From: Brevibacillus choshinensis
Lineage (GTDB): Bacteria > Bacillota > Bacilli > Brevibacillales > Brevibacillaceae
Direction of reading: 5' to 3'
Assembly: GCF_016811915.1 (NCBI RefSeq)
Contig: NZ_CP069127.1
Span: 4,707,501-4,771,500 of the forward strand
DNA length: 64,000 nucleotides
Positions 1-64,000 of the stretch are shown one piece after another; the first letter of the stretch is position 1, and the number at the start of each line of letters is the position of its first letter. The translations under genes were made by a program, and so were the position numbers. Below the pieces are notes generated by a model. That model did no database searches. It had not been told where the DNA came from and saw only the letters and a list, made by a program, of their open reading frames with translations.

Positions 1-279
1 CGCGTTGCCAATGAAGATTGGCTACACAGCGAGGGTGTGCAGTCATCAAACACAATCGAGATCAGCACGTTGGAGACGATGCTGAATTGTGTTCGCGCAG
101 GAATTGGCCACGCGCTTCTGACGAAATCTGCAGTTGCTGTAGATGATGACAGGGTGCGTGCACATCCGGTTCCTGAACGGTACCGTTTTTTGACAACGAG
201 GCTGGTTTCCCGGAAAGAGCAGTTCCACAACAAAGCGTTCACTGCCTTCGCAGACTGTGTCAGAGCAGCTGGAATTTGA
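1..279 (+). CDS. LysR-family transcriptional regulator, C-terminal fragment (cut by window edge)
   Basis: The reading frame is open from the first base, so only about the last 92 residues are present. They resemble the end of the LysR substrate-binding domain: a segment around 'GIGHALLTKSAV' (the usual 'G.GIA.LP' turn) followed by a basic strand and a final helix. The DNA-binding half lies outside the window, so the target genes cannot be inferred. An in-frame GTG at 37 is not a convincing start because coding sequence continues upstream of it. The gene is followed by a strong hairpin at 352-402. The family call is moderately secure from the pattern alone. Confidence 0.6.
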   Translation, partial: RVANEDWLHSEGVQSSNTIEISTLETMLNCVRAGIGHALLTKSAVAVDDDRVRAHPVPERYRFLTTRLVSRKEQFHNKAFTAFADCVRAAGI

Positions 280-351
280 TCAAACATTGAATACCCAGAT
301 CATGCTAGGAATGAATTTTTAATATAGTTCTAGACTGATCCCGAATCATTG

Positions 352-402
352 AAACAGCGGCGACCTAAGACCTCAAAAAAAGTCTTAGACTCGCCGCTGT
401 TT
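352..402. terminator. Hairpin terminator, member 1 of the AACAGCGG family
   Basis: A 12-bp perfect outer stem (AAACAGCGGCGA / TCGCCGCTGTTT) encloses an inner stem (CTAAGAC / GTCTTAG). It sits about 70 bases after the LysR stop. The same arms and the inner GTCTTAGACT recur near 3.3 kb and 6.8 kb, and the outer arms alone near 56.3 kb. The rest of 280-565 shows nothing else I can support. Confidence 0.65.
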
Positions 403-565
403 ATTACCCTAACGAACTCGGTTCGTTCAAAAAATTAACATCATGCTTCTTAATAGACAGTCTTGAATGAAACACAACGTTTGTTTTGTTAAACATCGTC
501 ACACACACTTGGATTCAGAATTGGTATATTTAGGATAACCCCCTATTTTTAAAGGAGCATTTCCT

Positions 566-742
566 GTGAAGCGAGATTTGTTGTTATTACTCGTTTATCT
601 GGTACCGTTTGTTTACTTTGAGCTTCTTTGGGAATCTAGTGGTTATTCTTTTGAGTTGCTTCTTTTAATCGTCCTTTTTGCTATCCTTGCCTTCCTTCAC
701 AACTCCGTTTTCTTTTTATTGATTGGCCAGCTATGTGAATGA
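566..742 (+). CDS. Small two-helix membrane protein (58 aa)
   Basis: A short frame starts at GTG 566 behind AAAGGAG with about 8 bases of spacing. The product is very hydrophobic, with two predicted membrane helices (about residues 4-20 and 30-54) around a short polar turn 'WESSGYS'. I do not recognise a family. It may be co-transcribed with the membrane protein beginning at 838, about 95 bases downstream. Evidence for it being real is the ribosome-binding site, the uninterrupted hydrophobic pattern and its position in an otherwise empty gap. Confidence is moderate because it is short and has no recognised homologue. Confidence 0.5.
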   Translation: MKRDLLLLLVYLVPFVYFELLWESSGYSFELLLLIVLFAILAFLHNSVFFLLIGQLCE

Positions 743-837
743 ACACGCAGTTTGGCCCCAAGTCATTTGATAAATGTTTCTGCTTCAAATTCCGTATGGT
801 AACACTTGTATGTCAAATCCATGAATGGTGATGATTC

Positions 838-1251
838 ATGACTCTGAGAAAATGGCATGTAGCTATTACGAGCCTCTTCATTTTGCTGGGAGTTTTTATT
901 TTTGCTCATCGTCCCCACATGTTCTATCCCAATTTGCCCTTCAGCTCTGTTCCTAAAGAAACTGTGGTTTCCCTATTAAAAGAAAAACCATCCGATACCA
1001 TCATACAATTGGCTTTTGAGGACGGATATGTGTGGTATGGTGCGAATGCAGACCACGGCCTAGAGATTGAAAAACTCAAATCGGATATGGATGCAAATGG
1101 TTGGAAGTTTATGAAACAAGATGGCTCAGGCTACTTCTTTACAAAAGGAAGCGAAAAGATCGTTATTACCTCAAGCATGTGGTCCAGTGAGGTTGTTTTA
1201 TTCAAAGCCCCTGTCATTGTCCATCCGTTAAAACGATCAGATTCGCATTAA
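838..1251 (+). CDS. Hypothetical membrane-anchored protein (137 aa)
   Basis: The product has one N-terminal hydrophobic segment (about residues 7-24, 'HVAITSLFILLGVFIFAH'), fitting an uncleaved signal anchor, then a soluble domain of about 110 residues with alternating charged and aromatic positions. No catalytic motif is visible and I do not recognise the family. The likely topology is a short cytoplasmic tail with the remainder outside. The Shine-Dalgarno sequence is weak (GGTGAT about 8 bases upstream of ATG). It follows the 58-residue membrane ORF on the same strand, so the pair could be an operon. Confidence 0.65.
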   Translation: MTLRKWHVAITSLFILLGVFIFAHRPHMFYPNLPFSSVPKETVVSLLKEKPSDTIIQLAFEDGYVWYGANADHGLEIEKLKSDMDANGWKFMKQDGSGYFFTKGSEKIVITSSMWSSEVVLFKAPVIVHPLKRSDSH

Positions 1252-1324
1252 CGGCGTTCATTTTACATGCTTTCCACACTTAGATGACGGTATCTTTAAG
1301 ACTTTACAACAAACACTGGCGTTC

Positions 1325-2929
1325 TTATCGCCTTGCCTCCGCTTTCAAATCTTCGAGCACTTCCTTCGCTGCCCGCTCACCCGTCTCGACCGCTCCGTTC
1401 AGATAACCCTGGAAATCGAGCGAGGTGTGCTCACCGGCAAAATAGCAATTGCCTTCCCGCTCTCTTTCTATTCCGCAAAACTTCGTATATTGCCCCACCC
1501 GGTAGTAGGAATAGGAACCCTTCGTCCATCTGTAACCCGGCCAAAAATCGAGGGTTACCTTACCGTTCCATTTCTCCGAGATCCCCGGTAATACCGGTTC
1601 TACTTGGGATAAAAAGCGCTTTGCCAGTTCCCGATTGCTCCCTTCATCAAAGGCTGCTCCATAGTTCCCGCCGGTGTAATTGACCAGGATACCCGAATCA
1701 CCCGGCTGAGCCCGCGTTACATCCCACGTTTGCTGGTATCCAGTCTCAGAGAAGGTCTCTCCGTTGCAGCCAAACGACTCCCAGTGCCGTTCCGTAAATT
1801 GGAGATGGAGCTTGGAGTTTGTCCCCATGCCGTACTCCTCGATCGCGGTTTCCTTCAGGGAACGGAACCCCGCCCTTCGGAAATCAACCGAGGAACGAAG
1901 AATCGAGAAGGGAATCGTGATGACTACCTTGTCAGCAGACACCTCTTTGCTGCCGGAATCGCTGTCAAAAGTCAGGGTATAGGTGCCGTCACTCTTCCGC
2001 TTGATGGCCACCAGCTCGTGATTGGTGAGAATCTGATCGCCCAGCTTTCTTTTAAGCTTGGACGGAATCTGATCGTTGCCGCCCCTTACGTGGAATTTCT
2101 CGTTGGATGGACCAAACATGCGAAAATTTCCCTGCCCTCGATATCCGAGCAGATACAGCAGATTCAGGGCACTCTGATCGCTTGCTTCTCCACCGTACAT
2201 GGTTGTGTAGGCCACGTCCAGCAGCTTGCCCAATTTGGAATCCATGCCGCCCCGCACGGTTTCCTCGATCCAGTCGATGATCGACATGCTATCAAGCTCC
2301 CTGCCCCGATCTGTATAGCTATGGTAAAGCGTCGGGAAGCCGGCAGCAGTCACATCCCAGTGAATCTTTTGCCAGATCCGCTTGATGTCATTAGTTGCTT
2401 CCTCATATGTGTACGCTTCACCATCAAAGTAGTAGAAAACTTCTGATCCGTTCTTCTCTGCCCGGTGCAGGTTGTCCAGCTTGAGGCCTAGTTCCTGGGC
2501 GAGTTGCTTGATCTGTATATGGCTGTTGTCGATCAGTTCTCCGCCATGCTCCGCGATCTGATCGTCTGCGAAGTCTCCTCGGCGTGTCCAGCAGCGCCCG
2601 CCGACGCGATCCGAAGCTTCGTACACATCCGCGATAATACCCGCCTGCTTCAACCGGTAAGCACAGGTAAGTCCGGCCAGCCCTGCTCCAACAACGACTA
2701 CCTTGGTAGAAGCTTCAGCACGGGCAAGATTTCCGCCCCAATCCCACAAGATTGTAGGAACAGCTACCGCAGCGGCAATCGTGGCCGTATGTTTCAAAAA
2801 CTCCCTTCGGCTGATGGCCTTCTCCGCCCGCTCTTCAATCACCTGTTTGACAGGTATATTTCGTTCGTGCGCCTCCTGTGCAACAGATGCAGCCTCTTGC
2901 AAATCGCAAATCAGCGGTGTTTTGGACAT
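1325..2929 (-). CDS. Flavin monoamine oxidase family protein, Tat-exported
   Basis: This FAD enzyme of the amine oxidase / L-amino-acid oxidase family oxidises an amine or amino acid to an imine with production of hydrogen peroxide. I place the start at ATG 2929 because AAGGAGGTAAGT lies directly before it; an upstream in-frame ATG at 3013 has no such site. The 534-residue product has a twin-arginine motif SRREFLK at 40-46 followed by an alanine-rich hydrophobic stretch, which indicates folded export. The dinucleotide-binding GAGLAG is at 81-86. The C-terminal FAD-contacting block ('CYFAGEHTS', then 'GYLNGAVETGERAA') is intact. The length is typical. The substrate cannot be read from sequence; B. 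subtilis YobN is a comparable family member. The gene stands alone. Confidence 0.88.
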   Translation of the reverse strand: MSKTPLICDLQEAASVAQEAHERNIPVKQVIEERAEKAISRREFLKHTATIAAAVAVPTILWDWGGNLARAEASTKVVVVGAGLAGLTCAYRLKQAGIIADVYEASDRVGGRCWTRRGDFADDQIAEHGGELIDNSHIQIKQLAQELGLKLDNLHRAEKNGSEVFYYFDGEAYTYEEATNDIKRIWQKIHWDVTAAGFPTLYHSYTDRGRELDSMSIIDWIEETVRGGMDSKLGKLLDVAYTTMYGGEASDQSALNLLYLLGYRGQGNFRMFGPSNEKFHVRGGNDQIPSKLKRKLGDQILTNHELVAIKRKSDGTYTLTFDSDSGSKEVSADKVVITIPFSILRSSVDFRRAGFRSLKETAIEEYGMGTNSKLHLQFTERHWESFGCNGETFSETGYQQTWDVTRAQPGDSGILVNYTGGNYGAAFDEGSNRELAKRFLSQVEPVLPGISEKWNGKVTLDFWPGYRWTKGSYSYYRVGQYTKFCGIEREREGNCYFAGEHTSLDFQGYLNGAVETGERAAKEVLEDLKAEARR

Positions 2930-3268
2930 ACTTACCTCCTTGGTTTCGTAAAGAGTAAAAACTCCTATCCGCCTCGCCTCGCTCACCGTTTGATCGCATG
3001 CATCGTTCTCCATGTACGAGCCCTCATGTTTCGGCGGATGTCCTTATCTTTACTAGAGGGTTCTTCGCATTCCATTTATTACCTTTTGTTGAAATGCACA
3101 AATCTCGATAAATCGATCTAAATATTCTGTATTCTCCAAAATATCAGCAGCCGTATATCAGCTTCGTAAAGTAAGCGAAGTATTTGGCCTACTATTGGCC
3201 ATCCTTTGTGCGAGTGCCCAGCTAAGGATTTAACTTTTTTCTCCCAGCATGTGCCCATAAATGAAAAA

Positions 3269-3306
3269 AGCGGCGGTCGAAGACATAAAGTCTTAGACTT
3301 GCCGCT
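3269..3306 (-). terminator. Hairpin terminator, member 2 of the AACAGCGG family
   Basis: Read on the minus strand, AGCGGCAAGTCTAAGAC pairs with GTCTTCGACCGCCGCT and is followed by a T run. It lies just past the stop of the dihydrofolate-reductase-like gene. It shares GTCTTAGACT and the GCCGCT arm with the hairpins at 352 and 6775. The remaining 2930-3324 gap holds nothing else I can support. Confidence 0.7.
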
Positions 3307-3324
3307 AAACGAACGTGTGCAATA

Positions 3325-3882
3325 TTATTTGTTCGCATCAAAATGATAGATTAATTGTACAACGCCCGAGGAGAACGTTCTGGTTGTAGCCATTTTTAAA
3401 TTCAACCTCTGTTTTATATCCACAAACAGCGGTTTCCCTTCTCCCAAAACAACGGGGTGAACAGATAATCTAAATTCGTCAACAAGCCCTAAATTGATAA
3501 AAGTTGTAATCAGACTTGCTCCACCATATAGCCAGATGTCTTTACCAGGCTTATTCTTTATTTTATTTACTTCTTCGAGAATACGATCATTTATGAATAC
3601 GGCTTTATGATCAGTCCCCTTTTGCGTCCTGGAAAACACATATTTCTCTTTACTATGAACCAAATCCCAAAATTCTTTTTCAGAATCGGTAGGTTCGATA
3701 TCCGGAGTATATTGTCCCCATAAATCATAGCTCTTTCTTCCATAGAAAATGGCATCAATTTGATTTAAAAAATGATGAAACTCCATCTCAGAGTCCATAA
3801 TGCACCAATCAACTTCACCATTTTTCCCTTCAATAAAACCATCTAAAGTAACCGCTAAATCTAAAATAACTCTTCGTTTCAT
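3325..3882 (-). CDS. Dihydrofolate reductase family protein (RibD C-terminal-like)
   Basis: This 185-residue protein has the dihydrofolate-reductase / RibD C-terminal fold found in B. subtilis YyaP and YwjB. Visible family features are an N-terminal 'LDLAVTLDGFIEGKNG', the central 'DAIFYGRKSYDLWG', the NADPH-binding 'DIWLYGGASLI' and the C-terminal 'EFRLSVHPVVLGEGKPLF'. It is presumably a cytoplasmic NADPH-dependent reductase, but the substrate of these stand-alone proteins is generally unknown and they should not be equated with FolA. ATG 3882 is preceded by AAGGAG. It is monocistronic and ends in a family hairpin. Confidence 0.88.
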   Translation of the reverse strand: MKRRVILDLAVTLDGFIEGKNGEVDWCIMDSEMEFHHFLNQIDAIFYGRKSYDLWGQYTPDIEPTDSEKEFWDLVHSKEKYVFSRTQKGTDHKAVFINDRILEEVNKIKNKPGKDIWLYGGASLITTFINLGLVDEFRLSVHPVVLGEGKPLFVDIKQRLNLKMATTRTFSSGVVQLIYHFDANK

Positions 3883-4521
3883 GATTTATTACTCCTTTCG
3901 GTAATCTCCCCCCATTGTAGACCTCAAATACGTCACCTTATGTCATATTAATCAAAGAGAGGATATCTTTTTTACAATGCTGTTCGTCAAAGCGATTCCC
4001 GACTTCCCACATATGAATCCCCATTTACGGCCACAAAGGCAAGGGAAGCATGCAGCCATTTCTGAAAGCTGCCCCAACTGATGCGGCTTTTTTGTTTGAA
4101 GGATACAAATTCTTGTCGTAACTCAATGTGTGGGCTGCGCTATTTGGGCTGCTCTTTTTTACATTGCTGTTTCCACTTTGTCACATCTTCGGACCCCTTC
4201 CTGTCTTGTTTAATAACAAATCCGTACCCCTGCTTCATTCGCGCTGTTCGTAGATTCGGCTCAATGGGGGATGCACGGGAATTTCGCCATGTACTTCGCG
4301 ACGGCTGTCTTCTCGGAAAAAATCGGACTCGCGCAGCGGCACACCCCGTCATCTCGCTAGGCTTGTCCTTGAACTCGATGTTGATTATGAGGGAAATGAC
4401 GAAAACGAAAGAAAAGATCAGCGGAGACAGCGTTTGAAATGAAGTAAACCATGCTCTTTGTCTTAAGAGTAAAGGGACTCGAAATTCGCCGCATGTAAAA
4501 AGGGAGAGCATTTCCTCTCCC
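3883..4521. other. Gene-poor interval
   Basis: About 640 bases without a supported gene. A weak hairpin with a following T run lies at about 4065-4090. An open minus-strand frame at 4140-4511 and a plus-strand frame ending at 4360 have no family resemblance and no good start, so I do not call them. Confidence 0.4.
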
Positions 4522-4839
4522 TCAAAGCCATGGGGTTCTATTCCTTTTAAAAAGTCCTAATCCTTGCAATTCACGATACGTTTTAAAAAGATCTTTAGCG
4601 ATTTGCACATTATTTATCACTGTGCCCAAATCTATGTCGGTTATGCTTGGAATCATCTGAAGCAATGAGGGTCTCCTCACCCTGTTTCTTCTCATCGTTT
4701 TCATCCATTCCTGATGATACTGATCCAATGCTGCCGGCTCTCTTTTCAGTTGACGTCTGGTGATGTTGTTCTGTTTGAGCCATTGCATGAATTCTGGCGT
4801 GAGACGATCCTGACTCGCGATAGGCTGCTGTCTTCTCAA
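4522..4839 (-). CDS. Conserved-looking small hypothetical protein (105 aa)
   Basis: The product is a small basic, probably cytoplasmic protein rich in Arg, Gln and Leu with no membrane segment. It has a helix-rich N-terminal half ('LTPEFMQWLKQNNITRRQLK') and a C-terminal half ending 'LFKTYRELQGLGLFKRNRTPW'. I do not recognise the family. The start is a TTG at 4839, chosen because GGAGG stands 7 bases upstream. A longer overlapping frame (4610-4918) is less convincing because it lacks such a site. Nothing around it suggests a function. Confidence 0.55.
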   Translation of the reverse strand: MRRQQPIASQDRLTPEFMQWLKQNNITRRQLKREPAALDQYHQEWMKTMRRNRVRRPSLLQMIPSITDIDLGTVINNVQIAKDLFKTYRELQGLGLFKRNRTPWL

Positions 4840-5252
4840 GGGCGTTCCTCCTTTCCCTGTTCATCCAAAGGAGCAGAAGGAACCAAGTTCCTCCTAAAAC
4901 GCAGATACTGAATACCATATGTTATTCGGATTACATTTGCTTGTACTCTTGCCTATCGACGCAAACCCTTGAACAGAAAACCGTGCGAAAGATTTGGCTA
5001 TCCGATAACCGAAGAACTACTATTTTAGACCGGAACCCTAATGGTACAAGGGAAATACTAAAGTTTGAGACTGCTCCATTGAACTATCGAACCTGTCGTA
5101 TTATGAGACCCATATTCGGACATAGAGACTAACATACATTGTTCTAGCCTCCTATCCTAGCAGAAATCGGATTCGTTCACTTCTTTGTGGTTGTCTAATT
5201 TTTACAACTTTTTCAAAGCAATTACCCTGTAACGGGTAAGAGGATTTCAACC
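4840..5252. other. Gene-poor interval
   Basis: About 410 bases between the small hypothetical gene and rpiA. Open frames here lack ribosome-binding sites and family resemblance. I see no promoter or RNA structure I can support beyond a short inverted repeat near 5222-5239 without a T run. Confidence 0.4.
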
Positions 5253-5927
5253 TCAATTTTTCTTAGACAATACTTTTAGCCCATTTGTGGTTCCGATGAT
5301 CACAGTGTCGGCCATGGATATAAAAAGACCGGTATCAACAACACCGGGTAAAAGCTTAATTGTTCGATCAAGTTTAGCTGGATTTTCAATATATCCAAAA
5401 GAACAGTCCAAAATATAGTTACCATTGTCAGAAACGTATGGGCAACCATTCACCCTACGTAATGTCGGGACGCAGTTTAACCCCTCTATCCGTTTGGCTG
5501 TAACTTCCCATGCAAAGGGAACGACTTCAATAGGTAACGGGAATTTTCCGATTTTCTCGACAGACTTAGATTCATTTGCCACTATAATGAGACGATTAGA
5601 AGCAGCTGCGACTAACTTCTCGCGTACGAGTGCTCCCCCTCCACCTTTAATCAGATCCAATGATGAATTAAACTCATCAGCACCATCAATTGTCAAATCT
5701 ACTTCTGTCGATTGTGCAAAAGTTTCTAGTGGAATACCTAATTCATTAGCTAAATCACTTGTTTGTTGGGAGGTAGGGATGGCACGAATTTGTAATTCTT
5801 TCTGTTTTACTAATTCCCCCAATTTACGTATGGTCCAATACACTGTAGATCCGGTGCCTAGCCCAATTGTCATTCCGTCTCTAACATATTCCACCGCTTT
5901 CTCGCCTGCTAGTTTTTTTACATTCAT
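5253..5927 (-). CDS. rpiA: Ribose-5-phosphate isomerase A
   Basis: RpiA interconverts ribose 5-phosphate and ribulose 5-phosphate in the pentose phosphate pathway. The 224-residue length is normal for the family. Signatures are 'GMTIGLGTGSTVYW' near the N-terminus (phosphate-binding), 'DLTIDGADEF' containing the catalytic acid region, 'LIKGGGGALVREK' with the substrate-contacting lysine and arginine, and 'VPFAWEVT'. The start at ATG 5927 is chosen because GGAGG lies 6 bases upstream; the frame is open further back without any start signal. It stands alone downstream of the wrbA terminator. Confidence 0.95.
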   Translation of the reverse strand: MNVKKLAGEKAVEYVRDGMTIGLGTGSTVYWTIRKLGELVKQKELQIRAIPTSQQTSDLANELGIPLETFAQSTEVDLTIDGADEFNSSLDLIKGGGGALVREKLVAAASNRLIIVANESKSVEKIGKFPLPIEVVPFAWEVTAKRIEGLNCVPTLRRVNGCPYVSDNGNYILDCSFGYIENPAKLDRTIKLLPGVVDTGLFISMADTVIIGTTNGLKVLSKKN

Positions 5928-5973
5928 ATGAGTCCTCCACCAAAAAATTATCGTTAGAGTCAAACAATGTAAA

Positions 5974-6003
5974 GGAAAACCACAGTAACGACTGTGGTTT
6001 TCC
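5974..6003 (-). terminator. Rho-independent terminator after wrbA
   Basis: A 13-bp perfect stem (GGAAAACCACAGT / ACTGTGGTTTTCC) with a four-base loop lies just downstream of the wrbA stop on the minus strand and ahead of rpiA. The stem itself carries the A/T-rich ends. Confidence 0.75.
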
Positions 6004-6025
6004 AACAATGCATAGAGATCATTTT

Positions 6026-6643
6026 TTATTGCATTCCTTTTTTGACCCATTCAGCCACCGTAACCACACGCTTGGCTTGATGTTTAACGGCCTTTTGATA
6101 AGCTTCCTTATCTCCAACAATTTGATTGTTTTGATCGACAGATACACTTGTACCATACGGATTCCCTCCGGCAGCAAACAAGGAAGCATCCGTATATCCC
6201 GGAGCAACCACGATTGCCCCCCAGTGATACATGGAGGTGTATAAGTTAAGGATCGTCGCTTCTTGACCACCGTGAGCGTTTTGAGCAGAAGTCATTGCAC
6301 TTACCACTTTATTAACCGTTTTTCCATGGAACCAGATTCCACCTGTTGTATCTAAAAATTGTTTCATTTGAGCGGCCATGTTTCCGAACCGTGTAGGCGT
6401 ACTGAAAATAATGGCATCAGCCTCAACGATGTCATCCGGTGTAATAACCGGAATATCTTTAGTGGCTTCCACATGGGCTTTCCAAGCGGGATTTCTATCA
6501 ATCACTTCTTGCGTTGCCAATTCTTGAACCTTAAAGATTTTCACTTCCGCGCCGGCTTCCTTTGCCCCTTCCGCACCCCATTGAGCTAATTGATAGTTAG
6601 TTCCGGTGGAGCTGTAATACACAATAGCAAGTTTGACACTCAT
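6026..6643 (-). CDS. wrbA: NAD(P)H:quinone oxidoreductase, WrbA type
   Basis: This is a flavodoxin-like FMN enzyme that reduces quinones by two electrons in the cytoplasm. The 205-residue product has the family hallmarks: N-terminal 'LAIVYYSSTGTNYQLAQW' for FMN phosphate binding, 'AIIFSTPTRFGNMAAQMKQF', 'TTGGIWFHGKTVNKVVSAMT' and 'GGQEATILNLYTSMYHWG'. A very strong AAGGAGG lies upstream of ATG 6643. It is a single-gene unit with its own terminator, probably a general redox-stress function. Confidence 0.93.
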   Translation of the reverse strand: MSVKLAIVYYSSTGTNYQLAQWGAEGAKEAGAEVKIFKVQELATQEVIDRNPAWKAHVEATKDIPVITPDDIVEADAIIFSTPTRFGNMAAQMKQFLDTTGGIWFHGKTVNKVVSAMTSAQNAHGGQEATILNLYTSMYHWGAIVVAPGYTDASLFAAGGNPYGTSVSVDQNNQIVGDKEAYQKAVKHQAKRVVTVAEWVKKGMQ

Positions 6644-6774
6644 GCAAAAAACCTCCTTAAATGGTTCGTTATATCACACACTCTACGTTATCCATTTCGT
6701 TCAAGTGGTAAACCTGAATCGACATAAACAATAAATCAGTCCTCTTGGCAAGTTAGTCTAATTCTCTTATTTGA

Positions 6775-6821
6775 AACAGCGGTAGCCATTGGACCAGAAA
6801 ATGTCCTAGACTTCCGCTGTT
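6775..6821 (-). terminator. Hairpin terminator, member 3 of the AACAGCGG family
   Basis: The arms AACAGCGG (6775-6782) and CCGCTGTT (6814-6821) flank an inner GTCCTAGACT that matches GTCTTAGACT of members 1 and 2. It lies downstream of the EamA permease gene on the minus strand. The rest of 6644-6969 contains only the presumed wrbA promoter area. Confidence 0.65.
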
Positions 6822-6969
6822 ATTGAACGATCGAACCCCATAATACGTGCTCTAATTTCAGCAAATCAAAGCGCATATTATGGAAGTTCATGATAATTAT
6901 TATGCTTGCTACTTAAACTAACGCACTCCGAAAGTAGAACATGGTAATCTACGTACCCTCACATAATAC

Positions 6970-7857
6970 CTATTCCATATACTTCTTATAGTTTTGTTTT
7001 AATAAACCTTTAAAATCTAGTTCAGCAATTAGAACACTTACTAATAAGAGTACTGCCCCTAAATAACCTCTAGATGTGAGAGTTTCACCCGTGAAAAAGT
7101 AAGCAAATACGGAGGAAAAAACAGGTTCCAATGTAAAAATAAGACCTGCATGGGTTGGGCTGGTATGTTGCTGGGCAATGATTTGAACAATGAATGCGAT
7201 TCCTGTACAAAATATACTTAGTGCCAAGATTGCAAACCATGACTCATAATTGTCGGGAAGCCTTGGTTTTTCCATAAAAATAGAGAAAATAATACTAAAC
7301 AGTCCAACAAAGCCAAGTTGTAAAACTCCAAGGGAAATGGAATTTACATGCTTAGCCACTGCTCCTGTAACCATGATATGCATGGCATAGAATAAAGCAC
7401 AAAGAATACAAAACAGATCACCAAAACCTATCTTAAATTGGTTATGCAAAGTTAATAGACCTATTCCTACTATTGATAAAGCAATCCCGAAAACAACTTT
7501 TTTTTCAGGCGTTTGTTTTAAGAATATAGAAGATAATAATGGTATAAATATGACTGTGAGACTAAATAAAAAACCTGCATTCGAGACGGATGTATACTTC
7601 GTACCGAAAGTCGCAAACACATAAACAATAAACAAAATAAACGATAATATAAAAGCATATTTTACTGTTTTAAAATCAGTCTTAATTAAGTGCTTGTAAA
7701 ATACTATTCCCGATAAAAGAAATGCAAGAGTGAAACGTAATGAAATTAAATTATATTCTTGCAGATGGTCGAGACCAATTTTTGTAAGTAAAATCGATCT
7801 TCCCCAAAAAAATGTAATCATTAGCAGCATTAAATCAGCTCTAAGTTGTAAACTCAT
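6970..7857 (-). CDS. EamA/DMT-family permease (10 membrane helices)
   Basis: This 295-residue membrane protein has the internal duplication of the drug/metabolite transporter superfamily: two EamA units of about 140 residues, each with five hydrophobic helices. Typical segments are 'FFWGRSILLTKIGLDHLQEYNLISLRF' in the first unit and 'QHTSPTHAGLIFTLEPVFSSVFAYFFTGETL' in the second. It most likely exports a metabolite or amino acid; the substrate cannot be told. GAGGG precedes ATG 7857. The coding region is noticeably more AT-rich than the catabolic clusters to its right, which could reflect transfer or simple composition drift. Confidence 0.88.
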   Translation of the reverse strand: MSLQLRADLMLLMITFFWGRSILLTKIGLDHLQEYNLISLRFTLAFLLSGIVFYKHLIKTDFKTVKYAFILSFILFIVYVFATFGTKYTSVSNAGFLFSLTVIFIPLLSSIFLKQTPEKKVVFGIALSIVGIGLLTLHNQFKIGFGDLFCILCALFYAMHIMVTGAVAKHVNSISLGVLQLGFVGLFSIIFSIFMEKPRLPDNYESWFAILALSIFCTGIAFIVQIIAQQHTSPTHAGLIFTLEPVFSSVFAYFFTGETLTSRGYLGAVLLLVSVLIAELDFKGLLKQNYKKYME

Positions 7858-8041
7858 CTATATTCCCTCGTTATATCTTGAGCTAAATGTCTGGTTTGGT
7901 TCAAACTTATATCTCAAAATAGCATCATTTTAATTTAGATATATTCGATATACTTCTTCAATAATCCTGCCCTTTAACTGATTAAAGACCATAGCGTTCT
8001 TAAAAGGGTGGGCTCGACATCCCTCAGAGCAAGTCAAATAA

Positions 8042-8070
8042 AGCCTCCAGACATTCGAGATCTGGAGGCT
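8042..8070 (-). terminator. Rho-independent terminator of the sigma-54 regulator operon
   Basis: AGCCTCCAGA (8042-8051) pairs with TCTGGAGGCT (8061-8070) with a nine-base loop, followed on the minus strand by TTTATTTG. It ends the two-gene unit made of the enhancer-binding regulator and the small lipoyl-like protein. Confidence 0.8.
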
Positions 8071-8098
8071 AACTTATTTGAATCTTTGTCTCAAGTCC

Positions 8099-8338
8099 TT
8101 ACTCCAAATAAGTGATCGCCGCCAGAATCATCCCTGCAATCACCTTCTCCCCTTGCTCCACTTCGACCCCATTCGCATATCCCGTAACGGGTGAAAGAAT
8201 GTCCACCGTCCTGCCGCTGCCGACGAGCGTAAAAATGACTTCCCCTTCCTCGACTCTGTCCCCTGCCTGGAACCGGATTCGTTCAATCGTGCCAGCAAAG
8301 GGCGATATGACATCATACTTTAAACCCAATCTGCTCAC
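8099..8338 (-). CDS. Stand-alone biotinyl/lipoyl-like domain protein lacking the acceptor lysine
   Basis: The 79 residues form one complete barrel-sandwich hybrid domain: 'ISPFAGTIERIRFQAGDRVEEGEVIFTL' and its pseudo-symmetric partner 'ILSPVTGYANGVEVEQGEKVIAGMILAAI'. In biotin carriers the hairpin between the halves reads EAMKMENE; here it is 'VGSGRTVD', so the biotinylated or lipoylated lysine is replaced by glycine. It is therefore probably not a cofactor carrier. The gene starts at GTG 8338 and overlaps the end of the sigma-54 regulator by 26 bases, suggesting translational coupling. A related small protein is encoded at 21738 under a sigma-54 promoter. Confidence 0.75.
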   Translation of the reverse strand: MSRLGLKYDVISPFAGTIERIRFQAGDRVEEGEVIFTLVGSGRTVDILSPVTGYANGVEVEQGEKVIAGMILAAITYLE

Positions 8339-10451
8339 CCCGACTTATTTTCTCTTGGATTTCCTGATACTTTCGGCTGATGGTGGACTGGCTCACGCCC
8401 AGCATCTTGGCGGCCAAGGAAGTCGTCTTGTACTCATCCATCGCCATTTTGATGAGCTGCTCCTCCATTGCTCTGGTCGCTTCCTTCAGTGGCATTATTT
8501 TGGTCAAGCGCTGCTTCAGAAACTGCTTCTTCCCTTTTTTCAGCAGGGGCGTAATGTGGTGTGCCTCGATCAAATCTTCATCCGCGGTGACGACCAACCT
8601 CTCGATGATGTTTTGCAGCTCACGGACATTGCCTGGCCAGGAATACGATTCCAGCAGGTCGAGAGCATCCTGGGAAAGCTGTGTGGTTCGTTCATACTTT
8701 TCATTGAAGGTCTGCAGAAAGTGAAGTCCGATCAGCGGAATATCCTCAGGGCGATCCCGCAGCGGAGGAATCACGACCGGTATGACGTTGAGGCGATAGA
8801 AGAGGTCCTCTCGAAACGTGCCGTCCTCCACCATTTTTTCCAGGTTTTTGTTGGTAGCGGCGATGATCTGCACATCCACCTCCACGACCTCTGATCCGCC
8901 TATCGGGATGATTTCGCGCTCCTGCAGTACCCGAAGGAGCTTTACCTGGAGATTGAGCGGCATCTCGCCGATCTCGTCCAAAAAGAGGACACCCTTGTGC
9001 GCCATCCGAAAATAGCCGGGCTTTCCGTTTGAGTTGGCCCCTGTGAAGGCTCCTTTTTCATAGCCGAACAATTCGCTTTCCAAAAGAGTTTCGGGAATGG
9101 CTCCGCAGTTTACTTTTACAAACGGCTTGCTGCTGCGCGGCCCCAGCTCGTAGATCGTCCGGGCGAATACCTCCTTGCCCACACCCGATTCTCCTGTCAA
9201 TAAGACGGTCGACGACGTGTTTGCGATTTTCTGGATGTATTTCATCACCTTTTCGATTTTGTCGCTGGCATAAATGAGCTGGCGGTTTTTTCCGTACTGC
9301 TTTTGGTCGCGCAAATGCTCCAGTTCCTTTTTGTACTTCTCGGACATCTTTTTGGCGTGCAGCAGCTCTTCCTTCAGCTGGACGGTCTCGGTTATGTCGC
9401 GCAGGGCGATGACGATCCGCTCCAGCTTTCCCTTCTCATCAAAGATCGGGTTGCCGACAGCCAGAACGTTTTTTCCCGATTGGCTTTCCTGCGTCACCGA
9501 TACTTTCCGTTTTCGTTCGATGACCATTTTCACGATGGCGGAGAAAAATGTCCCTTCGTGCTCCAGCTCCATCAGATTCAGGCCGATCAGCTGCTCCTTG
9601 TCGATTTCCCAAAAGTCCTTGATCAGGTTGCCGCTGTAGCGCAGCAAGACGCCGTTTTCATCCAGAACCAGGATCTCGTCGTAAATGGAAGAAAGGATTC
9701 CCTGGAGATCCGTGTTGAGATTTTTGACATACTCCATCTCCATCGCCATCTTTTCAATGAAAGGCAAGTCCTGCAGCACGATGATGGCTCCCGTCACGTT
9801 GCCGTGCTGATTCCGGATCGGGCCGAAATCGGCAAGCACCCCGATGCGGTCATTGACGATGATGTGATTCAGGATGGTTTCTCCGTTTTCCACTACTTTG
9901 AGGAAAATATCCGGATCGAGCACTTCTCCCACGCGCTGCTGCCGAAGCTCCTCCGGTGTGAGGCGCACCATCCGCAGCACCTCTGAGCTGAAGTTCTCGA
10001 TCCGACCGTGCACGTCTGCGATGACGATGCCCATCGGGATGGAATTGAGCAGCGAGCGAATCCAGTCTGTGTGGGCGGATTGGCTGGTCAACAGGTAGTA
10101 CAGGATGTCCTCCCGGTGCAAATACCCTTCCGTCCCACCGTCCCGATTCTGGATGACGACGACTTCTTCCCCGAACACTTTGAACAAATCCAGCATGTCT
10201 GCTTCCTCTTGGAAAAACGCCACGTTGGTGTGGAACGGAAGCTGGCCCACCTGCCGCTTCATCCATTCCGGATCCTCCAAGGAAGGCATGATATCGGTAT
10301 TTCGTATATAAGCAACAATGTTTCCCTCTTGCTCGGAATCTGTGATAAACACATAGCGCTCGTTGAATCTTGACATGATGTTCCACAAGTCATTGGCGGA
10401 AGATTCAAACGATACGGTGCATGCTTTTCTGACAAACCATTTCGAAGCCAT
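8313..10451 (-). CDS. Sigma-54-dependent enhancer-binding regulator of the putrescine/GABA regulon
   Basis: The 712-residue protein has, in order, a tandem CBS-like region (about 1-120), two PAS domains (about 130-240 and 255-365), a short coiled linker, a sigma-54 AAA+ domain (about 395-625) and a C-terminal Fis-type helix-turn-helix ('TTSLAAKMLGVSQSTISRKY', about 670-700). The ATPase has Walker A GESGVGKE near 418, an intact GAFTGA loop near 465 and 'FLDEIGEM' as Walker B. It should bind upstream activating sites and open sigma-54 promoters in response to a small ligand sensed by CBS or PAS. It lies downstream of six sigma-54 promoters spread over 13.5-21.4 kb, so control of that regulon is a strong inference. 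The ligand is unknown; putrescine, GABA or an aldehyde are candidates. Confidence 0.9.
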   Translation of the reverse strand: MASKWFVRKACTVSFESSANDLWNIMSRFNERYVFITDSEQEGNIVAYIRNTDIMPSLEDPEWMKRQVGQLPFHTNVAFFQEEADMLDLFKVFGEEVVVIQNRDGGTEGYLHREDILYYLLTSQSAHTDWIRSLLNSIPMGIVIADVHGRIENFSSEVLRMVRLTPEELRQQRVGEVLDPDIFLKVVENGETILNHIIVNDRIGVLADFGPIRNQHGNVTGAIIVLQDLPFIEKMAMEMEYVKNLNTDLQGILSSIYDEILVLDENGVLLRYSGNLIKDFWEIDKEQLIGLNLMELEHEGTFFSAIVKMVIERKRKVSVTQESQSGKNVLAVGNPIFDEKGKLERIVIALRDITETVQLKEELLHAKKMSEKYKKELEHLRDQKQYGKNRQLIYASDKIEKVMKYIQKIANTSSTVLLTGESGVGKEVFARTIYELGPRSSKPFVKVNCGAIPETLLESELFGYEKGAFTGANSNGKPGYFRMAHKGVLFLDEIGEMPLNLQVKLLRVLQEREIIPIGGSEVVEVDVQIIAATNKNLEKMVEDGTFREDLFYRLNVIPVVIPPLRDRPEDIPLIGLHFLQTFNEKYERTTQLSQDALDLLESYSWPGNVRELQNIIERLVVTADEDLIEAHHITPLLKKGKKQFLKQRLTKIMPLKEATRAMEEQLIKMAMDEYKTTSLAAKMLGVSQSTISRKYQEIQEKISRGEQIGFKV

Positions 10452-10485
10452 AGGTCCTCCCGAAGTTGCTTAAATTGTCTCTACT

Positions 10486-10491
10486 ATTATA
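10486..10491 (-). promoter_or_regulatory. Possible -10 box for the regulator gene
   Basis: TATAAT on the minus strand, about 35 bases upstream of the regulator start at 10451. No good -35 hexamer is visible at the usual distance, so this is only a candidate sigma-A element. Confidence 0.3.
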
Positions 10492-10520
10492 CGCGGGCTC
10501 CAATGGGTGGGAAAGCGGAA

Positions 10521-10548
10521 AAGAAGACCGGGTGGACAGTCTTCTTCT
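10521..10548 (-). terminator. Rho-independent terminator after patA
   Basis: AAGAAGAC pairs with GTCTTCTT around a short GC-rich loop; on the minus strand the stem is followed by TTTT. It separates the catabolic genes from the regulator gene. Confidence 0.75.
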
Positions 10549-10561
10549 CCTTTCAATCAGC

Positions 10562-13440
<2,879 letters not shown>

Positions 13441-13488
13441 GCAATGAATCCTCTCCCTTCTGCTGTTCCGTTCTCAGCAATCTATATG

Positions 13489-13505
13489 AGCAAATCTCGT
13501 GCCAA
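13489..13505 (-). promoter_or_regulatory. Sigma-54 promoter for the aminobutyraldehyde dehydrogenase-patA operon
   Basis: On the minus strand the sequence is TTGGCACGAGATTTGCT: GG (-24) and GC (-12) with exactly ten bases between, a near-consensus match. Upstream activator sites lie at 13557-13593, about 60-90 bases beyond the -24 element. Confidence 0.9.
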
Positions 13506-13556
13506 CGTGAAAAAGCTCTGATACCTGCTCTTTTGCTTGGATTTTGCAAGGGTGCA

Positions 13557-13593
13557 TTATGCAAAAAATCATAGATTATGCAGAAATGAATAA
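13557..13593. promoter_or_regulatory. Tandem candidate upstream activating sequences
   Basis: TTATGCAGAAATGAATAA at 13576-13593 and a related half-conserved copy beginning TTATGCAAAAAATCA at 13557. The consensus TTATKCA-N4-TGAATAA is an inverted repeat. The same motif occurs near the other sigma-54 promoters at 16484, 16572, 19528 and 21286, which supports a common enhancer-binding protein. The rest of 13594-13810 holds nothing I can support. Confidence 0.7.
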
Positions 13594-13811
13594 ATCATAG
13601 TGGGTTGAATGTGGCTGCAGTGGGAGAAGCCCATTTCCATTCTCCGCTCCGGGCTGAACCCACCGAACCCAAGGGTGCTTAGACTGTCCGCTCCGCAACG
13701 CCCCCCGGGGAAGCGCTAAACGGCGCGCAGCTTGCTTGTAAAAACCATGGATTGGCATGATAGAAATTGATTGCAAGCTTCAACTGCTAGATACCTAAAT
13801 CAAAACAAATA

Positions 13812-13853
13812 TAGCTCTCCTGCTAAGCGAAGAGACGCTAAGCAAGAGAGCTA
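13812..13853 (-). terminator. Rho-independent terminator after the agmatinase gene
   Basis: An 18-bp stem with one mismatch (TAGCTCTCCTGCTAAGCG / CGCTAAGCAAGAGAGCTA) with a six-base loop is followed on the minus strand by TATTTGTTTTG. It lies between the agmatinase-family gene and the promoter region of the next operon. Confidence 0.8.
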
Positions 13854-13915
13854 TCTACTATTCTGTCAGGCTCAATTTTTCATTTTTACTGCTTACCCGC
13901 AGCCACTTTCGAAAA

Positions 13916-14848
13916 CTAGGCTTTCATCTTCAACGCCACCAACGCGGCAAAATCATGGATCAGCGTCGCGGCGAGCAAGGATGTGATTTGCGTCGGATCG
14001 TACGGAGGGAGCACCTCCACGAGATCGAAGCCGATGTAGTTCAGATCCGTGAGCGAGCGGACCAGCTGCAGTGCTTCGTGGCTGGTGAAGCCTCCGACCT
14101 CCAATGTTCCTGTACCGGGAGCGAAGGCGGGATCGACAAAATCAATGTCAAAAGTCAAAAAGCAAGGCGTGTCGCCGATCGCCGCTTTGATCTGACCCAC
14201 GACGTCATCGAATCCCCGGCTGCGCAGTTCACTGGTCGTGATCACGTTGTACCCGAGCTCGTAGCTGGCTTCCAGATCGCCGGGATGGTTCAGAGTGCCG
14301 CGGATGCCGACCTGGAACACTTTGTCCGGCAATAGCAAGTCTTCTTCATAAGCCCGGATAAACGGAGATCCATGCCAGTACTTCTCATCGTAATAGGTAT
14401 CCCACGTGTCCGTGTGGGAATCGAACTGGATCAAAGCGACCTTGCCATATATTTTCTTGGCCGCTCGCAGGGCAGCCAGCGTAATCGAATGGTCCCCTCC
14501 CAACCCGATGGGAACGATGCCCTTTTTCATCAAATCGAGCATGGCCGCTTCCATCAGCTCATAGCTGCGGTGAATATTGTGCGGAATGACGGGAACATCG
14601 CCGATATCGATCGCTTGGGTATCTTCAAACGGATAGACCTTGTGCGTCGGATGATAAGGGAATAGCGTCATGGATGCCTGGCGAATCGCTTGGGGTGCAA
14701 AACGGGCACCTACGCGAAACGAAGCGGCCGTATCAAATGGCTGGCCCAGAATCGCCACCTTGGCATCTTCTCTATGAGAGGGCAGGCGCATGAACGTGCC
14801 TGTCGTGCAAAATTCTGGCTTCACATCGGGTGTCAGTGGATATTGCAT
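13916..14848 (-). CDS. speB: Agmatinase-family ureohydrolase
   Basis: This is a manganese-dependent enzyme that removes urea from a guanidino compound; agmatine gives putrescine, while the alternative 4-guanidinobutyrate gives GABA. The 310-residue product has all metal-ligand motifs: 'GLGGDHSITL', 'IQFDSHTDTWD' and 'LTFDIDFVDPAFAPGTGT'. GGAGG precedes ATG 14848. It is the second gene of a unit beginning with the aldehyde dehydrogenase at 14874, only 25 bases apart, under the sigma-54 promoter at 16351. Either substrate feeds the surrounding putrescine/GABA route. Agmatinase is the more common call, but guanidinobutyrase cannot be excluded and the symbol is tentative. No arginine decarboxylase is in the window. 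Confidence 0.85.
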   Translation of the reverse strand: MQYPLTPDVKPEFCTTGTFMRLPSHREDAKVAILGQPFDTAASFRVGARFAPQAIRQASMTLFPYHPTHKVYPFEDTQAIDIGDVPVIPHNIHRSYELMEAAMLDLMKKGIVPIGLGGDHSITLAALRAAKKIYGKVALIQFDSHTDTWDTYYDEKYWHGSPFIRAYEEDLLLPDKVFQVGIRGTLNHPGDLEASYELGYNVITTSELRSRGFDDVVGQIKAAIGDTPCFLTFDIDFVDPAFAPGTGTLEVGGFTSHEALQLVRSLTDLNYIGFDLVEVLPPYDPTQITSLLAATLIHDFAALVALKMKA

Positions 14849-14873
14849 GGGTGGGTTTCCTCCGGTTTCCTTT

Positions 14874-16298
14874 TTAATTGCGGTTGAACACCACCAATTT
14901 CATCTCGGTCATTTCTTCAACCGCGTATTTGAGCCCTTCCCGCCCTGTTCCGCTTTCCTTCACACCGCCGTAGGGCATGTGATCGACGCGGAACGTCGGG
15001 ATATCATTGATCATGACGCCGCCTACATGCAGCTTTTCCGCTGCCATGAGCGCCGTGTGAATATTTTCCGTGTAGATTCCCGCCTGCAGTCCGTAGCGCG
15101 AGTCATTGACCAGCGCAATGCCTTCCTCGACTGATGCGATCTTGTTGATCAGTACGATCGGCGCGAAAACCTCCTGGCAGGATACCTTGAGGGCAGGATC
15201 TGCCTCGAGCAATACGGTCGGCAGCAGTGCATGGCCCTCCGCTTTGCCTCCGGTAATGACCCGCGCTCCCCTCTGCTTCGCTTCTTCAATCCAGGCCAGG
15301 GTGCGATCCACATCCGCCGGGGAGATCAGGGCAGACACATCCGTTTTCGGATCGAGCGGATCGCCCACTACCAGACGATTTGTCGCCCCCATGAATGCTT
15401 TTGCAAATTCCTCATACAGATCCTCGTGCACATATACGCGCTGGAGGGAAATGCAGACCTGCCCCTGGAAGGCAAAAGCGCCTTGCACACAGCGGGCGAT
15501 GATTTTGGAGATATCGACTCCCTTGTCGATGATGACAGCGGCGTTGGAGCCCAGTTCCAGCGTGACCCGCTTCAGCCCTGCCTTGTTGCGGATGCCGATT
15601 CCTACTCCAGGGCTTCCCGTAAAGGTCACCATCTGTACGCGTTCATCCGTGACGATCAGGTCACCGACGACGCGGCCGCTTCCCGTCACGACGTTCAGTG
15701 CTCCTGCTGGCAGTCCTGCCTCCTGCAGCAGCTCCGCCAAAAAATACGCAGAGAGAGGCGTCTGGGCAGCCGGCTTCAAGACGACGGTATTGCCGGACGC
15801 GATAGCCGGACCTACCTTGTGTGCGACCAGATTCATCGGGAAGTTGAACGGCGTGATGGCCCCGATGACGCCGAGAGGTTCCCGAACGGTGTACGCCACG
15901 CGATTTTCCCCTCCTGGCGCTGCGTCGAGCGGCAGCGTCTCCCCGTGAATCCGCTTTGCCTCTTCGGCTGCGAACTTGTAGGTTTGGATCGTCCGGGCCA
16001 CTTCTCCCTTTGCCGTTGTAATCGGCTTCGCTGCCTCCAGCGCGATGATACGCGCAGCTTCTTCGGCACGCGCTTCCATCAGCGACGCGAGCTTTTCCAA
16101 AATCGCCGCACGCGCATGCGCCGGGAGCGATCTCATCTTGTCTCTCGCCTGATAGGCTGCTTCGATCGCCGCGTCCACTTCCTCTTTTGTTGCCGCCGGG
16201 ATTTGCGCGATGGCTTCCCCGCTGTAAGGAGAGGTCAGTGTCACGTACTCAGTTGCTTCCACCCATTCACCGTTGATAAACAAACTCTTTTTATTCAT
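14874..16298 (-). CDS. Aldehyde dehydrogenase, probably succinate-semialdehyde dehydrogenase
   Basis: The 474-residue NAD(P)-dependent aldehyde dehydrogenase has 'GVIGAITPFNFPMNLVAHKVGPAIASGN' cofactor text (shown here in pieces: 'ITPFNFPMN'), the glutamate in 'VTLELGSNAAV' (about 246, with GS where most have GG) and the catalytic cysteine in 'FQGQVCISLQR' (about 281). It resembles the lactaldehyde / succinate-semialdehyde subgroup. Its place beside gabT suggests oxidation of succinate semialdehyde to succinate. I start at ATG 16298 because AAGGTG lies 6 bases upstream and because a longer frame would run into the sigma-54 promoter at 16351-16366. It is co-transcribed with the agmatinase-family gene. 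Confidence 0.82.
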   Translation of the reverse strand: MNKKSLFINGEWVEATEYVTLTSPYSGEAIAQIPAATKEEVDAAIEAAYQARDKMRSLPAHARAAILEKLASLMEARAEEAARIIALEAAKPITTAKGEVARTIQTYKFAAEEAKRIHGETLPLDAAPGGENRVAYTVREPLGVIGAITPFNFPMNLVAHKVGPAIASGNTVVLKPAAQTPLSAYFLAELLQEAGLPAGALNVVTGSGRVVGDLIVTDERVQMVTFTGSPGVGIGIRNKAGLKRVTLELGSNAAVIIDKGVDISKIIARCVQGAFAFQGQVCISLQRVYVHEDLYEEFAKAFMGATNRLVVGDPLDPKTDVSALISPADVDRTLAWIEEAKQRGARVITGGKAEGHALLPTVLLEADPALKVSCQEVFAPIVLINKIASVEEGIALVNDSRYGLQAGIYTENIHTALMAAEKLHVGGVMINDIPTFRVDHMPYGGVKESGTGREGLKYAVEEMTEMKLVVFNRN

Positions 16299-16350
16299 CA
16301 TGATCACCTTGTTTTTTTGAATGTAGGATTCTCGTCCCAAGCTCAACCTT

Positions 16351-16366
16351 TGCAAAAAGAGTGCCT
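16351..16366 (-). promoter_or_regulatory. Sigma-54 promoter for the aldehyde dehydrogenase-agmatinase operon
   Basis: On the minus strand AGGCACTCTTTTTGCA: GG (-24, 16364-16365) and GC (-12, 16352-16353), ten bases apart. The predicted start of transcription lies about 40 bases before ATG 16298. Candidate activator sites lie upstream at 16484-16501 and 16553-16589. Confidence 0.85.
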
Positions 16367-16483
16367 CACGCCGAATGGGCGCTGCATCGGCACCAGGATC
16401 ATGGAGAGCAGGACGGCGATTAAAAACAGCTTGTTTTGCATGCTCCCTTGCCCCTTCCTATTGGCAGGCATTCCCGCCCCTGT

Positions 16484-16589
16484 TTATTCATTATTGCAAA
16501 AGTTATGCCAATATTAAATGCAGAAGTTATTCGGAAACAAGGGACGTATTTATTATGCATTTTTTCATTGTTTATTCATTTTTGCATAA
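16484..16589. promoter_or_regulatory. Cluster of candidate upstream activating sequences
   Basis: TTATTCATTTTTGCATAA at 16572-16589 is a strong copy of the regulon motif in reverse orientation. TTATTCATTATTGCAAAA at 16484-16501 and TTATGCATTTTTTCATT at 16553-16569 are partial copies. They lie about 120-220 bases upstream of the -24 element, a usual distance for sigma-54 enhancers. Confidence 0.65.
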
Positions 16590-16683
16590 TCAGCCCACTA
16601 GAAAACTTGGCTTGGCCAATCTTTGGGCGTAGCTTAGTTGCACTTGTACTGGATAAGAATCTAATTCATTCTTATCTGTAAAA

Positions 16684-16715
16684 GAACAGGAGCAGCCAAT
16701 GTGGCAGCCCCTGTT
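16684..16715 (-). terminator. Rho-independent terminator after gabT
   Basis: On the minus strand, ACAGGGGCTGCC pairs with GGCTGCTCCTGT (one mismatch) followed by TCTTTT. It separates gabT from the activator sites of the next operon. Confidence 0.75.
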
Positions 16716-16731
16716 TCTCTTCCTTTTCCGG

Positions 16732-18078
16732 TTACGCCAATTCTGCGAAGACTTCTTCGATAATGTCCAACGCTTCTGCCAGCTGTGCATCGGTGATGAC
16801 GAGCGGCGAGAGGATGCGAATCACGTTTTTGAAAATGCCGGCGCTGAGTGTGACCACGCCGCGGCGATTGCACTCTGCCACAATCTTGGCGGTCAGCTCG
16901 TCAGCGGGTGCCTTGCTTTCCCGATCCAGCACGAGCTCGACCGCGACCATCGCTCCCAATCCGCGTACATCGCCGATGACCGCATGTTTTTGTTGCATCG
17001 CCTGAAACCGGGAGATGACAGTCTCACCGATCTGGTTTGCCTTTTGCAGCAGGTTTTCCTCTTCCATCATTTCAATCACTTTCAATGCAGCCACGCATCC
17101 GAGGGGGCTACCTCCGTACGTTCCCCCGATCTGGCCTGGCTCAGGGGCATCCATGACCTCAGCGCGTCCCGTCACGGCACTGATTGGCAGCCCGGCCGCG
17201 ATCGATTTGGACATGGTCATCAGATCAGGTACCACGTCAAAATGCTCCATGGCAAACAACTTGCCCGTACGTCCAAAGCCTGTCTGAATCTCGTCTGCGA
17301 TGAACAGGATGCCATGCTTTTCGCAAATGGCTTTTACGCCCTGTACGAACGTTTTGGAAGGGACGACGAATCCACCCTCGCCTTGCACTGGTTCCATGAT
17401 GATCGCCGCCACCTCTTCCGCTGCGACTTCTACGAGGAAGAACTCCTCCAGCTTCTTCAGGAGCTCCTGATCGAGCACCTCTGGCGTCATCCCTTGCGGA
17501 GCACGGTAGTAGTACGGATACTGCATTTTGTACACATCTGGAGCAAATGGGCCAAAGCCGTATTTGTACGGCTTCACCTTGCTGGTCAGCGACATCCCGA
17601 GGAGTGTGCGCCCATGGAATCCGCGCTCAAAGGAAATGACCGCCTTGCGTCCCGTGTATTTGCGGGCGATCTTGATCGCATTTTCGACCGCCTCTGCCCC
17701 GCTGTTCAGGAAAAAGGTCTTCTTGGCGTGCGTACCCGGCGTGATTTGATTCAGCTTTTCTGCCAGTTCCACGTACGGCTCATACATCATGACGTGGAAG
17801 CAAGGGTGGATGTATTTGTCCAGCTGTTCTTTCAGCGCCTCTACCACTTTCGGTGGGCAATGCCCTGCATTCAGCGTGCCGATGGCCCCTGCGAAATCGA
17901 TGAACGTATTTCCGTCCACGTCCGTCAAGAGCGCTCCTTCACCCTTCACAGCAAACGTGGGTACGGTCGTAAACGGACCGCGGGGGACATGCTGCTCTTT
18001 TTTGTCCAGCAAGCCCTTTGCTTTTGGCCCAGGGATTGGTGTTTGGATGTTTACATAGCTTCTGGTCGTGCTGCTCAC
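16732..18078 (-). CDS. gabT: 4-aminobutyrate--2-oxoglutarate transaminase
   Basis: GabT is a class-III PLP aminotransferase converting GABA and 2-oxoglutarate to succinate semialdehyde and glutamate. The 448-residue length is typical. Visible features are 'GAIGTLNAGHCPPKVV', 'FFLNSGAEAVENAIKIARKY', 'FERGFHGRTLLGMSLTSK', 'FIADEIQTGFGRTGKLFAME' and the PLP lysine in 'TMSKSIAAGLP' (about 291). The start is GTG 18078, with GGAGGAG about 8 bases upstream; the open frame further back runs into a sigma-54 promoter at 18119-18134. It follows glutamate dehydrogenase on the same strand but has its own promoter and terminator. Confidence 0.93.
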   Translation of the reverse strand: MSSTTRSYVNIQTPIPGPKAKGLLDKKEQHVPRGPFTTVPTFAVKGEGALLTDVDGNTFIDFAGAIGTLNAGHCPPKVVEALKEQLDKYIHPCFHVMMYEPYVELAEKLNQITPGTHAKKTFFLNSGAEAVENAIKIARKYTGRKAVISFERGFHGRTLLGMSLTSKVKPYKYGFGPFAPDVYKMQYPYYYRAPQGMTPEVLDQELLKKLEEFFLVEVAAEEVAAIIMEPVQGEGGFVVPSKTFVQGVKAICEKHGILFIADEIQTGFGRTGKLFAMEHFDVVPDLMTMSKSIAAGLPISAVTGRAEVMDAPEPGQIGGTYGGSPLGCVAALKVIEMMEEENLLQKANQIGETVISRFQAMQQKHAVIGDVRGLGAMVAVELVLDRESKAPADELTAKIVAECNRRGVVTLSAGIFKNVIRILSPLVITDAQLAEALDIIEEVFAELA

Positions 18079-18118
18079 TTGAATCTCCTCCTCATCCTTC
18101 GTTCCGCTTCTTCCTATC

Positions 18119-18134
18119 TGCAAAAAGCATGCCA
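18119..18134 (-). promoter_or_regulatory. Sigma-54 promoter for gabT
   Basis: On the minus strand TGGCATGCTTTTTGCA: GG (-24) at 18132-18133 and GC (-12) at 18120-18121, ten bases apart. It sits in the 67-base gap after the glutamate dehydrogenase stop. Unlike the other promoters, no activator motif is visible close upstream, where the gdh coding sequence lies. Confidence 0.8.
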
Positions 18135-18145
18135 CCTCAGAGCCG

Positions 18146-19420
18146 TCAATTCACCCAGCCCCGCACGCGCGACGCCTCAGCGAGCCGCTTCACTGCCACC
18201 AGATAGACTGCCTTGCGCATGTCTACCTGATAGTGGACCATGGTATCGTACGCCTTTCGGAAGCTTGCCTCCATTTTTTCCCGCAGCAATTTGTCCACGG
18301 TCTCCTCATCCCAGTAAAAGCCCTGATTGTTCTGCACCCATTCAAAGTACGAGACTATGACCCCTCCCGAGTTGGCCAGGATGTCGGGAACCACGGTGAT
18401 GTCCCGCTTCTGCAGGATGGCCTCTGCCTCGGCTGTGGTCGGTCCGTTTGCGGCCTCGATCACGATTTTGCACTGCAGCCGTTCGGCATTTTCAGCGGTG
18501 ATGACGCCACCGAGAGCGGCGGGAATCAGGATGTCGCAAGGCTGCTCGAGCAATTCCCGGTTGGTGATTGTCTTCTCGAACAGATGGGAAACCGTGCCGA
18601 ACGAATCGCGGCGCTCCATCATGTGCGGGATGTCCAAGCCGTTCTCGTCGAAGATCGCTCCGTTTGCGTCGCCGATTCCCACGATCTTGGCTCCTTGGGC
18701 GTGCAGGAAATGGGCCAGATAGCTGCCCACATTGCCGAAGCCTTGTATGATCACACGCGCTTGCCCGACTTCGATTCCCTTCATGCGGCTGATCAGATTG
18801 AAGATATGGTAAAGCCCTTTGGATGTGGCTGTCTCTCTTCCGACCGACCCTCCCAGCGCAAGCGGTTTGCCCGTGATGAAGCCCGGCGATTCAAACTCGC
18901 GGATCTCGCTGTATTCATCCATCATCCAGGCCATGATTTGCGGATTGGTGAATACATCGGGAGCGGGAATATCCTTGGTTGGCCCCACAATCTGGCTGAC
19001 CGCCCGCACGTATCCCCGGCTCAAGCGCTCCAATTCATTCATGCTCATTTGACGCGGATCGCAAATGACGCCGCCTTTTCCTCCTCCGTAGGGGAGCTCG
19101 GCGATTCCGCACTTGAGACTCATCCAGCCAGCCAGCGCTTTCACTTCGTCTGCTGTCACCTCCGGATGGAACCGGATGCCTCCCTTGGTCGGGCCCACCG
19201 CATCGTTGTGCTGCGCACGGAAGCCTGTGAACACCTCCGTTTTCCCATTGTCCATCCGAACGGGTATCCGCACGGTGAAAAAGCGAAGCGGCTCCGCGAG
19301 CAGCTCATAGACCGACTCTGAGTAATGCAGCAGCTCGCATGCTTCCCGCAAATGCAGCTGAAACTCCTTCAGCGGATGATTTTCTTCTGTCTGTATGATT
19401 TCTTTGGCTTGCACCGACAT
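18146..19420 (-). CDS. NAD-type glutamate dehydrogenase (Glu/Leu/Phe/Val family)
   Basis: The 424-residue protein matches catabolic hexameric glutamate dehydrogenases such as RocG/GudB of Bacillus. It shows the active-site block 'KCGIAELPYGGGKGGVICDP' (about 103-122), 'GRGYVRAVSQIVGPTKDIPAPDVFT' (partly, with the catalytic aspartate) and a Rossmann 'VIIQGFGNVGSYLAHFLH'. It would deaminate the glutamate made by PatA and GabT, regenerating 2-oxoglutarate and releasing ammonia. GAGGTG lies 5 bases upstream of ATG 19420. The sigma-54 promoter upstream places it in the putrescine/GABA regulon and not under general nitrogen control. Confidence 0.92.
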   Translation of the reverse strand: MSVQAKEIIQTEENHPLKEFQLHLREACELLHYSESVYELLAEPLRFFTVRIPVRMDNGKTEVFTGFRAQHNDAVGPTKGGIRFHPEVTADEVKALAGWMSLKCGIAELPYGGGKGGVICDPRQMSMNELERLSRGYVRAVSQIVGPTKDIPAPDVFTNPQIMAWMMDEYSEIREFESPGFITGKPLALGGSVGRETATSKGLYHIFNLISRMKGIEVGQARVIIQGFGNVGSYLAHFLHAQGAKIVGIGDANGAIFDENGLDIPHMMERRDSFGTVSHLFEKTITNRELLEQPCDILIPAALGGVITAENAERLQCKIVIEAANGPTTAEAEAILQKRDITVVPDILANSGGVIVSYFEWVQNNQGFYWDEETVDKLLREKMEASFRKAYDTMVHYQVDMRKAVYLVAVKRLAEASRVRGWVN

Positions 19421-19468
19421 GTTAACACCTCATGATTCATTATTTTGATGCCTCGCCTTAGCCCTCAT

Positions 19469-19485
19469 AGCAAGTCATATGCCAA
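19469..19485 (-). promoter_or_regulatory. Sigma-54 promoter for glutamate dehydrogenase
   Basis: On the minus strand TTGGCATATGACTTGCT: GG (-24) at 19482-19483 and GC (-12) at 19470-19471, ten bases apart. It is about 50 bases upstream of ATG 19420. Confidence 0.88.
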
Positions 19486-19527
19486 ACCGTTCGCTCTGGC
19501 CGATTCTTTCGTCCGGATGACGGCTGC

Positions 19528-19564
19528 TTATTCATTGCTGGGTAAGCTATGCTTTTTTGCATAA
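19528..19564. promoter_or_regulatory. Candidate bidirectional activating sites between gdh and the puuP-like gene
   Basis: TTATTCATTGCTGGGTAA (19528-19545) and the palindrome TATGCTTTTTTGCATAA (19548-19564). They sit nearly midway between the divergent sigma-54 promoters, about 70 bases from each -24 element, so one activator could serve both directions. Confidence 0.6.
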
Positions 19565-19627
19565 AGACTGGTCCCTATGTGCGCTACTCTACTGTCTCGA
19601 AAACTCGCAGACAGTGTTCGGGAACGT

Positions 19628-19644
19628 TTGGCACATCTTTTGCT
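19628..19644 (+). promoter_or_regulatory. Sigma-54 promoter for the puuP-like importer
   Basis: TTGGCACATCTTTTGCT on the plus strand: GG (-24) at 19630-19631 and GC (-12) at 19642-19643, ten bases apart. The predicted leader before the importer start at 19842 is about 190 bases. Confidence 0.88.
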
Positions 19645-19690
19645 AGACGAGGAGGCTGCAGCATATTTCAGCAAAGGAGGCTTGTACCCC

Positions 19691-19777
19691 ATGATGGTCT
19701 GCTTTACACTTATTGAAACTCGCAGCCGTGCAGCTGGAGGAATGGCTCGATTGCGACTCTACTCCCTCTATAAATGA
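19691..19777 (+). CDS. Possible 28-codon leader ORF
   Basis: Within the long leader of the importer mRNA, AAAGGAGG stands 10 bases before ATG 19691, opening a 28-codon frame rich in Arg and Leu that ends 64 bases before the importer start. It could be a regulatory upstream ORF or chance. There is no clear attenuator hairpin. Low confidence. Confidence 0.25.
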   Translation: MMVCFTLIETRSRAAGGMARLRLYSLYK

Positions 19778-19841
19778 CTGAATTTTTTTTATTGAAAGTC
19801 TTCGAATACGCTTACAATCTATCATGCGAAGGGGTTTGATC

Positions 19842-21200
19842 ATGTACAGATCCGCGGAACCAGAGAAAATGCCTACATTAAAAAGAAGCTTGAAGCTGTG
19901 GCACGTCATCGTGCTCGGCTTGGGATATTTGACGCCTCTCACCGTTTTTGATACGTATGGGATCGTCACGCAGGAAACGAGCGGCCATGTTCCGACCGCT
20001 TATTTGCTCGCACTCGCTGCCATGCTGTTTACGGCTGCCAGCTACGGAAGCATGGTCAAGGAATTTCCGGTAGCGGGCTCCGCCTACTCCTACGCCCGCC
20101 AAACGCTCAACCCTCACTTTGGTTTTCTCGTCGGCTGGGTGTCGCTCCTGGATTACGTCTTTTTGCCCATCATCAATGTGCTGCTGGGGACAATCTACCT
20201 TTCCGCCGCCTTTCCAAACGTCCCTTCCTGGATCCTCGGCCTGCTGCTCGCCGCGGTCACCACAGGCGTCAATCTGCGCGGCATCAAATCGACGGCCAAT
20301 TTCAATACGCTGCTCGTCATTTTTCAAGTATTGGTTGTCGGGATCTTCACGGTGTTGGCCATTCAGCATCTGACCGGGACAACCCCAAGCGGCAACGCCT
20401 TTCCGGTCACACCGTTTTACGGAGAAGGAATGACTTTCCCTACGCTCATGGCAGGCGCTGCGATTCTGTGTTTCTCGTTTCTGGGCTTTGATGCCGTCAC
20501 GACCTACACGGAAGAAGCGATAAATCCGATGAAGACCATTCCCCGTGGCATTTTTCTCGTCGCCCTGATCGGCGGCGTCATCTTCATCATTGCTTCTTAT
20601 TTCACCCAACTGGCTTTTCCGTCCGTTGCGCAGTTCCAAAATCAGGACTCCCCTTCACCGGAGATGTCCATGATCCTTGGCGGGGACTTGTTCCATTCCA
20701 TATTCGTCGCTGGAAGCATCACGGCCGCGCTCGCTTCGGGGATTGCCTCCCACGCGAGTGCATCCCGCTTGCTGTTCGCCATGGGACGGGAAAACGTGCT
20801 GCCCAAAAAGCTGTTCGGCAATCTGCATCCCGTCAAAGGCATTCCCGTCGGCAATGTCCTCTTCATCGGGGCCGTCTCTTTGTCTTCCCTCTTTCTGGAT
20901 CTGGAGACAGCGCTCGCGTTCATTAATTTTGGCGCGTTGACCGCATTTACTGCCGTCAATCTGTCGGTCTTTGCCCATTACTACATCCGCAAAAAACAGC
21001 GTTCGGCCAAAGACACCTTCAAATATTTGATTTCTCCGTTGATTGGGGCCAGCTTCGTCGCCTTCCTCTGGATAAATCTCGACAGCCACGCCCTGACACT
21101 CGGGATTGTCTGGACCTTGATCGGCATCGGCTATTTGCTGTTCACCACCAAAGCATTCCGCAAAAGCCCTCCGGTGATCGACTTTGAGGAATCCATCTGA
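19842..21200 (+). CDS. puuP: APC-family amine/amino-acid permease, PuuP-like putrescine importer
   Basis: The 452-residue integral membrane protein has about 12 hydrophobic helices and reads like E. coli PuuP: 'LKRSLKLWHVIVLGLGYLTP' at the N-terminus, 'TVFDTYGIV', 'HVPTAYLLALAAMLFTAASYG', 'FSFLGFDAVTTYTEEA', 'ASGIASHASASRLLFAMGRE' and 'ALAFINFGALTAFTAVNLSVF'. It most likely imports putrescine by proton symport. I start at ATG 19842, 7 bases after GAAGGGG; an in-frame ATG at 19824 lacks such a site. A sigma-54 promoter and shared activator sites tie it to the catabolic genes. A related amine or GABA as substrate is the alternative; the symbol is by similarity. Confidence 0.87.
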   Translation: MYRSAEPEKMPTLKRSLKLWHVIVLGLGYLTPLTVFDTYGIVTQETSGHVPTAYLLALAAMLFTAASYGSMVKEFPVAGSAYSYARQTLNPHFGFLVGWVSLLDYVFLPIINVLLGTIYLSAAFPNVPSWILGLLLAAVTTGVNLRGIKSTANFNTLLVIFQVLVVGIFTVLAIQHLTGTTPSGNAFPVTPFYGEGMTFPTLMAGAAILCFSFLGFDAVTTYTEEAINPMKTIPRGIFLVALIGGVIFIIASYFTQLAFPSVAQFQNQDSPSPEMSMILGGDLFHSIFVAGSITAALASGIASHASASRLLFAMGRENVLPKKLFGNLHPVKGIPVGNVLFIGAVSLSSLFLDLETALAFINFGALTAFTAVNLSVFAHYYIRKKQRSAKDTFKYLISPLIGASFVAFLWINLDSHALTLGIVWTLIGIGYLLFTTKAFRKSPPVIDFEESI

Positions 21201-21210
21201 TCCATAGGTA

Positions 21211-21255
21211 AAAAGAGCACTCAACAGCCTGCCTCGGGCCATCGAGTGCTCTTTT
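21211..21255 (+). terminator. Rho-independent terminator after the puuP-like gene
   Basis: AAAAGAGCACTC pairs with GAGTGCTCTTTT around a 21-base loop and ends in a T run. Confidence 0.85.
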
Positions 21256-21267
21256 TGATTCCAGTGC

Positions 21268-21302
21268 TATGCAAAAACCGTTCGTTTATTCATTTTTGCA
21301 TA
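21268..21302. promoter_or_regulatory. Candidate upstream activating sequence of the DUF3055 operon
   Basis: TTATTCATTTTTGCATA at 21286-21302, identical over 17 bases to the copy at 16572, with a half-copy TATGCAAAAACC at 21268. It lies about 60 bases before the -24 element at 21357. Confidence 0.7.
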
Positions 21303-21354
21303 CGCCGGGACGTCTCCCTAGCGAAGAAACTGCCGGTTCCGCGTGCACGAGCAG

Positions 21355-21372
21355 CTGGCATCGTTTTTGCAA
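21355..21372 (+). promoter_or_regulatory. Sigma-54 promoter of the DUF3055/lipoyl-like operon
   Basis: CTGGCATCGTTTTTGCAA on the plus strand: GG (-24) at 21357-21358 and GC (-12) at 21369-21370, ten bases apart. About 55 bases separate it from the first start codon. Confidence 0.85.
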
Positions 21373-21425
21373 CCATTCTCCGATAAGATCGGGATCACAA
21401 AATCTATCACGCTGAGGTGACGACC

Positions 21426-21719
21426 ATGTCTTTTGACTATCTGTACGATCAATCGGAGACCATGCTTTCCCGCTATGTGGCGTTTACGACAGACCACAAC
21501 CGCTATGACCTGGGCCTGTTCTACTCCCAACACTTTGACGGAAAGAGCTTTGTCCTTTCTTTGCAAAATATGCAGTCCGTTCTGATCTCCTCCGATGACA
21601 TCGCCTTTGACCATGGCTGGATCGACAAGCTGGCCGTCCGAGCGGAAGACGTGGAGGTCGTATCCAGCTTCCTGAAAAAGACGCTCTCTTCCCTATTTAA
21701 CAACCACGATCTGGATTGA
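21426..21719 (+). CDS. DUF3055 (SAV0927-family) protein
   Basis: The 97-residue soluble protein matches the DUF3055 pattern: 'FDYLYDQSETMLSRYVAFTT' followed by 'RYDLGLFYSQHFDGKSFVLSLQ' (in two parts) and an acidic C-terminal helix. The function of the family is unknown. GAGGTGA precedes ATG 21426. What is unusual is the context: it is the first gene of a unit under a sigma-54 promoter with an activator site shared with putrescine/GABA genes, which suggests a role in that pathway in this organism. Confidence 0.78.
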   Translation: MSFDYLYDQSETMLSRYVAFTTDHNRYDLGLFYSQHFDGKSFVLSLQNMQSVLISSDDIAFDHGWIDKLAVRAEDVEVVSSFLKKTLSSLFNNHDLD

Positions 21720-21737
21720 GTGAAAGGAGCTGGATTG

Positions 21738-21995
21738 ATGAAAGTCACATTCGATATCGTGAGCAACTGTCACGGGGTGGTGGAAAGCCTGCTGCTGGAG
21801 GAAGGCTCGTATGTCTGCGAGCGCGAGGCTCTCTGTCTGGTGAAGACGAGCGGAGGGAGACTGGTGGAGGTGCCCGCCACGTTCAGCGGATATCTCTGCG
21901 GCTATCATGTGAGGATAGGAGATCGGGTCGGGCGGGAAATATGCGTTGCTTCGCTGTCCGAGGATGCCCGGGAGCTCTGTGCCAGCAGCGATTGA
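21738..21995 (+). CDS. Small lipoyl/biotinyl-like domain protein without acceptor lysine
   Basis: The 85 residues have the two pseudo-repeats of a barrel-sandwich hybrid: 'GVVESLLLEEGSYVCEREALCLV' (in parts) and 'FSGYLCGYHVRIGDRVGREI'. The hairpin that carries the modified lysine in biotin carriers reads 'TSGGRLVE' here; the acceptor position is glycine. AAAGGAGC lies 7 bases before ATG 21738, 18 bases after the DUF3055 stop, so it is in the same sigma-54 operon. It is similar in design to the protein at 8099-8338 next to the regulator. Not a cofactor carrier as judged by sequence; perhaps a ligand-binding or scaffold protein. Confidence 0.65.
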   Translation: MKVTFDIVSNCHGVVESLLLEEGSYVCEREALCLVKTSGGRLVEVPATFSGYLCGYHVRIGDRVGREICVASLSEDARELCASSD

Positions 21996-22025
21996 AAAGG
22001 AGCACCTTTCCGCGACCGAAGTAAA

Positions 22026-22060
22026 AAGAGGGACGCCTGCGCCGTGCACGGGTCCCTCTT
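22026..22060 (+). terminator. Rho-independent terminator of the DUF3055 operon
   Basis: AAGAGGGAC pairs with GTCCCTCTT with a GC-rich loop and a following TCTTTG. Confidence 0.8.
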
Positions 22061-22081
22061 CTTTGTTATCGCAAGTTTTTC

Positions 22082-22537
22082 TTACTTGATTTCATAGTTC
22101 AGCCAAACTGCTTTTTGAGCTCCACATTTGTCGTATAAAGACTGTGCAGCTGCATTATCATGAGCCGTTTCCCAGATCATGTGGGAATAATCATTTTCCC
22201 TGATGTGATTGATGCAGGTCTGCAGAAGTCCTTCCCCAATTTTTTGCCCTCTTTCATCTGGGGATACGTATAAATCATAGAGAATCGCCATTCGTTTGGC
22301 TTCCAAGGTATTGAACGTAAAGTAGAGAGTGGAAAATCCAACGAGCTGATTCGGTTCTTTTACTGCCACAATCTGGATTCCTTCATAGGGATGCTGGAGC
22401 AAGCGCTCAACAATTTTTCTGAGATCCTCTTCACTAGGGCGGGGACATTTGTAGAAGTCGACGATGTACCGATACAGCAATTCAAGAAGCTGTGTGACAT
22501 CCTCTGCAGCAGCTGGCCGAATATGGATCGCTCCCAT
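22082..22537 (-). CDS. GNAT-family N-acetyltransferase
   Basis: The 151-residue product has the GNAT fold: N-terminal 'IHIRPAAAEDVTQLLELLYR', the central strand 'LYDLYVSPDERGQKIGEGLL' (acetyl-CoA-binding motif A with the Q/R-x-x-G-x-G/A variant 'RGQKIG') and motif B 'NAAAQSLYDKCG'. It transfers an acetyl group from acetyl-CoA to an unidentified amine. I start at ATG 22537, ten bases after GGAGG; upstream in-frame ATGs lack a site. It is separated from the large cluster to the right by a long hairpin and is probably an independent gene. Confidence 0.88.
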   Translation of the reverse strand: MGAIHIRPAAAEDVTQLLELLYRYIVDFYKCPRPSEEDLRKIVERLLQHPYEGIQIVAVKEPNQLVGFSTLYFTFNTLEAKRMAILYDLYVSPDERGQKIGEGLLQTCINHIRENDYSHMIWETAHDNAAAQSLYDKCGAQKAVWLNYEIK

Positions 22538-22634
22538 TTTGATATCGCCTCCAAATTTTATGGAAATCATCATTTGGAGTTGCAATTCCGGTTCCAGAAC
22601 ATAACAGTCACCAAGAATTCAGGCCTTACAAGAT

Positions 22635-22683
22635 AATGGCCATTGTGAAACCGGGTTCCCCCATAGGTTTCGCAATGGCCATT
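22635..22683 (-). terminator. Long hairpin terminating the ROK-controlled cluster
   Basis: An 18-bp stem with one mismatch (AATGGCCATTGTGAAACC / GGTTTCGCAATGGCCATT) encloses a 13-base loop, 14 bases after the stop of the last cluster gene. The T run is short, so efficiency is uncertain. Confidence 0.65.
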
Positions 22684-22696
22684 CGTCACAGTTCAA

Positions 22697-23422
22697 TCAC
22701 CGGGATCCCGTTCGTCGCGGGTTCAGCTCGACTGGCTTCCCCTTGGAACGAACGAGGGTGTAATATTCATAGCAGCCGATGACGCCAAAATCCCCTTCGA
22801 TGACCCCAGGATAGGCGCGATTCACCGAATAGACCTGGCTTTGGTGCGCCCGCAATGCTTCTCCCTTTTGCAGTCGGAATCTCGTGATGTCCACCTTTCC
22901 AGTAATCGGTACAGCCGGGTTCGGGCCTTTGTCTGGGCAGTGATCGTAATAATGGGGGATGGACACGTAATACAGATCCGGATAATCGTCCGTGGACATT
23001 TCGAGCTCTGCCAGCTCTACCGCACGGGTCGTCGCTTTGCAGGTTACAATGTGATCGGGATGTCCCGTCACTCCATCCGGCGGAAAGGTCACGACAACGT
23101 CAGGCTGCCAATCCGTGATCGCCTCGCGGATCCTTCCCACCAGCTCATCAAAATCAGCCTCCGCCAGGGATCCGTCCGGGTAGCGAAACAAATCCAGTCG
23201 GGAAATTCCCAAGACCTCGGCAGCTTTACCCAGCTCCTGCTCCCGGTGACGAGCCAGCTTTTCACGGCAATCGATTGAATACGGGCCAGTGCGTCCGCCG
23301 CAACCCGACGTCACGCAGATCAGGCACGTCATCTGATTCGCCTCTTTGCACTTCGCCAGTGTGCCGCCGCAAGCAAATGATTCATCGTCAGGGTGGGGAA
23401 ACACTACCATCACTTTTTTCAT
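22697..23422 (-). CDS. Intracellular PIG-L (LmbE-like) deacetylase
   Basis: This 241-residue zinc hydrolase of the PIG-L / BshB family normally removes an acetyl group from an N-acetyl amino sugar. The metal motifs are 'HPDDE' at 10-14 and 'GHPDH' near 120, with the conserved early 'CGGTLAKCKE' and 'TSGCGGRTG'. No signal peptide is present, so it acts in the cytoplasm. It is the last gene of the ROK-controlled cluster, 12 bases after the sugar kinase. A BshB (GlcNAc-malate deacetylase) relative acting on an imported sugar conjugate is a reasonable inference, but substrate cannot be read from the sequence. Confidence 0.88.
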   Translation of the reverse strand: MKKVMVVFPHPDDESFACGGTLAKCKEANQMTCLICVTSGCGGRTGPYSIDCREKLARHREQELGKAAEVLGISRLDLFRYPDGSLAEADFDELVGRIREAITDWQPDVVVTFPPDGVTGHPDHIVTCKATTRAVELAELEMSTDDYPDLYYVSIPHYYDHCPDKGPNPAVPITGKVDITRFRLQKGEALRAHQSQVYSVNRAYPGVIEGDFGVIGCYEYYTLVRSKGKPVELNPRRTGSR

Positions 23423-23434
23423 AAGGCACCTCTT

Positions 23435-24442
23435 TTACTGTCCGGATTGGCTGTCCAGATACGCCAACCCTTTTGCAATGACACCGTAGATGGGATCGTT
23501 CTGCGCATTTTCGATAACGACGTGGGAGGCGTAGCCGTTCACTCGCTCGACCACGATTTTTCTCACCCGATCGTCATTTTGCAGAACGCCTCCCTGCAAA
23601 ATCATATGGAAAGGCTTGTTTTTCATTTGCAAGCGTTCGATCACGGCACGGGCGGCCAGGGCCAGCTCCTCTCCCGCCGTCTCCAGGATCTGCAGCGCAA
23701 CAAGGTCTCCCTGGTCTGCTGCCTGACTGACGAGCACAGACAGCTCGCCAACTTTGTCCACCGAATAGTGAGGGCTGTACGTCCAATTAAACAGTTCGTC
23801 CACTCTGGCCAGATCGATGAAAGGAAGGAGCCTCTCTTTCAGAACGGTAGGCTCTCCTCTCCCATCCTCGGCTTTGAGTACGGCTGTGATCGCCTTTTTT
23901 CCAATCCAGTAGCCGCTGCCTTCGTCACCTACCCGATGGCCCCAGCCGCCTGAGCGCGCCGTTTCCCCGGCTTCATTCACCCCGAACGCAATGGACCCCG
24001 TACCTGCGATGACCAGTATTCCTGGCTTGCCTCCGGTGGCACCGAGCAAGGCTGCAAAACCGTCGTTCTCGATAATTAAATGACGGACGCGAATGTGTAA
24101 CTGTTGCAGGACGCCATGAACCATTTTGGTGATGACCTCGCGATCGTGCTCCGTATCCAGGCCAGCGATGCCAAAAACCGCACACTCCACTTCCCATTGG
24201 GTGACCTTTGTCCCCTCATGACCGAGGAGCAGCGTCAGATTGTTTCGCGTCAGGGCATCCTCCAGCGACTGGGATATGGCTTGCATCAGCTCACGGGAAG
24301 CAGCTTCCTCCCCGATCCCTTGATAGTTGCAAGAGCCAGAGCGTCCTGTGCCGACTTCCTGTCTGGAACGGTCCACCAGCACGGCCAAGCACTTGGTGCC
24401 TCCTCCGTCCACTGCGAGGAGAGGAATCCGCACAGCTGCCAT
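23435..24442 (-). CDS. BadF/BadG-type sugar kinase, probable N-acetylglucosamine kinase
   Basis: The 335-residue protein is an ASKHA-fold ATPase of the BadF/NAGK family. It has the phosphate-1 segment 'LLAVDGGGTKCLAVLVD', the adenosine region 'GILVIAGTGSIAFGV', and the family's 'GGWGHRVGDEGSGYWIG'. Family members phosphorylate GlcNAc, GlcN or MurNAc. Its ATG (24442) overlaps the stop of the upstream lyase as TAATG, so the two are translationally coupled. It probably phosphorylates the amino sugar released by the lyase or deacetylases in this cluster, giving a substrate for the nagA/nagB route; nagB lies 15 kb away but nagA is not in the window. Confidence 0.85.
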   Translation of the reverse strand: MAAVRIPLLAVDGGGTKCLAVLVDRSRQEVGTGRSGSCNYQGIGEEAASRELMQAISQSLEDALTRNNLTLLLGHEGTKVTQWEVECAVFGIAGLDTEHDREVITKMVHGVLQQLHIRVRHLIIENDGFAALLGATGGKPGILVIAGTGSIAFGVNEAGETARSGGWGHRVGDEGSGYWIGKKAITAVLKAEDGRGEPTVLKERLLPFIDLARVDELFNWTYSPHYSVDKVGELSVLVSQAADQGDLVALQILETAGEELALAARAVIERLQMKNKPFHMILQGGVLQNDDRVRKIVVERVNGYASHVVIENAQNDPIYGVIAKGLAYLDSQSGQ

Positions 24443-25950
24443 TACCCCACACTCCAATCAGCTATTCTCTGATCCAGCTCTTTCCACATTTGCGCACGGC
24501 CCTGCTTCTCCTGTTCGAGCCATTTCGCATCTGACTGCAAGGAAGTGGTGCGCACTTCGATCATTCGTTTGATCTCCTCGGCATTGGGGCCGCCCGGCAG
24601 CTTGCGGATCTTGACGAAATGAACCGGGTCCAGCGCGAGACTCAGCTCTTCTGCTGTCATCACCAAGTCTTTTCCGATCACTTCTCGAGCTGCGCGATTC
24701 ACGAGGTCCAGACTGATCTGGTCTGCCCGCAGCCCCTCTGCCATCGCTTCCTTTACTACCCGGCTCACAATATGATGCGAGTTTCTAAATGACAGACGAT
24801 CCGTCCGAACAATCGTATCCGCAAGCTCTGTGACCGTCGCAAAGCTTCCTTTGGCTCGCTCCAGCAGCCCTTCCTTGTTTACCTCCATCGTGCCGATGAC
24901 GCAGGCCATCAGACGATACATCTGCTCGAGCACGGACAGGCTCTTCCACACGTACGGCTGCATGTCATCCTCGGTGTCCACGATGTCGCCGAATGGCGTG
25001 TTATGCATCATGGTCAGTACGGCAGCAGCATTGCCCGCGCTGCTCGACAATAGGGAGCGCATGTGCTCAAAGGAAACCGGATTGCGCTTTTGCGGCATGA
25101 TCGAGCTGATTTGGACATACGGACTTGCAACCTTCAGCACGGCGAATTCCTGCGTGCACCACTGGAGCATATCCTGCACGGTCCGTCCCAGATTGATGGC
25201 TGCGAGCTGCACCGCTGTAGCTGCCTCACCCAAATAGTCCGCCCCGCATACCGCATCGTAGGAATTTTCCACCAGTTCATCAAACCCTAGCAATTCTTTC
25301 ATTCTATCGCGGCTGATGGCAAAGCCGGACGTCGTCAATGCCGCTGCCCCCATCGGACTGCGATTGCATGTGCGATAGGCATTCAGGAGGCGCTGGATGT
25401 CACGGCTGAGCAAATCGACTACTGCCATGATGTAATGAGCCATCGTCGTCGGCTGCGCCTGCTGCGTATGGGTGTAACCAATCATGACGGTCTCCGCGTG
25501 TTCTTGTGCAAAAAGGAGCAAATGCTCTTTCAGATAGAGCGCAGAACCCAGCGTCACCAGCAGCTTGTCACGCAGCACCATGCGGTAAATGGCGATTCCC
25601 ATGTCATTGCGGCTGCGTGCGAGGTGCAGATTGCCTGCCACATCTGGGGCCAATTCCAGCAGACGGCTCTCTACCTGAAAGAACAAATCTTCAAACTGCC
25701 CGGTATAGGCGGAGCGGCGCAGCTCTTCCATCTCAATGCCTACGAGGGAGCGAGCGATTGCCTTCGCCTCGTCTTCCGTGAGTAGCTCCTGTTCGCGCAG
25801 CATGATCAAATGAGCCTTGTTGATGGCCATCATCGGCCCTAGGAGATGATTTTTTGCCTCGTTAAAAGCAGGCTCGAGGACTGCCTCCACATAGGTCTTT
25901 CCCGGGAAACGTTCTCCCTCCTGCTGAAAAATGCGTTCTCTGAAATCCAT
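24442..25950 (-). CDS. Argininosuccinate-lyase-like enzyme of the aspartase/fumarase superfamily
   Basis: The 502-residue product has the three conserved blocks of the superfamily in ArgH style: 'HLARSRNDMGIAIYRM', the catalytic histidine segment 'GYTHTQQAQPTTMAHY' (about 158-173) and the mobile-loop signature 'SSIMPQKRNPVSFEH' (about 282-296). It is longer than ArgH (about 460) and no arginine-synthesis gene is near. These enzymes eliminate fumarate from a C-N or C-O bonded succinyl/malyl group. Its coupling (TAATG) to an amino-sugar kinase and its place between two PIG-L deacetylases argue for a fumarate-releasing lyase acting on a sugar conjugate. AAGGAGAT precedes ATG 25950. True ArgH activity is the alternative. 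Confidence 0.8.
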   Translation of the reverse strand: MDFRERIFQQEGERFPGKTYVEAVLEPAFNEAKNHLLGPMMAINKAHLIMLREQELLTEDEAKAIARSLVGIEMEELRRSAYTGQFEDLFFQVESRLLELAPDVAGNLHLARSRNDMGIAIYRMVLRDKLLVTLGSALYLKEHLLLFAQEHAETVMIGYTHTQQAQPTTMAHYIMAVVDLLSRDIQRLLNAYRTCNRSPMGAAALTTSGFAISRDRMKELLGFDELVENSYDAVCGADYLGEAATAVQLAAINLGRTVQDMLQWCTQEFAVLKVASPYVQISSIMPQKRNPVSFEHMRSLLSSSAGNAAAVLTMMHNTPFGDIVDTEDDMQPYVWKSLSVLEQMYRLMACVIGTMEVNKEGLLERAKGSFATVTELADTIVRTDRLSFRNSHHIVSRVVKEAMAEGLRADQISLDLVNRAAREVIGKDLVMTAEELSLALDPVHFVKIRKLPGGPNAEEIKRMIEVRTTSLQSDAKWLEQEKQGRAQMWKELDQRIADWSVG

Positions 25951-26003
25951 CGTCTTGCATCTCCTTTTCTGCCCATTCATTTGCGACTCTCTACGTATGA
26001 AGT

Positions 26004-26050
26004 CCACGAAGGGAAAGAGGCGGCAACTCCACTGCCCCTCTCCCCCGTGG
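26004..26050 (-). other. Intercistronic stem-loop before the lyase gene
   Basis: CCACG...CGTGG closes a further GC-rich stem (GGGAAAGAGGCGGC with GCCCCTCTCCC) between the secreted deacetylase stop at 26060 and the lyase start at 25950. No T run follows, so it may set mRNA stability rather than terminate. Confidence 0.45.
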
Positions 26051-26059
26051 TGAAATGTC

Positions 26060-28591
26060 TTACTGGTGGAGACTCACCATGTTGACAAACATCCGGATCG
26101 CTCCAGGAACCAAAGCTGGGATTTCGCGGTACCAGACGAGCGAGCTGTAGGTGTAGGTTCCTTTGCCATACTTGGCAGAAAGGAACGTGCCGGTAAACTC
26201 TTTTTCGCCAGCGTCGCCATTGGAAATCAGCTCGGTGTACTCATCCCCCCACTGGGCAGGGTTGTAAGCCGAGCGGTCCTGGATCCAGTTGTTCCAGTCT
26301 TGCTCCGTAATCTTGTTTGGCGTGTTGAAAATCGGATGATCCGGCGCCAGCATCGTCACTTTGGAATTTTCATCGGTTACCCGCCACTGAATCAGCGGTT
26401 CCCCGATTTTGATCGGATACGGTGCGAGCTCAGGCTTCCACTTGTCTTCCGGCTTGTGGTACTGGACGACCAGATTTCCGCCGTTCTCTACATACTTCAT
26501 CAATCGTGCGTTGCTCGGAATCAGCTCTGGACGGAATCCGTATGCGCGGATGCCCAGAACAATGGTGTCGTATTGGCTCAGATCGCCCGACTCAATTTCC
26601 TTCGCCGTCAGATTGGTCACTTGCACACCCAGCTGCTGCAAGTATTGATCGATGTTGTCAAAACCGCTGGATACATAGCCGACCTTGAGTCCTTCAGGAA
26701 CTTTTAGGTCAAACGCCTGAATGGACAGCTCTGCCGGCTGGACGAAATACGTCGTGCCGATGTGTGCATAACGGATGACCTGCGCCCCATCTCTGCTTTC
26801 TTTTCCTCCGCCGGTTGCAACAGCTGTTACCTTGTACGAATCCGGCTTGACGGAAGATGCAGCCTTTACAGTGAACGCCACGGATTTGGTTTCCCCTTTT
26901 GCAGCGAAATCAAGCGGCGCCGCCTTTGGCTCTACCGTCCATCCCTTTGGCACTTCGAGGGCAATATTCGCCTGGGCTGCACCAGGGTTGTAGTTTTTCA
27001 CGGTTACCTTGACAGGGATAGGGTCCTCTGGCTTCAAGGTATTCAATACGGTCGCATTTGGACTGAGCGTCATCGCAAATGCGGGCAGCACGGCGACGGC
27101 ATCGGTCGGCACGGCGTGACTGGAAGCTGTCGAGCCCGAGAAGCTGTAGGACACATCTGCCGTTAAAGCTGGTGCCGCATACGGCTGGAACAGAGCGGCA
27201 TCAGCTGGTACCGTCACGCTGTACGTCGTCTTTACCGTCTGATTGTATCCGAGCTGGTTAAAGCTGGTCGTCCCCTCTGGGGTTGCCTTCCAGCCCTTTG
27301 GCACATTCAGCTTCAGGTTCACATTGCCCAGCTTGACCTGACCGCCGTTGTAAGCCGTCACCGTCACTTTTGTCGTTTGTCCGGCGACCAGCTCGCCCGT
27401 CTCCGGCTTCACTTTGGTCACGAGCGACAACGCTTCGGCACTGGCTTTGTTCAGCTGAGCGGCTTTGACGTCCAGCCGGTGAAGCAAATCGGTCTTGGTG
27501 TCCGCGGACAGCTTGGATGCCTGCACATCCGCTGTCGCCCTCCGGACGTCCGCGATCATGTCGTGCACTTCTTTGGCCACATTGCCAAAGTGCGGATAGG
27601 CAGCGATGACCTCATCGGCATCTTTTTGCAGCTTTTGCAAATCGCCGGCGATTTTGCCTCCACCGGATTGACCCGCTACTTCTTTGGCCAAATCGGTAAA
27701 CGTATAAGCGATTCCATCGAAAAAGTCCGTTTCCTTGCTTTTGCCCGATGCGACAGACTGGTCGAGCTTGTAATAACTGTAGCTCGGCCCTTCATCGTAA
27801 TGGCGCCCCATCCCCTGGCTCTTGTGCATGAACCGGGATTCTTCGCCGAGCTGCACGTACGATGCGCCGTAGATTTCATCGTAGGAGCCGACCGGGACGC
27901 TCACTGTATAATCATTTTCTTTTGCCGGCAGATACAGCTTCTTCACCTGCCATGGCGTGATGCCTTCCTTCAATTGTTCGGGGAAGACTGTCGGGTCTGC
28001 GGCGTCTTTGTATGCGCGCACCGTGATGACATTGATAGCCCGATGATGGCCATGTGTAGACGGCTCATTCAGAAATGCGGGAATCACCACATCTGGCCGC
28101 AGCGTGCGGATTTTGCGGATCAGCCGTTCATACGCGACGTCTTCTCCCCATTTTTCCAGAGTCTCGTCCGGACTTTTGGAAAAACCGAAGTCGAAGATCG
28201 GGTCGTTGATTTTCTCGCTGAGATTCTCCAGATGGATGTTCGTGATTTTGGAAGCTTCCTGCAGTTCGCGCGTGCGGATGATGCCGAGCGCGTTGCCCAG
28301 CTCGCTGCCGATCTCGTTTTGGCCACCTTCGCCCCGATTGGCAATGATACTGGACGTGTCCACACCTTTTCCCAGAGACAAATAGGCGAGCGTCGCACTG
28401 TGCTCGTCATCCGGATGGGCGCCGGTGTTCATGGCACTGGCGATCGTGGTCAGCGGTTTGATCGCTTTCCAGAGATCGACAATCCCCCGGTCGGCATGGG
28501 CTGTCTGGGGCGCAAGCGGCAATACCAGACTGCCTACGAGCGCCGCCGCTGTCGTGAGAGTGTACAGCTTGGCAAGTTTCCCCTTTCTCAA
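26060..28591 (-). CDS. Large secreted PIG-L deacetylase with adhesion-like and ThuA/GATase-like C-terminal parts
   Basis: The 843-residue protein has a signal peptide (basic start, hydrophobic core, 'TAHA' cleavage near 33), then a PIG-L domain with 'GAHPDDEH' (HPDDE at 59-63) and 'GHHRAIN'. A helical linker (about 310-390) precedes two NEW3/CARDB-like beta domains with 'VTAYNGGQVKLGNVNLKLNVP' (in parts) and 'VTVKNYNPGAAQANIALEVP'. The C-terminal 200 residues contain 'VGYVSSGFDNIDQYLQQLG' and 'DTIVLGIRAYGFRPELIP', a Rossmann-like fold. I prefer TTG 28591, 8 bases after GGAGG, over ATG 28606. It would deacylate an extracellular glycan or conjugate before import by the adjacent ABC system. Confidence 0.83.
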   Translation of the reverse strand: MRKGKLAKLYTLTTAAALVGSLVLPLAPQTAHADRGIVDLWKAIKPLTTIASAMNTGAHPDDEHSATLAYLSLGKGVDTSSIIANRGEGGQNEIGSELGNALGIIRTRELQEASKITNIHLENLSEKINDPIFDFGFSKSPDETLEKWGEDVAYERLIRKIRTLRPDVVIPAFLNEPSTHGHHRAINVITVRAYKDAADPTVFPEQLKEGITPWQVKKLYLPAKENDYTVSVPVGSYDEIYGASYVQLGEESRFMHKSQGMGRHYDEGPSYSYYKLDQSVASGKSKETDFFDGIAYTFTDLAKEVAGQSGGGKIAGDLQKLQKDADEVIAAYPHFGNVAKEVHDMIADVRRATADVQASKLSADTKTDLLHRLDVKAAQLNKASAEALSLVTKVKPETGELVAGQTTKVTVTAYNGGQVKLGNVNLKLNVPKGWKATPEGTTSFNQLGYNQTVKTTYSVTVPADAALFQPYAAPALTADVSYSFSGSTASSHAVPTDAVAVLPAFAMTLSPNATVLNTLKPEDPIPVKVTVKNYNPGAAQANIALEVPKGWTVEPKAAPLDFAAKGETKSVAFTVKAASSVKPDSYKVTAVATGGGKESRDGAQVIRYAHIGTTYFVQPAELSIQAFDLKVPEGLKVGYVSSGFDNIDQYLQQLGVQVTNLTAKEIESGDLSQYDTIVLGIRAYGFRPELIPSNARLMKYVENGGNLVVQYHKPEDKWKPELAPYPIKIGEPLIQWRVTDENSKVTMLAPDHPIFNTPNKITEQDWNNWIQDRSAYNPAQWGDEYTELISNGDAGEKEFTGTFLSAKYGKGTYTYSSLVWYREIPALVPGAIRMFVNMVSLHQ

Positions 28592-28705
28592 TGAACCTTC
28601 CTCCATTCCCTACTCAGATTGATGTCTATATCAATCACGGCATCCCCTGCTAGTATTTCCTGCTGCCGCCATGGATTGACCCACGGAAGAAGTGCGCGTT
28701 GCAGG

Positions 28706-28734
28706 CGATGGCTCCGCCCCCGGGCGAACCATCG
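28706..28734 (-). other. Intercistronic stem-loop between permease and secreted deacetylase genes
   Basis: CGATGGCTCCGCCC folds back on GGGCGAACCATCG. It lies in the 156-base gap after the permease stop, with no T run, so it is likely an mRNA-processing or stability element. Confidence 0.4.
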
Positions 28735-28747
28735 TCTCTGCATGTGG

Positions 28748-30475
28748 CTACACGGCCGTACCTGCCTTGTCGCCGCCCAGCTTTCTGGAAATGAAGAGCA
28801 CCACAATGATGACGATAATCTGAAGCACACCGTACGCGCACGCTGTTCCAAACTCGAAATTGTACATGCGCTGGAAGACGGCTACGGACAGCGGAGTCGT
28901 ACTCGGTGTAAAGATGAGGATGGAAGCGACAAATTCACCGATACACTGGACAAATGCCAGGAGCGTCCCTGCGAGAATCCCCCCCAGCGCCATCGGGAAG
29001 ACCACCCTCCGGAAGCTGTACCACCAGGAAGCGCCCAGATTGCGTGCTGCCTCTTCTACAGATGGGTCCATTTGCATCAGGGTCGCAGAAGTGGAGCGGA
29101 ACACCAGCGGCAGATGCCGGACAAAATAAGCCAGCGGGATGATCCAGAAAGTCCCGATCAGTACCTGTCCAAAGCTGAAGGCCGTAGGTTCGCTGAAAGC
29201 GGCAATCAGGTTGACGGCAACGACCGTTCCCGGCAAGGCCCAAGGCAGCATGATCAGCACGTCCAGCAGTGTTTTACCGCGGAATTTGAGCCGGACCATG
29301 GAATAGGCCGCCGCCACCCCGAACAGGACGATACCGATACAAGCGATCGCAGATAGCTGCAAGCTGTTCATGATCGGACGCCAGGTTTTGCTGTCTGTAA
29401 ACAAGTCCAGATAATGATCAAGCGTGTACGCAGGAGGCAATATTTGCACCGTCCAGGTACCGTCGACAGAGAAAGAAATCAGTACCAGCACGAGAATTGG
29501 CAGCATCAGAATGATCGTGCCGATAAAAGACAGCACCATCGCGATGTACCGGACCGCTTTGCTCTTGATCTCCGTACGGTGCACGCTAACCCCTTTGCTC
29601 AGGTTCTGGTAGTTGCGCACGCCCTGATACCAACGCATGATCAAAAGAAAGAGAACCGAGACAATCGACAGGATTGTGGACTGCGTCGCGGCCATGTCCA
29701 AATCCCCATTGGTTCTGGAAAGGTAAATCTGCATGGTCATCGTCCGGTCGATTCCGAAGATGAGCGGTGCCGTGTAGGATGCCATCGACACCATGAAGAC
29801 GAGCAAGGATGACGCGACCATCGCCGGTGTCAGCATCGGCAAAATCACGCGTCTCCAGATGGTAAAGCGGTTTGCCCCAAGACTGGCGGCTGCTTCTTCC
29901 AAAGAAGGATCGAGCCCTTTAATCGCTGCGGTTGCGGTCATGAAAAAGTAGGTGTACATCGTAAACGTGTGTACGACTACGACACCCCAAAAGCCCTTTA
30001 ACGAAAATGGAACCTGTGCAAGACCCAGCAGTTCCTTGATCGCCCGTGGAAAAATTCCGCTCTCCCCGTACAGAAAGGTAAAGGAAAGCACGCCAATGAG
30101 CGGAGGCAGCGCCATCGGGACGAGTGCGAGGACAGAAAGGATTTTTCTGCCCGGGAATTCGTAGCGCTCCAGCAGAAACGCCATGGTCACGCCAACGATC
30201 CCGCAGGAAATCACGCTCAGGATCGAGATGTAAATGCTGGTCCACAGCGCCTCCAGATTGGCTGTATGCTCCAGGCTGAAAAAGCGCGTGTAGTTTTTCC
30301 AGGTGATGACATCGTCGATTTTGATGCTCGCAATGAATGTTTCAAACAGCGGATAGATCACATAGGCAAGCAAAATCAAAAAGAGTGGCGAAACGAGCAC
30401 GTAGACAAAGGAAGGTGAAGCCATGATGGATCTGCGTCTGGTCGCTGCCGGCGCTTGCTGCAATTCTGCTTTCAC
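28748..30475 (-). CDS. ABC transporter permease, fused two-domain (AfuB/FbpB type)
   Basis: The 575-residue membrane protein contains two copies of the binding-protein-dependent permease domain, each with six helices and one EAA motif that contacts the ATPase: 'LEEAAASLGANRFTIWRRV' in the first half and 'VEEAARNLGASWWYSFRRV' in the second. This fused form is typical of iron, phosphonate and sugar-phosphate importers. The start is GTG 30475 behind GGAGGGAG, 14 bases after the ATPase stop. It forms the channel for the substrate bound by the lipoprotein at 31659. Confidence 0.92.
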   Translation of the reverse strand: MKAELQQAPAATRRRSIMASPSFVYVLVSPLFLILLAYVIYPLFETFIASIKIDDVITWKNYTRFFSLEHTANLEALWTSIYISILSVISCGIVGVTMAFLLERYEFPGRKILSVLALVPMALPPLIGVLSFTFLYGESGIFPRAIKELLGLAQVPFSLKGFWGVVVVHTFTMYTYFFMTATAAIKGLDPSLEEAAASLGANRFTIWRRVILPMLTPAMVASSLLVFMVSMASYTAPLIFGIDRTMTMQIYLSRTNGDLDMAATQSTILSIVSVLFLLIMRWYQGVRNYQNLSKGVSVHRTEIKSKAVRYIAMVLSFIGTIILMLPILVLVLISFSVDGTWTVQILPPAYTLDHYLDLFTDSKTWRPIMNSLQLSAIACIGIVLFGVAAAYSMVRLKFRGKTLLDVLIMLPWALPGTVVAVNLIAAFSEPTAFSFGQVLIGTFWIIPLAYFVRHLPLVFRSTSATLMQMDPSVEEAARNLGASWWYSFRRVVFPMALGGILAGTLLAFVQCIGEFVASILIFTPSTTPLSVAVFQRMYNFEFGTACAYGVLQIIVIIVVLFISRKLGGDKAGTAV

Positions 30476-30489
30476 TCGACTCTCCCTCC

Positions 30490-31566
30490 TTATCCAGCAA
30501 AATAGATGCTCTCTTTCGGTATGTGCAGCCCGATCGTATCTCCACGCTGCTTGACTTGTCTTCCCAGATTGATGGACATGCTGCGCAGCTGCTCATCGCC
30601 TACCTGGGTGACGTAATTGACGCATGCTCCCGTGAATTCAGCCAGAACGACAGAACCTGTGACGGTGTTCACTCCTTCAGCCGCAGGGCTTTCCTGCACG
30701 GATTCCGGACGAATGGAGAGCGTCACTTTTTCTCCCGCCGCCAGCTTGGCCTGCGGAGATGCGTTCTGCTTGTGGCCGCGCAGGACCTGTCCGGATGAGA
30801 TCCTCACTTGTACCTCGTCCCCTTCGATGCCGACTACGGTGGCATCCCAGAGATTCGTCTCCCCGATGAAAGAGGCGACAAAGCGGTTAACAGGGCGGTG
30901 ATAGATTTCGTGCGGCGTGCCGATCTGCTGCACCTCACCGCTCTGCATCACCATGATCCGATCGGACATGGACATCGCTTCCGCCTGATCGTGCGTGACG
31001 TAAATGGTCGTGATCCCCAGCTCCAGCTGAAGTCTCTTAATCTCAAAACGGGTCTCTTCCCGAAGCTTTGCATCCAGATTGGACAGCGGCTCATCCAACA
31101 GCAGAATCTGCGGCTCGATGACCAGCGCCCTAGCCAATGCAACCCGCTGCTGCTGCCCGCCGGATAGCTGATCGATCCTGCGATCGCCGTACCCTTCCAG
31201 CCGCACCAGCTTCATCATCCGCTCCACGCGCTCCTTGGTTTCCGCTTTGGAGACGCTGCGCACCTGCAGGCCAAAGGCGATATTCTCAAAGACGGTCATG
31301 TGCGGGAACAAGGCGTAGTTTTGAAAAACCATCCCGGTGTTTCGTTTATGGGGAGGCACGGAAGTAACCTCCTGATTGCCGAAGCGAATCTGCCCAGCTG
31401 ACGGATAATAAAAGCCCGCGATCATCCGCAGAGTCGTCGTTTTCCCGCAGCCGCTGGGGCCGAGGAAGGTGAAGAACTCGCCCGACTCGATATGGATGTG
31501 AACATCTTCCACTCCTTTTGCTGTGCCAAAGCGTTTGTGAACGTGCTCCAGTGTTACGCTGCTCAT
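30490..31566 (-). CDS. ABC transporter ATP-binding protein (PotA/FbpC type)
   Basis: The 358-residue ATPase has Walker A 'GPSGCGKTT' at 36-44, signature 'LSGGQQQR', Walker B 'ILLLDEPLSNLDAK' and the H-loop 'YVTHDQAEA', then a C-terminal TOBE domain of about 110 residues as in PotA, FbpC and MalK. It energises the permease encoded 14 bases downstream. I start at ATG 31566 behind GGAGG; the frame is open to 31593 without a better site. A stem-loop separates it from the binding-protein gene. Confidence 0.92.
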   Translation of the reverse strand: MSSVTLEHVHKRFGTAKGVEDVHIHIESGEFFTFLGPSGCGKTTTLRMIAGFYYPSAGQIRFGNQEVTSVPPHKRNTGMVFQNYALFPHMTVFENIAFGLQVRSVSKAETKERVERMMKLVRLEGYGDRRIDQLSGGQQQRVALARALVIEPQILLLDEPLSNLDAKLREETRFEIKRLQLELGITTIYVTHDQAEAMSMSDRIMVMQSGEVQQIGTPHEIYHRPVNRFVASFIGETNLWDATVVGIEGDEVQVRISSGQVLRGHKQNASPQAKLAAGEKVTLSIRPESVQESPAAEGVNTVTGSVVLAEFTGACVNYVTQVGDEQLRSMSINLGRQVKQRGDTIGLHIPKESIYFAG

Positions 31567-31618
31567 CCGATTTTGTGTCCTCCTTCGTGGCAAGTCGTGG
31601 CAAGCGAGCTAGAAGTGA

Positions 31619-31650
31619 CTAGACGGAAAGGAACACTCCTTCCCGTCTAG
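31619..31650 (-). other. Intercistronic stem-loop after the binding-protein gene
   Basis: CTAGACGGAAAGGA pairs with TCCTTCCCGTCTAG (one mismatch) around a short loop, 8 bases past the binding-protein stop. It has no long T run. Such hairpins commonly keep binding-protein mRNA more abundant than the downstream transporter genes. Confidence 0.6.
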
Positions 31651-31658
31651 CAGGGTCA

Positions 31659-32801
31659 TTACTTCTTGCCTTTGCCCTTGATGTTTTCATCCCAATGCTG
31701 CATCCATTCCTTTTCCTTCGCGGCCATTACACCCCAGTCGAGATCCAGTGGCTTCAGCTCCAGATTTTTCATGAAATCAGGCAGATCTTCCTTGCTGATA
31801 TCGGTGCGAGATGGGAATTGGAAGCGCTCCTTCGCCAATTGGGAGGCGATTTCCGGGCTCATCAAGAATTCCATGAAGTTTTTCGCTGCATCGAGGTTTT
31901 TCGCGCCTTTCACCAGTGCGACACCGTCTACGAGGATCGGTGCGCCGCTCTTCGGATAGACGAAGTCATACGGATGGTTGTTCTTTTTGCTTTGCAAAAG
32001 AATGTCTTGCAGGTTCCAAAGGGAGATCACGCCTTCCTGACGGTCCATCTTGAGGTAGAGGTTGGTCGGGTCTTGCGTGTATTCCTTTGTGTTGGCATCC
32101 AGCTTCATCAGCCAGTCATAGCCTTTTTCAGGAGTATCCGCGCCTTGGCGGTAAATCATGGCCGAATAAATGGTGCGCATCGTTCCGGAAGGCAGAACGT
32201 TGCGGATGACGATTTTGTCTTTGTACTTCGGATCGATCAATTCGTCCCAATCTTGCGGCACTTCTTCCGGTTTCAGGGCTTGCGAGTTGTACATGATGAC
32301 CTCTGGCAGCAGCATCTCACCGTACCAGCGATCTTGCGAGTCTTTGTACAGATCGGGAACCTTGTCAGCAAACGTCGGCTTGTACGGTTCCAGGAGACCT
32401 TCGTCAGCAGCGGTGCTCAGAGCGGATTGAGTACCGCCCCACCAGAAATCAGCTTGCGGGTTGGCTTTTTCCGCACGCACGCGCTCCAGGATTTGCTGGG
32501 CGCCCATTTCCAGTGTTTCCACTTCGATATTCGGGTATTTTTCCTTGAATTTCGGCAGCACGACCTCAAAGATGTTTTTGTCGCGGCCGGTGTAAATGAT
32601 CAGCTTTTGCGGGTCGCCTGAAGCAGCTGGCGTGGCCGCAGGCTGCGAAGACGGCTGGGCAGAGCCTTGGCCGCCAGCATTATTGTTATCTGCGGGCTTT
32701 GCTTCCTGGCCTCCGCCGGAGCATGCCGCTACCGTCAGTGCCAAGGAGCCGGCGAACATCCCTTGCATCCATTTTTTCAACTTGCTGTTTGCCTTTCTCA
32801 A
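31659..32801 (-). CDS. ABC transporter substrate-binding lipoprotein (AfuA/FutA-like)
   Basis: The 380-residue protein has a lipoprotein signal ending 'LTVAAC' (Cys27), a Gly/Pro/Ala-rich spacer, and a family-1 binding domain with 'LIIYTGRDKNIFEVVLPKF', 'KANPQADFWWGGTQSALS' and 'YNSQALKPEEVPQDWDEL'. The family covers ferric iron, phosphonate and hexose-phosphate binders; no iron-type tyrosine pair is obvious, and the neighbours suggest an organic ligand. The start is TTG 32801 behind GAGGGGGAG. It is the first transporter gene after the ROK regulator, 21 bases away. Confidence 0.9.
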   Translation of the reverse strand: MRKANSKLKKWMQGMFAGSLALTVAACSGGGQEAKPADNNNAGGQGSAQPSSQPAATPAASGDPQKLIIYTGRDKNIFEVVLPKFKEKYPNIEVETLEMGAQQILERVRAEKANPQADFWWGGTQSALSTAADEGLLEPYKPTFADKVPDLYKDSQDRWYGEMLLPEVIMYNSQALKPEEVPQDWDELIDPKYKDKIVIRNVLPSGTMRTIYSAMIYRQGADTPEKGYDWLMKLDANTKEYTQDPTNLYLKMDRQEGVISLWNLQDILLQSKKNNHPYDFVYPKSGAPILVDGVALVKGAKNLDAAKNFMEFLMSPEIASQLAKERFQFPSRTDISKEDLPDFMKNLELKPLDLDWGVMAAKEKEWMQHWDENIKGKGKK

Positions 32802-32822
32802 AATTACTCCCCCTCTTTTTTT

Positions 32823-34001
32823 TCACTCTTTGTCCAGCAGTCTTGTGGACGGAAACGCTTCCAGAACGCTGTGTACAGCGCCAATCAGCCCCGCCTGTTC
32901 ACCGAGGCTCGCCTTTTCGAGACGAGGAACCTCTGGCACCCATTCGGTCAGCCAATCGTGAATTCGCTTCACCCCTTCTTCGTCGACATGGACCATCTCC
33001 CCACTCAGGATCAATAGCTCAGGGTTCAGTACGCTGATGATGTTTGCCATTCCGTACGCCCAGTGCCTGTAAACGTCCACGAGCAATTGCTGTGCCTCGG
33101 CGTCCTGCGGCGCGCGGCGGATGAGCTCTATAATGACACTCGACCCCTCCTGAAGGTCTGAGAGTAATCCCTTTGCTTGCTGCATAATCCCTGGGACAGA
33201 ATAATGGGTCTCAAAGACTCCTGCTGCTCGCTTAATGCGATTATGTACCGGCCCGATCATCATGAAGCCGATTTCACCAGCCGCTTCTCTGCACCCCCGG
33301 TAAAATTGACCGTCCAGAATGATGCCGGAGCCTATGCCTGTTCCTACGTACATATAGACGACATTGCTATGTCCGACGCCCACTCCACGTACGTATTCGC
33401 CCAAAGTCATCATATTCACGTCGTTGTCGATGATGACGGGCAACCCCAGGCGCGCCTCAATCGTTTGCTGAATCGGCGAACCCATCCACCCCGTGCTCGG
33501 CGAAAAACTGACCGTCCCGCTGTTGCGCTGGGTCACGCCCTGTACGCCTACCCCCATGCCCAGCAGCCTGTCGCGGGCAATGCCGCTTTTCTCCAGCAGT
33601 CTTTCCAGACCCGCTGCCAGATCCTCGATGACGGTCTCGCCATTGTCCGGCTGTGCTAGTCGCTTGCTGAAGCGAGCCAGAAACTCCCCCCTCAGGTCAG
33701 CGATCGCCATTTCCAGAGTCGAGCCATCAAAGATCGCACCCACGATGGCGTATGCCTGGTAATTGTACTCCAGCAGGATCGGCTTTCGTCCTCCTTTGGA
33801 CTCCCCTATCCCCACTTCGTACAGCAACCCTTCCTGAATCATTTCATCGACAAGTGAAGATACGCATGGACGACTGAGCTGCGTTTGCTTGGAGATGTCG
33901 GCGCGGGAAATCTGACCATGCATGATGACCTGCTGCAGAACTTCTTCCTTGTTCAGGTTTTTTACCCGTTTGCTGCTGCCCGTTTTCTTTGGAACACGCA
34001 C
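32823..34001 (-). CDS. ROK-family transcriptional repressor (NagC/XylR type)
   Basis: The 392-residue regulator has an N-terminal winged helix-turn-helix ('ISRADISKQTQLSRPCVSSL', about 31-50) and a C-terminal sugar-kinase-like ROK domain with 'VGVGVQGVT'-type and 'VYMYVGTGIGSGIILDG' segments. The usual zinc-binding CxCGxxGCxE cluster is absent; the region reads 'NRIKRAAGVFETH'. It probably senses a sugar or sugar phosphate and represses the downstream transporter and enzyme genes. It starts at GTG 34001 with a weak ribosome-binding site, and a clear promoter with an overlapping palindrome lies just upstream, so it should repress itself and the whole cluster. Confidence 0.9.
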   Translation of the reverse strand: MRVPKKTGSSKRVKNLNKEEVLQQVIMHGQISRADISKQTQLSRPCVSSLVDEMIQEGLLYEVGIGESKGGRKPILLEYNYQAYAIVGAIFDGSTLEMAIADLRGEFLARFSKRLAQPDNGETVIEDLAAGLERLLEKSGIARDRLLGMGVGVQGVTQRNSGTVSFSPSTGWMGSPIQQTIEARLGLPVIIDNDVNMMTLGEYVRGVGVGHSNVVYMYVGTGIGSGIILDGQFYRGCREAAGEIGFMMIGPVHNRIKRAAGVFETHYSVPGIMQQAKGLLSDLQEGSSVIIELIRRAPQDAEAQQLLVDVYRHWAYGMANIISVLNPELLILSGEMVHVDEEGVKRIHDWLTEWVPEVPRLEKASLGEQAGLIGAVHSVLEAFPSTRLLDKE

Positions 34002-34024
34002 GCCTCGTCACTCACCACCATGCA

Positions 34025-34043
34025 GTTAGTTAAGTTTACTAAC
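34025..34043. promoter_or_regulatory. Probable ROK repressor operator
   Basis: GTTAGTTAAGTTTACTAAC is a 19-bp near-perfect palindrome of the TTAGT...ACTAA type seen in XylR-like operators. It lies just downstream of the -10 box, where a bound repressor would block transcription. Confidence 0.75.
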
Positions 34044-34055
34044 AAAGTTATCCAA

Positions 34056-34084
34056 ATTATACCTGCCCATTCGCGAATAGTCAA
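34056..34084 (-). promoter_or_regulatory. Sigma-A promoter of the ROK-controlled cluster
   Basis: On the minus strand TTGACT, 17 bases, TATAAT: a near-consensus vegetative promoter. Transcription would begin just before or inside the palindromic operator and about 45 bases before the repressor start. Confidence 0.85.
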
Positions 34085-34250
34085 ACTATTTACACCTATC
34101 TGAATTGGGGTTTTTGGATAATCCATACAAAATCGTGCAGCTACTCCTCTATGCTGCACTTCTTCCACTCCATCACTCCGCTGTTGCGCTAACCCGTTAT
34201 CTCGCGCGTTTGAATACTCATGAGGGAGCACGCAGTCGAGGAGGAATCCT

Positions 34251-34664
34251 ATGCCAAAGCACGGATTTTCGATCATTACCTGCACCAACCGTCCACCCTT
34301 CATACACAGCATCTTTCGCCATTATAAAAATCAAATCGGAGTCTACAAAGAACTCATCATCGTCCTGAATCATAATTCTATGAGCGTAAAACGCTATCGA
34401 GCTTAAGCCAAGCGATTTCCAAACGTGCGGGTCTACCAACTTCCGCAGCTGCGCGGGTCTTTCCAGGGGGAACTCTCTGTTTTCGGAAACATGTATTCCA
34501 GCACGTCCGGTTTCCCCATCGTTCCCTCGGCGAAGACGGCGGCTTTATTGGGAGATGCAAAAAAAAAGGGAATCTGCGTTTATTCGGGAGCCAAATTGCT
34601 GTCTCAACCGCATAGATGTATCGACTACACCCGTCATTTTCGAAAATGGGTGAACGGAAGATGA
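34251..34664 (+). pseudogene. Decayed family-2 glycosyltransferase
   Basis: GAGGAGG precedes ATG 34251, and the first 51 codons read like the start of a GT-A glycosyltransferase ('HGFSIITCTNRPPFIHSIF', 'KELIIVLNHNS'). An in-frame TAA at 34404 interrupts the frame, which then continues with recognisable text ('AKRFPNVRVYQLPQ') and ends with 'KGICVYSGAKLL', like the family C-terminus. The middle part with the Asp-rich donor-binding motif is missing. The total of 138 codons is roughly half the expected length. So there is at least one nonsense change and a large internal deletion. The family call rests on remembered pattern only. Confidence 0.65.
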
Positions 34665-34710
34665 GCAGACCCAATCTGCCGTCTACTCATGGCTTCCTCA
34701 GATATGAAAA

Positions 34711-34740
34711 AAACGGCTGCCTTCAAAGGCAACCGTTTTT
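34711..34740 (-). terminator. Rho-independent terminator after the aromatic-acid-exporter-family gene
   Basis: On the minus strand AAAAACGGTTGCC pairs with GGCAGCCGTTTTT (one wobble/mismatch), followed by further T. It lies 22 bases past the stop at 34763. Confidence 0.8.
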
Positions 34741-34762
34741 CCACTGTATAGGTGCTGTGACC

Positions 34763-35812
34763 TTATCTTTTTCCGGATTCAGCAAGCGTCGGTTCCGCTT
34801 TTTCTTCTCCGCTTTTGCCCAGCTCGTGCTTGATGAACAAGTATCGCTCGATCTCACGCAGCAGGAGGAACAGCGATGCACGCGTCTCGAATTCTTCTCG
34901 GGAAGTCGGCAGGCCAGTCTCTTTGATCTCGTGACGCATGACCCGCAGCTGATCCAGAAAACGATACGCGGTATTTCCCGGATGCACCGAGTCACTGAGC
35001 CTCTCCAAAAAGTCGGCAATCTGGTGGCCTTGGGGCACCTGGATATCCAGCGTCGAGACGATCGGCATCATTCGCTCCAGCTGTTCAAACTGTTTGTCAC
35101 GCATGACGAAATACTGGTAGTACGGATCCTCATCCCGTTTCCCCAAGCGATTGTCCACGGAGCGCGACGCGAGCTGTCTCGCCTTGCTGAGCAGCCCTGG
35201 CGTCTGAATCATCTCATGTCCGTCCCAGTCGCTCTCTCCATGCCGCAAATAATACGTAAACTCCTTGAGGATTTTGATGAAGTTCTTTTCCACCTCATCC
35301 TGCATCGCTTTCAATTCTTTATCCAGGCTCGGCATATACAGGTTGACGATCAGGGCTACTCCCATACCGATGAGCAGCAAGGCCAGCTCATTTGTAATCA
35401 GCGCTGCGTCCATCCGCTGAGACGAGTAGAGGTGGAATATGACAACCATGCTGGTGATAAACCCTTCCTGAATGCCAAAGCGTACGGCAATCGGTAAAAA
35501 AATGAGTATCGCCAGCATAATCGCAAGGGGGGAATAGCCGATCAGCGCGAATAACGCCATCCCAATCCCCAGTCCAAGCAAGCTCGCCAAGAGCCGGTTG
35601 ACGACCGTGCGAAACGACTGTTTGACGGTCACTTGAATGCACAAGATCGTAATGATTCCGGCCGAAGCGGGAAACATCAGGTCAAACTGCTGGGCGAGCA
35701 AGATGGATACAGCCGTTCCGATGGCTGTTTTCAATGTTCGATAGCCGATTTTGAGTGATAGAATTCTCAGTCTTGCTCCCCTCCATGCTAATAAAGCATT
35801 TCTTAGTCCCAT
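34763..35812 (-). CDS. Aromatic acid exporter family / FUSC-like membrane protein
   Basis: The 349-residue protein has an N-terminal membrane domain of about 150 residues with five to six helices ('GYRTLKTAIGTAVSILLAQ', 'ASAGIITILCIQVTVKQSF', 'LALLLIGMGVALIVNLYMP') and a cytoplasmic helical C-terminal domain of about 190 residues. This is the ArAE (YqjA-like, DUF939) layout. It may export aromatic or other weak acids, though function is mostly unproven in Firmicutes. The start is uncertain: ATG 35812 has only AGGAAG nearby, while a CTG about 18 codons later has GGAGGGG before it and would match the usual family N-terminus better. Confidence 0.8.
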   Translation of the reverse strand: MGLRNALLAWRGARLRILSLKIGYRTLKTAIGTAVSILLAQQFDLMFPASAGIITILCIQVTVKQSFRTVVNRLLASLLGLGIGMALFALIGYSPLAIMLAILIFLPIAVRFGIQEGFITSMVVIFHLYSSQRMDAALITNELALLLIGMGVALIVNLYMPSLDKELKAMQDEVEKNFIKILKEFTYYLRHGESDWDGHEMIQTPGLLSKARQLASRSVDNRLGKRDEDPYYQYFVMRDKQFEQLERMMPIVSTLDIQVPQGHQIADFLERLSDSVHPGNTAYRFLDQLRVMRHEIKETGLPTSREEFETRASLFLLLREIERYLFIKHELGKSGEEKAEPTLAESGKR

Positions 35813-35874
35813 TCTTCCTTATACACTGTACCAAAAAGTGTTTGGGAACCAAAGTTAAGACTTTGTTACAAGAA

Positions 35875-35908
35875 AAAGCGGTCACCCTCATGATGAGGCA
35901 ACCGCTTT
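35875..35908 (-). terminator. Terminator overlapping the stop codon of the zinc-ribbon gene
   Basis: AAAGCGGT...CCTCAT pairs with ATGAGG...ACCGCTTT; on the minus strand it ends in TTTTTC. The hairpin begins inside the TAA stop codon (35907-35909) of the upstream gene. Confidence 0.7.
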
Positions 35909-36314
35909 ACAGCTTTTTCCCGCATTTTGAGCAATATTGAAAGTCCCGCTTGACGCCTGCTCCGCAATACGGACAAAATGCCTTCGAATCAGACTCCTCT
36001 TGCTCCGCCATGCTCTGCGCGGCTTCCTCGCCAAATCGCAGGTTGAGAGGATCACTCTCCTCCCTGGAATCCGTTATATCAAACAGGGACATTCTCTGTT
36101 TGGAAGTCGCATTCTTGTAATGGTAGACGGCTTGAAAGATTCCGATCGCGACAAAGAGAATGCCGAACGCCGGAAAGATGAATCCAATCGGAAACGGAGC
36201 GTCACGCGTGATCGAGAATGCGATGACTGTCCAGAAGATCCCGAAGACCGAGACGACGATACTGCCTGCCGCTCCCATCGCGGATGGTCCTCGGCCGGGC
36301 TTGATGCTTTTCAT
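35907..36314 (-). CDS. Small membrane protein with C-terminal zinc ribbon
   Basis: The 135-residue product has two hydrophobic helices (about 14-33 'GSIVVSVFGIFWTVIAFSI' and 40-62) and a cytoplasmic tail that ends in a CxxC-x9-CxxC zinc ribbon ('CPYCGAG', 'YCSKCGKK'). Function unknown; such proteins often bind partners through the ribbon. I start at ATG 36314 because AGGAGG precedes it; the frame is open further upstream without a site. It follows the VOC-family gene by 11 bases and likely shares its transcript. Confidence 0.75.
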   Translation of the reverse strand: MKSIKPGRGPSAMGAAGSIVVSVFGIFWTVIAFSITRDAPFPIGFIFPAFGILFVAIGIFQAVYHYKNATSKQRMSLFDITDSREESDPLNLRFGEEAAQSMAEQEESDSKAFCPYCGAGVKRDFQYCSKCGKKL

Positions 36315-36325
36315 AGTGATTCCTC

Positions 36326-36697
36326 CTACTCTCTTTCCTCCTCGATAGGGGCATGTGTGAGGATGTTTACGAGCTTCCCAAACGGATCCCGAACGAAGAA
36401 ACGGCGAACCCCCCATGGCTCATCTGCTGGTCCGTATTCGACGGGAAATCCGGCCTGTCTCACACGTTTCAAGGCGGCCTCAACATCATCTACCTCCACG
36501 GACAAATCCGGTGTAGGCGAGTCCGAACCGCCTTGGGAGGCGAAGCTGATTTGAACGCTCATTTCTTCCCATGACCCGTAAGTAACGATCCACCCATGAT
36601 CCATGACGACATCCAAACCAAGCACATCCTGATAGAAGCTTTTCGCTGCAGCGACGTTCCGGGTATCAATATTGGCAACGATGCGTTTGACCTTCAT
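36326..36697 (-). CDS. VOC (glyoxalase/dioxygenase superfamily) protein
   Basis: The 123-residue product shows one complete two-module VOC fold: 'VANIDTRNVAAAKSFYQDVLGL', 'LSVEVDDVEAALKRVRQAGF' (in parts) and 'WGVRRFFVRDPFGKLVNIL'. Members include lyases, dioxygenases and resistance proteins; the specific reaction cannot be told. GGAGG lies 5 bases before ATG 36697. It is probably the first gene of a two-gene unit with the zinc-ribbon membrane protein. Confidence 0.87.
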   Translation of the reverse strand: MKVKRIVANIDTRNVAAAKSFYQDVLGLDVVMDHGWIVTYGSWEEMSVQISFASQGGSDSPTPDLSVEVDDVEAALKRVRQAGFPVEYGPADEPWGVRRFFVRDPFGKLVNILTHAPIEEERE

Positions 36698-36749
36698 GTG
36701 GACCTCCATTATTTTTTCAGTCGTTTTCTGTCAGAAAACACTAGGAGCT

Positions 36750-38372
36750 TCAGGGCTTTTCCTGCTCTTTTTGCAGTTCTAAAAAGCTGAGCCATTTTCC
36801 GGTGTGAGCGTCGACGACTCCCGATTCCCCGACAAGGCGGTAAACAAGCATGATTCGGTAATACTCGGGAAAATATTTCGGCCGGTAATACGTAAGCATC
36901 CAGCGCTTATTCTCCAGCTCCGCTTTTCTTGCAACTTCTGGAGCAACAATCCCTGCCCCCAACTGGTTGACATGAAGCGGCTTGCTATTCCCATAGCTGC
37001 TCAGGTACTCAGCTTCGCCCGTCATGATATTTACGAAAACCTCCATGTAGGCATTCTCGATGGGTACACCATCATTCATCCACCCGAATTTGACTTTGTA
37101 GTATCCTCCCATTTCTATCATATGCTTTGTGTCTTTTTGATACGTCAACGGCTCCATTACATAGATTTCTCCCAGTCTATTTCCATAGAGGGTCTTTACG
37201 AGCTTTATTGCCCTTACCTCTGCCAACGCGTAGGGGATCCCCTCCGCTTTGACAGGCACGTCGTCTGAGCCCTCCGCTAAGTATTCCATGATTTCACCAT
37301 TGGCCTTTAGAAGGAGCTTGATCGGGTTCTTTTTCTTAACGCTCTTGTCTAGCGAGATTACGGTAAAGCTCCAGTTGTCTAAACTCATTCCGTTACTTTC
37401 GACACGATAGACTCCTGGAAAATGGCTCATATATTTCTCTGCGAGTATTTGTGCTTCCTGTTGAGTACCTAGTCTCGTCTTCGCTACATCCTCGGTAGGA
37501 AATGTTTTTCCTAGGGTTTGTAACCGTTTTTCAGCTGGCGGTTTTCCTGTTTCGTTAATGACTGCTCCACTTAATGCATCCACGAATTGAGGGTCTGTAT
37601 CCCTGTAACCATACACAAGCCGGTACTGTCCCTTATCGGTATCGAGCCTAGTAATGGGGGAAAGCTCCATATTGATGAGCGCTGGAGTGACACGTTCCAA
37701 AAAGAGTGCTTCCGCTTCTTTTTCGGAGATCACCGGTTTGACTGCTGGCAATTCGCCTTCATCCCAATCACGGTAAAACTTCTCAATTTCTCCCGATGGA
37801 GTTACGATCAGTTCAAATCCATTTTCTATGAACGGGATACCATTTTCGATTCTGGTAAATGTGAAAACATGCTTTGATGATTGATAGAGACTGGAAGAGA
37901 GGAGATGCTTAAACTCATTTGGCTCTGATAGTTTTTCTAGTTCTTTTCCATCAATCGCCCGCTGCATAAATTGTTTGGCTTTTTCCAACGCCACTTCCTC
38001 GCTTACTTGAGCATTCGTCACGCCTGAAGTGCTTCCGTAGGACAAAAGAATTCCTGTACTTGCATCAATGTAAGCAATAAATGAACTCCCCTTTTTATTG
38101 CTCCAGGCCAGCTTCCAAAGCGGTTGGTCGTGATAATCGTTATATTCACCGAGGAGTTGGGCACGTACCAATTTATGATCGTCAGAAATCTCTACCCACT
38201 TTTTGGCCGCGCGAATAGCCTCATCCTGAGTGATCGATTCGGTCTTTTTTAGCTCTGCAGCATACGTAAGGAAAGACTCCCCCCCACCGCTCTGTAGAAC
38301 AAGAGTCGACCCTAAAAGAACGGCAAAGGATAATCGGATGAACTTTTTCTGGCATTTTTGTTTTCCTTTCAT
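36750..38372 (-). CDS. Secreted YcdB/YcdC-domain protein
   Basis: The 540-residue protein has a signal peptide ('FIRLSFAVLLGSTLVLQSG') and repeated PepSY-like alpha/beta modules of the YcdB/YcdC type: 'ITQDEAIRAAKKWVEISDDH', 'KLAWSNKKGSSFIAYIDAST' and 'GVPIENAYMEVFVNIMTGEA'. Such proteins are exported in bacilli and some bear S-layer anchors, but none is visible here. A peptidase-inhibitor-like or chaperone role is suspected for PepSY folds; not established. GGGAGGGG precedes ATG 38372. It stands alone. Confidence 0.78.
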   Translation of the reverse strand: MKGKQKCQKKFIRLSFAVLLGSTLVLQSGGGESFLTYAAELKKTESITQDEAIRAAKKWVEISDDHKLVRAQLLGEYNDYHDQPLWKLAWSNKKGSSFIAYIDASTGILLSYGSTSGVTNAQVSEEVALEKAKQFMQRAIDGKELEKLSEPNEFKHLLSSSLYQSSKHVFTFTRIENGIPFIENGFELIVTPSGEIEKFYRDWDEGELPAVKPVISEKEAEALFLERVTPALINMELSPITRLDTDKGQYRLVYGYRDTDPQFVDALSGAVINETGKPPAEKRLQTLGKTFPTEDVAKTRLGTQQEAQILAEKYMSHFPGVYRVESNGMSLDNWSFTVISLDKSVKKKNPIKLLLKANGEIMEYLAEGSDDVPVKAEGIPYALAEVRAIKLVKTLYGNRLGEIYVMEPLTYQKDTKHMIEMGGYYKVKFGWMNDGVPIENAYMEVFVNIMTGEAEYLSSYGNSKPLHVNQLGAGIVAPEVARKAELENKRWMLTYYRPKYFPEYYRIMLVYRLVGESGVVDAHTGKWLSFLELQKEQEKP

Positions 38373-38439
38373 TCAGGTACTCCCCTCCCACTGGGACACT
38401 CCACCCATTTTACCATTAATTTGGAAAATAATAGACAAA

Positions 38440-38481
38440 AAAAGATCTGCCCTACGATACTCTCGCAGGCAGACCTTTTTC
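38440..38481 (-). terminator. Rho-independent terminator after hemQ
   Basis: On the minus strand AGGTCTGCCT pairs with AGGGCAGATCT-side bases across a GC-rich loop and is followed by a run of seven T. It starts 14 bases past the hemQ stop. Confidence 0.75.
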
Positions 38482-38495
38482 TCCACATCATTCTT

Positions 38496-39248
38496 TTACA
38501 CTTCCAGCATCTTGCCGAGCGACTCGACATTCAGCACGTTCCCTACGAGGAAGTTGCCGAACTCGCCGAAGCGCGCGCTCACTTCATCAAAGCGCATTTC
38601 ATATACGATGTGCTTGAATTCCAGCGGATCGTTGGCAAACAGGGTGACGCCCCACTCCCAATCGTCGAAACCGACGGAGCCGCCGATGATTTGCTTTACT
38701 TTTCCTGCATATTTGCGGCCGATCATGCCGTGGGAACGCATCATTTCCTGGCGCTCTTGCATGGTCAGCATGTACCAGTTATCTTGCAGGTCACGCTTTT
38801 TGTTCATCGGATAGAAGCAAATGTGCTCCCATTTAGGCAGAATCGGGTACAGACGGTCGCGCACATGCGGATTCGCCTTTGGATCCTCACCCGGGTTGTT
38901 GACGTAGTTGCTCAGCTCTACGACAGACACATAGGAGTACGGAGCCTCTGTGTATGTGGCAAAACGGGTCTTGTTGAACGCCGTTTTGATTTCATCCAGC
39001 TCTTGCATGGTAGGGCGCAGGAACATGAACACCAGGTCAGCCTTGTGTCCCAGGATGGAGTACACAGCGGTGCTGCCTTGGTTTTCTCCTTCATTTGCTT
39101 CCCACGTGCGGATCAGGGCGTTCAGCTCGTCCAACGCTGCTTGGCGCTCCTGTTCAGATGCCGCTCTCCATTTTTCCCAATTGATGGTGCGGAAATTATG
39201 ATACGTATACCAACCTTCCAATGTAAGCAACGCTTCATTTGCGCTCAC
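38496..39248 (-). CDS. hemQ: Coproheme decarboxylase / peroxide-dependent heme synthase
   Basis: HemQ (ChdC) carries out the last step of the Gram-positive coproporphyrin-dependent heme route, decarboxylating coproheme III with hydrogen peroxide. The 250-residue protein has the chlorite-dismutase-family ferredoxin-like double fold with 'LEGWYTYHNFRTINWEKW', 'GHKADLVFMFLRPTM', 'YVSVVELSNYV', 'WYMLTMQERQEMMRSHG' and 'DDWEWGVTLFANDPLEFKHI'. The tyrosine and lysine in 'YPMNKKR' fit the active site region. It starts at GTG 39248 behind AAGGAG. It stands alone and is probably essential housekeeping. Confidence 0.95.
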   Translation of the reverse strand: MSANEALLTLEGWYTYHNFRTINWEKWRAASEQERQAALDELNALIRTWEANEGENQGSTAVYSILGHKADLVFMFLRPTMQELDEIKTAFNKTRFATYTEAPYSYVSVVELSNYVNNPGEDPKANPHVRDRLYPILPKWEHICFYPMNKKRDLQDNWYMLTMQERQEMMRSHGMIGRKYAGKVKQIIGGSVGFDDWEWGVTLFANDPLEFKHIVYEMRFDEVSARFGEFGNFLVGNVLNVESLGKMLEV

Positions 39249-39363
39249 CGAAAATCAGCTCCTTTGAAATATCTGGTTATCCCGACTGCAACATTCCCAG
39301 TATAGCATAAGGAACACGCCGGTATTCGGAACAGATTGGTGAACAAGCGTTCTTTGGGTTTGG

Positions 39364-40107
39364 TCAGTTTCGCGTCTTCGCAGAGAGGGCAGCCGCTGCT
39401 TCCACGTCCACGATGACGGTCACATCCGGATGCTGCTGCAAGAGGGATGCCGGTACGTCCGAGGTCATTTCACCTTCCAGCATGTGCTGCACGGCCTCGG
39501 CCTTGGCTTTTCCGCTCGCGAGCAAGACAATTTTCTTGGCCGAAAGAATCGTCCGGATGCCCATGGAGATCGCCTGAGTCGGCACTTCTTCAATGGTATC
39601 AAAGTAACGGGCATTCGCCTCGATCGTGCTACTTGTCAGCTGGACGACACGTGTAGTCGTGTCCTTCGCGGAGCCGGGCTCATTAAAGCCGATGTGGCCG
39701 TTGTTCCCGATGCCGAGCACTTGAATGTCGATTCCTCCTGCGGCAGCGATCGCCTGCTCGTACCGCTTGCACTCCGCTCCGAGATCCGCGGCATCCCCAT
39801 GTGGAACGTTTGTTTTTTCCCTTGGAAGGTTGATGTGATCGAACAGGTTTTCATCCATGTACGCCCGATAGCTCTGCGGATGTTGACCGGACAGCCCGAC
39901 ATACTCGTCCAGATTAAAGCTGGACGCCTGAGAAAAATCAACGCCCTCTTTTTGATGAATCGCAATCAGTTCCCGATACATCCCCACGGGAGTCCCGCCC
40001 GTCGCCAGCCCCAAAACCGTGTCCGGGCGTTGCTTGACTTCATCTGCGATCAATCGCGCAGCCTGCTTGCTCAGGTCGTCATAGTCTTTTGTGATGACAA
40101 GCTTCAT
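39364..40107 (-). CDS. nagB: Glucosamine-6-phosphate deaminase
   Basis: NagB converts glucosamine 6-phosphate to fructose 6-phosphate and ammonia. The 247-residue product shows 'VLGLATGGTPVGMYRELI', 'SFNLDEYVGLSGQHPQSY' with the catalytic aspartate, 'QVLGIGNNGHIGFNEPGS' with the catalytic histidine and 'GIRTILSAKKIVLLASG'. ATG 40107 is preceded by AGGAG and AGAAGG. It is 17 bases after the stop of a MurR/RpiR regulator, so the two are one unit. nagA is absent here. It could process the amino sugar released by the 22.7-34.0 kb cluster. Confidence 0.95.
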   Translation of the reverse strand: MKLVITKDYDDLSKQAARLIADEVKQRPDTVLGLATGGTPVGMYRELIAIHQKEGVDFSQASSFNLDEYVGLSGQHPQSYRAYMDENLFDHINLPREKTNVPHGDAADLGAECKRYEQAIAAAGGIDIQVLGIGNNGHIGFNEPGSAKDTTTRVVQLTSSTIEANARYFDTIEEVPTQAISMGIRTILSAKKIVLLASGKAKAEAVQHMLEGEMTSDVPASLLQQHPDVTVIVDVEAAAALSAKTRN

Positions 40108-40124
40108 CCTTCTATTCACTCCTG

Positions 40125-41018
40125 TTAATATTTTCGCTCGAGGACCGCTTTGGCAGTCCGCTCTTTGTACGTCAGCGCTTTTTCCTTGTTCTGCATCGTC
40201 AGTGCCGTGGCAATGACGTCGAGGACGTGCAGCTGTGCCATTTTCGCGGCCAGTGAGCCACCCTGCAGCGGTCCTTCCTGAGCAGCTGTCAGCAGCGTGA
40301 TATCCGCTACATTGGTGATCGGCGAGCGGCGGTAATGCGTGATGCAGACGGCCGTTGCCCCTGCCTCCTTTGCCACCTTCAGCGAGTCGATCGTATCCTT
40401 CGTGCTCCCGGAAACCGACAGCCCCACTGCCACATCCCCTGGCCCCAGCGTCGCCGCTGCCATCGCCTGCAGATGGGATTCTGTGAAGGCATCCACGCGA
40501 AGGCCAATTCGCAGGCAGGTGTACTTGGCATCCTGAGCCGTCATGGCCGAGGTGCCCACGCCGTAAAAATGAATCGTGCCTGCTGTGTTCAGGAGCTCCA
40601 CGCAACGCTCCAATTGCTCCATGTCAAACAGAGCGTTTGTATCTTCAATGGCTTGACGATTCGTCGCCGTGACCTTCTTCGCGATGATTCCCAATGAATC
40701 GTCCTCGCCTACCTCGCCGTGCAAGTTTTTCACTGGATTCACGAGCTCCTGTGCCAACGCCAGCTTGAATTCCTGATAGCCGCGAAACCCGATCTTTCTG
40801 CAAAAGCGCAGGACAGTGGTCTCGCCCACTTCCGCCTTTTCCGCCAGATCAATCACGGAGGCGTAGATGACACTCTCGGTCTGCGTCAGCACGATCTGCG
40901 CCACTTTTTGCTCGGACCTGGTAAAGGACGGCAGCAAGCTCTGAATCTGCAGAAGTGTATTTGTTTTGACGTTCGCAACAGAGTTGGCATCCAGTTCTTC
41001 CTCCTGTTGTTTTCCCAT
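40125..41018 (-). CDS. MurR/RpiR-family transcriptional regulator
   Basis: The 297-residue regulator has the N-terminal RpiR helix-turn-helix domain ('ASVIDLAEKAEVGETTVLRF', about residues 52-72) and a C-terminal SIS sugar-phosphate-binding domain with 'IHFYGVGTSAMTAQDAKY' and 'VGLSVSGSTKDTIDSLKVAK'. It probably senses a hexosamine phosphate and controls nagB, with which it is co-transcribed. I start at ATG 41018, nine bases after GGAGG; the frame is open to 41192 but that stretch contains the terminator of the preceding gene. Confidence 0.92.
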   Translation of the reverse strand: MGKQQEEELDANSVANVKTNTLLQIQSLLPSFTRSEQKVAQIVLTQTESVIYASVIDLAEKAEVGETTVLRFCRKIGFRGYQEFKLALAQELVNPVKNLHGEVGEDDSLGIIAKKVTATNRQAIEDTNALFDMEQLERCVELLNTAGTIHFYGVGTSAMTAQDAKYTCLRIGLRVDAFTESHLQAMAAATLGPGDVAVGLSVSGSTKDTIDSLKVAKEAGATAVCITHYRRSPITNVADITLLTAAQEGPLQGGSLAAKMAQLHVLDVIATALTMQNKEKALTYKERTAKAVLERKY

Positions 41019-41079
41019 GTACTGTCCACCTCCAAGTAAAGAACCCTGTCTCGCGCTGTTCCATTCCATACGAAAAAAA

Positions 41080-41099
41080 GGCTGTAGTTTTCTACAGCC
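41080..41099 (-). terminator. Rho-independent terminator after the giant repeat-protein gene
   Basis: GGCTGTA pairs with TACAGCC around a TGAAAACT-like loop on the minus strand, followed by TTTTTTTC. It lies about 85 bases past the stop at 41186. Confidence 0.8.
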
Positions 41100-41185
41100 A
41101 TTATACACAAAAAGGAGCGATCCGCCACATTTTAAAAATAAAGCGGATGTTTTCTCCGATATTATTATTTTCCAGTCCCCTGCCT

Positions 41186-44100
41186 TCAGCATGCCCTAAC
41201 ACGGATACAGCCAATTGCCAGCTGCACCCGCAAGCGGAAATCCAGTGCTGCAGCCATTCCTGCCTCCACCACCGCAACGGCGGCTTCTGCTGCATAACCG
41301 GGTGCACTGGCGACGACCAGATAGTTTCCTGGTACGAGATTGGAAACCGCATATCTCCCCAGATGATCCGTCTGCACGGTTGCCACAATCTCGACCGGAG
41401 GCTGGTTGTACTGCACCCGTACGAATGCGTTTGGTATACGCTGGCCAGTTGCCGCAGACCGAACCGTCCCTCGAATGCTCCCTGTCGAAGTCAGGCGCAC
41501 GATGATAAAGATCGTCTGATTGGCCACCACAACAGCTTGCGTGCTCCCCATCCCGATGCCTGGAATGGAGCCCTGCACCGTATAGGTTCCTGGTGACACA
41601 CCGACGAATCGGAAAGTCCCGTCTGGCTGGGCCAAAATATTTTGCAAGCGTATGCCATTCGCGTCGAACAGAGCGAGCTGAATGTTGTTACCTTGCGCCT
41701 GCGTTCCGTCTGGCAGCAGCACAATGCCGGAGATGTTTCCCGCAAGCGGCAAAAGCCCTACCGAAGCAGTTGCCGTTTGACCTCTCTGGACAGAAACCGT
41801 GCTGTAGCTGGTCCCGAAGCCTTTTGAGCTGGCAATGACGTTGTAGACGCCCTCCACAAGTCCCGTCACAAGAAATTGACCCGCATTGCCCGTGACTGTA
41901 TTTGCGATAAACACGCCATTGGAAAAGATCTGAACGGCGACCGCAGCTCCTGTGATCGGAAGGCCGGTTCCTTGATTGCGTACGACACCGGCAATATTCC
42001 CTGGTAACGCAGCCATCGTGAGGGTCAGCCCGCTTACCATCTGACCCGCAGTGACGGTAACCGTCTGCATCGCAGCAGCGTAGTTTGTTTCCATCGCACT
42101 GATTGTATACGTGCCTGGCGGGAGGCTTGCAACGGAATAGTTCCCGAAATCGTCTGTGACCGCACTTCCGAAAAGGGTCCCATGCGAGTCTTTTGCCTGT
42201 ACCGAGGCATTGGGGATCTCAGTCCCATTGGCCGTCTGCACACGTCCCGTGATCGTCGCCGAATTTGGCGGAAGGCCGATCGCGATCGGCGTTGTCGCTC
42301 CCGAAAAAATCGTTGCTCCTACCACCTGTGTCGCATAGCTTTGCATGCTGATTGACAGCGTGTACGTCAGCGGCTCCAGCCCTTCAATGACAAAATGCCC
42401 CAAGCCGTCCGTGATCGTCCGCGCCAGCAGATTGTTCGTGGACGGGAAGTAGATGAGGACGTCCGCTCCTACCAGCGGCGTTCCGTCAAAAGCATCCACG
42501 ACCGTACCTCGCAGCGTTCCCGGGTCGGGCTCAAGCTGGACATCAACCATGGCCGTCGTCCCGGACCCGACGGAGAACGATACGTTTTTGCGTTGATAGT
42601 CTTCCTTTCGCACCAGCAAGGTATAGTCACCGGACAGAAATCCACTGATCAGGTAATTGCCCTGTGCATCCGTCTGCGTGGAGAACAGGATGGCGCTATT
42701 GTTGTCGAGCAGGCGGACAAGGCTGTTTGGCAAGGGAGTGCTGACCAACACGTCCGTGACGACGCCCGTTACACCTGCCGGCAGGGAGGGTAACGAGAAA
42801 TCGAGAGTGGTGGTCTCCCCTTGGCTAACCAGCGCGGTAGATGCTTCTGCCGCATAGTCAGGCGCGTTTGCAACCAGGGTGAAGCTGCCTGCTGAAAGAC
42901 CGCTGGCGACATATCTTCCTTGATCATCTGCCACGAGGATCGTCATGATTGTCCCCGAAGGGCTTCCTTGTCTGACCGTAACCGTCGCACCTGGAATGGG
43001 CTGGCCTGTGCCTTCATCCCGCACCGATCCTGTAATCACCCCTGGCAATCCAATCAGGGCAAAGCTGAGGAAAGAAGTACCTCCTGCCATTATTTCCGCT
43101 CCAGCCACGTCACCTGCGTACCCTGTTTCGCTCGTGTTCACGGTATACAAGCCGGGAGCCAGATTTCCGACCGCATAGTTTCCATTCGTATCTGTCAGTA
43201 CCGATACGACGGGAGAGCGTGTACTGTCGTAAATGATGACCGTAGCACCTGCGATAGGCAGTCCAAAGTTCAAATCAATCACGGTTCCATTCAGGTTTCC
43301 GGGGTTCGGTGTCAACGCTTGCTGAAAGAGGGCTGTTTGCCCGCCCTGCAAAATAACGGACTGGGAGGCGAAGGAGAAATTAGAGGCAGATACGGTTACG
43401 TTCGTCACTCTGGGGGGCAGGTTTCCTGCCAGAAAGGTTCCCTGTGCGTCCGTCAAAACTTGGGCAAATAACAAGCCTTGCGCGTCTGTGATGAGTACCT
43501 TGCTCCCCGGAATTCCTAATCCTGTTGCTTGGTTCGTCACGAGTCCGGAAATGGCAGCGGGCAGATCCTGCAAAGTGACAGCAGCGGTCGAGACCGTATT
43601 TGCCAAGACGGTTACACCGATGCTCCCCGTGCCGTATCCAGGCGCATTTGCCAGAAGCGAATACACCCCAGGCGCTACACGGTCCATGGCAAACGTGCCG
43701 TCCTCACTGGCCAGCAGGCCTTGAAGCACCACATGATTGCTGTCGAGAAGCTTGACACTGAGGTTGCTGCCTGTGACCGGGATACCGAGACTGTTTACCA
43801 GCACACCCGCAATCCTTCCTGGAAGGGGGACGAGCGCTGTACTCGCATCGGTTGTACTGCCGCTCACCACATTGACTCCGACGGACTGGACGGCAAAACC
43901 CGGCGCACTTACCATTACCGTATAGGCACCCGGTGAGAGATTGTCGAGAGCGAAGTTGCCGAACGCATCGCTGCTGGCTGAAGCGACTACATTGCCGCTG
44001 CTGACGGACCGAACGAGCACAGAGGCACTTGCCAGAGAGATACCAGAATTGGTCGCATCCGTGACATGACCGCTGATACCGCCAGGATTAGGGGCCAATG

Positions 44101-47100
44101 TAAAGTAGAGCCCCGTTTCGGCTTCTCCGGGAATCAGCGTCACCCCGACTGCTCCATGAGAAAAACCCGGTGCAGTCGCCACCACCGTAAGGTTTCCCGC
44201 AGGCAGGTTGCCAATCGAATAGGTGCCCGCCTCATCAGCATATCCAAATCCTAATGTCGTTTCATTGGAATCGAGCACTCGAACGATCGCCGTGCTGATT
44301 GGCTGAAATCCCCCATCTGTAATGGTTCCCGTCACGCTTGCGGGATTGGGAGATAAGGTCAGAGACACGATTGACATCCCCGACGCTGCAACGATAGCTC
44401 CCACGGACTGTACCGAATAGCCTTCTGCCGCTGCTGTAACTACGTACGATCCAGGCGGGATGCCATTCAATAGAAAGCTCCCGTTATCAGCCGCAACCTG
44501 AGAAGCGAGGAGCACGTTGTTGATATCGAAAAACTGTACAATCGCGCCAGGAACAACAGGGGAAATCGTCCCACTGATGGCGCCGTCATCTTGAGCCAGT
44601 AAAAGCTGAACGACCGTCGCCGCATTGGCCTGAACAATCGAACCTGTCTGATTCGCCAGGTATCCGCCTGCTGAGGAGACGACGGTGTAATGCCCACCCC
44701 CCAGTCCCGAGATAAGAAAGCTCCCTTGACTGTCGGTTAGGCTGGATGCTACGAGCGACCCGGTGGAATCAAGAACATGGACCAACGCTCCCGCTATGGG
44801 AGTCATCGTCCCCTGTGCCAGTACACCGCCGTGTATCTCCCCGGGGCTAGGCGGTAGGGACATGGAAACTGTCACGCTGCCATTTGACGGCACATTTGCG
44901 CTTGCACTGTTGCTCTGATAGTTGGAAGCACTTACTGTCACTGTATACCCACCTGGCGAAAGTCCGGAGATGAGGTAATTGCCTGAAGGATCACTAAATG
45001 CCGACGCAACCACCGCTCCGGCACTGTTGCGGACACTTACCTGCACACCCGCCCCTATGATGGGAAGTCCTGTGGAAGCATCAAGGATCGTACCGAGCAA
45101 CGCTCCAGGCAAATCGGCCAGCTGAGCATTCAATGTCGTAGTTGCTCCTGAATTGATCATTACTCCTGTCACATAAGATGCTTTCCCCGCAGCAGCTATC
45201 AATGCGACATACGAGCGGGCTTGGAGACCCGGCACCACGTACTGACCATTGCCATCGGTCAATACGGCTGCCACGACAGCCCCTGCCGTCGTATTTTCCC
45301 TGACAGTCACAACCGCGCCCTGAATGGGCTGGTTCGAGCTGTCCACTACCTGCCCGGCCAAAGCCCCAGCGAAAGACACGAGGACAAAATTGAGTATCGT
45401 CATCTGCATGGGAAAAACGGTAGCTCCTAAAACAGAAGCAGAGTAGGTATCCGCGCCAACCGTCACAAAATAGGAATCCGGGGCAAGGTGAGGGAATAAG
45501 AATCCGCCCGCGCTGTCCGTCAGCGCATGGGCAATGGGGACGTTCCCTTTCCATACGGTTACCGTGGCATTTGCAATCGGACTTAATCCTGCATTCGTTA
45601 CGGTTCCGCTCAAGACTCCTGCGAGTGCTGTCAGCGACAGATCCGCTTGTGTCGTGCTTCCGGCGGATACTTGTATCCCTATCGTCTTACTTGCATAACC
45701 TTCAGCAGAGACTACCAGCACATAGCTCCCAGGAGGGATAGAAGCGAGTGTGTACTCCCCGTTGCTATCCGTCAAGGTGCTTCTGACAATGATGCCTTCA
45801 TTGGTCACCAGCTTGACGCTGCTGTTTGCAATATCTGCTGACGTCTGTGCATCTGCAATCGTCCCGCTGACCGTCCCCGGGAGTGCAGACAGGCTAAATG
45901 AAAGGTTTTTGACATCCCCAGGCGAAAGGGACACGCCTGCAAGCTGGGAAGAGAAACCGGTGGCGCTTACACGAACCTGATAGACTCCTGCCGTTACATT
46001 ATGGAGGAGATAAGCTCCTGTGCCATCGGTTACGGTTTCCGTCACAGGCAATCCCGTCTGGTTGAGCACTTCCACGAGAGCGCTTGCGATCGGTACGTTG
46101 CCTGGACCTGTCACGACACCGGAGAGCTGGGCCGGCAGTGCCTGAAGAACGACATTGTGTGTAGTCGTCTGAGCCTTGAACACATTGATCGCGGCTGAAT
46201 CCGACTGATACGAATTGGCGCTAACGGTGACCGTGTAAGTACCTGGCGTGGCGCTGGGGAACAGGTACGTCCCTCCTGCTCCTGTCGTCACTTGCGAGAT
46301 CGTGACTCCTGCTGTGTTGACGAGTTTGACCAACGCGCCCGCGATCGGAGCTGAGGCTTGATCCGTCACCGTACCCGTTACGTTTCCAGGGGTGCGAGAA
46401 AGCAAAATAGTCGCACTGGTAGTCTGTCCCGCAATCACTGTCGCGAACTGGATCTTCTGGTCGTATGTCGCAAGCGATGTAACCAGAGAATAAGTGCCCG
46501 GAGCGAGCCCTGTGAAGGAATAAGCCCCATCAGCGTTGGTCGTCGTCGACCCTATGAGCGCGGGACCGCTATCAAACAGTTCAACCGTCGCTCCTATCAA
46601 TGGGAAGTTCGTGGATTGATCGAGAACGATGCCTGCAATACTCCCTGAGGCAGTGACGTTCACGAGCAGATTATCCTGCACGGGAGTGATTTTGCCTCCA
46701 GAAAAGCTGTCCAGACCGGAGACTGTTGCGGTGTCCAAACTCCGCGTTCCACCAGCAGCGCTCGTAAACACTCCACTTACGGTAAAGGCAAGGGTGGCCG
46801 CCATGCCCGCATTCAGATTTCCAATGGTCCAGCTGAGAACTTTGGTAAGTGGATTGTAGGCGACCGCTCCCGTACTGGTACTGTTCACCGCAAAGGCCGT
46901 AACCTGATCCAGCTCGATCAGATCGGTGACCACCACATTGTTTGCTTGGCTATTCCCCGTATTGGAGACGCCGATGCTTCCCGTCCATTGGACTACCTGC
47001 CCTGTAATGACGCTCGCAGGTCCCCCTGTTAGCTGCTTGTCGATCGCGAGACTTGCTCGCACATCACTGACGGCAACCGTCGTGGTATTGCTGAAAGCAT

Positions 47101-47716
47101 TCGTAAACGTAAACCCTTCACTCGTTCGCAGCGAGTCCTTGTTGTAATTGTTATCGTCGGTTGAAGTGAACGGTATGAACCGGAGAGAGGACAGCGAGGT
47201 GACCGACAGCGTGGAAAAAAAGGCGGATGCAGGCATGACAAGGTCAATAAAATAGTCGGGATTCCCGCTGAAATTGGAGCTATCCCCGGTCGCTCTCACA
47301 CGAGCCGTATCAAAATTGATGATCGGCAATTGCCAGTTCGGCGATCCGCTTCCATCGGTCCCCTCCGCAGGGTCGTTCCAGGAATTCACCACGACGACTG
47401 TGTTTCGGATCAAGGCTATCCGGTTGCGCAATCCCTGCACGCCAAGCATCCACTGGTACGTTCCCGCCACACCGTTCGTATTGATCAGATAGCCCCAGGC
47501 GTAGTTCTGGAATCCGGTTTTTTGTGAATTCCGGGGATCTTCGTTTACACGCATGCGAAAGTACAGAGTCGTACCATCGTACGCCAGAAAGGCGGCTGGA
47601 AACGCTGCATTCCCTACTATATCGACGCCGCCTGGAGATTCGTCGTTGGGGGCGTCACCAAAGGCGACTCCGCCAATCCCAAAGGGAATGAACTGATTGT
47701 CCGCAGGGTAGGCCAT
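41186..47716 (-). CDS. Giant protein with about 21 carboxypeptidase-regulatory-like repeats
   Basis: The 2176-residue product starts with about 215 residues of beta-rich sequence that I cannot place, followed by a DUF11-like domain (about 225-360, 'GQVVQWTGSIGVSNTGNSQA'). About 21 tandem carboxypeptidase-regulatory-like (CnaB/SdrD-like) units of about 80 residues run to the end, each with 'GxVxGxVxD...PIxGAxV' and 'DxxGxYxxxxLxPGxYxVxxxAxGY'. Units diverge and are not near-identical. No signal peptide, no transmembrane anchor and no LPXTG motif is visible; the end is 'AIGCIRVRAC' with two cysteines. GAGGTGAGATG precedes ATG 47716. A surface or spore-coat filament is plausible; how it would reach the surface is unclear. 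Confidence 0.85.
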   Translation of the reverse strand: MAYPADNQFIPFGIGGVAFGDAPNDESPGGVDIVGNAAFPAAFLAYDGTTLYFRMRVNEDPRNSQKTGFQNYAWGYLINTNGVAGTYQWMLGVQGLRNRIALIRNTVVVVNSWNDPAEGTDGSGSPNWQLPIINFDTARVRATGDSSNFSGNPDYFIDLVMPASAFFSTLSVTSLSSLRFIPFTSTDDNNYNKDSLRTSEGFTFTNAFSNTTTVAVSDVRASLAIDKQLTGGPASVITGQVVQWTGSIGVSNTGNSQANNVVVTDLIELDQVTAFAVNSTSTGAVAYNPLTKVLSWTIGNLNAGMAATLAFTVSGVFTSAAGGTRSLDTATVSGLDSFSGGKITPVQDNLLVNVTASGSIAGIVLDQSTNFPLIGATVELFDSGPALIGSTTTNADGAYSFTGLAPGTYSLVTSLATYDQKIQFATVIAGQTTSATILLSRTPGNVTGTVTDQASAPIAGALVKLVNTAGVTISQVTTGAGGTYLFPSATPGTYTVTVSANSYQSDSAAINVFKAQTTTHNVVLQALPAQLSGVVTGPGNVPIASALVEVLNQTGLPVTETVTDGTGAYLLHNVTAGVYQVRVSATGFSSQLAGVSLSPGDVKNLSFSLSALPGTVSGTIADAQTSADIANSSVKLVTNEGIIVRSTLTDSNGEYTLASIPPGSYVLVVSAEGYASKTIGIQVSAGSTTQADLSLTALAGVLSGTVTNAGLSPIANATVTVWKGNVPIAHALTDSAGGFLFPHLAPDSYFVTVGADTYSASVLGATVFPMQMTILNFVLVSFAGALAGQVVDSSNQPIQGAVVTVRENTTAGAVVAAVLTDGNGQYVVPGLQARSYVALIAAAGKASYVTGVMINSGATTTLNAQLADLPGALLGTILDASTGLPIIGAGVQVSVRNSAGAVVASAFSDPSGNYLISGLSPGGYTVTVSASNYQSNSASANVPSNGSVTVSMSLPPSPGEIHGGVLAQGTMTPIAGALVHVLDSTGSLVASSLTDSQGSFLISGLGGGHYTVVSSAGGYLANQTGSIVQANAATVVQLLLAQDDGAISGTISPVVPGAIVQFFDINNVLLASQVAADNGSFLLNGIPPGSYVVTAAAEGYSVQSVGAIVAASGMSIVSLTLSPNPASVTGTITDGGFQPISTAIVRVLDSNETTLGFGYADEAGTYSIGNLPAGNLTVVATAPGFSHGAVGVTLIPGEAETGLYFTLAPNPGGISGHVTDATNSGISLASASVLVRSVSSGNVVASASSDAFGNFALDNLSPGAYTVMVSAPGFAVQSVGVNVVSGSTTDASTALVPLPGRIAGVLVNSLGIPVTGSNLSVKLLDSNHVVLQGLLASEDGTFAMDRVAPGVYSLLANAPGYGTGSIGVTVLANTVSTAAVTLQDLPAAISGLVTNQATGLGIPGSKVLITDAQGLLFAQVLTDAQGTFLAGNLPPRVTNVTVSASNFSFASQSVILQGGQTALFQQALTPNPGNLNGTVIDLNFGLPIAGATVIIYDSTRSPVVSVLTDTNGNYAVGNLAPGLYTVNTSETGYAGDVAGAEIMAGGTSFLSFALIGLPGVITGSVRDEGTGQPIPGATVTVRQGSPSGTIMTILVADDQGRYVASGLSAGSFTLVANAPDYAAEASTALVSQGETTTLDFSLPSLPAGVTGVVTDVLVSTPLPNSLVRLLDNNSAILFSTQTDAQGNYLISGFLSGDYTLLVRKEDYQRKNVSFSVGSGTTAMVDVQLEPDPGTLRGTVVDAFDGTPLVGADVLIYFPSTNNLLARTITDGLGHFVIEGLEPLTYTLSISMQSYATQVVGATIFSGATTPIAIGLPPNSATITGRVQTANGTEIPNASVQAKDSHGTLFGSAVTDDFGNYSVASLPPGTYTISAMETNYAAAMQTVTVTAGQMVSGLTLTMAALPGNIAGVVRNQGTGLPITGAAVAVQIFSNGVFIANTVTGNAGQFLVTGLVEGVYNVIASSKGFGTSYSTVSVQRGQTATASVGLLPLAGNISGIVLLPDGTQAQGNNIQLALFDANGIRLQNILAQPDGTFRFVGVSPGTYTVQGSIPGIGMGSTQAVVVANQTIFIIVRLTSTGSIRGTVRSAATGQRIPNAFVRVQYNQPPVEIVATVQTDHLGRYAVSNLVPGNYLVVASAPGYAAEAAVAVVEAGMAAALDFRLRVQLAIGCIRVRAC

Positions 47717-47812
47717 TTCATCTCACCTCTGCCATTACGGTATGTACGAACGGACGTCAAGCACTGTGCTCATTCCCATTTCGGGCTTATCAGCTTCTGT
47801 CCCACACAAAAA

Positions 47813-47853
47813 AAGAGGCCATCGCCCATCGTACATACGAGCGAATGCCTCTT
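47813..47853 (-). terminator. Rho-independent terminator after the yisL-like gene
   Basis: AAGAGGC pairs with GCCTCTT (extended by further partial pairing) and is followed on the minus strand by TTTTTTTG. It lies between the YisL-family gene and the giant gene. Confidence 0.75.
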
Positions 47854-47870
47854 GTCCCGTTCCTTTTCTA

Positions 47871-48224
47871 TTACCCGAACACGCGATAGCCGAGCATGAT
47901 GACAACGACGATGACGACCAGCGCCCCGATGAAAAAGCCTGTACTGCCTTCCTGCTTTCGAGCACGTCCCAGCGACATTTCCATGAGACCGAATGTAACG
48001 ATCGCGAGCAATCCTTTTACGTAGTAGTAAATGTCACTCGTATGGAACTGGAACAGCAGCCAAGCACCGGAAACCAAGATGATGACCATCATCAATCTGA
48101 GCAGTATGTGCAGCACTTTGGCCACTTTTGTTTTGCCTACGCGATACAGGATGTAACCGATGATCAGGAGGACAAACGCTACCTCCCAACCTCCGACGTG
48201 CGCTTCTTTTAACGCATTATACAT
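47871..48224 (-). CDS. YisL-family (DUF1516) membrane protein
   Basis: The 117-residue product has four hydrophobic helices ('WEVAFVLLIIGYILYRVG', 'ILLRLMMVIILVSGAWLLF', 'VKGLLAIVTFGLMEMSLG', 'GFFIGALVVIVVVIMLGY'), matching B. subtilis YisL in size and in the 'GLMEMxL.R' segment. Function is unknown. I start at ATG 48224; a TTG four codons earlier touches the GGGAG site with no spacing. It is a single gene with its own terminator. Confidence 0.82.
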   Translation of the reverse strand: MYNALKEAHVGGWEVAFVLLIIGYILYRVGKTKVAKVLHILLRLMMVIILVSGAWLLFQFHTSDIYYYVKGLLAIVTFGLMEMSLGRARKQEGSTGFFIGALVVIVVVIMLGYRVFG

Positions 48225-48425
48225 GTCTAAAATCAACTCCCTGCCCCTAATTTATTCCCTGTCCTCGACATTATAACAGAAGTGTCGGTAAAATGCCGAC
48301 GCTCGGACACATGGCATTATTGTGACAGAAGTGTCATATTGGCTTTGGGGACTACCAAGCCGAGAAGATGAGAGGGTTTTGCTTCGCTGTCCATTCTCTG
48401 CCTGCTCCTACTTTTGTGCCGGAGC

Positions 48426-48628
48426 GGAAAAAGGGGAAAACGCTCCAGGTTAGTAGGGACACTTGCTCTGGGGTCATCCCTGTCCGGCTCCGACTCCAAA
48501 AGCGGAACCCGCGTCCAAAGCAGCTGCTTCAGGGAGTCATTTCTTAGGTGGACGCTAAAGGCTGGTTCCGCTTTTTCCGCTCCACCTGGGCAGCGTCCCT
48601 AATACCTTCGCTTTTTTCCCCTTTTTCC
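48426..48628. repeat. Imperfect inverted repeat bounding about 200 bases of noncoding DNA
   Basis: The left arm (48426-48460, beginning GGAAAAAGGGGAAAAC) and the right arm (48595-48628, complement GGAAAAAGGGGAAAAAA) match over about 35 bases including GGTTAGTAGGGAC / GGTATTAGGGAC. The interior is GC-rich with further short repeats (GGTTCCGCTTTTTCCGC). No reading frame is convincing. It may be a miniature mobile element or a noncoding RNA; no target duplication was identified. Confidence 0.55.
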
Positions 48629-48672
48629 TGGACAGCTGTTTTTCTTCGTCGCGCTTTTACTTCTAATAACAA

Positions 48673-48697
48673 ATGGCTGCACCAAAGGCGCAGCCAT
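48673..48697 (-). terminator. Rho-independent terminator of the hydroxyproline operon
   Basis: ATGGCTGC pairs with GCAGCCAT around a nine-base loop, 17 bases past the stop of the last operon gene, followed by TTTGTTATT on the minus strand. Confidence 0.75.
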
Positions 48698-48714
48698 TGT
48701 CATTTCTTGAGCTA

Positions 48715-49719
48715 TTACCGCAGTAAAAAGCCATCCTTCAACGGATCTGTTGGGTCCACTACAAACTGGTGCAGACCTGTGATGAACGCCTTTCCCTCGA
48801 TTGTCGGAATGACCGCTGCGTATTCGCCTACCTGCGTCGTTCCAACTACTTTCCCGACGAACTGGCTGTTCACGATCCCCTCATGAACAAACGCTTCTCC
48901 AGCGGCCAACTGTCCTCTAGCGAACAAGGCTGCCACTCGCGCTGCCGTTCCTGTCCCGCATGGAGAGCGGTCCACCTGTTTGTCTGCGAAAATCGTGACG
49001 TTGCGCAGATGCGAGTCCGCCTTTTTCGGTTCATCTGAAATGATCACGCCATAAACCCCGGTCAGTTCTGGCTCCAGCGGGTGGACCACCTGCATGCGGG
49101 ATTCGATCTGCTCCTTGATGCGCGCGCCCCACTCCTGCAGCTCGGCCAGCTGTTCGATCTCGACCTGTACCCCGAGATCCTTTGCCTGCACGATTGCATA
49201 GAATGCGCCTCCGAAAGCAATGTCGACGTGGAAGCTGCGCCCCTCCCATTCAATGGGAACATCTTGGGCATACACAAAAGAAGCGACATTTTCAAAGGAA
49301 ACGGACTTCACCTGCTCGCCCTCGACCTGAGCTCGCGCGACAATTCGTCCGGCCGGGCTGTCGATGACGATATCCTGCTGAACTGCTTCTGCTTTTAAAA
49401 GCCCTGTCTCATAGGCCGCTGTCACCACAGCAATGATTCCGTGCCCGCACATGCTGCTGTACCCTTCATTATGCATGAATAGCACGCCAAATGCGGCATC
49501 CGGGCTCACGGGAGCAGTCATCACACAGCCGTACATCCCATGGTGCCCCCTAGGCTCATACATGAGAACTCGTCGGATGTAGTCCAGCTCTTCGCGAAAA
49601 TATCTTCTTTTTTCGAGGATCGTCCCGCCCTTGATCGGAGGAATGCCGCCCGTAATGATGCGCAGCGGCTCTCCCCCTGTGTGGGCGTCGATCGTCGTAA
49701 ACAATTGATTGACGTTCAT
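48715..49719 (-). CDS. Proline racemase family, probable 4-hydroxyproline 2-epimerase
   Basis: This 334-residue cofactor-free epimerase uses two cysteines to invert the alpha carbon of proline-type amino acids. Both are present: 'SSMCGHGII' and '[12 protein letters not shown]'; a Cys-Thr pair would have indicated trans-3-hydroxyproline dehydratase instead. '[13 protein letters not shown]' is a typical N-terminal family segment. The MCGHG form is more like hydroxyproline epimerases than proline racemases. It is the last gene in the operon and converts trans-4-hydroxy-L-proline to cis-4-hydroxy-D-proline. A second paralogue lies at 52117. GGAGG precedes ATG 49719. Confidence 0.87.
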
Positions 49720-49749
49720 GGCATCCTCCCCGGCTCCCTTATCTGTCCC

Positions 49750-51189
49750 TTACCACGCGTATTTGATCGCGCACGTTTTGACTTCGCTGTAGAAGTCGAG
49801 CGCCGCCTGTCCCTGCTCACGGGTATGGGAGCTGGACAGCTTCATCCCGCCAAACGGTGACTGGTATTCCACTCCTGCCGTCTCCTGGTTGACTCTGACC
49901 ATCCCTGCCTGCGCCTCATCCAGAAAGCGATGGGCACTCGCAAGATCACGAGTGAACAGCGAGGCACTTAATCCGTATACGGTCTGATTGCACAGCTCCA
50001 CGGCCTCTGAAAAGTCCTCTGCTGCCAGCATGACTGCGAGGGGTCCGAATACTTCCTCCTGCACCAGAGCGTGCGAGGCATTTACTCCCTCCACGATCAT
50101 CGGGCGAATGAAGTAGCCTTGCTCCGCTCCTGCAAGAGAAGGGCTTTGCGCCACCAGCGCCGCTTGCTTCGTGGCCATCCCCACGTACTTGCTCACCTTT
50201 TCATACTGTTCTGCCGAAGCGACTGGTCCCAAGTACGCGGCTGGATCGAGCGCTTCTCCTACGATGCAGGAGGAGATGGCGCTTTGCAGACGCTCCGCCA
50301 GCTGCTGATAGATCGCCTTTTCGACAATAATCCGACTGGTAGCCGTGCATTTTTGCCCAGCGGATTTAAAGGCTCCACTCAACAGGATCGGGACCGCCTT
50401 GTCGAGGTCGGCATCGGCTAACACCACCGCTGCGTTTTTCCCGCCCATTTCCGTCTGGTATTTGATATTGCGACCCGCGCAGGCAATCGCGATCTGTCTT
50501 CCCGTAGCGGACGAACCCGTAAAGCTGACCGCATCCACTGCGGCTTCTTCCGTGAGTGCCGTGCCGACTTCTCGACCGCGCCCGATGACCAGGTTCAATA
50601 CCCCTGCAGGCAGCTTCGTTTCCGTAAAAAGCTCTGCCAGTCTGGTCGCCGTCAGCGAACCATTTTCAGCTGGCTTCCAGATGACCGTATTGCCGCAGAT
50701 CAAGGCAGGAGCGATCTTCCAGATCGGGATCGCCACCGGAAAATTCCAGGGAGTGATGACGGCTACGACACCGAGCGGCACGCGGCGCGTGTACTGCAGG
50801 ACATTCGTATCCGCGGAAGGGATGACGCTGCCATTTGAGCGCATGCCTTCTCCCGCATAGTATCGCAGCAGGCTGACACCTCGGCCTACCTCGCCTCGCA
50901 TTTCACCGATTTGCTTGCCCATCTCCCGGCTTGCCAATCGAGCCAGCTCATCTGCATGGGCCTCGAGGACCGAAGCCATTTGATACAGGATCTCTCCCCG
51001 GGCTGCACCTGTCAGCTGTGACCATTTCTTCTGTGCCTCACGAGCAGCCTGTTCTGCGGCGAAGACATGGGAGCGATCGGAAAAATGCACCACACCTACC
51101 TCTTCTGTCAGACGCGAAGGATTCACTACCGTCGCTTCGTCCCCAGCCGGCGTAATCCACTCGCCGCCAATCCAGTTTTTGCTCTGCAT
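49750..51189 (-). CDS. Alpha-ketoglutarate semialdehyde dehydrogenase
   Basis: The 479-residue aldehyde dehydrogenase has 'VITPWNFPVAIPIWKIAPAL', the base glutamate in 'YQTEMGGKNAAVV' and the catalytic cysteine in 'SAGQKCTATSR'. The E-M-GG-K-N and GQKCTA text is typical of 2,5-dioxopentanoate dehydrogenases. It would oxidise 2,5-dioxopentanoate to 2-oxoglutarate, the last step of 4-hydroxyproline degradation, directly after the DapA-family deaminase encoded 12 bases upstream. AAGGAGGGG precedes ATG 51189. Confidence 0.88.
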   Translation of the reverse strand: MQSKNWIGGEWITPAGDEATVVNPSRLTEEVGVVHFSDRSHVFAAEQAAREAQKKWSQLTGAARGEILYQMASVLEAHADELARLASREMGKQIGEMRGEVGRGVSLLRYYAGEGMRSNGSVIPSADTNVLQYTRRVPLGVVAVITPWNFPVAIPIWKIAPALICGNTVIWKPAENGSLTATRLAELFTETKLPAGVLNLVIGRGREVGTALTEEAAVDAVSFTGSSATGRQIAIACAGRNIKYQTEMGGKNAAVVLADADLDKAVPILLSGAFKSAGQKCTATSRIIVEKAIYQQLAERLQSAISSCIVGEALDPAAYLGPVASAEQYEKVSKYVGMATKQAALVAQSPSLAGAEQGYFIRPMIVEGVNASHALVQEEVFGPLAVMLAAEDFSEAVELCNQTVYGLSASLFTRDLASAHRFLDEAQAGMVRVNQETAGVEYQSPFGGMKLSSSHTREQGQAALDFYSEVKTCAIKYAW

Positions 51190-51201
51190 AGGTGCCCCTC
51201 C

Positions 51202-52086
51202 TTATTTCCCAGCTGCTGTGCCTACTGCGTAATCAAACGCCTTTTTGATGCCGGCATAGTAGTCTTGCGGCAACGGGAGGCGCGGCGGGCGAGTAGGTCC
51301 TACCGGGAATCCGGCCAGCTCCATCATGTATTTGATCGACTGCACCAGCTGCGGGCTTGCATCGTAGTGGAACAGCGGCAGAAGGCGGCGATAGAGCGCT
51401 TGCGCTTCTTCCAGCTTGCCTGCACGAGCCAGGCGGAAAATTTCCACGCCTTCTTTCGGCAAAGCATTCGGTACGCCCGCGATCCAGCCTGTCGCTCCGA
51501 TCAGCGCCCCCTCCATGACCAGATCATCTACTCCGACCATGACCTCCAGATCCGTCAGCGCCAGGATATCCTGCATGCGGCGTACGTCTCCGGAGAATTC
51601 CTTCACGGCGACCACATTTTCGAGCTTGGACAGCTCAGCCAAGATGTCCGGCGTCAGGTCGATTTTGTAGTCATGCGGATTGTTGTAGGCAATGATCGGC
51701 AAGCCTACCGTATTTAGAGCTTCATAATGGGCAAACACCTCGGGCAACAGCGGCTTGTAATTGATCGGCGGCAAAGCCATCACACCCGCTGCACCAGCGT
51801 CCTTGGAAAACTGCACCCACTCCACTGCTTGACGAGTCGATGGGGCTGCAGAGCCGACGACGACGGGCACACGTCCTTTTGCTGCGGCGATGACCGTGTT
51901 GATCACCTTTGCCCGCTCTTCCCCTGTCATGGTGGCGTACTCGCCGAGTGATCCAGACGGCACGAGACCGTCTACGCCCTCTTGAATCAGCCATTCGCAC
52001 AGCTCGGTGAGTCGCTTGTAATCGACCTCATAATCGCTGGTAAACGGGGTCACGATCGCTACATACACTCCTGCAAATCTTGTCAT
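51202..52086 (-). CDS. DapA-family pyrroline-4-hydroxy-2-carboxylate deaminase
   Basis: The 294-residue class-I aldolase-like protein has the DapA barrel with 'GLVPSGSLGEYATMTGEER', 'YNNPHDYKIDLTP' and the Schiff-base lysine in 'VVAVKEFSGDVRR'. In hydroxyproline operons this family member deaminates 1-pyrroline-4-hydroxy-2-carboxylate to 2,5-dioxopentanoate. Its place between a racemase gene and the semialdehyde dehydrogenase supports this and argues against lysine biosynthesis. GGAGAGGAGA precedes ATG 52086. Confidence 0.88.
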   Translation of the reverse strand: MTRFAGVYVAIVTPFTSDYEVDYKRLTELCEWLIQEGVDGLVPSGSLGEYATMTGEERAKVINTVIAAAKGRVPVVVGSAAPSTRQAVEWVQFSKDAGAAGVMALPPINYKPLLPEVFAHYEALNTVGLPIIAYNNPHDYKIDLTPDILAELSKLENVVAVKEFSGDVRRMQDILALTDLEVMVGVDDLVMEGALIGATGWIAGVPNALPKEGVEIFRLARAGKLEEAQALYRRLLPLFHYDASPQLVQSIKYMMELAGFPVGPTRPPRLPLPQDYYAGIKKAFDYAVGTAAGK

Positions 52087-52116
52087 CGTACATTCTCCTC
52101 TCCATCATTCAAGAAT

Positions 52117-53142
52117 TTAATGATCCGTCGACGGCGGGATGAGCAAAAAGCCTGTCGCCAGCTCGTCTTCCGGGTTGTAAAAGATCGTATGCTTACCCAT
52201 CAGCCAGGCGGAGCCGGCAATCTGCGTCACGACAGCAGGCAGCCCGCCTTCTTCTGTCACCTCGAGCACTTTGCCCGTAAACAGGGAGCCGACGATGCTT
52301 TCATGGACAAACGGTTCTCCGATGCCGATTTCTCCTTTGGCAAACAAGGTAGCCAGTTTGGCAGACGTACCTGTTCCGCAGGGAGAGCGGTCGATGCCTC
52401 CAGGCGGCACGACTACCGTATTTTTCACGTCTGCTTCCGGGTGGCAGGGCTCTGTGTAGAACTCCACATGTGTCAGACCGCGAATAAACGGTTTATCCGG
52501 GTGGATCACCTCGTGAACCGCGTTGATGGCTTTGCGAATACGAACGGCGGTATCCACGATCTCGGACGCATTCGAGGGGGTCAGGGCCAAACCAAGCTTT
52601 TCCGCATCCGTGATCGCGTAAAAATTGCCGCCATACGCAATATCGCATGTGATCTGCCCCAAGCCCTCGACCTCGACCGTCACATCCGTTTTGTACAGAA
52701 AGGCGGGAATATTGCGGAAAGACACTTCACGCGCCTTGCCTTCCTCTACCTGTATTTCTACCTCTACCAATCCGGCTGGGGTATCGAGCTTGACCTTGGT
52801 AATGGGCTCCGTCACGGGAATCATGCCCGTCTCGACGAGCGCCGTGCACAGCCCGATCGTATCGTGCCCGCACATCGGCAGGTAGCCGCCAGTCTCAATG
52901 TAGATGACGCCTACGTCCGCCTCGGGATGACAGGGTTCGACGATCAAGGCACCGGACATCACGTCGTGTCCTCGCGGCTCATACATCAAGAGAGTCCGAA
53001 TCCAGTCGTATTCTTTTTTCATGTGGAGCATTTTTTCTGCCATCGTTTGGCCTTCCAGCTTGGGCAGGCCGCTGATCACCGTTCGCGTAGGATTTCCACC
53101 GGTATGCGTATCGACGGTGGAAAACACCCTGCTCGCTTTCAT
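52117..53142 (-). CDS. Proline racemase family protein (second paralogue)
   Basis: The 341-residue enzyme has both catalytic cysteines: 'LPMCGHDTIGLCTALVETG' and '[12 protein letters not shown]'. The MCGHDTIG form resembles true proline racemases of clostridia (PrdF), whereas the paralogue at 48715 has MCGHGII. So the operon may treat both proline and hydroxyproline, or two isomers of hydroxyproline. Its start overlaps the stop of the dehydrogenase as ATGA, coupling D-amino-acid production to oxidation. Exact substrate cannot be set from motifs. Confidence 0.87.
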   Translation of the reverse strand: MKASRVFSTVDTHTGGNPTRTVISGLPKLEGQTMAEKMLHMKKEYDWIRTLLMYEPRGHDVMSGALIVEPCHPEADVGVIYIETGGYLPMCGHDTIGLCTALVETGMIPVTEPITKVKLDTPAGLVEVEIQVEEGKAREVSFRNIPAFLYKTDVTVEVEGLGQITCDIAYGGNFYAITDAEKLGLALTPSNASEIVDTAVRIRKAINAVHEVIHPDKPFIRGLTHVEFYTEPCHPEADVKNTVVVPPGGIDRSPCGTGTSAKLATLFAKGEIGIGEPFVHESIVGSLFTGKVLEVTEEGGLPAVVTQIAGSAWLMGKHTIFYNPEDELATGFLLIPPSTDH

Positions 53143-54338
53143 CGATGCAACACTCCTTTGTTCGAAAATCGGTCATGGCGCAAAGGATCGAGCGGAATGA
53201 TCGTGTCACTCTCCCCTTGCAGCATTTCCGAGATGACCTTCCCTGTGACAGCTGCCAGACTGATGCCATCTCCTTCGTGTCCAGCCGCGATAAAATAGCC
53301 GGGGACCTCCTCGACTCGCGAAATGATCGGCAGGTGATCCTCCGTCCACGGCCGCAGCCCGCAGTAGGTACGGATGATCGCAAAATCGGCAATCTTCGGG
53401 TAAAAGCGCAGAGCACGTCTCGCCATGCAGCGCACGACATTCAGATCGACCTTGGTGTCAAAGCCTACGAATTGACGGCTCGAACCGATCAGGAAGTTCT
53501 GGCTCTCGGTGGGTTCAAACACCAGCGCTACCCCGTACTTTTCCGTCTCCTCGTCCACCTGTCTCTGGCCGCCGAATTTGGAAATCAAATACCCGAACTC
53601 CATCACCTTTCGCACACCCACAGGCATCTGTCGGGAAGCGACGATCAGATGGCCCTTCCGCGGGTGAATGGGAACATCCAATCCCACCATTTTGCCTACG
53701 ACCGGTGCCCATACTCCGGCTGCATTGACGACTTGCTTGGCAGTGAGGCCCCCTCCACTCGTCTCCAGATGAAAGGTCCCCGTCGCTGCATCACGCCGCA
53801 GTGCCCTGACTTCTGTACGCTGCATAATCCGCGCTCCGTGCTTTTTCGCCCCTTCGAACAGGGCAAAGGTGAGCATGTACGGATTGACGGTAGAGTCCGT
53901 GGCGCATTCGAGCCCGCCCAGCAGATCGTCTGCAAAGTAAGGAGACTCTTGCTTGATATCGGCACGGTCCAGCATGCGAAATGGCAGACCCGCTTCCTTT
54001 TGGCGTCTCACCCACTCTTGCGCTGCCTCCATTTCGGCATCCGACTCACAGACAAGGATGCTCCCCGGCGCCCGATACTCGAACGAATGATCCAGCTCCC
54101 GGCTGAGCTCGTCGACCAGCATTTGGGATTTCAGCGACATCTGGCTGTCGAATCCAGGATCTTTATCGATGGCCAGGATGTTGCCGTCACAGCGGGAGGA
54201 TGTCCCGGAAGCCAGCTCTCCCCGCTCCAGTACCAGGACGTCGAGGCCAGACTTGGCTGCGTAATAAGCAATGGCTCCTCCGATGATGCCTCCTCCGATG
54301 ACTGCGATTTCCGCGTGGGTTTGGGTGCGTACACTCAT
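53139..54338 (-). CDS. FAD-dependent D-amino-acid (D-hydroxyproline) dehydrogenase
   Basis: The 399-residue DAO-superfamily flavoprotein has N-terminal 'IAVIGGGIIGGAIAYYAAKS' for FAD binding and C-terminal 'GLRPWTEDHLPIISRVEEVP' with 'AGHEGDGISLA'. It would oxidise cis-4-hydroxy-D-proline (and perhaps D-proline) to the pyrroline carboxylate used by the DapA-like enzyme. Some bacteria use a multi-subunit enzyme; here only this subunit is present. I start at ATG 54338 behind AAGGAG. It is the first operon gene, about 95 bases from a sigma-54 promoter. Confidence 0.87.
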   Translation of the reverse strand: MSVRTQTHAEIAVIGGGIIGGAIAYYAAKSGLDVLVLERGELASGTSSRCDGNILAIDKDPGFDSQMSLKSQMLVDELSRELDHSFEYRAPGSILVCESDAEMEAAQEWVRRQKEAGLPFRMLDRADIKQESPYFADDLLGGLECATDSTVNPYMLTFALFEGAKKHGARIMQRTEVRALRRDAATGTFHLETSGGGLTAKQVVNAAGVWAPVVGKMVGLDVPIHPRKGHLIVASRQMPVGVRKVMEFGYLISKFGGQRQVDEETEKYGVALVFEPTESQNFLIGSSRQFVGFDTKVDLNVVRCMARRALRFYPKIADFAIIRTYCGLRPWTEDHLPIISRVEEVPGYFIAAGHEGDGISLAAVTGKVISEMLQGESDTIIPLDPLRHDRFSNKGVLHR

Positions 54339-54430
54339 GGACGATTTCTCCTTTTGAACACTTGGTTGCGCCTGCACAGGACCTGATTTCCTTTACGTTG
54401 CCTATATCTGTCTTTCCAGCCTTCTATAAT

Positions 54431-54447
54431 TGCAAAGGCTGTGCCAA
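54431..54447 (-). promoter_or_regulatory. Sigma-54 promoter of the hydroxyproline operon
   Basis: On the minus strand TTGGCACAGCCTTTGCA: GG (-24) at 54444-54445 and GC (-12) at 54432-54433, ten bases apart, a near-consensus match. Confidence 0.9.
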
Positions 54448-54488
54448 TCCGGTTTTCGCTTCTTTTTCGAGCAATCTGTCTAAATTCT

Positions 54489-54516
54489 TTTACAACTAAC
54501 TTTGGAAATGTATAAT
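54489..54516 (+). promoter_or_regulatory. Sigma-A promoter of the divergent regulator gene
   Basis: TTTACA (54489-54494), 16 bases, TATAAT (54511-54516) on the plus strand, about 45 bases before the regulator start. Confidence 0.65.
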
Positions 54517-54525
54517 AATTAAGAA

Positions 54526-54547
54526 AGTGTTTACTATTTTATACACT
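54526..54547. promoter_or_regulatory. Candidate activator site for the hydroxyproline regulator
   Basis: AGTGT (N12) ACACT forms an inverted repeat about 90 bases beyond the -24 element and just downstream of the regulator's own -10 box. It differs from the TTATKCA motif of the putrescine regulon. Only one copy is visible, so this is tentative. Confidence 0.35.
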
Positions 54548-54558
54548 CTGAAAAAGGG

Positions 54559-56268
54559 ATGATCGGGTTGAAACATAAGCTCCCTGCAGTACCTTCACTT
54601 ATGAAGTCGCATCCGTTGATACGCAGCGCAGAAGACTTGAAAAACATAGATGTATCCGTAGACGGGCCCATTTTTGCCAAGAAGGCAAAAGACTGGTATG
54701 TCGCCCATTCCACCCGCCTGATTGCCCACCCGTGCAGCGATGTCTCTCTTTTTCCTTGGGAAAAGACGGTCGCGTTGCCCTATGATTCTCCCCTTTCCGA
54801 TGCCGTCACGGCTCTGACTGCATGCGATTCAGTGCTCGTCGTAGATGGAGCGTCTCACCCCATCGGCTATTTGGAGCGCAGTGCGGTACTTCCGTCTATC
54901 TTTGCTACCTACGAGGTCCTGGAAGCGTACTTTGAGACGATGATCAAGACGATGGACGCCTCCATTTCCGTCATCGATGAAGAAACGAAGATCATGGTGT
55001 GGACAGAGGGAGCGGAACGGATCTTTTCCCTGAAAAGCAAGGATGTGCTCGGACACCCGATCACGGAGTACTTCCCGCTCGACATGCTGGAGACCCTCAA
55101 GTCTCTCCATCACGGGCAATCCCTGTACCGCCACCAGCATCAGCCGCGGGAAGATCTGGTCGTGCTGATCAACACCAATCCGATCTACCTGCATGACAAA
55201 ATCATCGGCGCAGTTGCAGCCGAGACAGATATCACGAGCCAGGTCCGGCTCAATCAGGAATTGCTCAACGCCAACAAAAAAGTAAACCATCTGCAGCAGG
55301 AAATGGCCAAGATGAGCCCTGCCGCCGACCCCTTCCAGCCCATCAAGGGAAGCAGTCTGGCAATCCGGCAAATCAAATCCATGATTCAGAAGCTCAGCGC
55401 CACCCAAGCCACGGTCCTGATTTTAGGCGAGAGCGGTGTCGGCAAAGAGCTGTTTGCCAAAGCAGTCCATGATGTGCGCGAAGGCGCCAATGCTCCGTTT
55501 GTCGCGATCAACTGCGGGGCCATCTCCCCGACCCTGTTTGAGAGCGAGCTTTTCGGCTATGAAAAAGGGGCATTCTCCGGTGCGGATCAGAAAGGAAAGA
55601 AAGGGATGATCGAGCTGGCACGGGGAGGCACGCTGTTTCTCGACGAGGTCGGAGAAATGCCGCTCGATATGCAGGTCAAGCTGCTGCGGGTGCTTCAGGA
55701 GAAAAAATACTATCCGGTTGGAGGCACCAAGCAGATCGAGGCAGACTTTCGGATTGTGGCCGCCACCAACAAAAACCTCGAGGAGCTGGTCAAGGAAGGG
55801 AAGTTTCGGGAGGATCTGTTCTATCGCCTGAATGTCGTCACGCTGAAAATCCCGCCTCTGCGCGAGCGCATCGAGGATACGATCGAGCTGGCGCACTTTT
55901 TCCTCTATGAGTTTTCCCTGCGCTACAACCGCCCGATCCACGCCATTTCCCAGAACGTGATGCAAAACCTCCTGCATTACGACTGGCCTGGCAACATACG
56001 CGAGCTGCGAAATGCGATCGAGCGTCTGGTAGTCTTTGCAACGGACGGCACCATCAAGGAAGAGGATTTGCCGTATTCGCTGCAAAGCCAGCCGAACCCT
56101 GCCCCCATCGAATTGCCTGACGATCTGATCTCGCTGCAGGAAGAGCTGGAGGCGCACGAGCGTCGCGTCATCGCACGGGCGATCGAGCTGGAAAACGGCA
56201 ACAAGCAGGCGGCAGCCAAGCGTCTCGGCATTTCGCGCGCCACTCTTTACAACAAATTGAACAAATGA
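54559..56268 (+). CDS. Sigma-54-dependent enhancer-binding regulator of the hydroxyproline operon
   Basis: The 569-residue activator has a CBS-like N-terminal segment (about 60-115, 'SVLVVDGASHPIGYLERSAV'), one PAS domain (about 125-235), the AAA+ domain (about 265-500) with 'GESGVGKELFAKAV', and a C-terminal Fis-type helix-turn-helix ('NKQAAAKRLGISRATLYNKL'). The sigma-54 contact loop is GAFSGA where nearly all family members have GAFTGA. It is divergent from the hydroxyproline operon and its sigma-54 promoter. The start is ATG 54559 or TTG 54568; the latter has better spacing from AAAGGG. Confidence 0.9.
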   Translation: MIGLKHKLPAVPSLMKSHPLIRSAEDLKNIDVSVDGPIFAKKAKDWYVAHSTRLIAHPCSDVSLFPWEKTVALPYDSPLSDAVTALTACDSVLVVDGASHPIGYLERSAVLPSIFATYEVLEAYFETMIKTMDASISVIDEETKIMVWTEGAERIFSLKSKDVLGHPITEYFPLDMLETLKSLHHGQSLYRHQHQPREDLVVLINTNPIYLHDKIIGAVAAETDITSQVRLNQELLNANKKVNHLQQEMAKMSPAADPFQPIKGSSLAIRQIKSMIQKLSATQATVLILGESGVGKELFAKAVHDVREGANAPFVAINCGAISPTLFESELFGYEKGAFSGADQKGKKGMIELARGGTLFLDEVGEMPLDMQVKLLRVLQEKKYYPVGGTKQIEADFRIVAATNKNLEELVKEGKFREDLFYRLNVVTLKIPPLRERIEDTIELAHFFLYEFSLRYNRPIHAISQNVMQNLLHYDWPGNIRELRNAIERLVVFATDGTIKEEDLPYSLQSQPNPAPIELPDDLISLQEELEAHERRVIARAIELENGNKQAAAKRLGISRATLYNKLNK

Positions 56269-56298
56269 GTGCTGATGGATGGACGGATTCGATCCACG

Positions 56299-56353
56299 AA
56301 AACAGCGGCTGATCCAGGGAGAGAAAATAAGGCCCCAGATTAGCCGCTGTTTT
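56299..56353 (+). terminator. Hairpin terminator, member 4 of the AACAGCGG family
   Basis: A 12-bp perfect outer stem (AAAACAGCGGCT / AGCCGCTGTTTT) encloses about 31 bases and is followed by TTTACTGCTTTTG. It ends the regulator gene. Its interior differs from members 1-3. The rest of 56354-56693 shows no gene I can support. Confidence 0.75.
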
Positions 56354-56693
56354 ACTGCTTTTGTCTCTTCGCTAAATAGCAACGGGCAGGGTTAATCCCT
56401 GCGGGCTCAGCATGAAGTGCCAAGTCACATTCTTCCGAGGAACGCCAAGCCCCAGGTTTTGGCCCCATACTTTCGACTCGAACAACCTTGCCGGCTTTTT
56501 CTGTATGGCTGATTATGTTGTCTGAGTACGCTGGGAATGGACGGCCGCAAGAGATTTGGGCCCGTTTTCATTGACGCCTCATGGGCGGCTGCCTATGCGC
56601 GATGATGGGCGAACACATAGGATAGATCGTGCACGCGTGACAGGGAGAGATCTTTTGCATCTGTACTCCCTTAAAACAATTTGGAGGCGCTAT

Positions 56694-57485
56694 ATGGCAG
56701 ATATGTTTGTGGTAAGGTCATTGGAAGAAGTCCGCTTTTGGTCCCGTATCATGAAGGAGCATTCCCTCTTTTTAAAATTAGGATTTAACTGTGATGACAC
56801 CATTTTAATTAACGAAGCAGACCGCTTTTACAGCATTTTTGAAGATATTGAGAACCGTGCTCTCGCCTTCTCTCCAGATACCGATCCCCAAAGGATTCAT
56901 GAATTTAATCAAATCGTATTTACCGCCGTTTGCCATATTTGGGCATTTAAGCGTAAAGTGCTCGGGCTCATCATTCATTGCAAAATCCTTGGCAACAATT
57001 TTCCCTTGCTAGTGGACCATGTCAGCAGAGAAGCGGCCTACTTTATGAAAAGACTGGAACAATTGAATACAGGTACCCTCGACTCGCTGCCAGACGCTGT
57101 CATCAACGAAAATGTCTTCTTCCTCAGAATCATGGCAGATCATGCCAAATTCATTAATCACTTGCTCGATCCATCTGAGAGAAAGCTGGTTGAACAAGCG
57201 AGGGATTTCAGCCATGACTTTGATCAGCTCCTCTTTCAAGCCATTGATCTTGACTCCATGCGGCCACAATCCCAAACGCAGCCTCTCTTGGATCAGTTTG
57301 TAGACCAAAACCGTGTCTCCGTGCGTCAATTGCGAGACTTCAAAAAGACGGCTCGTGATCTCATTGAACAATGCAGAATCAAAAGCATCATTCCTCCCTT
57401 GCTGGCCGATCATGTTTTCAGAGAAGCCTCCCATTTTCTAGAAATTTTGGATTCCTTCGAATTGGCACTAACCTCTGCCAAGTAG
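56694..57485 (+). CDS. DUF2935 (ferritin-like helical) protein
   Basis: The 263-residue protein is almost wholly helical and has two similar halves, each with acidic/histidine helices: 'RSLEEVRFWSRIMKEHSLFL', 'DHVSREAAYFMKRLEQ', then 'FFLRIMADHAKFINHLLD' and 'ADHVFREASHFLEIL'. The repeated DHxxREAxxF and EHSLFL text is typical of DUF2935, which has a four-helix-bundle fold with a possible dimetal site; the role is unknown. ATG 56694 lies 6 bases after GGAGG; upstream in-frame starts are unsupported. The YmaF-like gene follows at 42 bases, likely one operon. Confidence 0.83.
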   Translation: MADMFVVRSLEEVRFWSRIMKEHSLFLKLGFNCDDTILINEADRFYSIFEDIENRALAFSPDTDPQRIHEFNQIVFTAVCHIWAFKRKVLGLIIHCKILGNNFPLLVDHVSREAAYFMKRLEQLNTGTLDSLPDAVINENVFFLRIMADHAKFINHLLDPSERKLVEQARDFSHDFDQLLFQAIDLDSMRPQSQTQPLLDQFVDQNRVSVRQLRDFKKTARDLIEQCRIKSIIPPLLADHVFREASHFLEILDSFELALTSAK

Positions 57486-57527
57486 CAATTGTCCATCAAG
57501 AGGCGATATCGAAAGGAGCTTTCCCAT

Positions 57528-57863
57528 ATGAATGAGCAGCACAGCCATTACCTGCGTTTTATGAGCATCTGCAATCAGCCGGGTCATGTTCATGACTATG
57601 ACACCCAAACATTCGTTTCCGATCGCCACCGGCATCGCATGAGTGGAAGAACCTCGCTCCCGGAAGGATCGGAATATCAACACACGCATTATTATGAAGG
57701 AACGACATCGTTCAACGACGGACATGTCCATTCCTTCAGCGGCTGGACGGGACCACCGGTACCGTTGCCAGACGGAAACCATTACCATGAGTTTTACGGG
57801 CAAACCACGTTTGATGATGGACACACGCATTATTATCGCGGTGTGACAGGTGAAGCATTTTGA
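57528..57863 (+). CDS. YmaF-family histidine-rich protein
   Basis: The 111-residue product is rich in His, Tyr and Gly with a repeated 'H.H.Y.G.T...DGH.H' pattern ('EYQHTHYYEGTTSFNDGHVH', 'TTFDDGHTHYYRG'), matching B. subtilis YmaF. The many histidines could bind metal; the function is unknown. AAAGGAG lies 8 bases before ATG 57528. It follows the DUF2935 gene closely. Confidence 0.82.
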   Translation: MNEQHSHYLRFMSICNQPGHVHDYDTQTFVSDRHRHRMSGRTSLPEGSEYQHTHYYEGTTSFNDGHVHSFSGWTGPPVPLPDGNHYHEFYGQTTFDDGHTHYYRGVTGEAF

Positions 57864-58045
57864 AGATCATACCATGAGGGGAGCCTGATCTTTTTTTCGG
57901 TCAGGTTCTTGTTTTGTCCATAAACCCACGATCCCCTTTCGCGTCCCCCAATACTGAAGTGTAAATAAAAATCGTGCCCGTCGCACATGATAAGGTCTGT
58001 ACTGTTACTAACCGGAAAAAGTAGTGATCAGGATTGAATCAAAGC

Positions 58046-58732
58046 ATGAAAATGAAATTCCTTCGAATGGCTGCCTCCCTTTTTATCGTTTTGATCACCG
58101 TTCTCTATCACCAGTCTGCTTTTGCGGACCCATCGCTGCCGCTTGTCGAAGATCGTGGGGTTTATTCCATTGACGTTCTCCCTTCCAAACATCAATTGAT
58201 TGTACGGAAGCATGGAAAGCTCGTAAAAGTCTATCCAGTCGCTGTGGGAAACCCGTCCACCCCTACACCTGTTGGAGAATATAAAGTGATCTACAAAGGG
58301 AAAGATTGGGGACCGTCTTTCGGCCCGCGGTGGTTGGGGTTAAATGTTCCTTGGGGTATTTACGGCATTCATGGAACGAACAAACCCTACTCGATCGGCC
58401 AGCATGAAAGCCATGGATGTATCCGCATGCACAACAAGCACGTCACGGAATTATTCGATATGATTCCACTCGGAACCAAGGTTACGATATACGGGCATGT
58501 ATTGGGGCCGCCAAGCCGTAATCCGAGGGATTTGGCAGAGGGAGATGTCGGAGGAGACGTTCAACTGATTCAAAATCGGTTAAAAAGCGCCGGATACTAT
58601 AATGGGGTTTGTGATGGGAAGTTTCGCTCAAGTACGACCGCAGCTCTTAAAAAGTTTCAACGCGATCGGCGCTTAACCCCGAACGGCGTTGTCAGCATGA
58701 AGGTTTACGAAGAACTGGGATTGGTGGAGTGA
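58046..58732 (+). CDS. L,D-transpeptidase (YkuD) with C-terminal peptidoglycan-binding domain
   Basis: The 228-residue exported enzyme has a signal peptide ('FLRMAASLFIVLITVLYHQS', cleavage near 'AFA'), a YkuD domain with the catalytic 'HGTNKPYSIGQHESHGCIRM' (Cys about 125), and a C-terminal PG_binding_1 domain of about 60 residues ('DVQLIQNRLKSAGYYNGVCD'). It forms 3-3 crosslinks in peptidoglycan, in bacilli often in the spore cortex or wall. The start is ATG 58046, 12 bases after AGGA; a TTG at 58034 directly abuts that site. A terminator follows. Confidence 0.92.
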   Translation: MKMKFLRMAASLFIVLITVLYHQSAFADPSLPLVEDRGVYSIDVLPSKHQLIVRKHGKLVKVYPVAVGNPSTPTPVGEYKVIYKGKDWGPSFGPRWLGLNVPWGIYGIHGTNKPYSIGQHESHGCIRMHNKHVTELFDMIPLGTKVTIYGHVLGPPSRNPRDLAEGDVGGDVQLIQNRLKSAGYYNGVCDGKFRSSTTAALKKFQRDRRLTPNGVVSMKVYEELGLVE

Positions 58733-58733
58733 G

Positions 58734-58765
58734 AAAAAGCAGCCCTTTTTGTCGGGCTGCTTTTT
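58734..58765 (+). terminator. Rho-independent terminator after the L,D-transpeptidase gene
   Basis: AAAAAGCAGCCC pairs with GGGCTGCTTTTT around an eight-base loop; more T follows. Its symmetry would let it work in both directions. Confidence 0.85.
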
Positions 58766-58774
58766 CCTTTTTTT

Positions 58775-58879
58775 TCATTCCTTTCGGGAAAAAAACAAGC
58801 GAAGGCGCCTGCAGAGGATGCGGCAGTCTCCTCCTCGCCTCGGTGGCATGACCTCTGACAAAATCCGGATCCATTCCAT
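58775..58879 (-). CDS. Possible 34-codon basic peptide
   Basis: AAAGGAGG stands 8 bases before ATG 58879, opening a 34-codon frame rich in Arg with three cysteine residues split across its length. It lies 45 bases past the livF-like stop on the same strand, ahead of a bidirectional hairpin. The strong ribosome-binding site is the only evidence; the product may be a small protein or a remnant. Confidence 0.3.
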   Translation of the reverse strand: MEWIRILSEVMPPRRGGDCRILCRRLRLFFSRKE

Positions 58880-58924
58880 GGTTGTTTCCTCCTTTGTCTG
58901 ATGAAAGCGAGCAGCATACGATCG

Positions 58925-59641
58925 CTACGCTCCCAGGTATGCTTTCACAATCGACTCGTCACCGCGCAGCACTTCGGCCGTATTCTCCATGACAATCCGC
59001 CCAGTTTCCAGCACGTAGCCGCGATGAGCCAGCCGCAGCGCAGCTTTGGCATTTTGCTCGATCAGAAGAATCGTCGTCCCCTGCTTGTTTATTTCCCTGA
59101 TGATTTGCATGATCTCTTGCACGATAATAGGGGCTAGCCCCATTGATGGTTCATCCAGCATCAACAGCTTGGGACGGGCCATGAGCCCCCGGCAGATTGC
59201 CAGCATTTGCTGCTCTCCACCGCTTAGCGTGCCGCCCAGCTGTCCACTGCGCTCTTTTAGCCGAGGGAACAAAGCAAAGGCCTGCTCGATCCCTTCTGAG
59301 ATGACCGCTTTCTCTTTTCTCTGAGTAAATCCGCCAAGCTCCAGATTTTCACGGACGGTCAGGCCGGCGAAAATGCGTCGTCCTTCCGGGACATGGATGA
59401 TGCCCGCCTCTACGATTTGATGGGGAGCATGACCGACCAGACTCTTCCCTTCCAGCAAAATAGCTCCGCTGCCAGGCCGGACCAGCCCGGAGATCGTTTT
59501 GAGCGTCGTGCTTTTCCCCGCGCCATTGCTACCGAGCAAGGCAACGATCTCTCCTTGCCGCACTTCGAGAGAAATGCCTTTCAGCGCTTCGATTTTTCCA
59601 TAGAAGGAGTGAACGTCGGTAAGCGTCAGCAGCGCACTCAT
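58925..59641 (-). CDS. livF: Branched-chain amino acid ABC transporter ATPase, LivF type
   Basis: The 238-residue ATPase has Walker A 'GSNGAGKSTTLKTISGL', the LivF-specific 'VPEGRRIFAGLTVRENLELG', signature 'LSGGEQQMLAICRGLM', and Walker B 'LLMLDEPSMGLAPIIV'. Its ATG overlaps the livG stop as ATGA. Last gene of the five-gene importer. The Liv families also take up other amino acids, amides and urea, so substrate is open. Confidence 0.92.
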   Translation of the reverse strand: MSALLTLTDVHSFYGKIEALKGISLEVRQGEIVALLGSNGAGKSTTLKTISGLVRPGSGAILLEGKSLVGHAPHQIVEAGIIHVPEGRRIFAGLTVRENLELGGFTQRKEKAVISEGIEQAFALFPRLKERSGQLGGTLSGGEQQMLAICRGLMARPKLLMLDEPSMGLAPIIVQEIMQIIREINKQGTTILLIEQNAKAALRLAHRGYVLETGRIVMENTAEVLRGDESIVKAYLGA

Positions 59642-60411
59642 ACAGCCTCCTCCTCCTTGCCGAGGTAGGCTTCCACGACGCGGGGATTGTTCAAGACGTC
59701 CTCAGGAGTGCCTTCTGCGATTTTCTGCCCGTAGTCGAGCACGATGACACGCTCCGAGATTTTCTTGATCAAGCCCATGTCGTGTTCGATGATGACGACC
59801 GTTACCCCAAAGGCTTCACGAATGCTGCGAATCAGAGCGATAAGATTCTCCTTTTCCTCATAGTTCAAGCCTGCTGCCGGTTCATCCAGCAAAAGTACCC
59901 GCGGCTGCGTCGCTAGCGCCCTGGCGATCTCCAGATACCGCTGCGCTCCGTAAGGCAAATTTTTCGCGATCCGCTCGCATTTTCCCTCCATGTCTACAAA
60001 GCGCAGGCATTCCAGCGCGGTTTTCTCGATCAACTGTTCTTCCTGCTGTTGGGCCCGCGTCTGCCAGAGGGCTCCCCAGACAGTCTGCCTCGTGCGTCCG
60101 TGCATCCCTGCCTTGACGTTGTCCAGCACGGTCAGATTGGGGAACAGCCGCAAATTTTGAAAGGTCCGGGCCAGCCCCAGGCACGTGATCTGGCTCGGCT
60201 TCTTCCCGACCAAATTTTCGTTGCCGAGCAGGATCTGTCCCGAGCTAGGGCGATAAAAGCCAGTGATCATGTTAAACACGGATGTCTTCCCTGCTCCATT
60301 CGGCCCGATAATGCTCGTGATCGAGCCGGCCGGAATGTCGAAGCTAAGATCGTTGACCGCTGTCAAGCCGCCGAATTTAAGCGTTATATTTTTCAACATC
60401 AAAGCTGACAT
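59638..60411 (-). CDS. livG: Branched-chain amino acid ABC transporter ATPase, LivG type
   Basis: The 257-residue ATPase has Walker A 'GPNGAGKTSVFNMITGFY', 'LARTFQNLRLFPNLTVLDNV' typical of LivG, a divergent signature 'LPYGAQRYLEIARAL' and Walker B 'VLLLDEPAAGLNYEE'. It overlaps livM upstream by 35 bases and livF downstream by four, showing tight coupling. Confidence 0.92.
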   Translation of the reverse strand: MSALMLKNITLKFGGLTAVNDLSFDIPAGSITSIIGPNGAGKTSVFNMITGFYRPSSGQILLGNENLVGKKPSQITCLGLARTFQNLRLFPNLTVLDNVKAGMHGRTRQTVWGALWQTRAQQQEEQLIEKTALECLRFVDMEGKCERIAKNLPYGAQRYLEIARALATQPRVLLLDEPAAGLNYEEKENLIALIRSIREAFGVTVVIIEHDMGLIKKISERVIVLDYGQKIAEGTPEDVLNNPRVVEAYLGKEEEAV

Positions 60412-61360
60412 CGGCTTTGTCCCCCTTTCTCCCTTGCTTTGGGCTAGTCACATAGCGAGCCGGCCACAAGCCTTGCGGGCGGAATAGCATCATGGCGACA
60501 AGCGCTGCACCAAAAATCAAGTAGCGCCAATCCTCGACAGACCGCAGCAGCTCAGGCAGCACGATCACCAGAACCGCTCCCAGTACGACGCCGGGAATGC
60601 TGCCCAACCCTCCGAGAACGACCGCCAGCAGGATCATGATCGACTGGGTGAAGCTAAAGCTGAGCGGGGCGATCGCACTCATTTTGACGGCAAAAATGGA
60701 ACCCGCCATGCTCCCGATCACGGCTCCGATCGAGTAGGCCAAAAGCTTCATGTTGATGCGGTTGATCCCCATCGCCTCTGCCGCGTCTTCGTCCTCGCGA
60801 ATGTACATCCACGCCCTCCCCAGCCGCGACGTCCCCAATCGCCTCACCGCGAGAACCGCCAGCACAGCCACAAGGAGAATCAAATAATAAAAGTCCATTT
60901 GCCCTGACAGTACGTAGCTGCCGATGGACGGGCGAGGGATCCCGTAAATTCCCGAAGCCGAACCCGTGATCGTGAGGTTGATCGCCAGAATGCGGATGAT
61001 TTCTCCAAAACCGAGCGTCACGATCGCCAAATAATCGCTTCGCAGACGCAGGGTTGGCGCCCCTACGATGACGCCGACAATGGCCGCAAACACCATCGCG
61101 ACAGGCAAAGTGAGCCAAAACGACCAGTGATAGACGGTCATCAGGATACCCGTCGTATACGCACCCACTGCGAAGAACGCCGCATATCCGAGGTCCAAAA
61201 GCCCTGCGAAACCAACTACGACGTTCAGCCCTTGGGCCAGTACGACATAAAACAGCGCCAAGGTGGCGACGTCCAGCCAATAGTTATTCGAGAGAAAAGG
61301 CAGCAGGCAGAGGACGACGAGCAACAGGATATTGCCAAGCTTTCCTTGAACGAGTCTCAT
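60377..61360 (-). CDS. livM: Branched-chain amino acid ABC transporter permease, LivM type
   Basis: The 327-residue membrane protein has eight to ten hydrophobic helices and LivM signatures 'AQGLNVVVGFAGLLDLGYAAFFAVGAY' (in parts), 'LRLRSDYLAIVTLGFGEIIRI' (in parts) and 'AEAMGINRINMKLLAYSIGA'. It pairs with the LivH-type permease to form the channel. It begins 3 bases after the livH stop. Confidence 0.92.
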   Translation of the reverse strand: MRLVQGKLGNILLLVVLCLLPFLSNNYWLDVATLALFYVVLAQGLNVVVGFAGLLDLGYAAFFAVGAYTTGILMTVYHWSFWLTLPVAMVFAAIVGVIVGAPTLRLRSDYLAIVTLGFGEIIRILAINLTITGSASGIYGIPRPSIGSYVLSGQMDFYYLILLVAVLAVLAVRRLGTSRLGRAWMYIREDEDAAEAMGINRINMKLLAYSIGAVIGSMAGSIFAVKMSAIAPLSFSFTQSIMILLAVVLGGLGSIPGVVLGAVLVIVLPELLRSVEDWRYLIFGAALVAMMLFRPQGLWPARYVTSPKQGRKGDKADVSFDVEKYNA

Positions 61361-61363
61361 CGG

Positions 61364-62266
61364 CTACATCCTCTCCGTCACTTTTTCGCCCATGATGCCA
61401 GTCGGCTTTAGCACCAGGATGAGAATGAGCAGGGAAAAGGCGACGACATCCTTCCACGAGCCGCCAAACACGAAAGTGCCAGCCGTCTCCATCATGCCGA
61501 GCAACAATCCGCCCAGCATCGCTCCCGGAATGCTTCCAATCCCCCCTAATACCGCAGCGGTAAACGCCTTGAGACCGATGATGAAGCCCATCATGAAATT
61601 GACGGTTCCATAGTAGGCGCCAGCCATCGTTCCCGCACCTGCCGCCAAGGACGCACCGATGAAAAAAGTGAGCCCGATGACTTTGTGCACGTTGATCCCC
61701 ATCAAGTGGCAGGCCGTTTGATCAAGGGCGATCGCACGCATGGCCTTCCCGTACAGGGTCCGGCTGATGAACAGATGCAGCCCGAGCATCAAGAGAGCCG
61801 CGATCAGGACCAGCCCCATCTGCGTGTACGTAATTTGCGCGCCGAGCACATTCCAGCCATCGTGCGAAAGCTGCAGCGGATAGACCTGGTACTGCGCTCC
61901 CCACGCAATCATCGAGCCATTTTCCAGGAAGAGAGAAACGCCGAGCGCGGTGATCAGGATGGACAGCCGGGGAGCGAGCAGCAGCGGCCGGTAAGCCACG
62001 CGTTCGATCCCCATCCCGATCACTCCCACGATGGCCATCGTGAGCAGCAGCACGATGACGATGCCCATCAGGCCTGCTCCAGAACCATTGCCATTCAGGA
62101 TGGACAGCAGCGTGTACCCCACGAATGCCCCCAGCATATACAGATCCCCGTGGGCGAAATTAAGTAATTTGATGATACCGAAAACCATGGTGTAGCCAAG
62201 GGCAATCAGACTGTAAAAAGCGCCAATCACCAGGCCGTCCGCCAGCGTCTGAACCAGGATGTCCAT
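61364..62266 (-). CDS. livH: Branched-chain amino acid ABC transporter permease, LivH type
   Basis: The 300-residue membrane protein has about eight helices and LivH signatures 'SLIALGYTMVFGIIKLLNFA', 'HGDLYMLGAFVGY', 'RAIALDQTACHLMGINVHKV' and 'GLKAFTAAVLGGIGSIPGAM'. It lies 23 bases downstream of the binding-protein gene and just upstream of livM. Confidence 0.92.
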   Translation of the reverse strand: MDILVQTLADGLVIGAFYSLIALGYTMVFGIIKLLNFAHGDLYMLGAFVGYTLLSILNGNGSGAGLMGIVIVLLLTMAIVGVIGMGIERVAYRPLLLAPRLSILITALGVSLFLENGSMIAWGAQYQVYPLQLSHDGWNVLGAQITYTQMGLVLIAALLMLGLHLFISRTLYGKAMRAIALDQTACHLMGINVHKVIGLTFFIGASLAAGAGTMAGAYYGTVNFMMGFIIGLKAFTAAVLGGIGSIPGAMLGGLLLGMMETAGTFVFGGSWKDVVAFSLLILILVLKPTGIMGEKVTERM

Positions 62267-62289
62267 TCGTCCACCTTCCCTCCCTGCGC

Positions 62290-63435
62290 TTATTTGGCCA
62301 GCGTAAACTTGCCACCTGCCACTTTCAGCACCGCGAAGTTGGAGGTATCCAAGGTGTTCTGGGCGTTAAAGGAAATGGTTTGTCCGAGCGCCTTGAAGTC
62401 TTTGGTCTCTTTGATCGCCTTTTTGAGGGCATCGTGATCGGTGGAGTTGGCCCGTTTCAGAGCGTCCACCAGCAGGTTGACTGCATTGTAGCTGAGGGCG
62501 GAGAACGGCCCAGGTGCGAGGTTGTTGTACGTTTGCTTGTACTCGGTCGTGAACGCCTCAGCGCCCTCGATGAATTCTGCTGTCGGGGTGGCGGTAATCA
62601 GGAGTCCTTCCGCATTGTCTGCTCCTGCGATTTTGATAATGTCTTCACTGAACGATCCATCCCCCACCATGAACAGACCGGAAACGCCTTTCTGTTTGAA
62701 CTGCTTCACCATCAAACCGCCAGCGGCATAGTAGCCGGTGAAGTAGGTAGCATCCGGGCCGATTCCTTTCAGTTTGGTAACGAGGGCACTGAAGTCTTTT
62801 TCTTCGGGGTTGATGGCTTCATACGCTACCACGGTCCCTCCCGATTTTTCCACTGCCGCTTTGGCGAAGTCGGCTAGGTCTTTCGCATAGGCAGAGTTGT
62901 CATGGATCAGTGCGACTTTTTTCGCTTGGTTGGCTCCCATGTAATCCGCAGCGGTCTGTGCCTGGTCCGGTGTCAGACCATTGATCAAAAACAAGGTGTC
63001 GTACCCTTGAGCGGGTAATTTGGCAGAGTTGGCGGCAGGAACAATCATCGGAATATTGGCATTTTTGAAGACGCCTGAGGAAGGCAGAGTCGCACCCGAG
63101 CAGTAGCCCCCTACGACTGCCGCTACATTTTGCGAGACGAGCTTATTTGCTGCTGTCGTCGCCATTTGCGGATCACATCCGTCATCCGCTACTTCGATCT
63201 TCAATTTCTTCCCGAGCACGCCGCCTCCGTCGTTGACCTTTTTGACGGCCATCTCGATGGCATTTTGCATATCTTTTCCATCCGTGGCATTGTTCCCTGT
63301 CACTGGCAGCAGCACCCCAACCAGGATCTCATCCCCGCCAGAGGCCCCCGAAGACTGCCCTTGATTCGCACATCCTGCGACAGCCAGCGATAGGCTCAAC
63401 AGGGCAGCCGTGATCACACTTCTCCATTTCTTCAT
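62290..63435 (-). CDS. Branched-chain amino acid-type ABC substrate-binding lipoprotein
   Basis: The 381-residue protein has a lipoprotein signal ending 'LAVAGC' (Cys22) and a Leu/Ile/Val-binding-protein fold with 'ILVGVLLPVTGNNATDGKDM', 'VAAVVGGYCSGATLPSSGVF' and 'NIPMIVPAANSAKLPAQGYD'. It delivers the ligand to the LivHMGF complex encoded downstream. I use ATG 63435 behind GGGGGA; an ATG two codons earlier is too close to that site. It begins about 21 bases after the stop of an oligopeptide-binding-protein gene with no terminator between. Confidence 0.9.
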   Translation of the reverse strand: MKKWRSVITAALLSLSLAVAGCANQGQSSGASGGDEILVGVLLPVTGNNATDGKDMQNAIEMAVKKVNDGGGVLGKKLKIEVADDGCDPQMATTAANKLVSQNVAAVVGGYCSGATLPSSGVFKNANIPMIVPAANSAKLPAQGYDTLFLINGLTPDQAQTAADYMGANQAKKVALIHDNSAYAKDLADFAKAAVEKSGGTVVAYEAINPEEKDFSALVTKLKGIGPDATYFTGYYAAGGLMVKQFKQKGVSGLFMVGDGSFSEDIIKIAGADNAEGLLITATPTAEFIEGAEAFTTEYKQTYNNLAPGPFSALSYNAVNLLVDALKRANSTDHDALKKAIKETKDFKALGQTISFNAQNTLDTSNFAVLKVAGGKFTLAK

Positions 63436-63456
63436 ACCCATTCCCCCGATTGAAAG

Positions 63457-64000
63457 TTATTCAATATACGCCCATTTCCAGTCGATTGCGCCCAAACCAT
63501 CCTGGAAGACTCCCTTTACCTTGTCGTTTTTCACCCAAGTATGCGTGTAAAAGTAAATCGGCATGATCGGCATCTCATCCATCATGATTCGCTCTGCCTG
63601 GCCCAAGAGCGCTTTGCGCTTTTCCGGATCACCCTCCGTCGCTGATTGGTTCAGGAGCTCCTTGAACTTCGGATGCTCCCAGCGTGTGTCGTTGTTTCCG
63701 CCGTTTTTATCTTTGAACAGCTCCAAGAAGTTGATCGGGTCGTTGAAGTCTCCTGACCAGCCCAAGCGTCCCACCTGGTAGTTTCCTTCATGCATGGTTT
63801 CGAGGTAAACTTTCCACTCCTGATTTTCCAGCTTTACATCTGCCCCCAGATTTTTGCGCCATTGATCCTGAATGGCTTCTGCGATTTTTTTGTGTCCTTC
63901 GGAGGTGTTGTATACGAGAGTGATTGGCGGGAGCTTGGACATGCCTAATTCTTTGAGTCCTTCGTCCAGCAGTTTTTTTGCTGTCTCCTGATCGTTGTCC
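63457..64000 (-). CDS. Oligopeptide/dipeptide ABC substrate-binding protein, C-terminal part (cut by window edge)
   Basis: The frame is open to the window end, giving the last 180 or so residues of an OppA/DppE-type protein. Family text includes 'ITLVYNTSEGHKKIAEAIQD', 'RLGWSGDFNDPINFLELF', 'RKALLGQAERIMMDEMPIMP' and the C-terminal 'IYFYTHTWVKNDKVKG'. It probably binds peptides for an Opp/Dpp importer encoded outside the window. Its close spacing to the Liv-type binding-protein gene suggests co-transcription, an unusual arrangement. Confidence 0.88.
   Translation of the reverse strand, partial: DNDQETAKKLLDEGLKELGMSKLPPITLVYNTSEGHKKIAEAIQDQWRKNLGADVKLENQEWKVYLETMHEGNYQVGRLGWSGDFNDPINFLELFKDKNGGNNDTRWEHPKFKELLNQSATEGDPEKRKALLGQAERIMMDEMPIMPIYFYTHTWVKNDKVKGVFQDGLGAIDWKWAYIE

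Follow-up and report, generated by a model that had tools for sequence, protein, structure and literature searches.

A leaderless 2176-residue repeat protein of Brevibacillus choshinensis, a probable mother-cell product and proposed spore stalk

The stretch of Brevibacillus choshinensis DNA analysed here (the window, 64,000 nucleotides, positions 4,707,501 to 4,771,500 of NZ_CP069127.1) contains a gene for a repeat protein of 2176 residues. We propose, with a probability of about three in four, that the mother cell makes this protein and that it is mounted on the spore surface through its N-terminal domain, standing out as a stalk of fixed length. Sigma-K RNA polymerase would switch the gene on in the mother cell late in sporulation, the conserved N-terminal domain would dock on the outer layer of the spore or on a spore glycan, and the DUF11 region together with 21 transthyretin-like units would form a stalk of about 70–80 nm (at 3–4 nm per bead), projecting from the spore once the mother cell has lysed. 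A signal peptide would not be needed, since the forespore lies within the cytoplasm of the mother cell. Sigma-K control, the location on the spore, the direction of docking and the stalk function are what we infer in the following.

Spore surface structures govern the sticking, clumping and recognition of spores, and few parts of the spore surface are known for Brevibacillus, Paenibacillus and Priestia. We are evenly divided on the wider proposal of a widespread family of single-chain spore stalks, in which a leaderless docking domain, DUF11 and a lineage-fixed number of beads would act as a molecular ruler for the outer halo. If true, the family could be found by a simple rule (a leaderless N-terminal domain, then DUF11 and CarboxypepD_reg units), and genes annotated merely as 'carboxypeptidase regulatory-like domain-containing protein' would be explained. 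The family would offer an anchor for spore display in harmless species, the unit numbers, constant across large divergence, would represent a natural ruler, and there would be a further way of building spore hairs besides collagen naps and ENA fibres. The leaderless family is apparently undescribed so far: in the open-access papers searched we found no description of it, and no spore proteome was found that names the 2176-residue protein. The two main bands of B. laterosporus spores, of 28 and 16 kDa, gave ExsC, CHRD, CpbA and CpbB (PMC5335551), a result that speaks neither for nor against a giant protein. The carboxypeptidases of a Moorella spore proteome were rejected as a match, being D-Ala-D-Ala enzymes in the portion of the report at hand (PMC8745062).

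Gene architecture and termini

The features of the gene and its surroundings are compiled in Table 1. The frame is not a chance frame, because it is conserved at full length in four named relatives (62.9–64.2% identity over all 2176 residues), the 8 gap columns in each comparison equal the length difference, and the neighbouring genes are identical in kind in these four relatives.

Table 1. Features of the repeat gene and its flanking regions (coordinates of the window)
Feature	Position	Strand	Remarks
Leaderless repeat protein gene, 2176 aa	41186..47716	(-)	one frame open for 2176 codons
N-terminal domain, residues 1-232	47021..47716	(-)	best conserved part; without Pfam match; weak CBM9/DOMON-like fold match
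DUF11 region, residues 233-356	46649..47020	(-)	PF01345, E 2.5e-8
21 CarboxypepD_reg (transthyretin-like) units, residues 358-2162	41231..46645	(-)	Pfam and unit model
C-terminal tail with C2170 and C2176	41189..41230	(-)	C2176 in 13/13 Brevibacillus copies
Terminator-like hairpin and T-run 3' of the gene	41080..41099	(-)	
Sigma-K-type -10 element CATACCGTA	47736..47744	(-)	CATAnnnTA in 13/13
-35 element TGC, exactly 16 nt before -10	47761..47763	(-)	RC in 13/13
Ribosome-binding site AGAGGTGAG	47722..47730	(-)	invariant in 13/13
Conserved box GGAC-N7-GAYRAGSC	47784..47802	(-)	13/13, 86-92 nt before start

An earlier note, made from the letters of the window alone, had counted about 21 carboxypeptidase-regulatory-like units. 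Exactly 21 were obtained by Pfam (PF13620, 850 bits against the curated 32.3, E 8.7e-263, 21 stretches) as well as by a unit model built in this analysis, which gave a period of 80–88 with a median of 86.5. The DUF11-like domain of the same note was recovered by Pfam and sits between the N-terminal domain and the units. The N-terminal domain, which the note had left unplaced, matched no Pfam family over residues 1–233 in a search up to E 10, and a sequence search of the PDB yielded no significant homologue (best E 0.43). Two AlphaFold2 models of this domain, with a mean pLDDT of 46.8 and 51.6, are too poor for a firm fold. We take the ten best structural matches of each low-confidence model (Z 3.2–4.8 and 3.3–4.4) to be CBM9/DOMON-like beta-sandwiches, namely the Sas6/CBM74 region, ethylbenzene dehydrogenase, BACUNI_03838, CBM9, NxrC and cellobiose dehydrogenase; unrelated structures follow closely at rank 11 (Z 3.2 and 2.9). 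The N-terminal domain may be a CBM9/DOMON-like beta-sandwich.

The start codon is supported by a 7-base Shine-Dalgarno match 5' of the ATG and by an in-frame TGA 9 nt upstream. That the N-terminus is not a signal peptide was borne out: the most hydrophobic 12-residue stretch within the first 50 residues has a mean Kyte-Doolittle value of 1.68, compared to 2.48–3.07 in eight of the nine relatives with a signal peptide that were scored. A signal sequence hidden further upstream, which the note had named as evidence against its reading, is excluded by in-frame stops 9–27 nt upstream in 13 of 13 Brevibacillus copies. The end of the protein likewise lacks an anchor, as claimed: none is present among the 25 of 27 Pfam matches listed or among the 11 NCBIfam matches. 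This argues against a vegetative surface or secreted protein that uses an export route without a classical signal peptide, a reading favoured by the fold of the CarboxypepD_reg units, which is typical of exported proteins.

The note had also pointed to two cysteines in the tail. C2176 is indeed invariant in Brevibacillus, but the pair occurs in only 3 of 13 copies. The invariant cysteine could be cross-linked, which would suit a filler or scaffold within the spore coat or interspace, made in the mother cell and not surface exposed; the expression evidence presented below would be the same as for a stalk. We regard such an internal part as hardly probable, since 11 of 11 Paenibacillaceae proteins read have no such cysteine in their last 100 residues, the long bead string with its S+T content of 20.3% resembles surface stalks, and in Priestia polysaccharide and glycosyltransferase genes come after the leaderless gene, suggesting a glycosylated surface part.

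At the 3' side an overlap of the repeat gene with the downstream MurR/RpiR frame was dismissed as an artefact of taking the first start codon. For MurR/RpiR the most likely start is position 41018, past the terminator-like hairpin.

Upstream region and promoter motif

A mother-cell promoter had been anticipated upstream of position 47716, and TGC-N16-CATACCGTA was found there, 28 nt before the ATG. This corresponds to the sigma-K form, a KCACM-type -35, 16 nt and a CATAnnnTA -10 (consensus as given in the accessible part of PMC3416734). The form RC-N16-CATAnnnTA occupies the same place in 13 of 13 Brevibacillus copies, the spacing always being 16 nt and nnn being variable, and in 12 of the 13 leaders the -35 is GC, not AC, as in bclB. 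Two sigK-dependent exosporium promoters of Bt share this form, namely CAC-N16-CATATGTTA (bclA) and AGC-N16-CATATAATT (bclB), as far as the available text of PMC4750369 goes. By chance RC-N16-CATAnnnTA arose 4, 7, 16 and 7 times per 5000 shuffles of four Brevibacillus leaders; a loose sigma-K score was unremarkable in the four single Brevibacillus leaders tested (p 0.045–0.38). Within 120 nt upstream of the gene, four Brevibacillus show no conspicuous site of sigma-A type (p 0.44–1.0), which again argues against vegetative export. Sigma-E and sigma-A sites upstream of the gene gave no consistent match and were discarded. Transcription may also occur by read-through from a sigma-A-like site (48299-48270) before the YisL-like gene. 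None of the Brevibacillus neighbour genes is recognisable as a sporulation gene. The conserved box further upstream might be a regulator site.

The specificity of the motif is limited. RC-N16-CATAnnnTA precedes 12 other genes in 1.264 Mb of the B. choshinensis genome. Pfam families that we class as mother-cell-type sporulation families were found for 4 of these 12 genes versus 0 of 20 random genes, while any spore family occurred in 4 of 12 versus 3 of 20, which is not significant, and in an NCBIfam rescan three of the four mother-cell-classed genes reached no sporulation cut-off. The 20 control genes came from the same gene caller as the motif genes, with a Shine-Dalgarno score of at least 4 and at most 650 residues; an earlier random set was left out, many of its frames being spurious-looking. 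Fourteen genes carry CATAnnnTA without RC at 15–17 nt. Eight of these were scanned in Pfam and showed no sporulation-specific family; one of the 14 is SpoIVA, by position. Genome-wide, CATAnnnTA before an AGGTGA site was not enriched (5 matches versus 13 for the reversed control). In the window CATAnnnTA was seen 14 times versus 11.4 expected, and RC-N16-CATAnnnTA twice versus 1.43 expected. The argument for the promoter therefore comes from where the motif lies and how well it is conserved, and not from how often it occurs; RC-N16-CATAnnnTA alone is weak evidence and not diagnostic for sigma-K. From the conserved promoter we infer that the gene is probably under sigma-K control.

Comparison with known spore-surface systems

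BclA-type nap proteins are made in the mother cell and have no signal peptide. The stalk of BclA consists of collagen triplets, whereas that of the 2176-residue protein consists of transthyretin-like units; BclA is a trimer, whereas the protein studied here would be one chain. The exosporium leader TIGR03720 is missing from its 11 matches in NCBIfam (E cut-off 1), the BclA C-terminal domain is absent among the family matches listed, and no collagen family (GXX stalk) is present among the 25 of 27 Pfam matches listed. DUF3992 and DUF4183, domains of endospore appendage subunits or anchors, and a CsxA-like domain are likewise missing from these 25 of 27 matches, up to E 1. Likenesses to the naps of the Bacillus cereus group are the form of the sigma-K promoter (PMC4750369, available part) and the combination of an N-terminal docking part with a long repetitive stalk (PMC11952670, likewise in part). 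DUF11 domains are shared with F-Anchor-3 of Clostridium aceticum, a proposed tie between the F-ENA fibre and the spore surface, and the number of these domains varies by lineage (accessible text of PMC11952670). F-ENA fibres are assembled from many subunits, whereas one gene would encode the entire stalk of the 2176-residue protein.

Distribution and relatives

Of the 26 Brevibacillus genomes covered, 13 carry the gene; half of the SpoIVA-encoding Brevibacillus lack it, and this counts against the spore-stalk reading. Leaderless relatives were found in Paenibacillaceae, in other Bacilli, on Priestia plasmids and in one genome of another class. SpoIVA is encoded in 39 of 39 carrier genomes tested (10 genera). 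Among ten genomes (4 genera) with distant signal-peptide relatives, four encode SpoIVA and six do not; per genus the contrast is 10/10 versus 2/4 (p 0.066). Together with the promoter form and the missing leader, the SpoIVA result supports the note's suggestion of a mother-cell product that would be situated on the spore surface. It also speaks against vegetative export, since every tested genome with a leaderless form encodes SpoIVA. The signal peptides of the distant relatives and the P. cellulosilyticus copy, whose leader shows a good sigma-A-like site (p 0.005) in place of a sigma-K one, speak for such export, which on balance we consider very unlikely.

In secreted repeat proteins (G365, G096, G687, G728 and others) a distantly related N-terminal domain precedes surface repeats of beta-sandwich or other type, and in G687 and G728 it precedes DUF11, as in the 2176-residue protein; these secreted proteins bear signal peptides, whereas the latter does not. 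In a tree of the N-terminal domain the leaderless rows group to one side of a weakly supported branch (39/75), and the secreted rows sit on very long branches of at least 2.4 changes per site. Owing to this weak support and these branch lengths, a single origin of the leaderless forms is only allowed. A phage or viral origin was discarded, with no match in phages and no relative in viral contigs.

The N-terminal domain is 79–81% identical to that of two Brevibacillus and 47–57% to that of five other lineages, and is better conserved than the units (79% versus 63% in B. reuszeri, 33–39% for the units of the five lineages). The unit number is fixed by lineage, with 21 in Brevibacillus and 18 in 13 of 13 proteins examined in Paenibacillaceae and a further family; elsewhere 23, 74, 80 and 1 were counted, and the longest leaderless relatives reach 7366 residues. 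The conservation of the domain and the lineage-fixed numbers suggest a placed, measured part. They thus argue against an extrasporal matrix protein, a sigma-K mother-cell product freed at lysis that would form a matrix between spores and not be fixed to them, as does the occurrence in G1007 of the N-terminal domain without any repeats. All evidence for production in the mother cell fits such a matrix equally well, the 2176-residue protein has no known spore-targeting motif, and a fibrous matrix is described for B. thuringiensis in the available part of PMC11952670. Nevertheless, we judge the matrix reading unlikely and prefer the docked stalk.

Among 25 leaders of other lineages, most of them without a clear sigma-K site, the sigma-K score reached p < 0.05 in two, those of G552 and G1007, and we count both genes in favour of the docked stalk; isolated good sigma-E scores were obtained for G1089 and G952b. 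The G1007 gene encodes the N-terminal domain alone (227 aa), lies in the same orientation just 5' of a LysM-GH18 gene, and is preceded by a sigma-K-type site, TTACA then GCATAGTTTA, with none of 200 shuffles as good. Upstream of the leaderless gene of G552, the genome from a different class, lies a full-consensus sigma-K site, TCAC-N16-CATAATATA. The gene is oriented divergently to two SPOCS-domain genes; one of these scores above and the other below the Pfam cut-off, and ymxH and sigG come next.

Start, architecture and promoter of the leaderless gene

The source genome is a single contig of 6.17 Mb; the named relatives closest to it are Brevibacillus porteri, B. reuszeri, B. fortis and an uncultured Brevibacillus sp. 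The earlier note had described a protein without visible export signal, in which about 21 carboxypeptidase-regulatory-like units follow a DUF11-like domain and a short tail carries two cysteines. A stop codon lies in frame 9 nt upstream of the start; therefore the protein has no hidden leader, as claimed. Likewise, 21 CarboxypepD_reg units were counted, and the tail was confirmed to hold both cysteines.

Features of the window and of two further DNA stretches (L-numbers)
Feature	Position	Strand	Remarks
Repeat protein gene	41186-47716	-	open frame, 2176 residues
N-terminal domain	residues 1-232		no Pfam match
DUF11 domain	within residues 233-356		Pfam
21 CarboxypepD_reg units	residues 358-2162		period 80-88
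C-terminal tail	14 residues		both cysteines of the protein, none elsewhere
Terminator-like hairpin	41099-41080	-	downstream of the gene
Start of next gene after hairpin	41018		most likely start
GGAC-N7-GAYRAGSC box	47784-47802	-	upstream of the promoter
Proline-racemase-like cluster	48715-53142	-	names from sequence
Cu/Zn superoxide dismutase	L084:5925-6446	-	own genome, near 0.87 Mb
Three small cysteine-containing proteins	L176:8393-9591	+	genome G552

The leaderless protein is best explained as made in the mother cell and assembled on the spore, because it lacks a leader, its sigma-K-type promoter is conserved and every leaderless carrier encodes SpoIVA. BclA naps and F-Anchor-3, a DUF11-bearing protein according to PMC11952670, are the closest analogues, but the defining domains of neither were found in the window protein. 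No description of this protein family was found in the open PMC papers searched.

The leaders of the 13 Brevibacillus copies diverge (between-clade similarity 0.40-0.75); invariant in all of them are the A-CATA-nnn-TA columns and the ribosome site AGAGGTGAG. The form RC-N16-CATAnnnTA is present in 13/13, with the -10 element 28-34 nt before the start, and occurred in 4, 7, 16 and 7 of 5000 shuffled leaders for four copies. The -35 element reads TGC in three, CGC in one, GGC in eight and GAC in one leader, the -10 element CATACCGTA, CATAACGTA and CATAAGTTA in one each and CATATGTTA in ten; the published sigma-K consensus (PMC3416734) is KCACM / GCATANNNTA. The promoters of bclA and bclB, sigK-dependent exosporium genes of Bt, share this form, with CAC and AGC as their -35 elements (PMC4750369). 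The mother-cell promoter that the earlier note had suggested looking for upstream of 47716 thus has its counterpart in a conserved sigma-K-type sequence. The box upstream of the promoter is likewise kept in 13/13 leaders, 86-92 nt before the start, and bears only partial likeness to a SpoIIID-type site.

How far the motif discriminates was assessed in 1.264 Mb of the same genome (60 stretches plus the window; 1286 called frames). CATAnnnTA was located 20-75 nt upstream of 27 genes, 13 of which, including the window gene, have RC at 15-17 nt. Four of the 12 others belong to families (two YheCD, SpoVIF, gerPA/gerPF) that are of the mother-cell or coat type by our own classification, compared with none of 20 random genes (p 0.014); three random genes were of the germinant-receptor type, and for any spore family the comparison is 4/12 versus 3/20 (p 0.38). 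An NCBIfam rescan of three of the four genes gave no match at a sporulation cut-off, SpoVIF scoring 40.9 bits against a cut-off of 130. With a loose sigma-K score, p lay at 0.045-0.38 for four individual Brevibacillus leaders; it fell below 0.05 in 2 of 25 leaders of other lineages, those of the genomes G552 and G1007 (0/200 shuffles each); the Paenibacillus cellulosilyticus leader scores for sigma-A instead (p 0.005). A pattern that includes the ribosome site, searched genome-wide, yielded 5 matches versus 13 for the reversed control.

The superoxide dismutase of L084 is preceded by an AAC-N17-CATATGCTA site, shows by eye no evident signal peptide and is a possible spore-surface enzyme.

Leaderless and secreted relatives

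Profiles of the N-terminal domain matched 17 of the 398 genomes sampled from the class (13 being Brevibacillus), 5/398 of the phylum (own genome included), 4/80 of G209's family, 1/46 of G552's class, 1/42 of G191's order and 27/344 of G365's family, taken as Paenibacillaceae; these samples overlap. The domain is also found on Priestia megaterium plasmids (6 records) and one P. cellulosilyticus replicon.

These relatives are of two sorts. In 41 of the 42 leaderless rows scored, the chosen start and the domain are 0-3 codons apart (one G939 copy has 6; the second G908 copy has a poorly read start), and the top N-terminal hydropathy is 1.68. A visible signal peptide precedes the domain in G365, G950, G958, G971, G1092, G1122, G096, G687 and G728, and G1192, a broken frame, was grouped with them by its likeness to G096. 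Hydropathy is 2.48-3.07 in 8 of the 9 secreted rows scored, the value for G365 (0.13) stemming from a wrongly chosen start. G939, one of the Paenibacillaceae, matches the leaderless domain at four places (L045, L071 and two others), where the frames span 1919-1954 codons.

Each of the 39 genomes that carry a leaderless form (13 Brevibacillus, G191, G209, G226, G830, G836, G552 and 20 Paenibacillaceae) encodes SpoIVA (PF09547); the start was scored in 36, the copies of G925, G932 and G1000 being broken and the starts of the latter two unreadable. Among the ten secreted-form genomes SpoIVA is present in G096, G1092, G1122 and G1192 and was not found in G365, G950, G958, G971, G687 (77% complete) and G728 (89%). 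Counted by genome the contrast is strong (p 1.5e-5), counted by genus it is weak (10/10 versus 2/4, p 0.066); the secreted rows also lie very far from the leaderless ones. Within Brevibacillus, all 26 genomes encode SpoIVA and 13, counting the own genome, have the domain; therefore carriage does not simply follow sporulation. In 13 other genomes of the same family the domain was not found.

The unit array and the N-terminal domain

Eleven of the 13 Brevibacillus copies have 2184 residues, and the G008 copy came out at 2178, its start having been set two codons early. Our unit-model script counted 21 units in 12 copies and 22 in G008, whose extra unit (residues 216-261, before DUF11) is taken as spurious. 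Against four relatives the window protein shows 62.9-64.2% identity and 8 gap columns per pair. Each of its units matches best the same-position unit in B. reuszeri and B. porteri (21/21 in both), at 62.8% and 61.4% identity versus 30.6% at other positions. Between genera equal-position units are still slightly more alike (33-39% versus 29-31%), and units 5 to 14 find their best G191 matches at the same positions; the array is therefore old. Its size differs between lineages: 18 units in 13/13 copies (11 of the 20 Paenibacillaceae carriers, P. cellulosilyticus, G191), 23 in G836, 74 in G209, 80 in Priestia Mes11 and one in G552. At 3-4 nm per bead, the Brevibacillus stalk would be about 70-80 nm long. 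The leaderless giants on P. megaterium plasmids (L073, L074) have 7366 residues and, by annotation, 7159 codons; in contrast to Brevibacillus, length varies among Priestia strains.

Conservation is highest in the N-terminal domain (79-81% with B. reuszeri and B. porteri, 47-57% with five further lineages), which suggests that the specific contact is made there. Models from five close sequences were poor (mean pLDDT 46.8 and 51.6). Their ten best structural matches (Z 3.2-4.8 and 3.3-4.4; next, unrelated rows 3.2 and 2.9) are all what we take to be CBM9/DOMON-like domains; such a fold is a lead from modelling, not a result.

Gene neighbourhoods

In the four named relatives the gene lies downstream of what we take to be a YisL-like gene and is followed by presumed MurR/RpiR and nagB genes and one for a 250-residue protein; the Brevibacillus neighbourhood holds no pointer to spores. 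In the window cluster two proline-racemase-like genes flank an aldehyde dehydrogenase and a DapA-like gene, which probably serve hydroxyproline use; relatives of this cluster adjoin the stalk gene in four genomes.

The G552 short form (372 residues, the domain plus one unit) is divergent from two SPOCS/SipL-domain genes (Pfam scores 33.1, above the cut-off of 23.6, and 18.1, below it), behind which lie ymxH (TIGR02888) and sigG (TIGR02850, 502.9 bits versus 457). TCAC-N16-CATAATATA is situated 67 nt before its start, and at its end there is an 8-nt overlap with a Cys-rich gene. Behind this pair, three near-identical proteins of 94-96 aa are encoded in tandem; the two scanned matched no Pfam family.

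G1007 has the domain by itself, as a protein of 227 residues, and a LysM-GH18 gene comes next on the same strand. The 7366-residue gene of the Priestia plasmid pBMG2 precedes wecB, polysaccharide and glycosyltransferase genes, and in 5 of 7 Paenibacillaceae inspected by eye the neighbour resembles a purE-purK operon.
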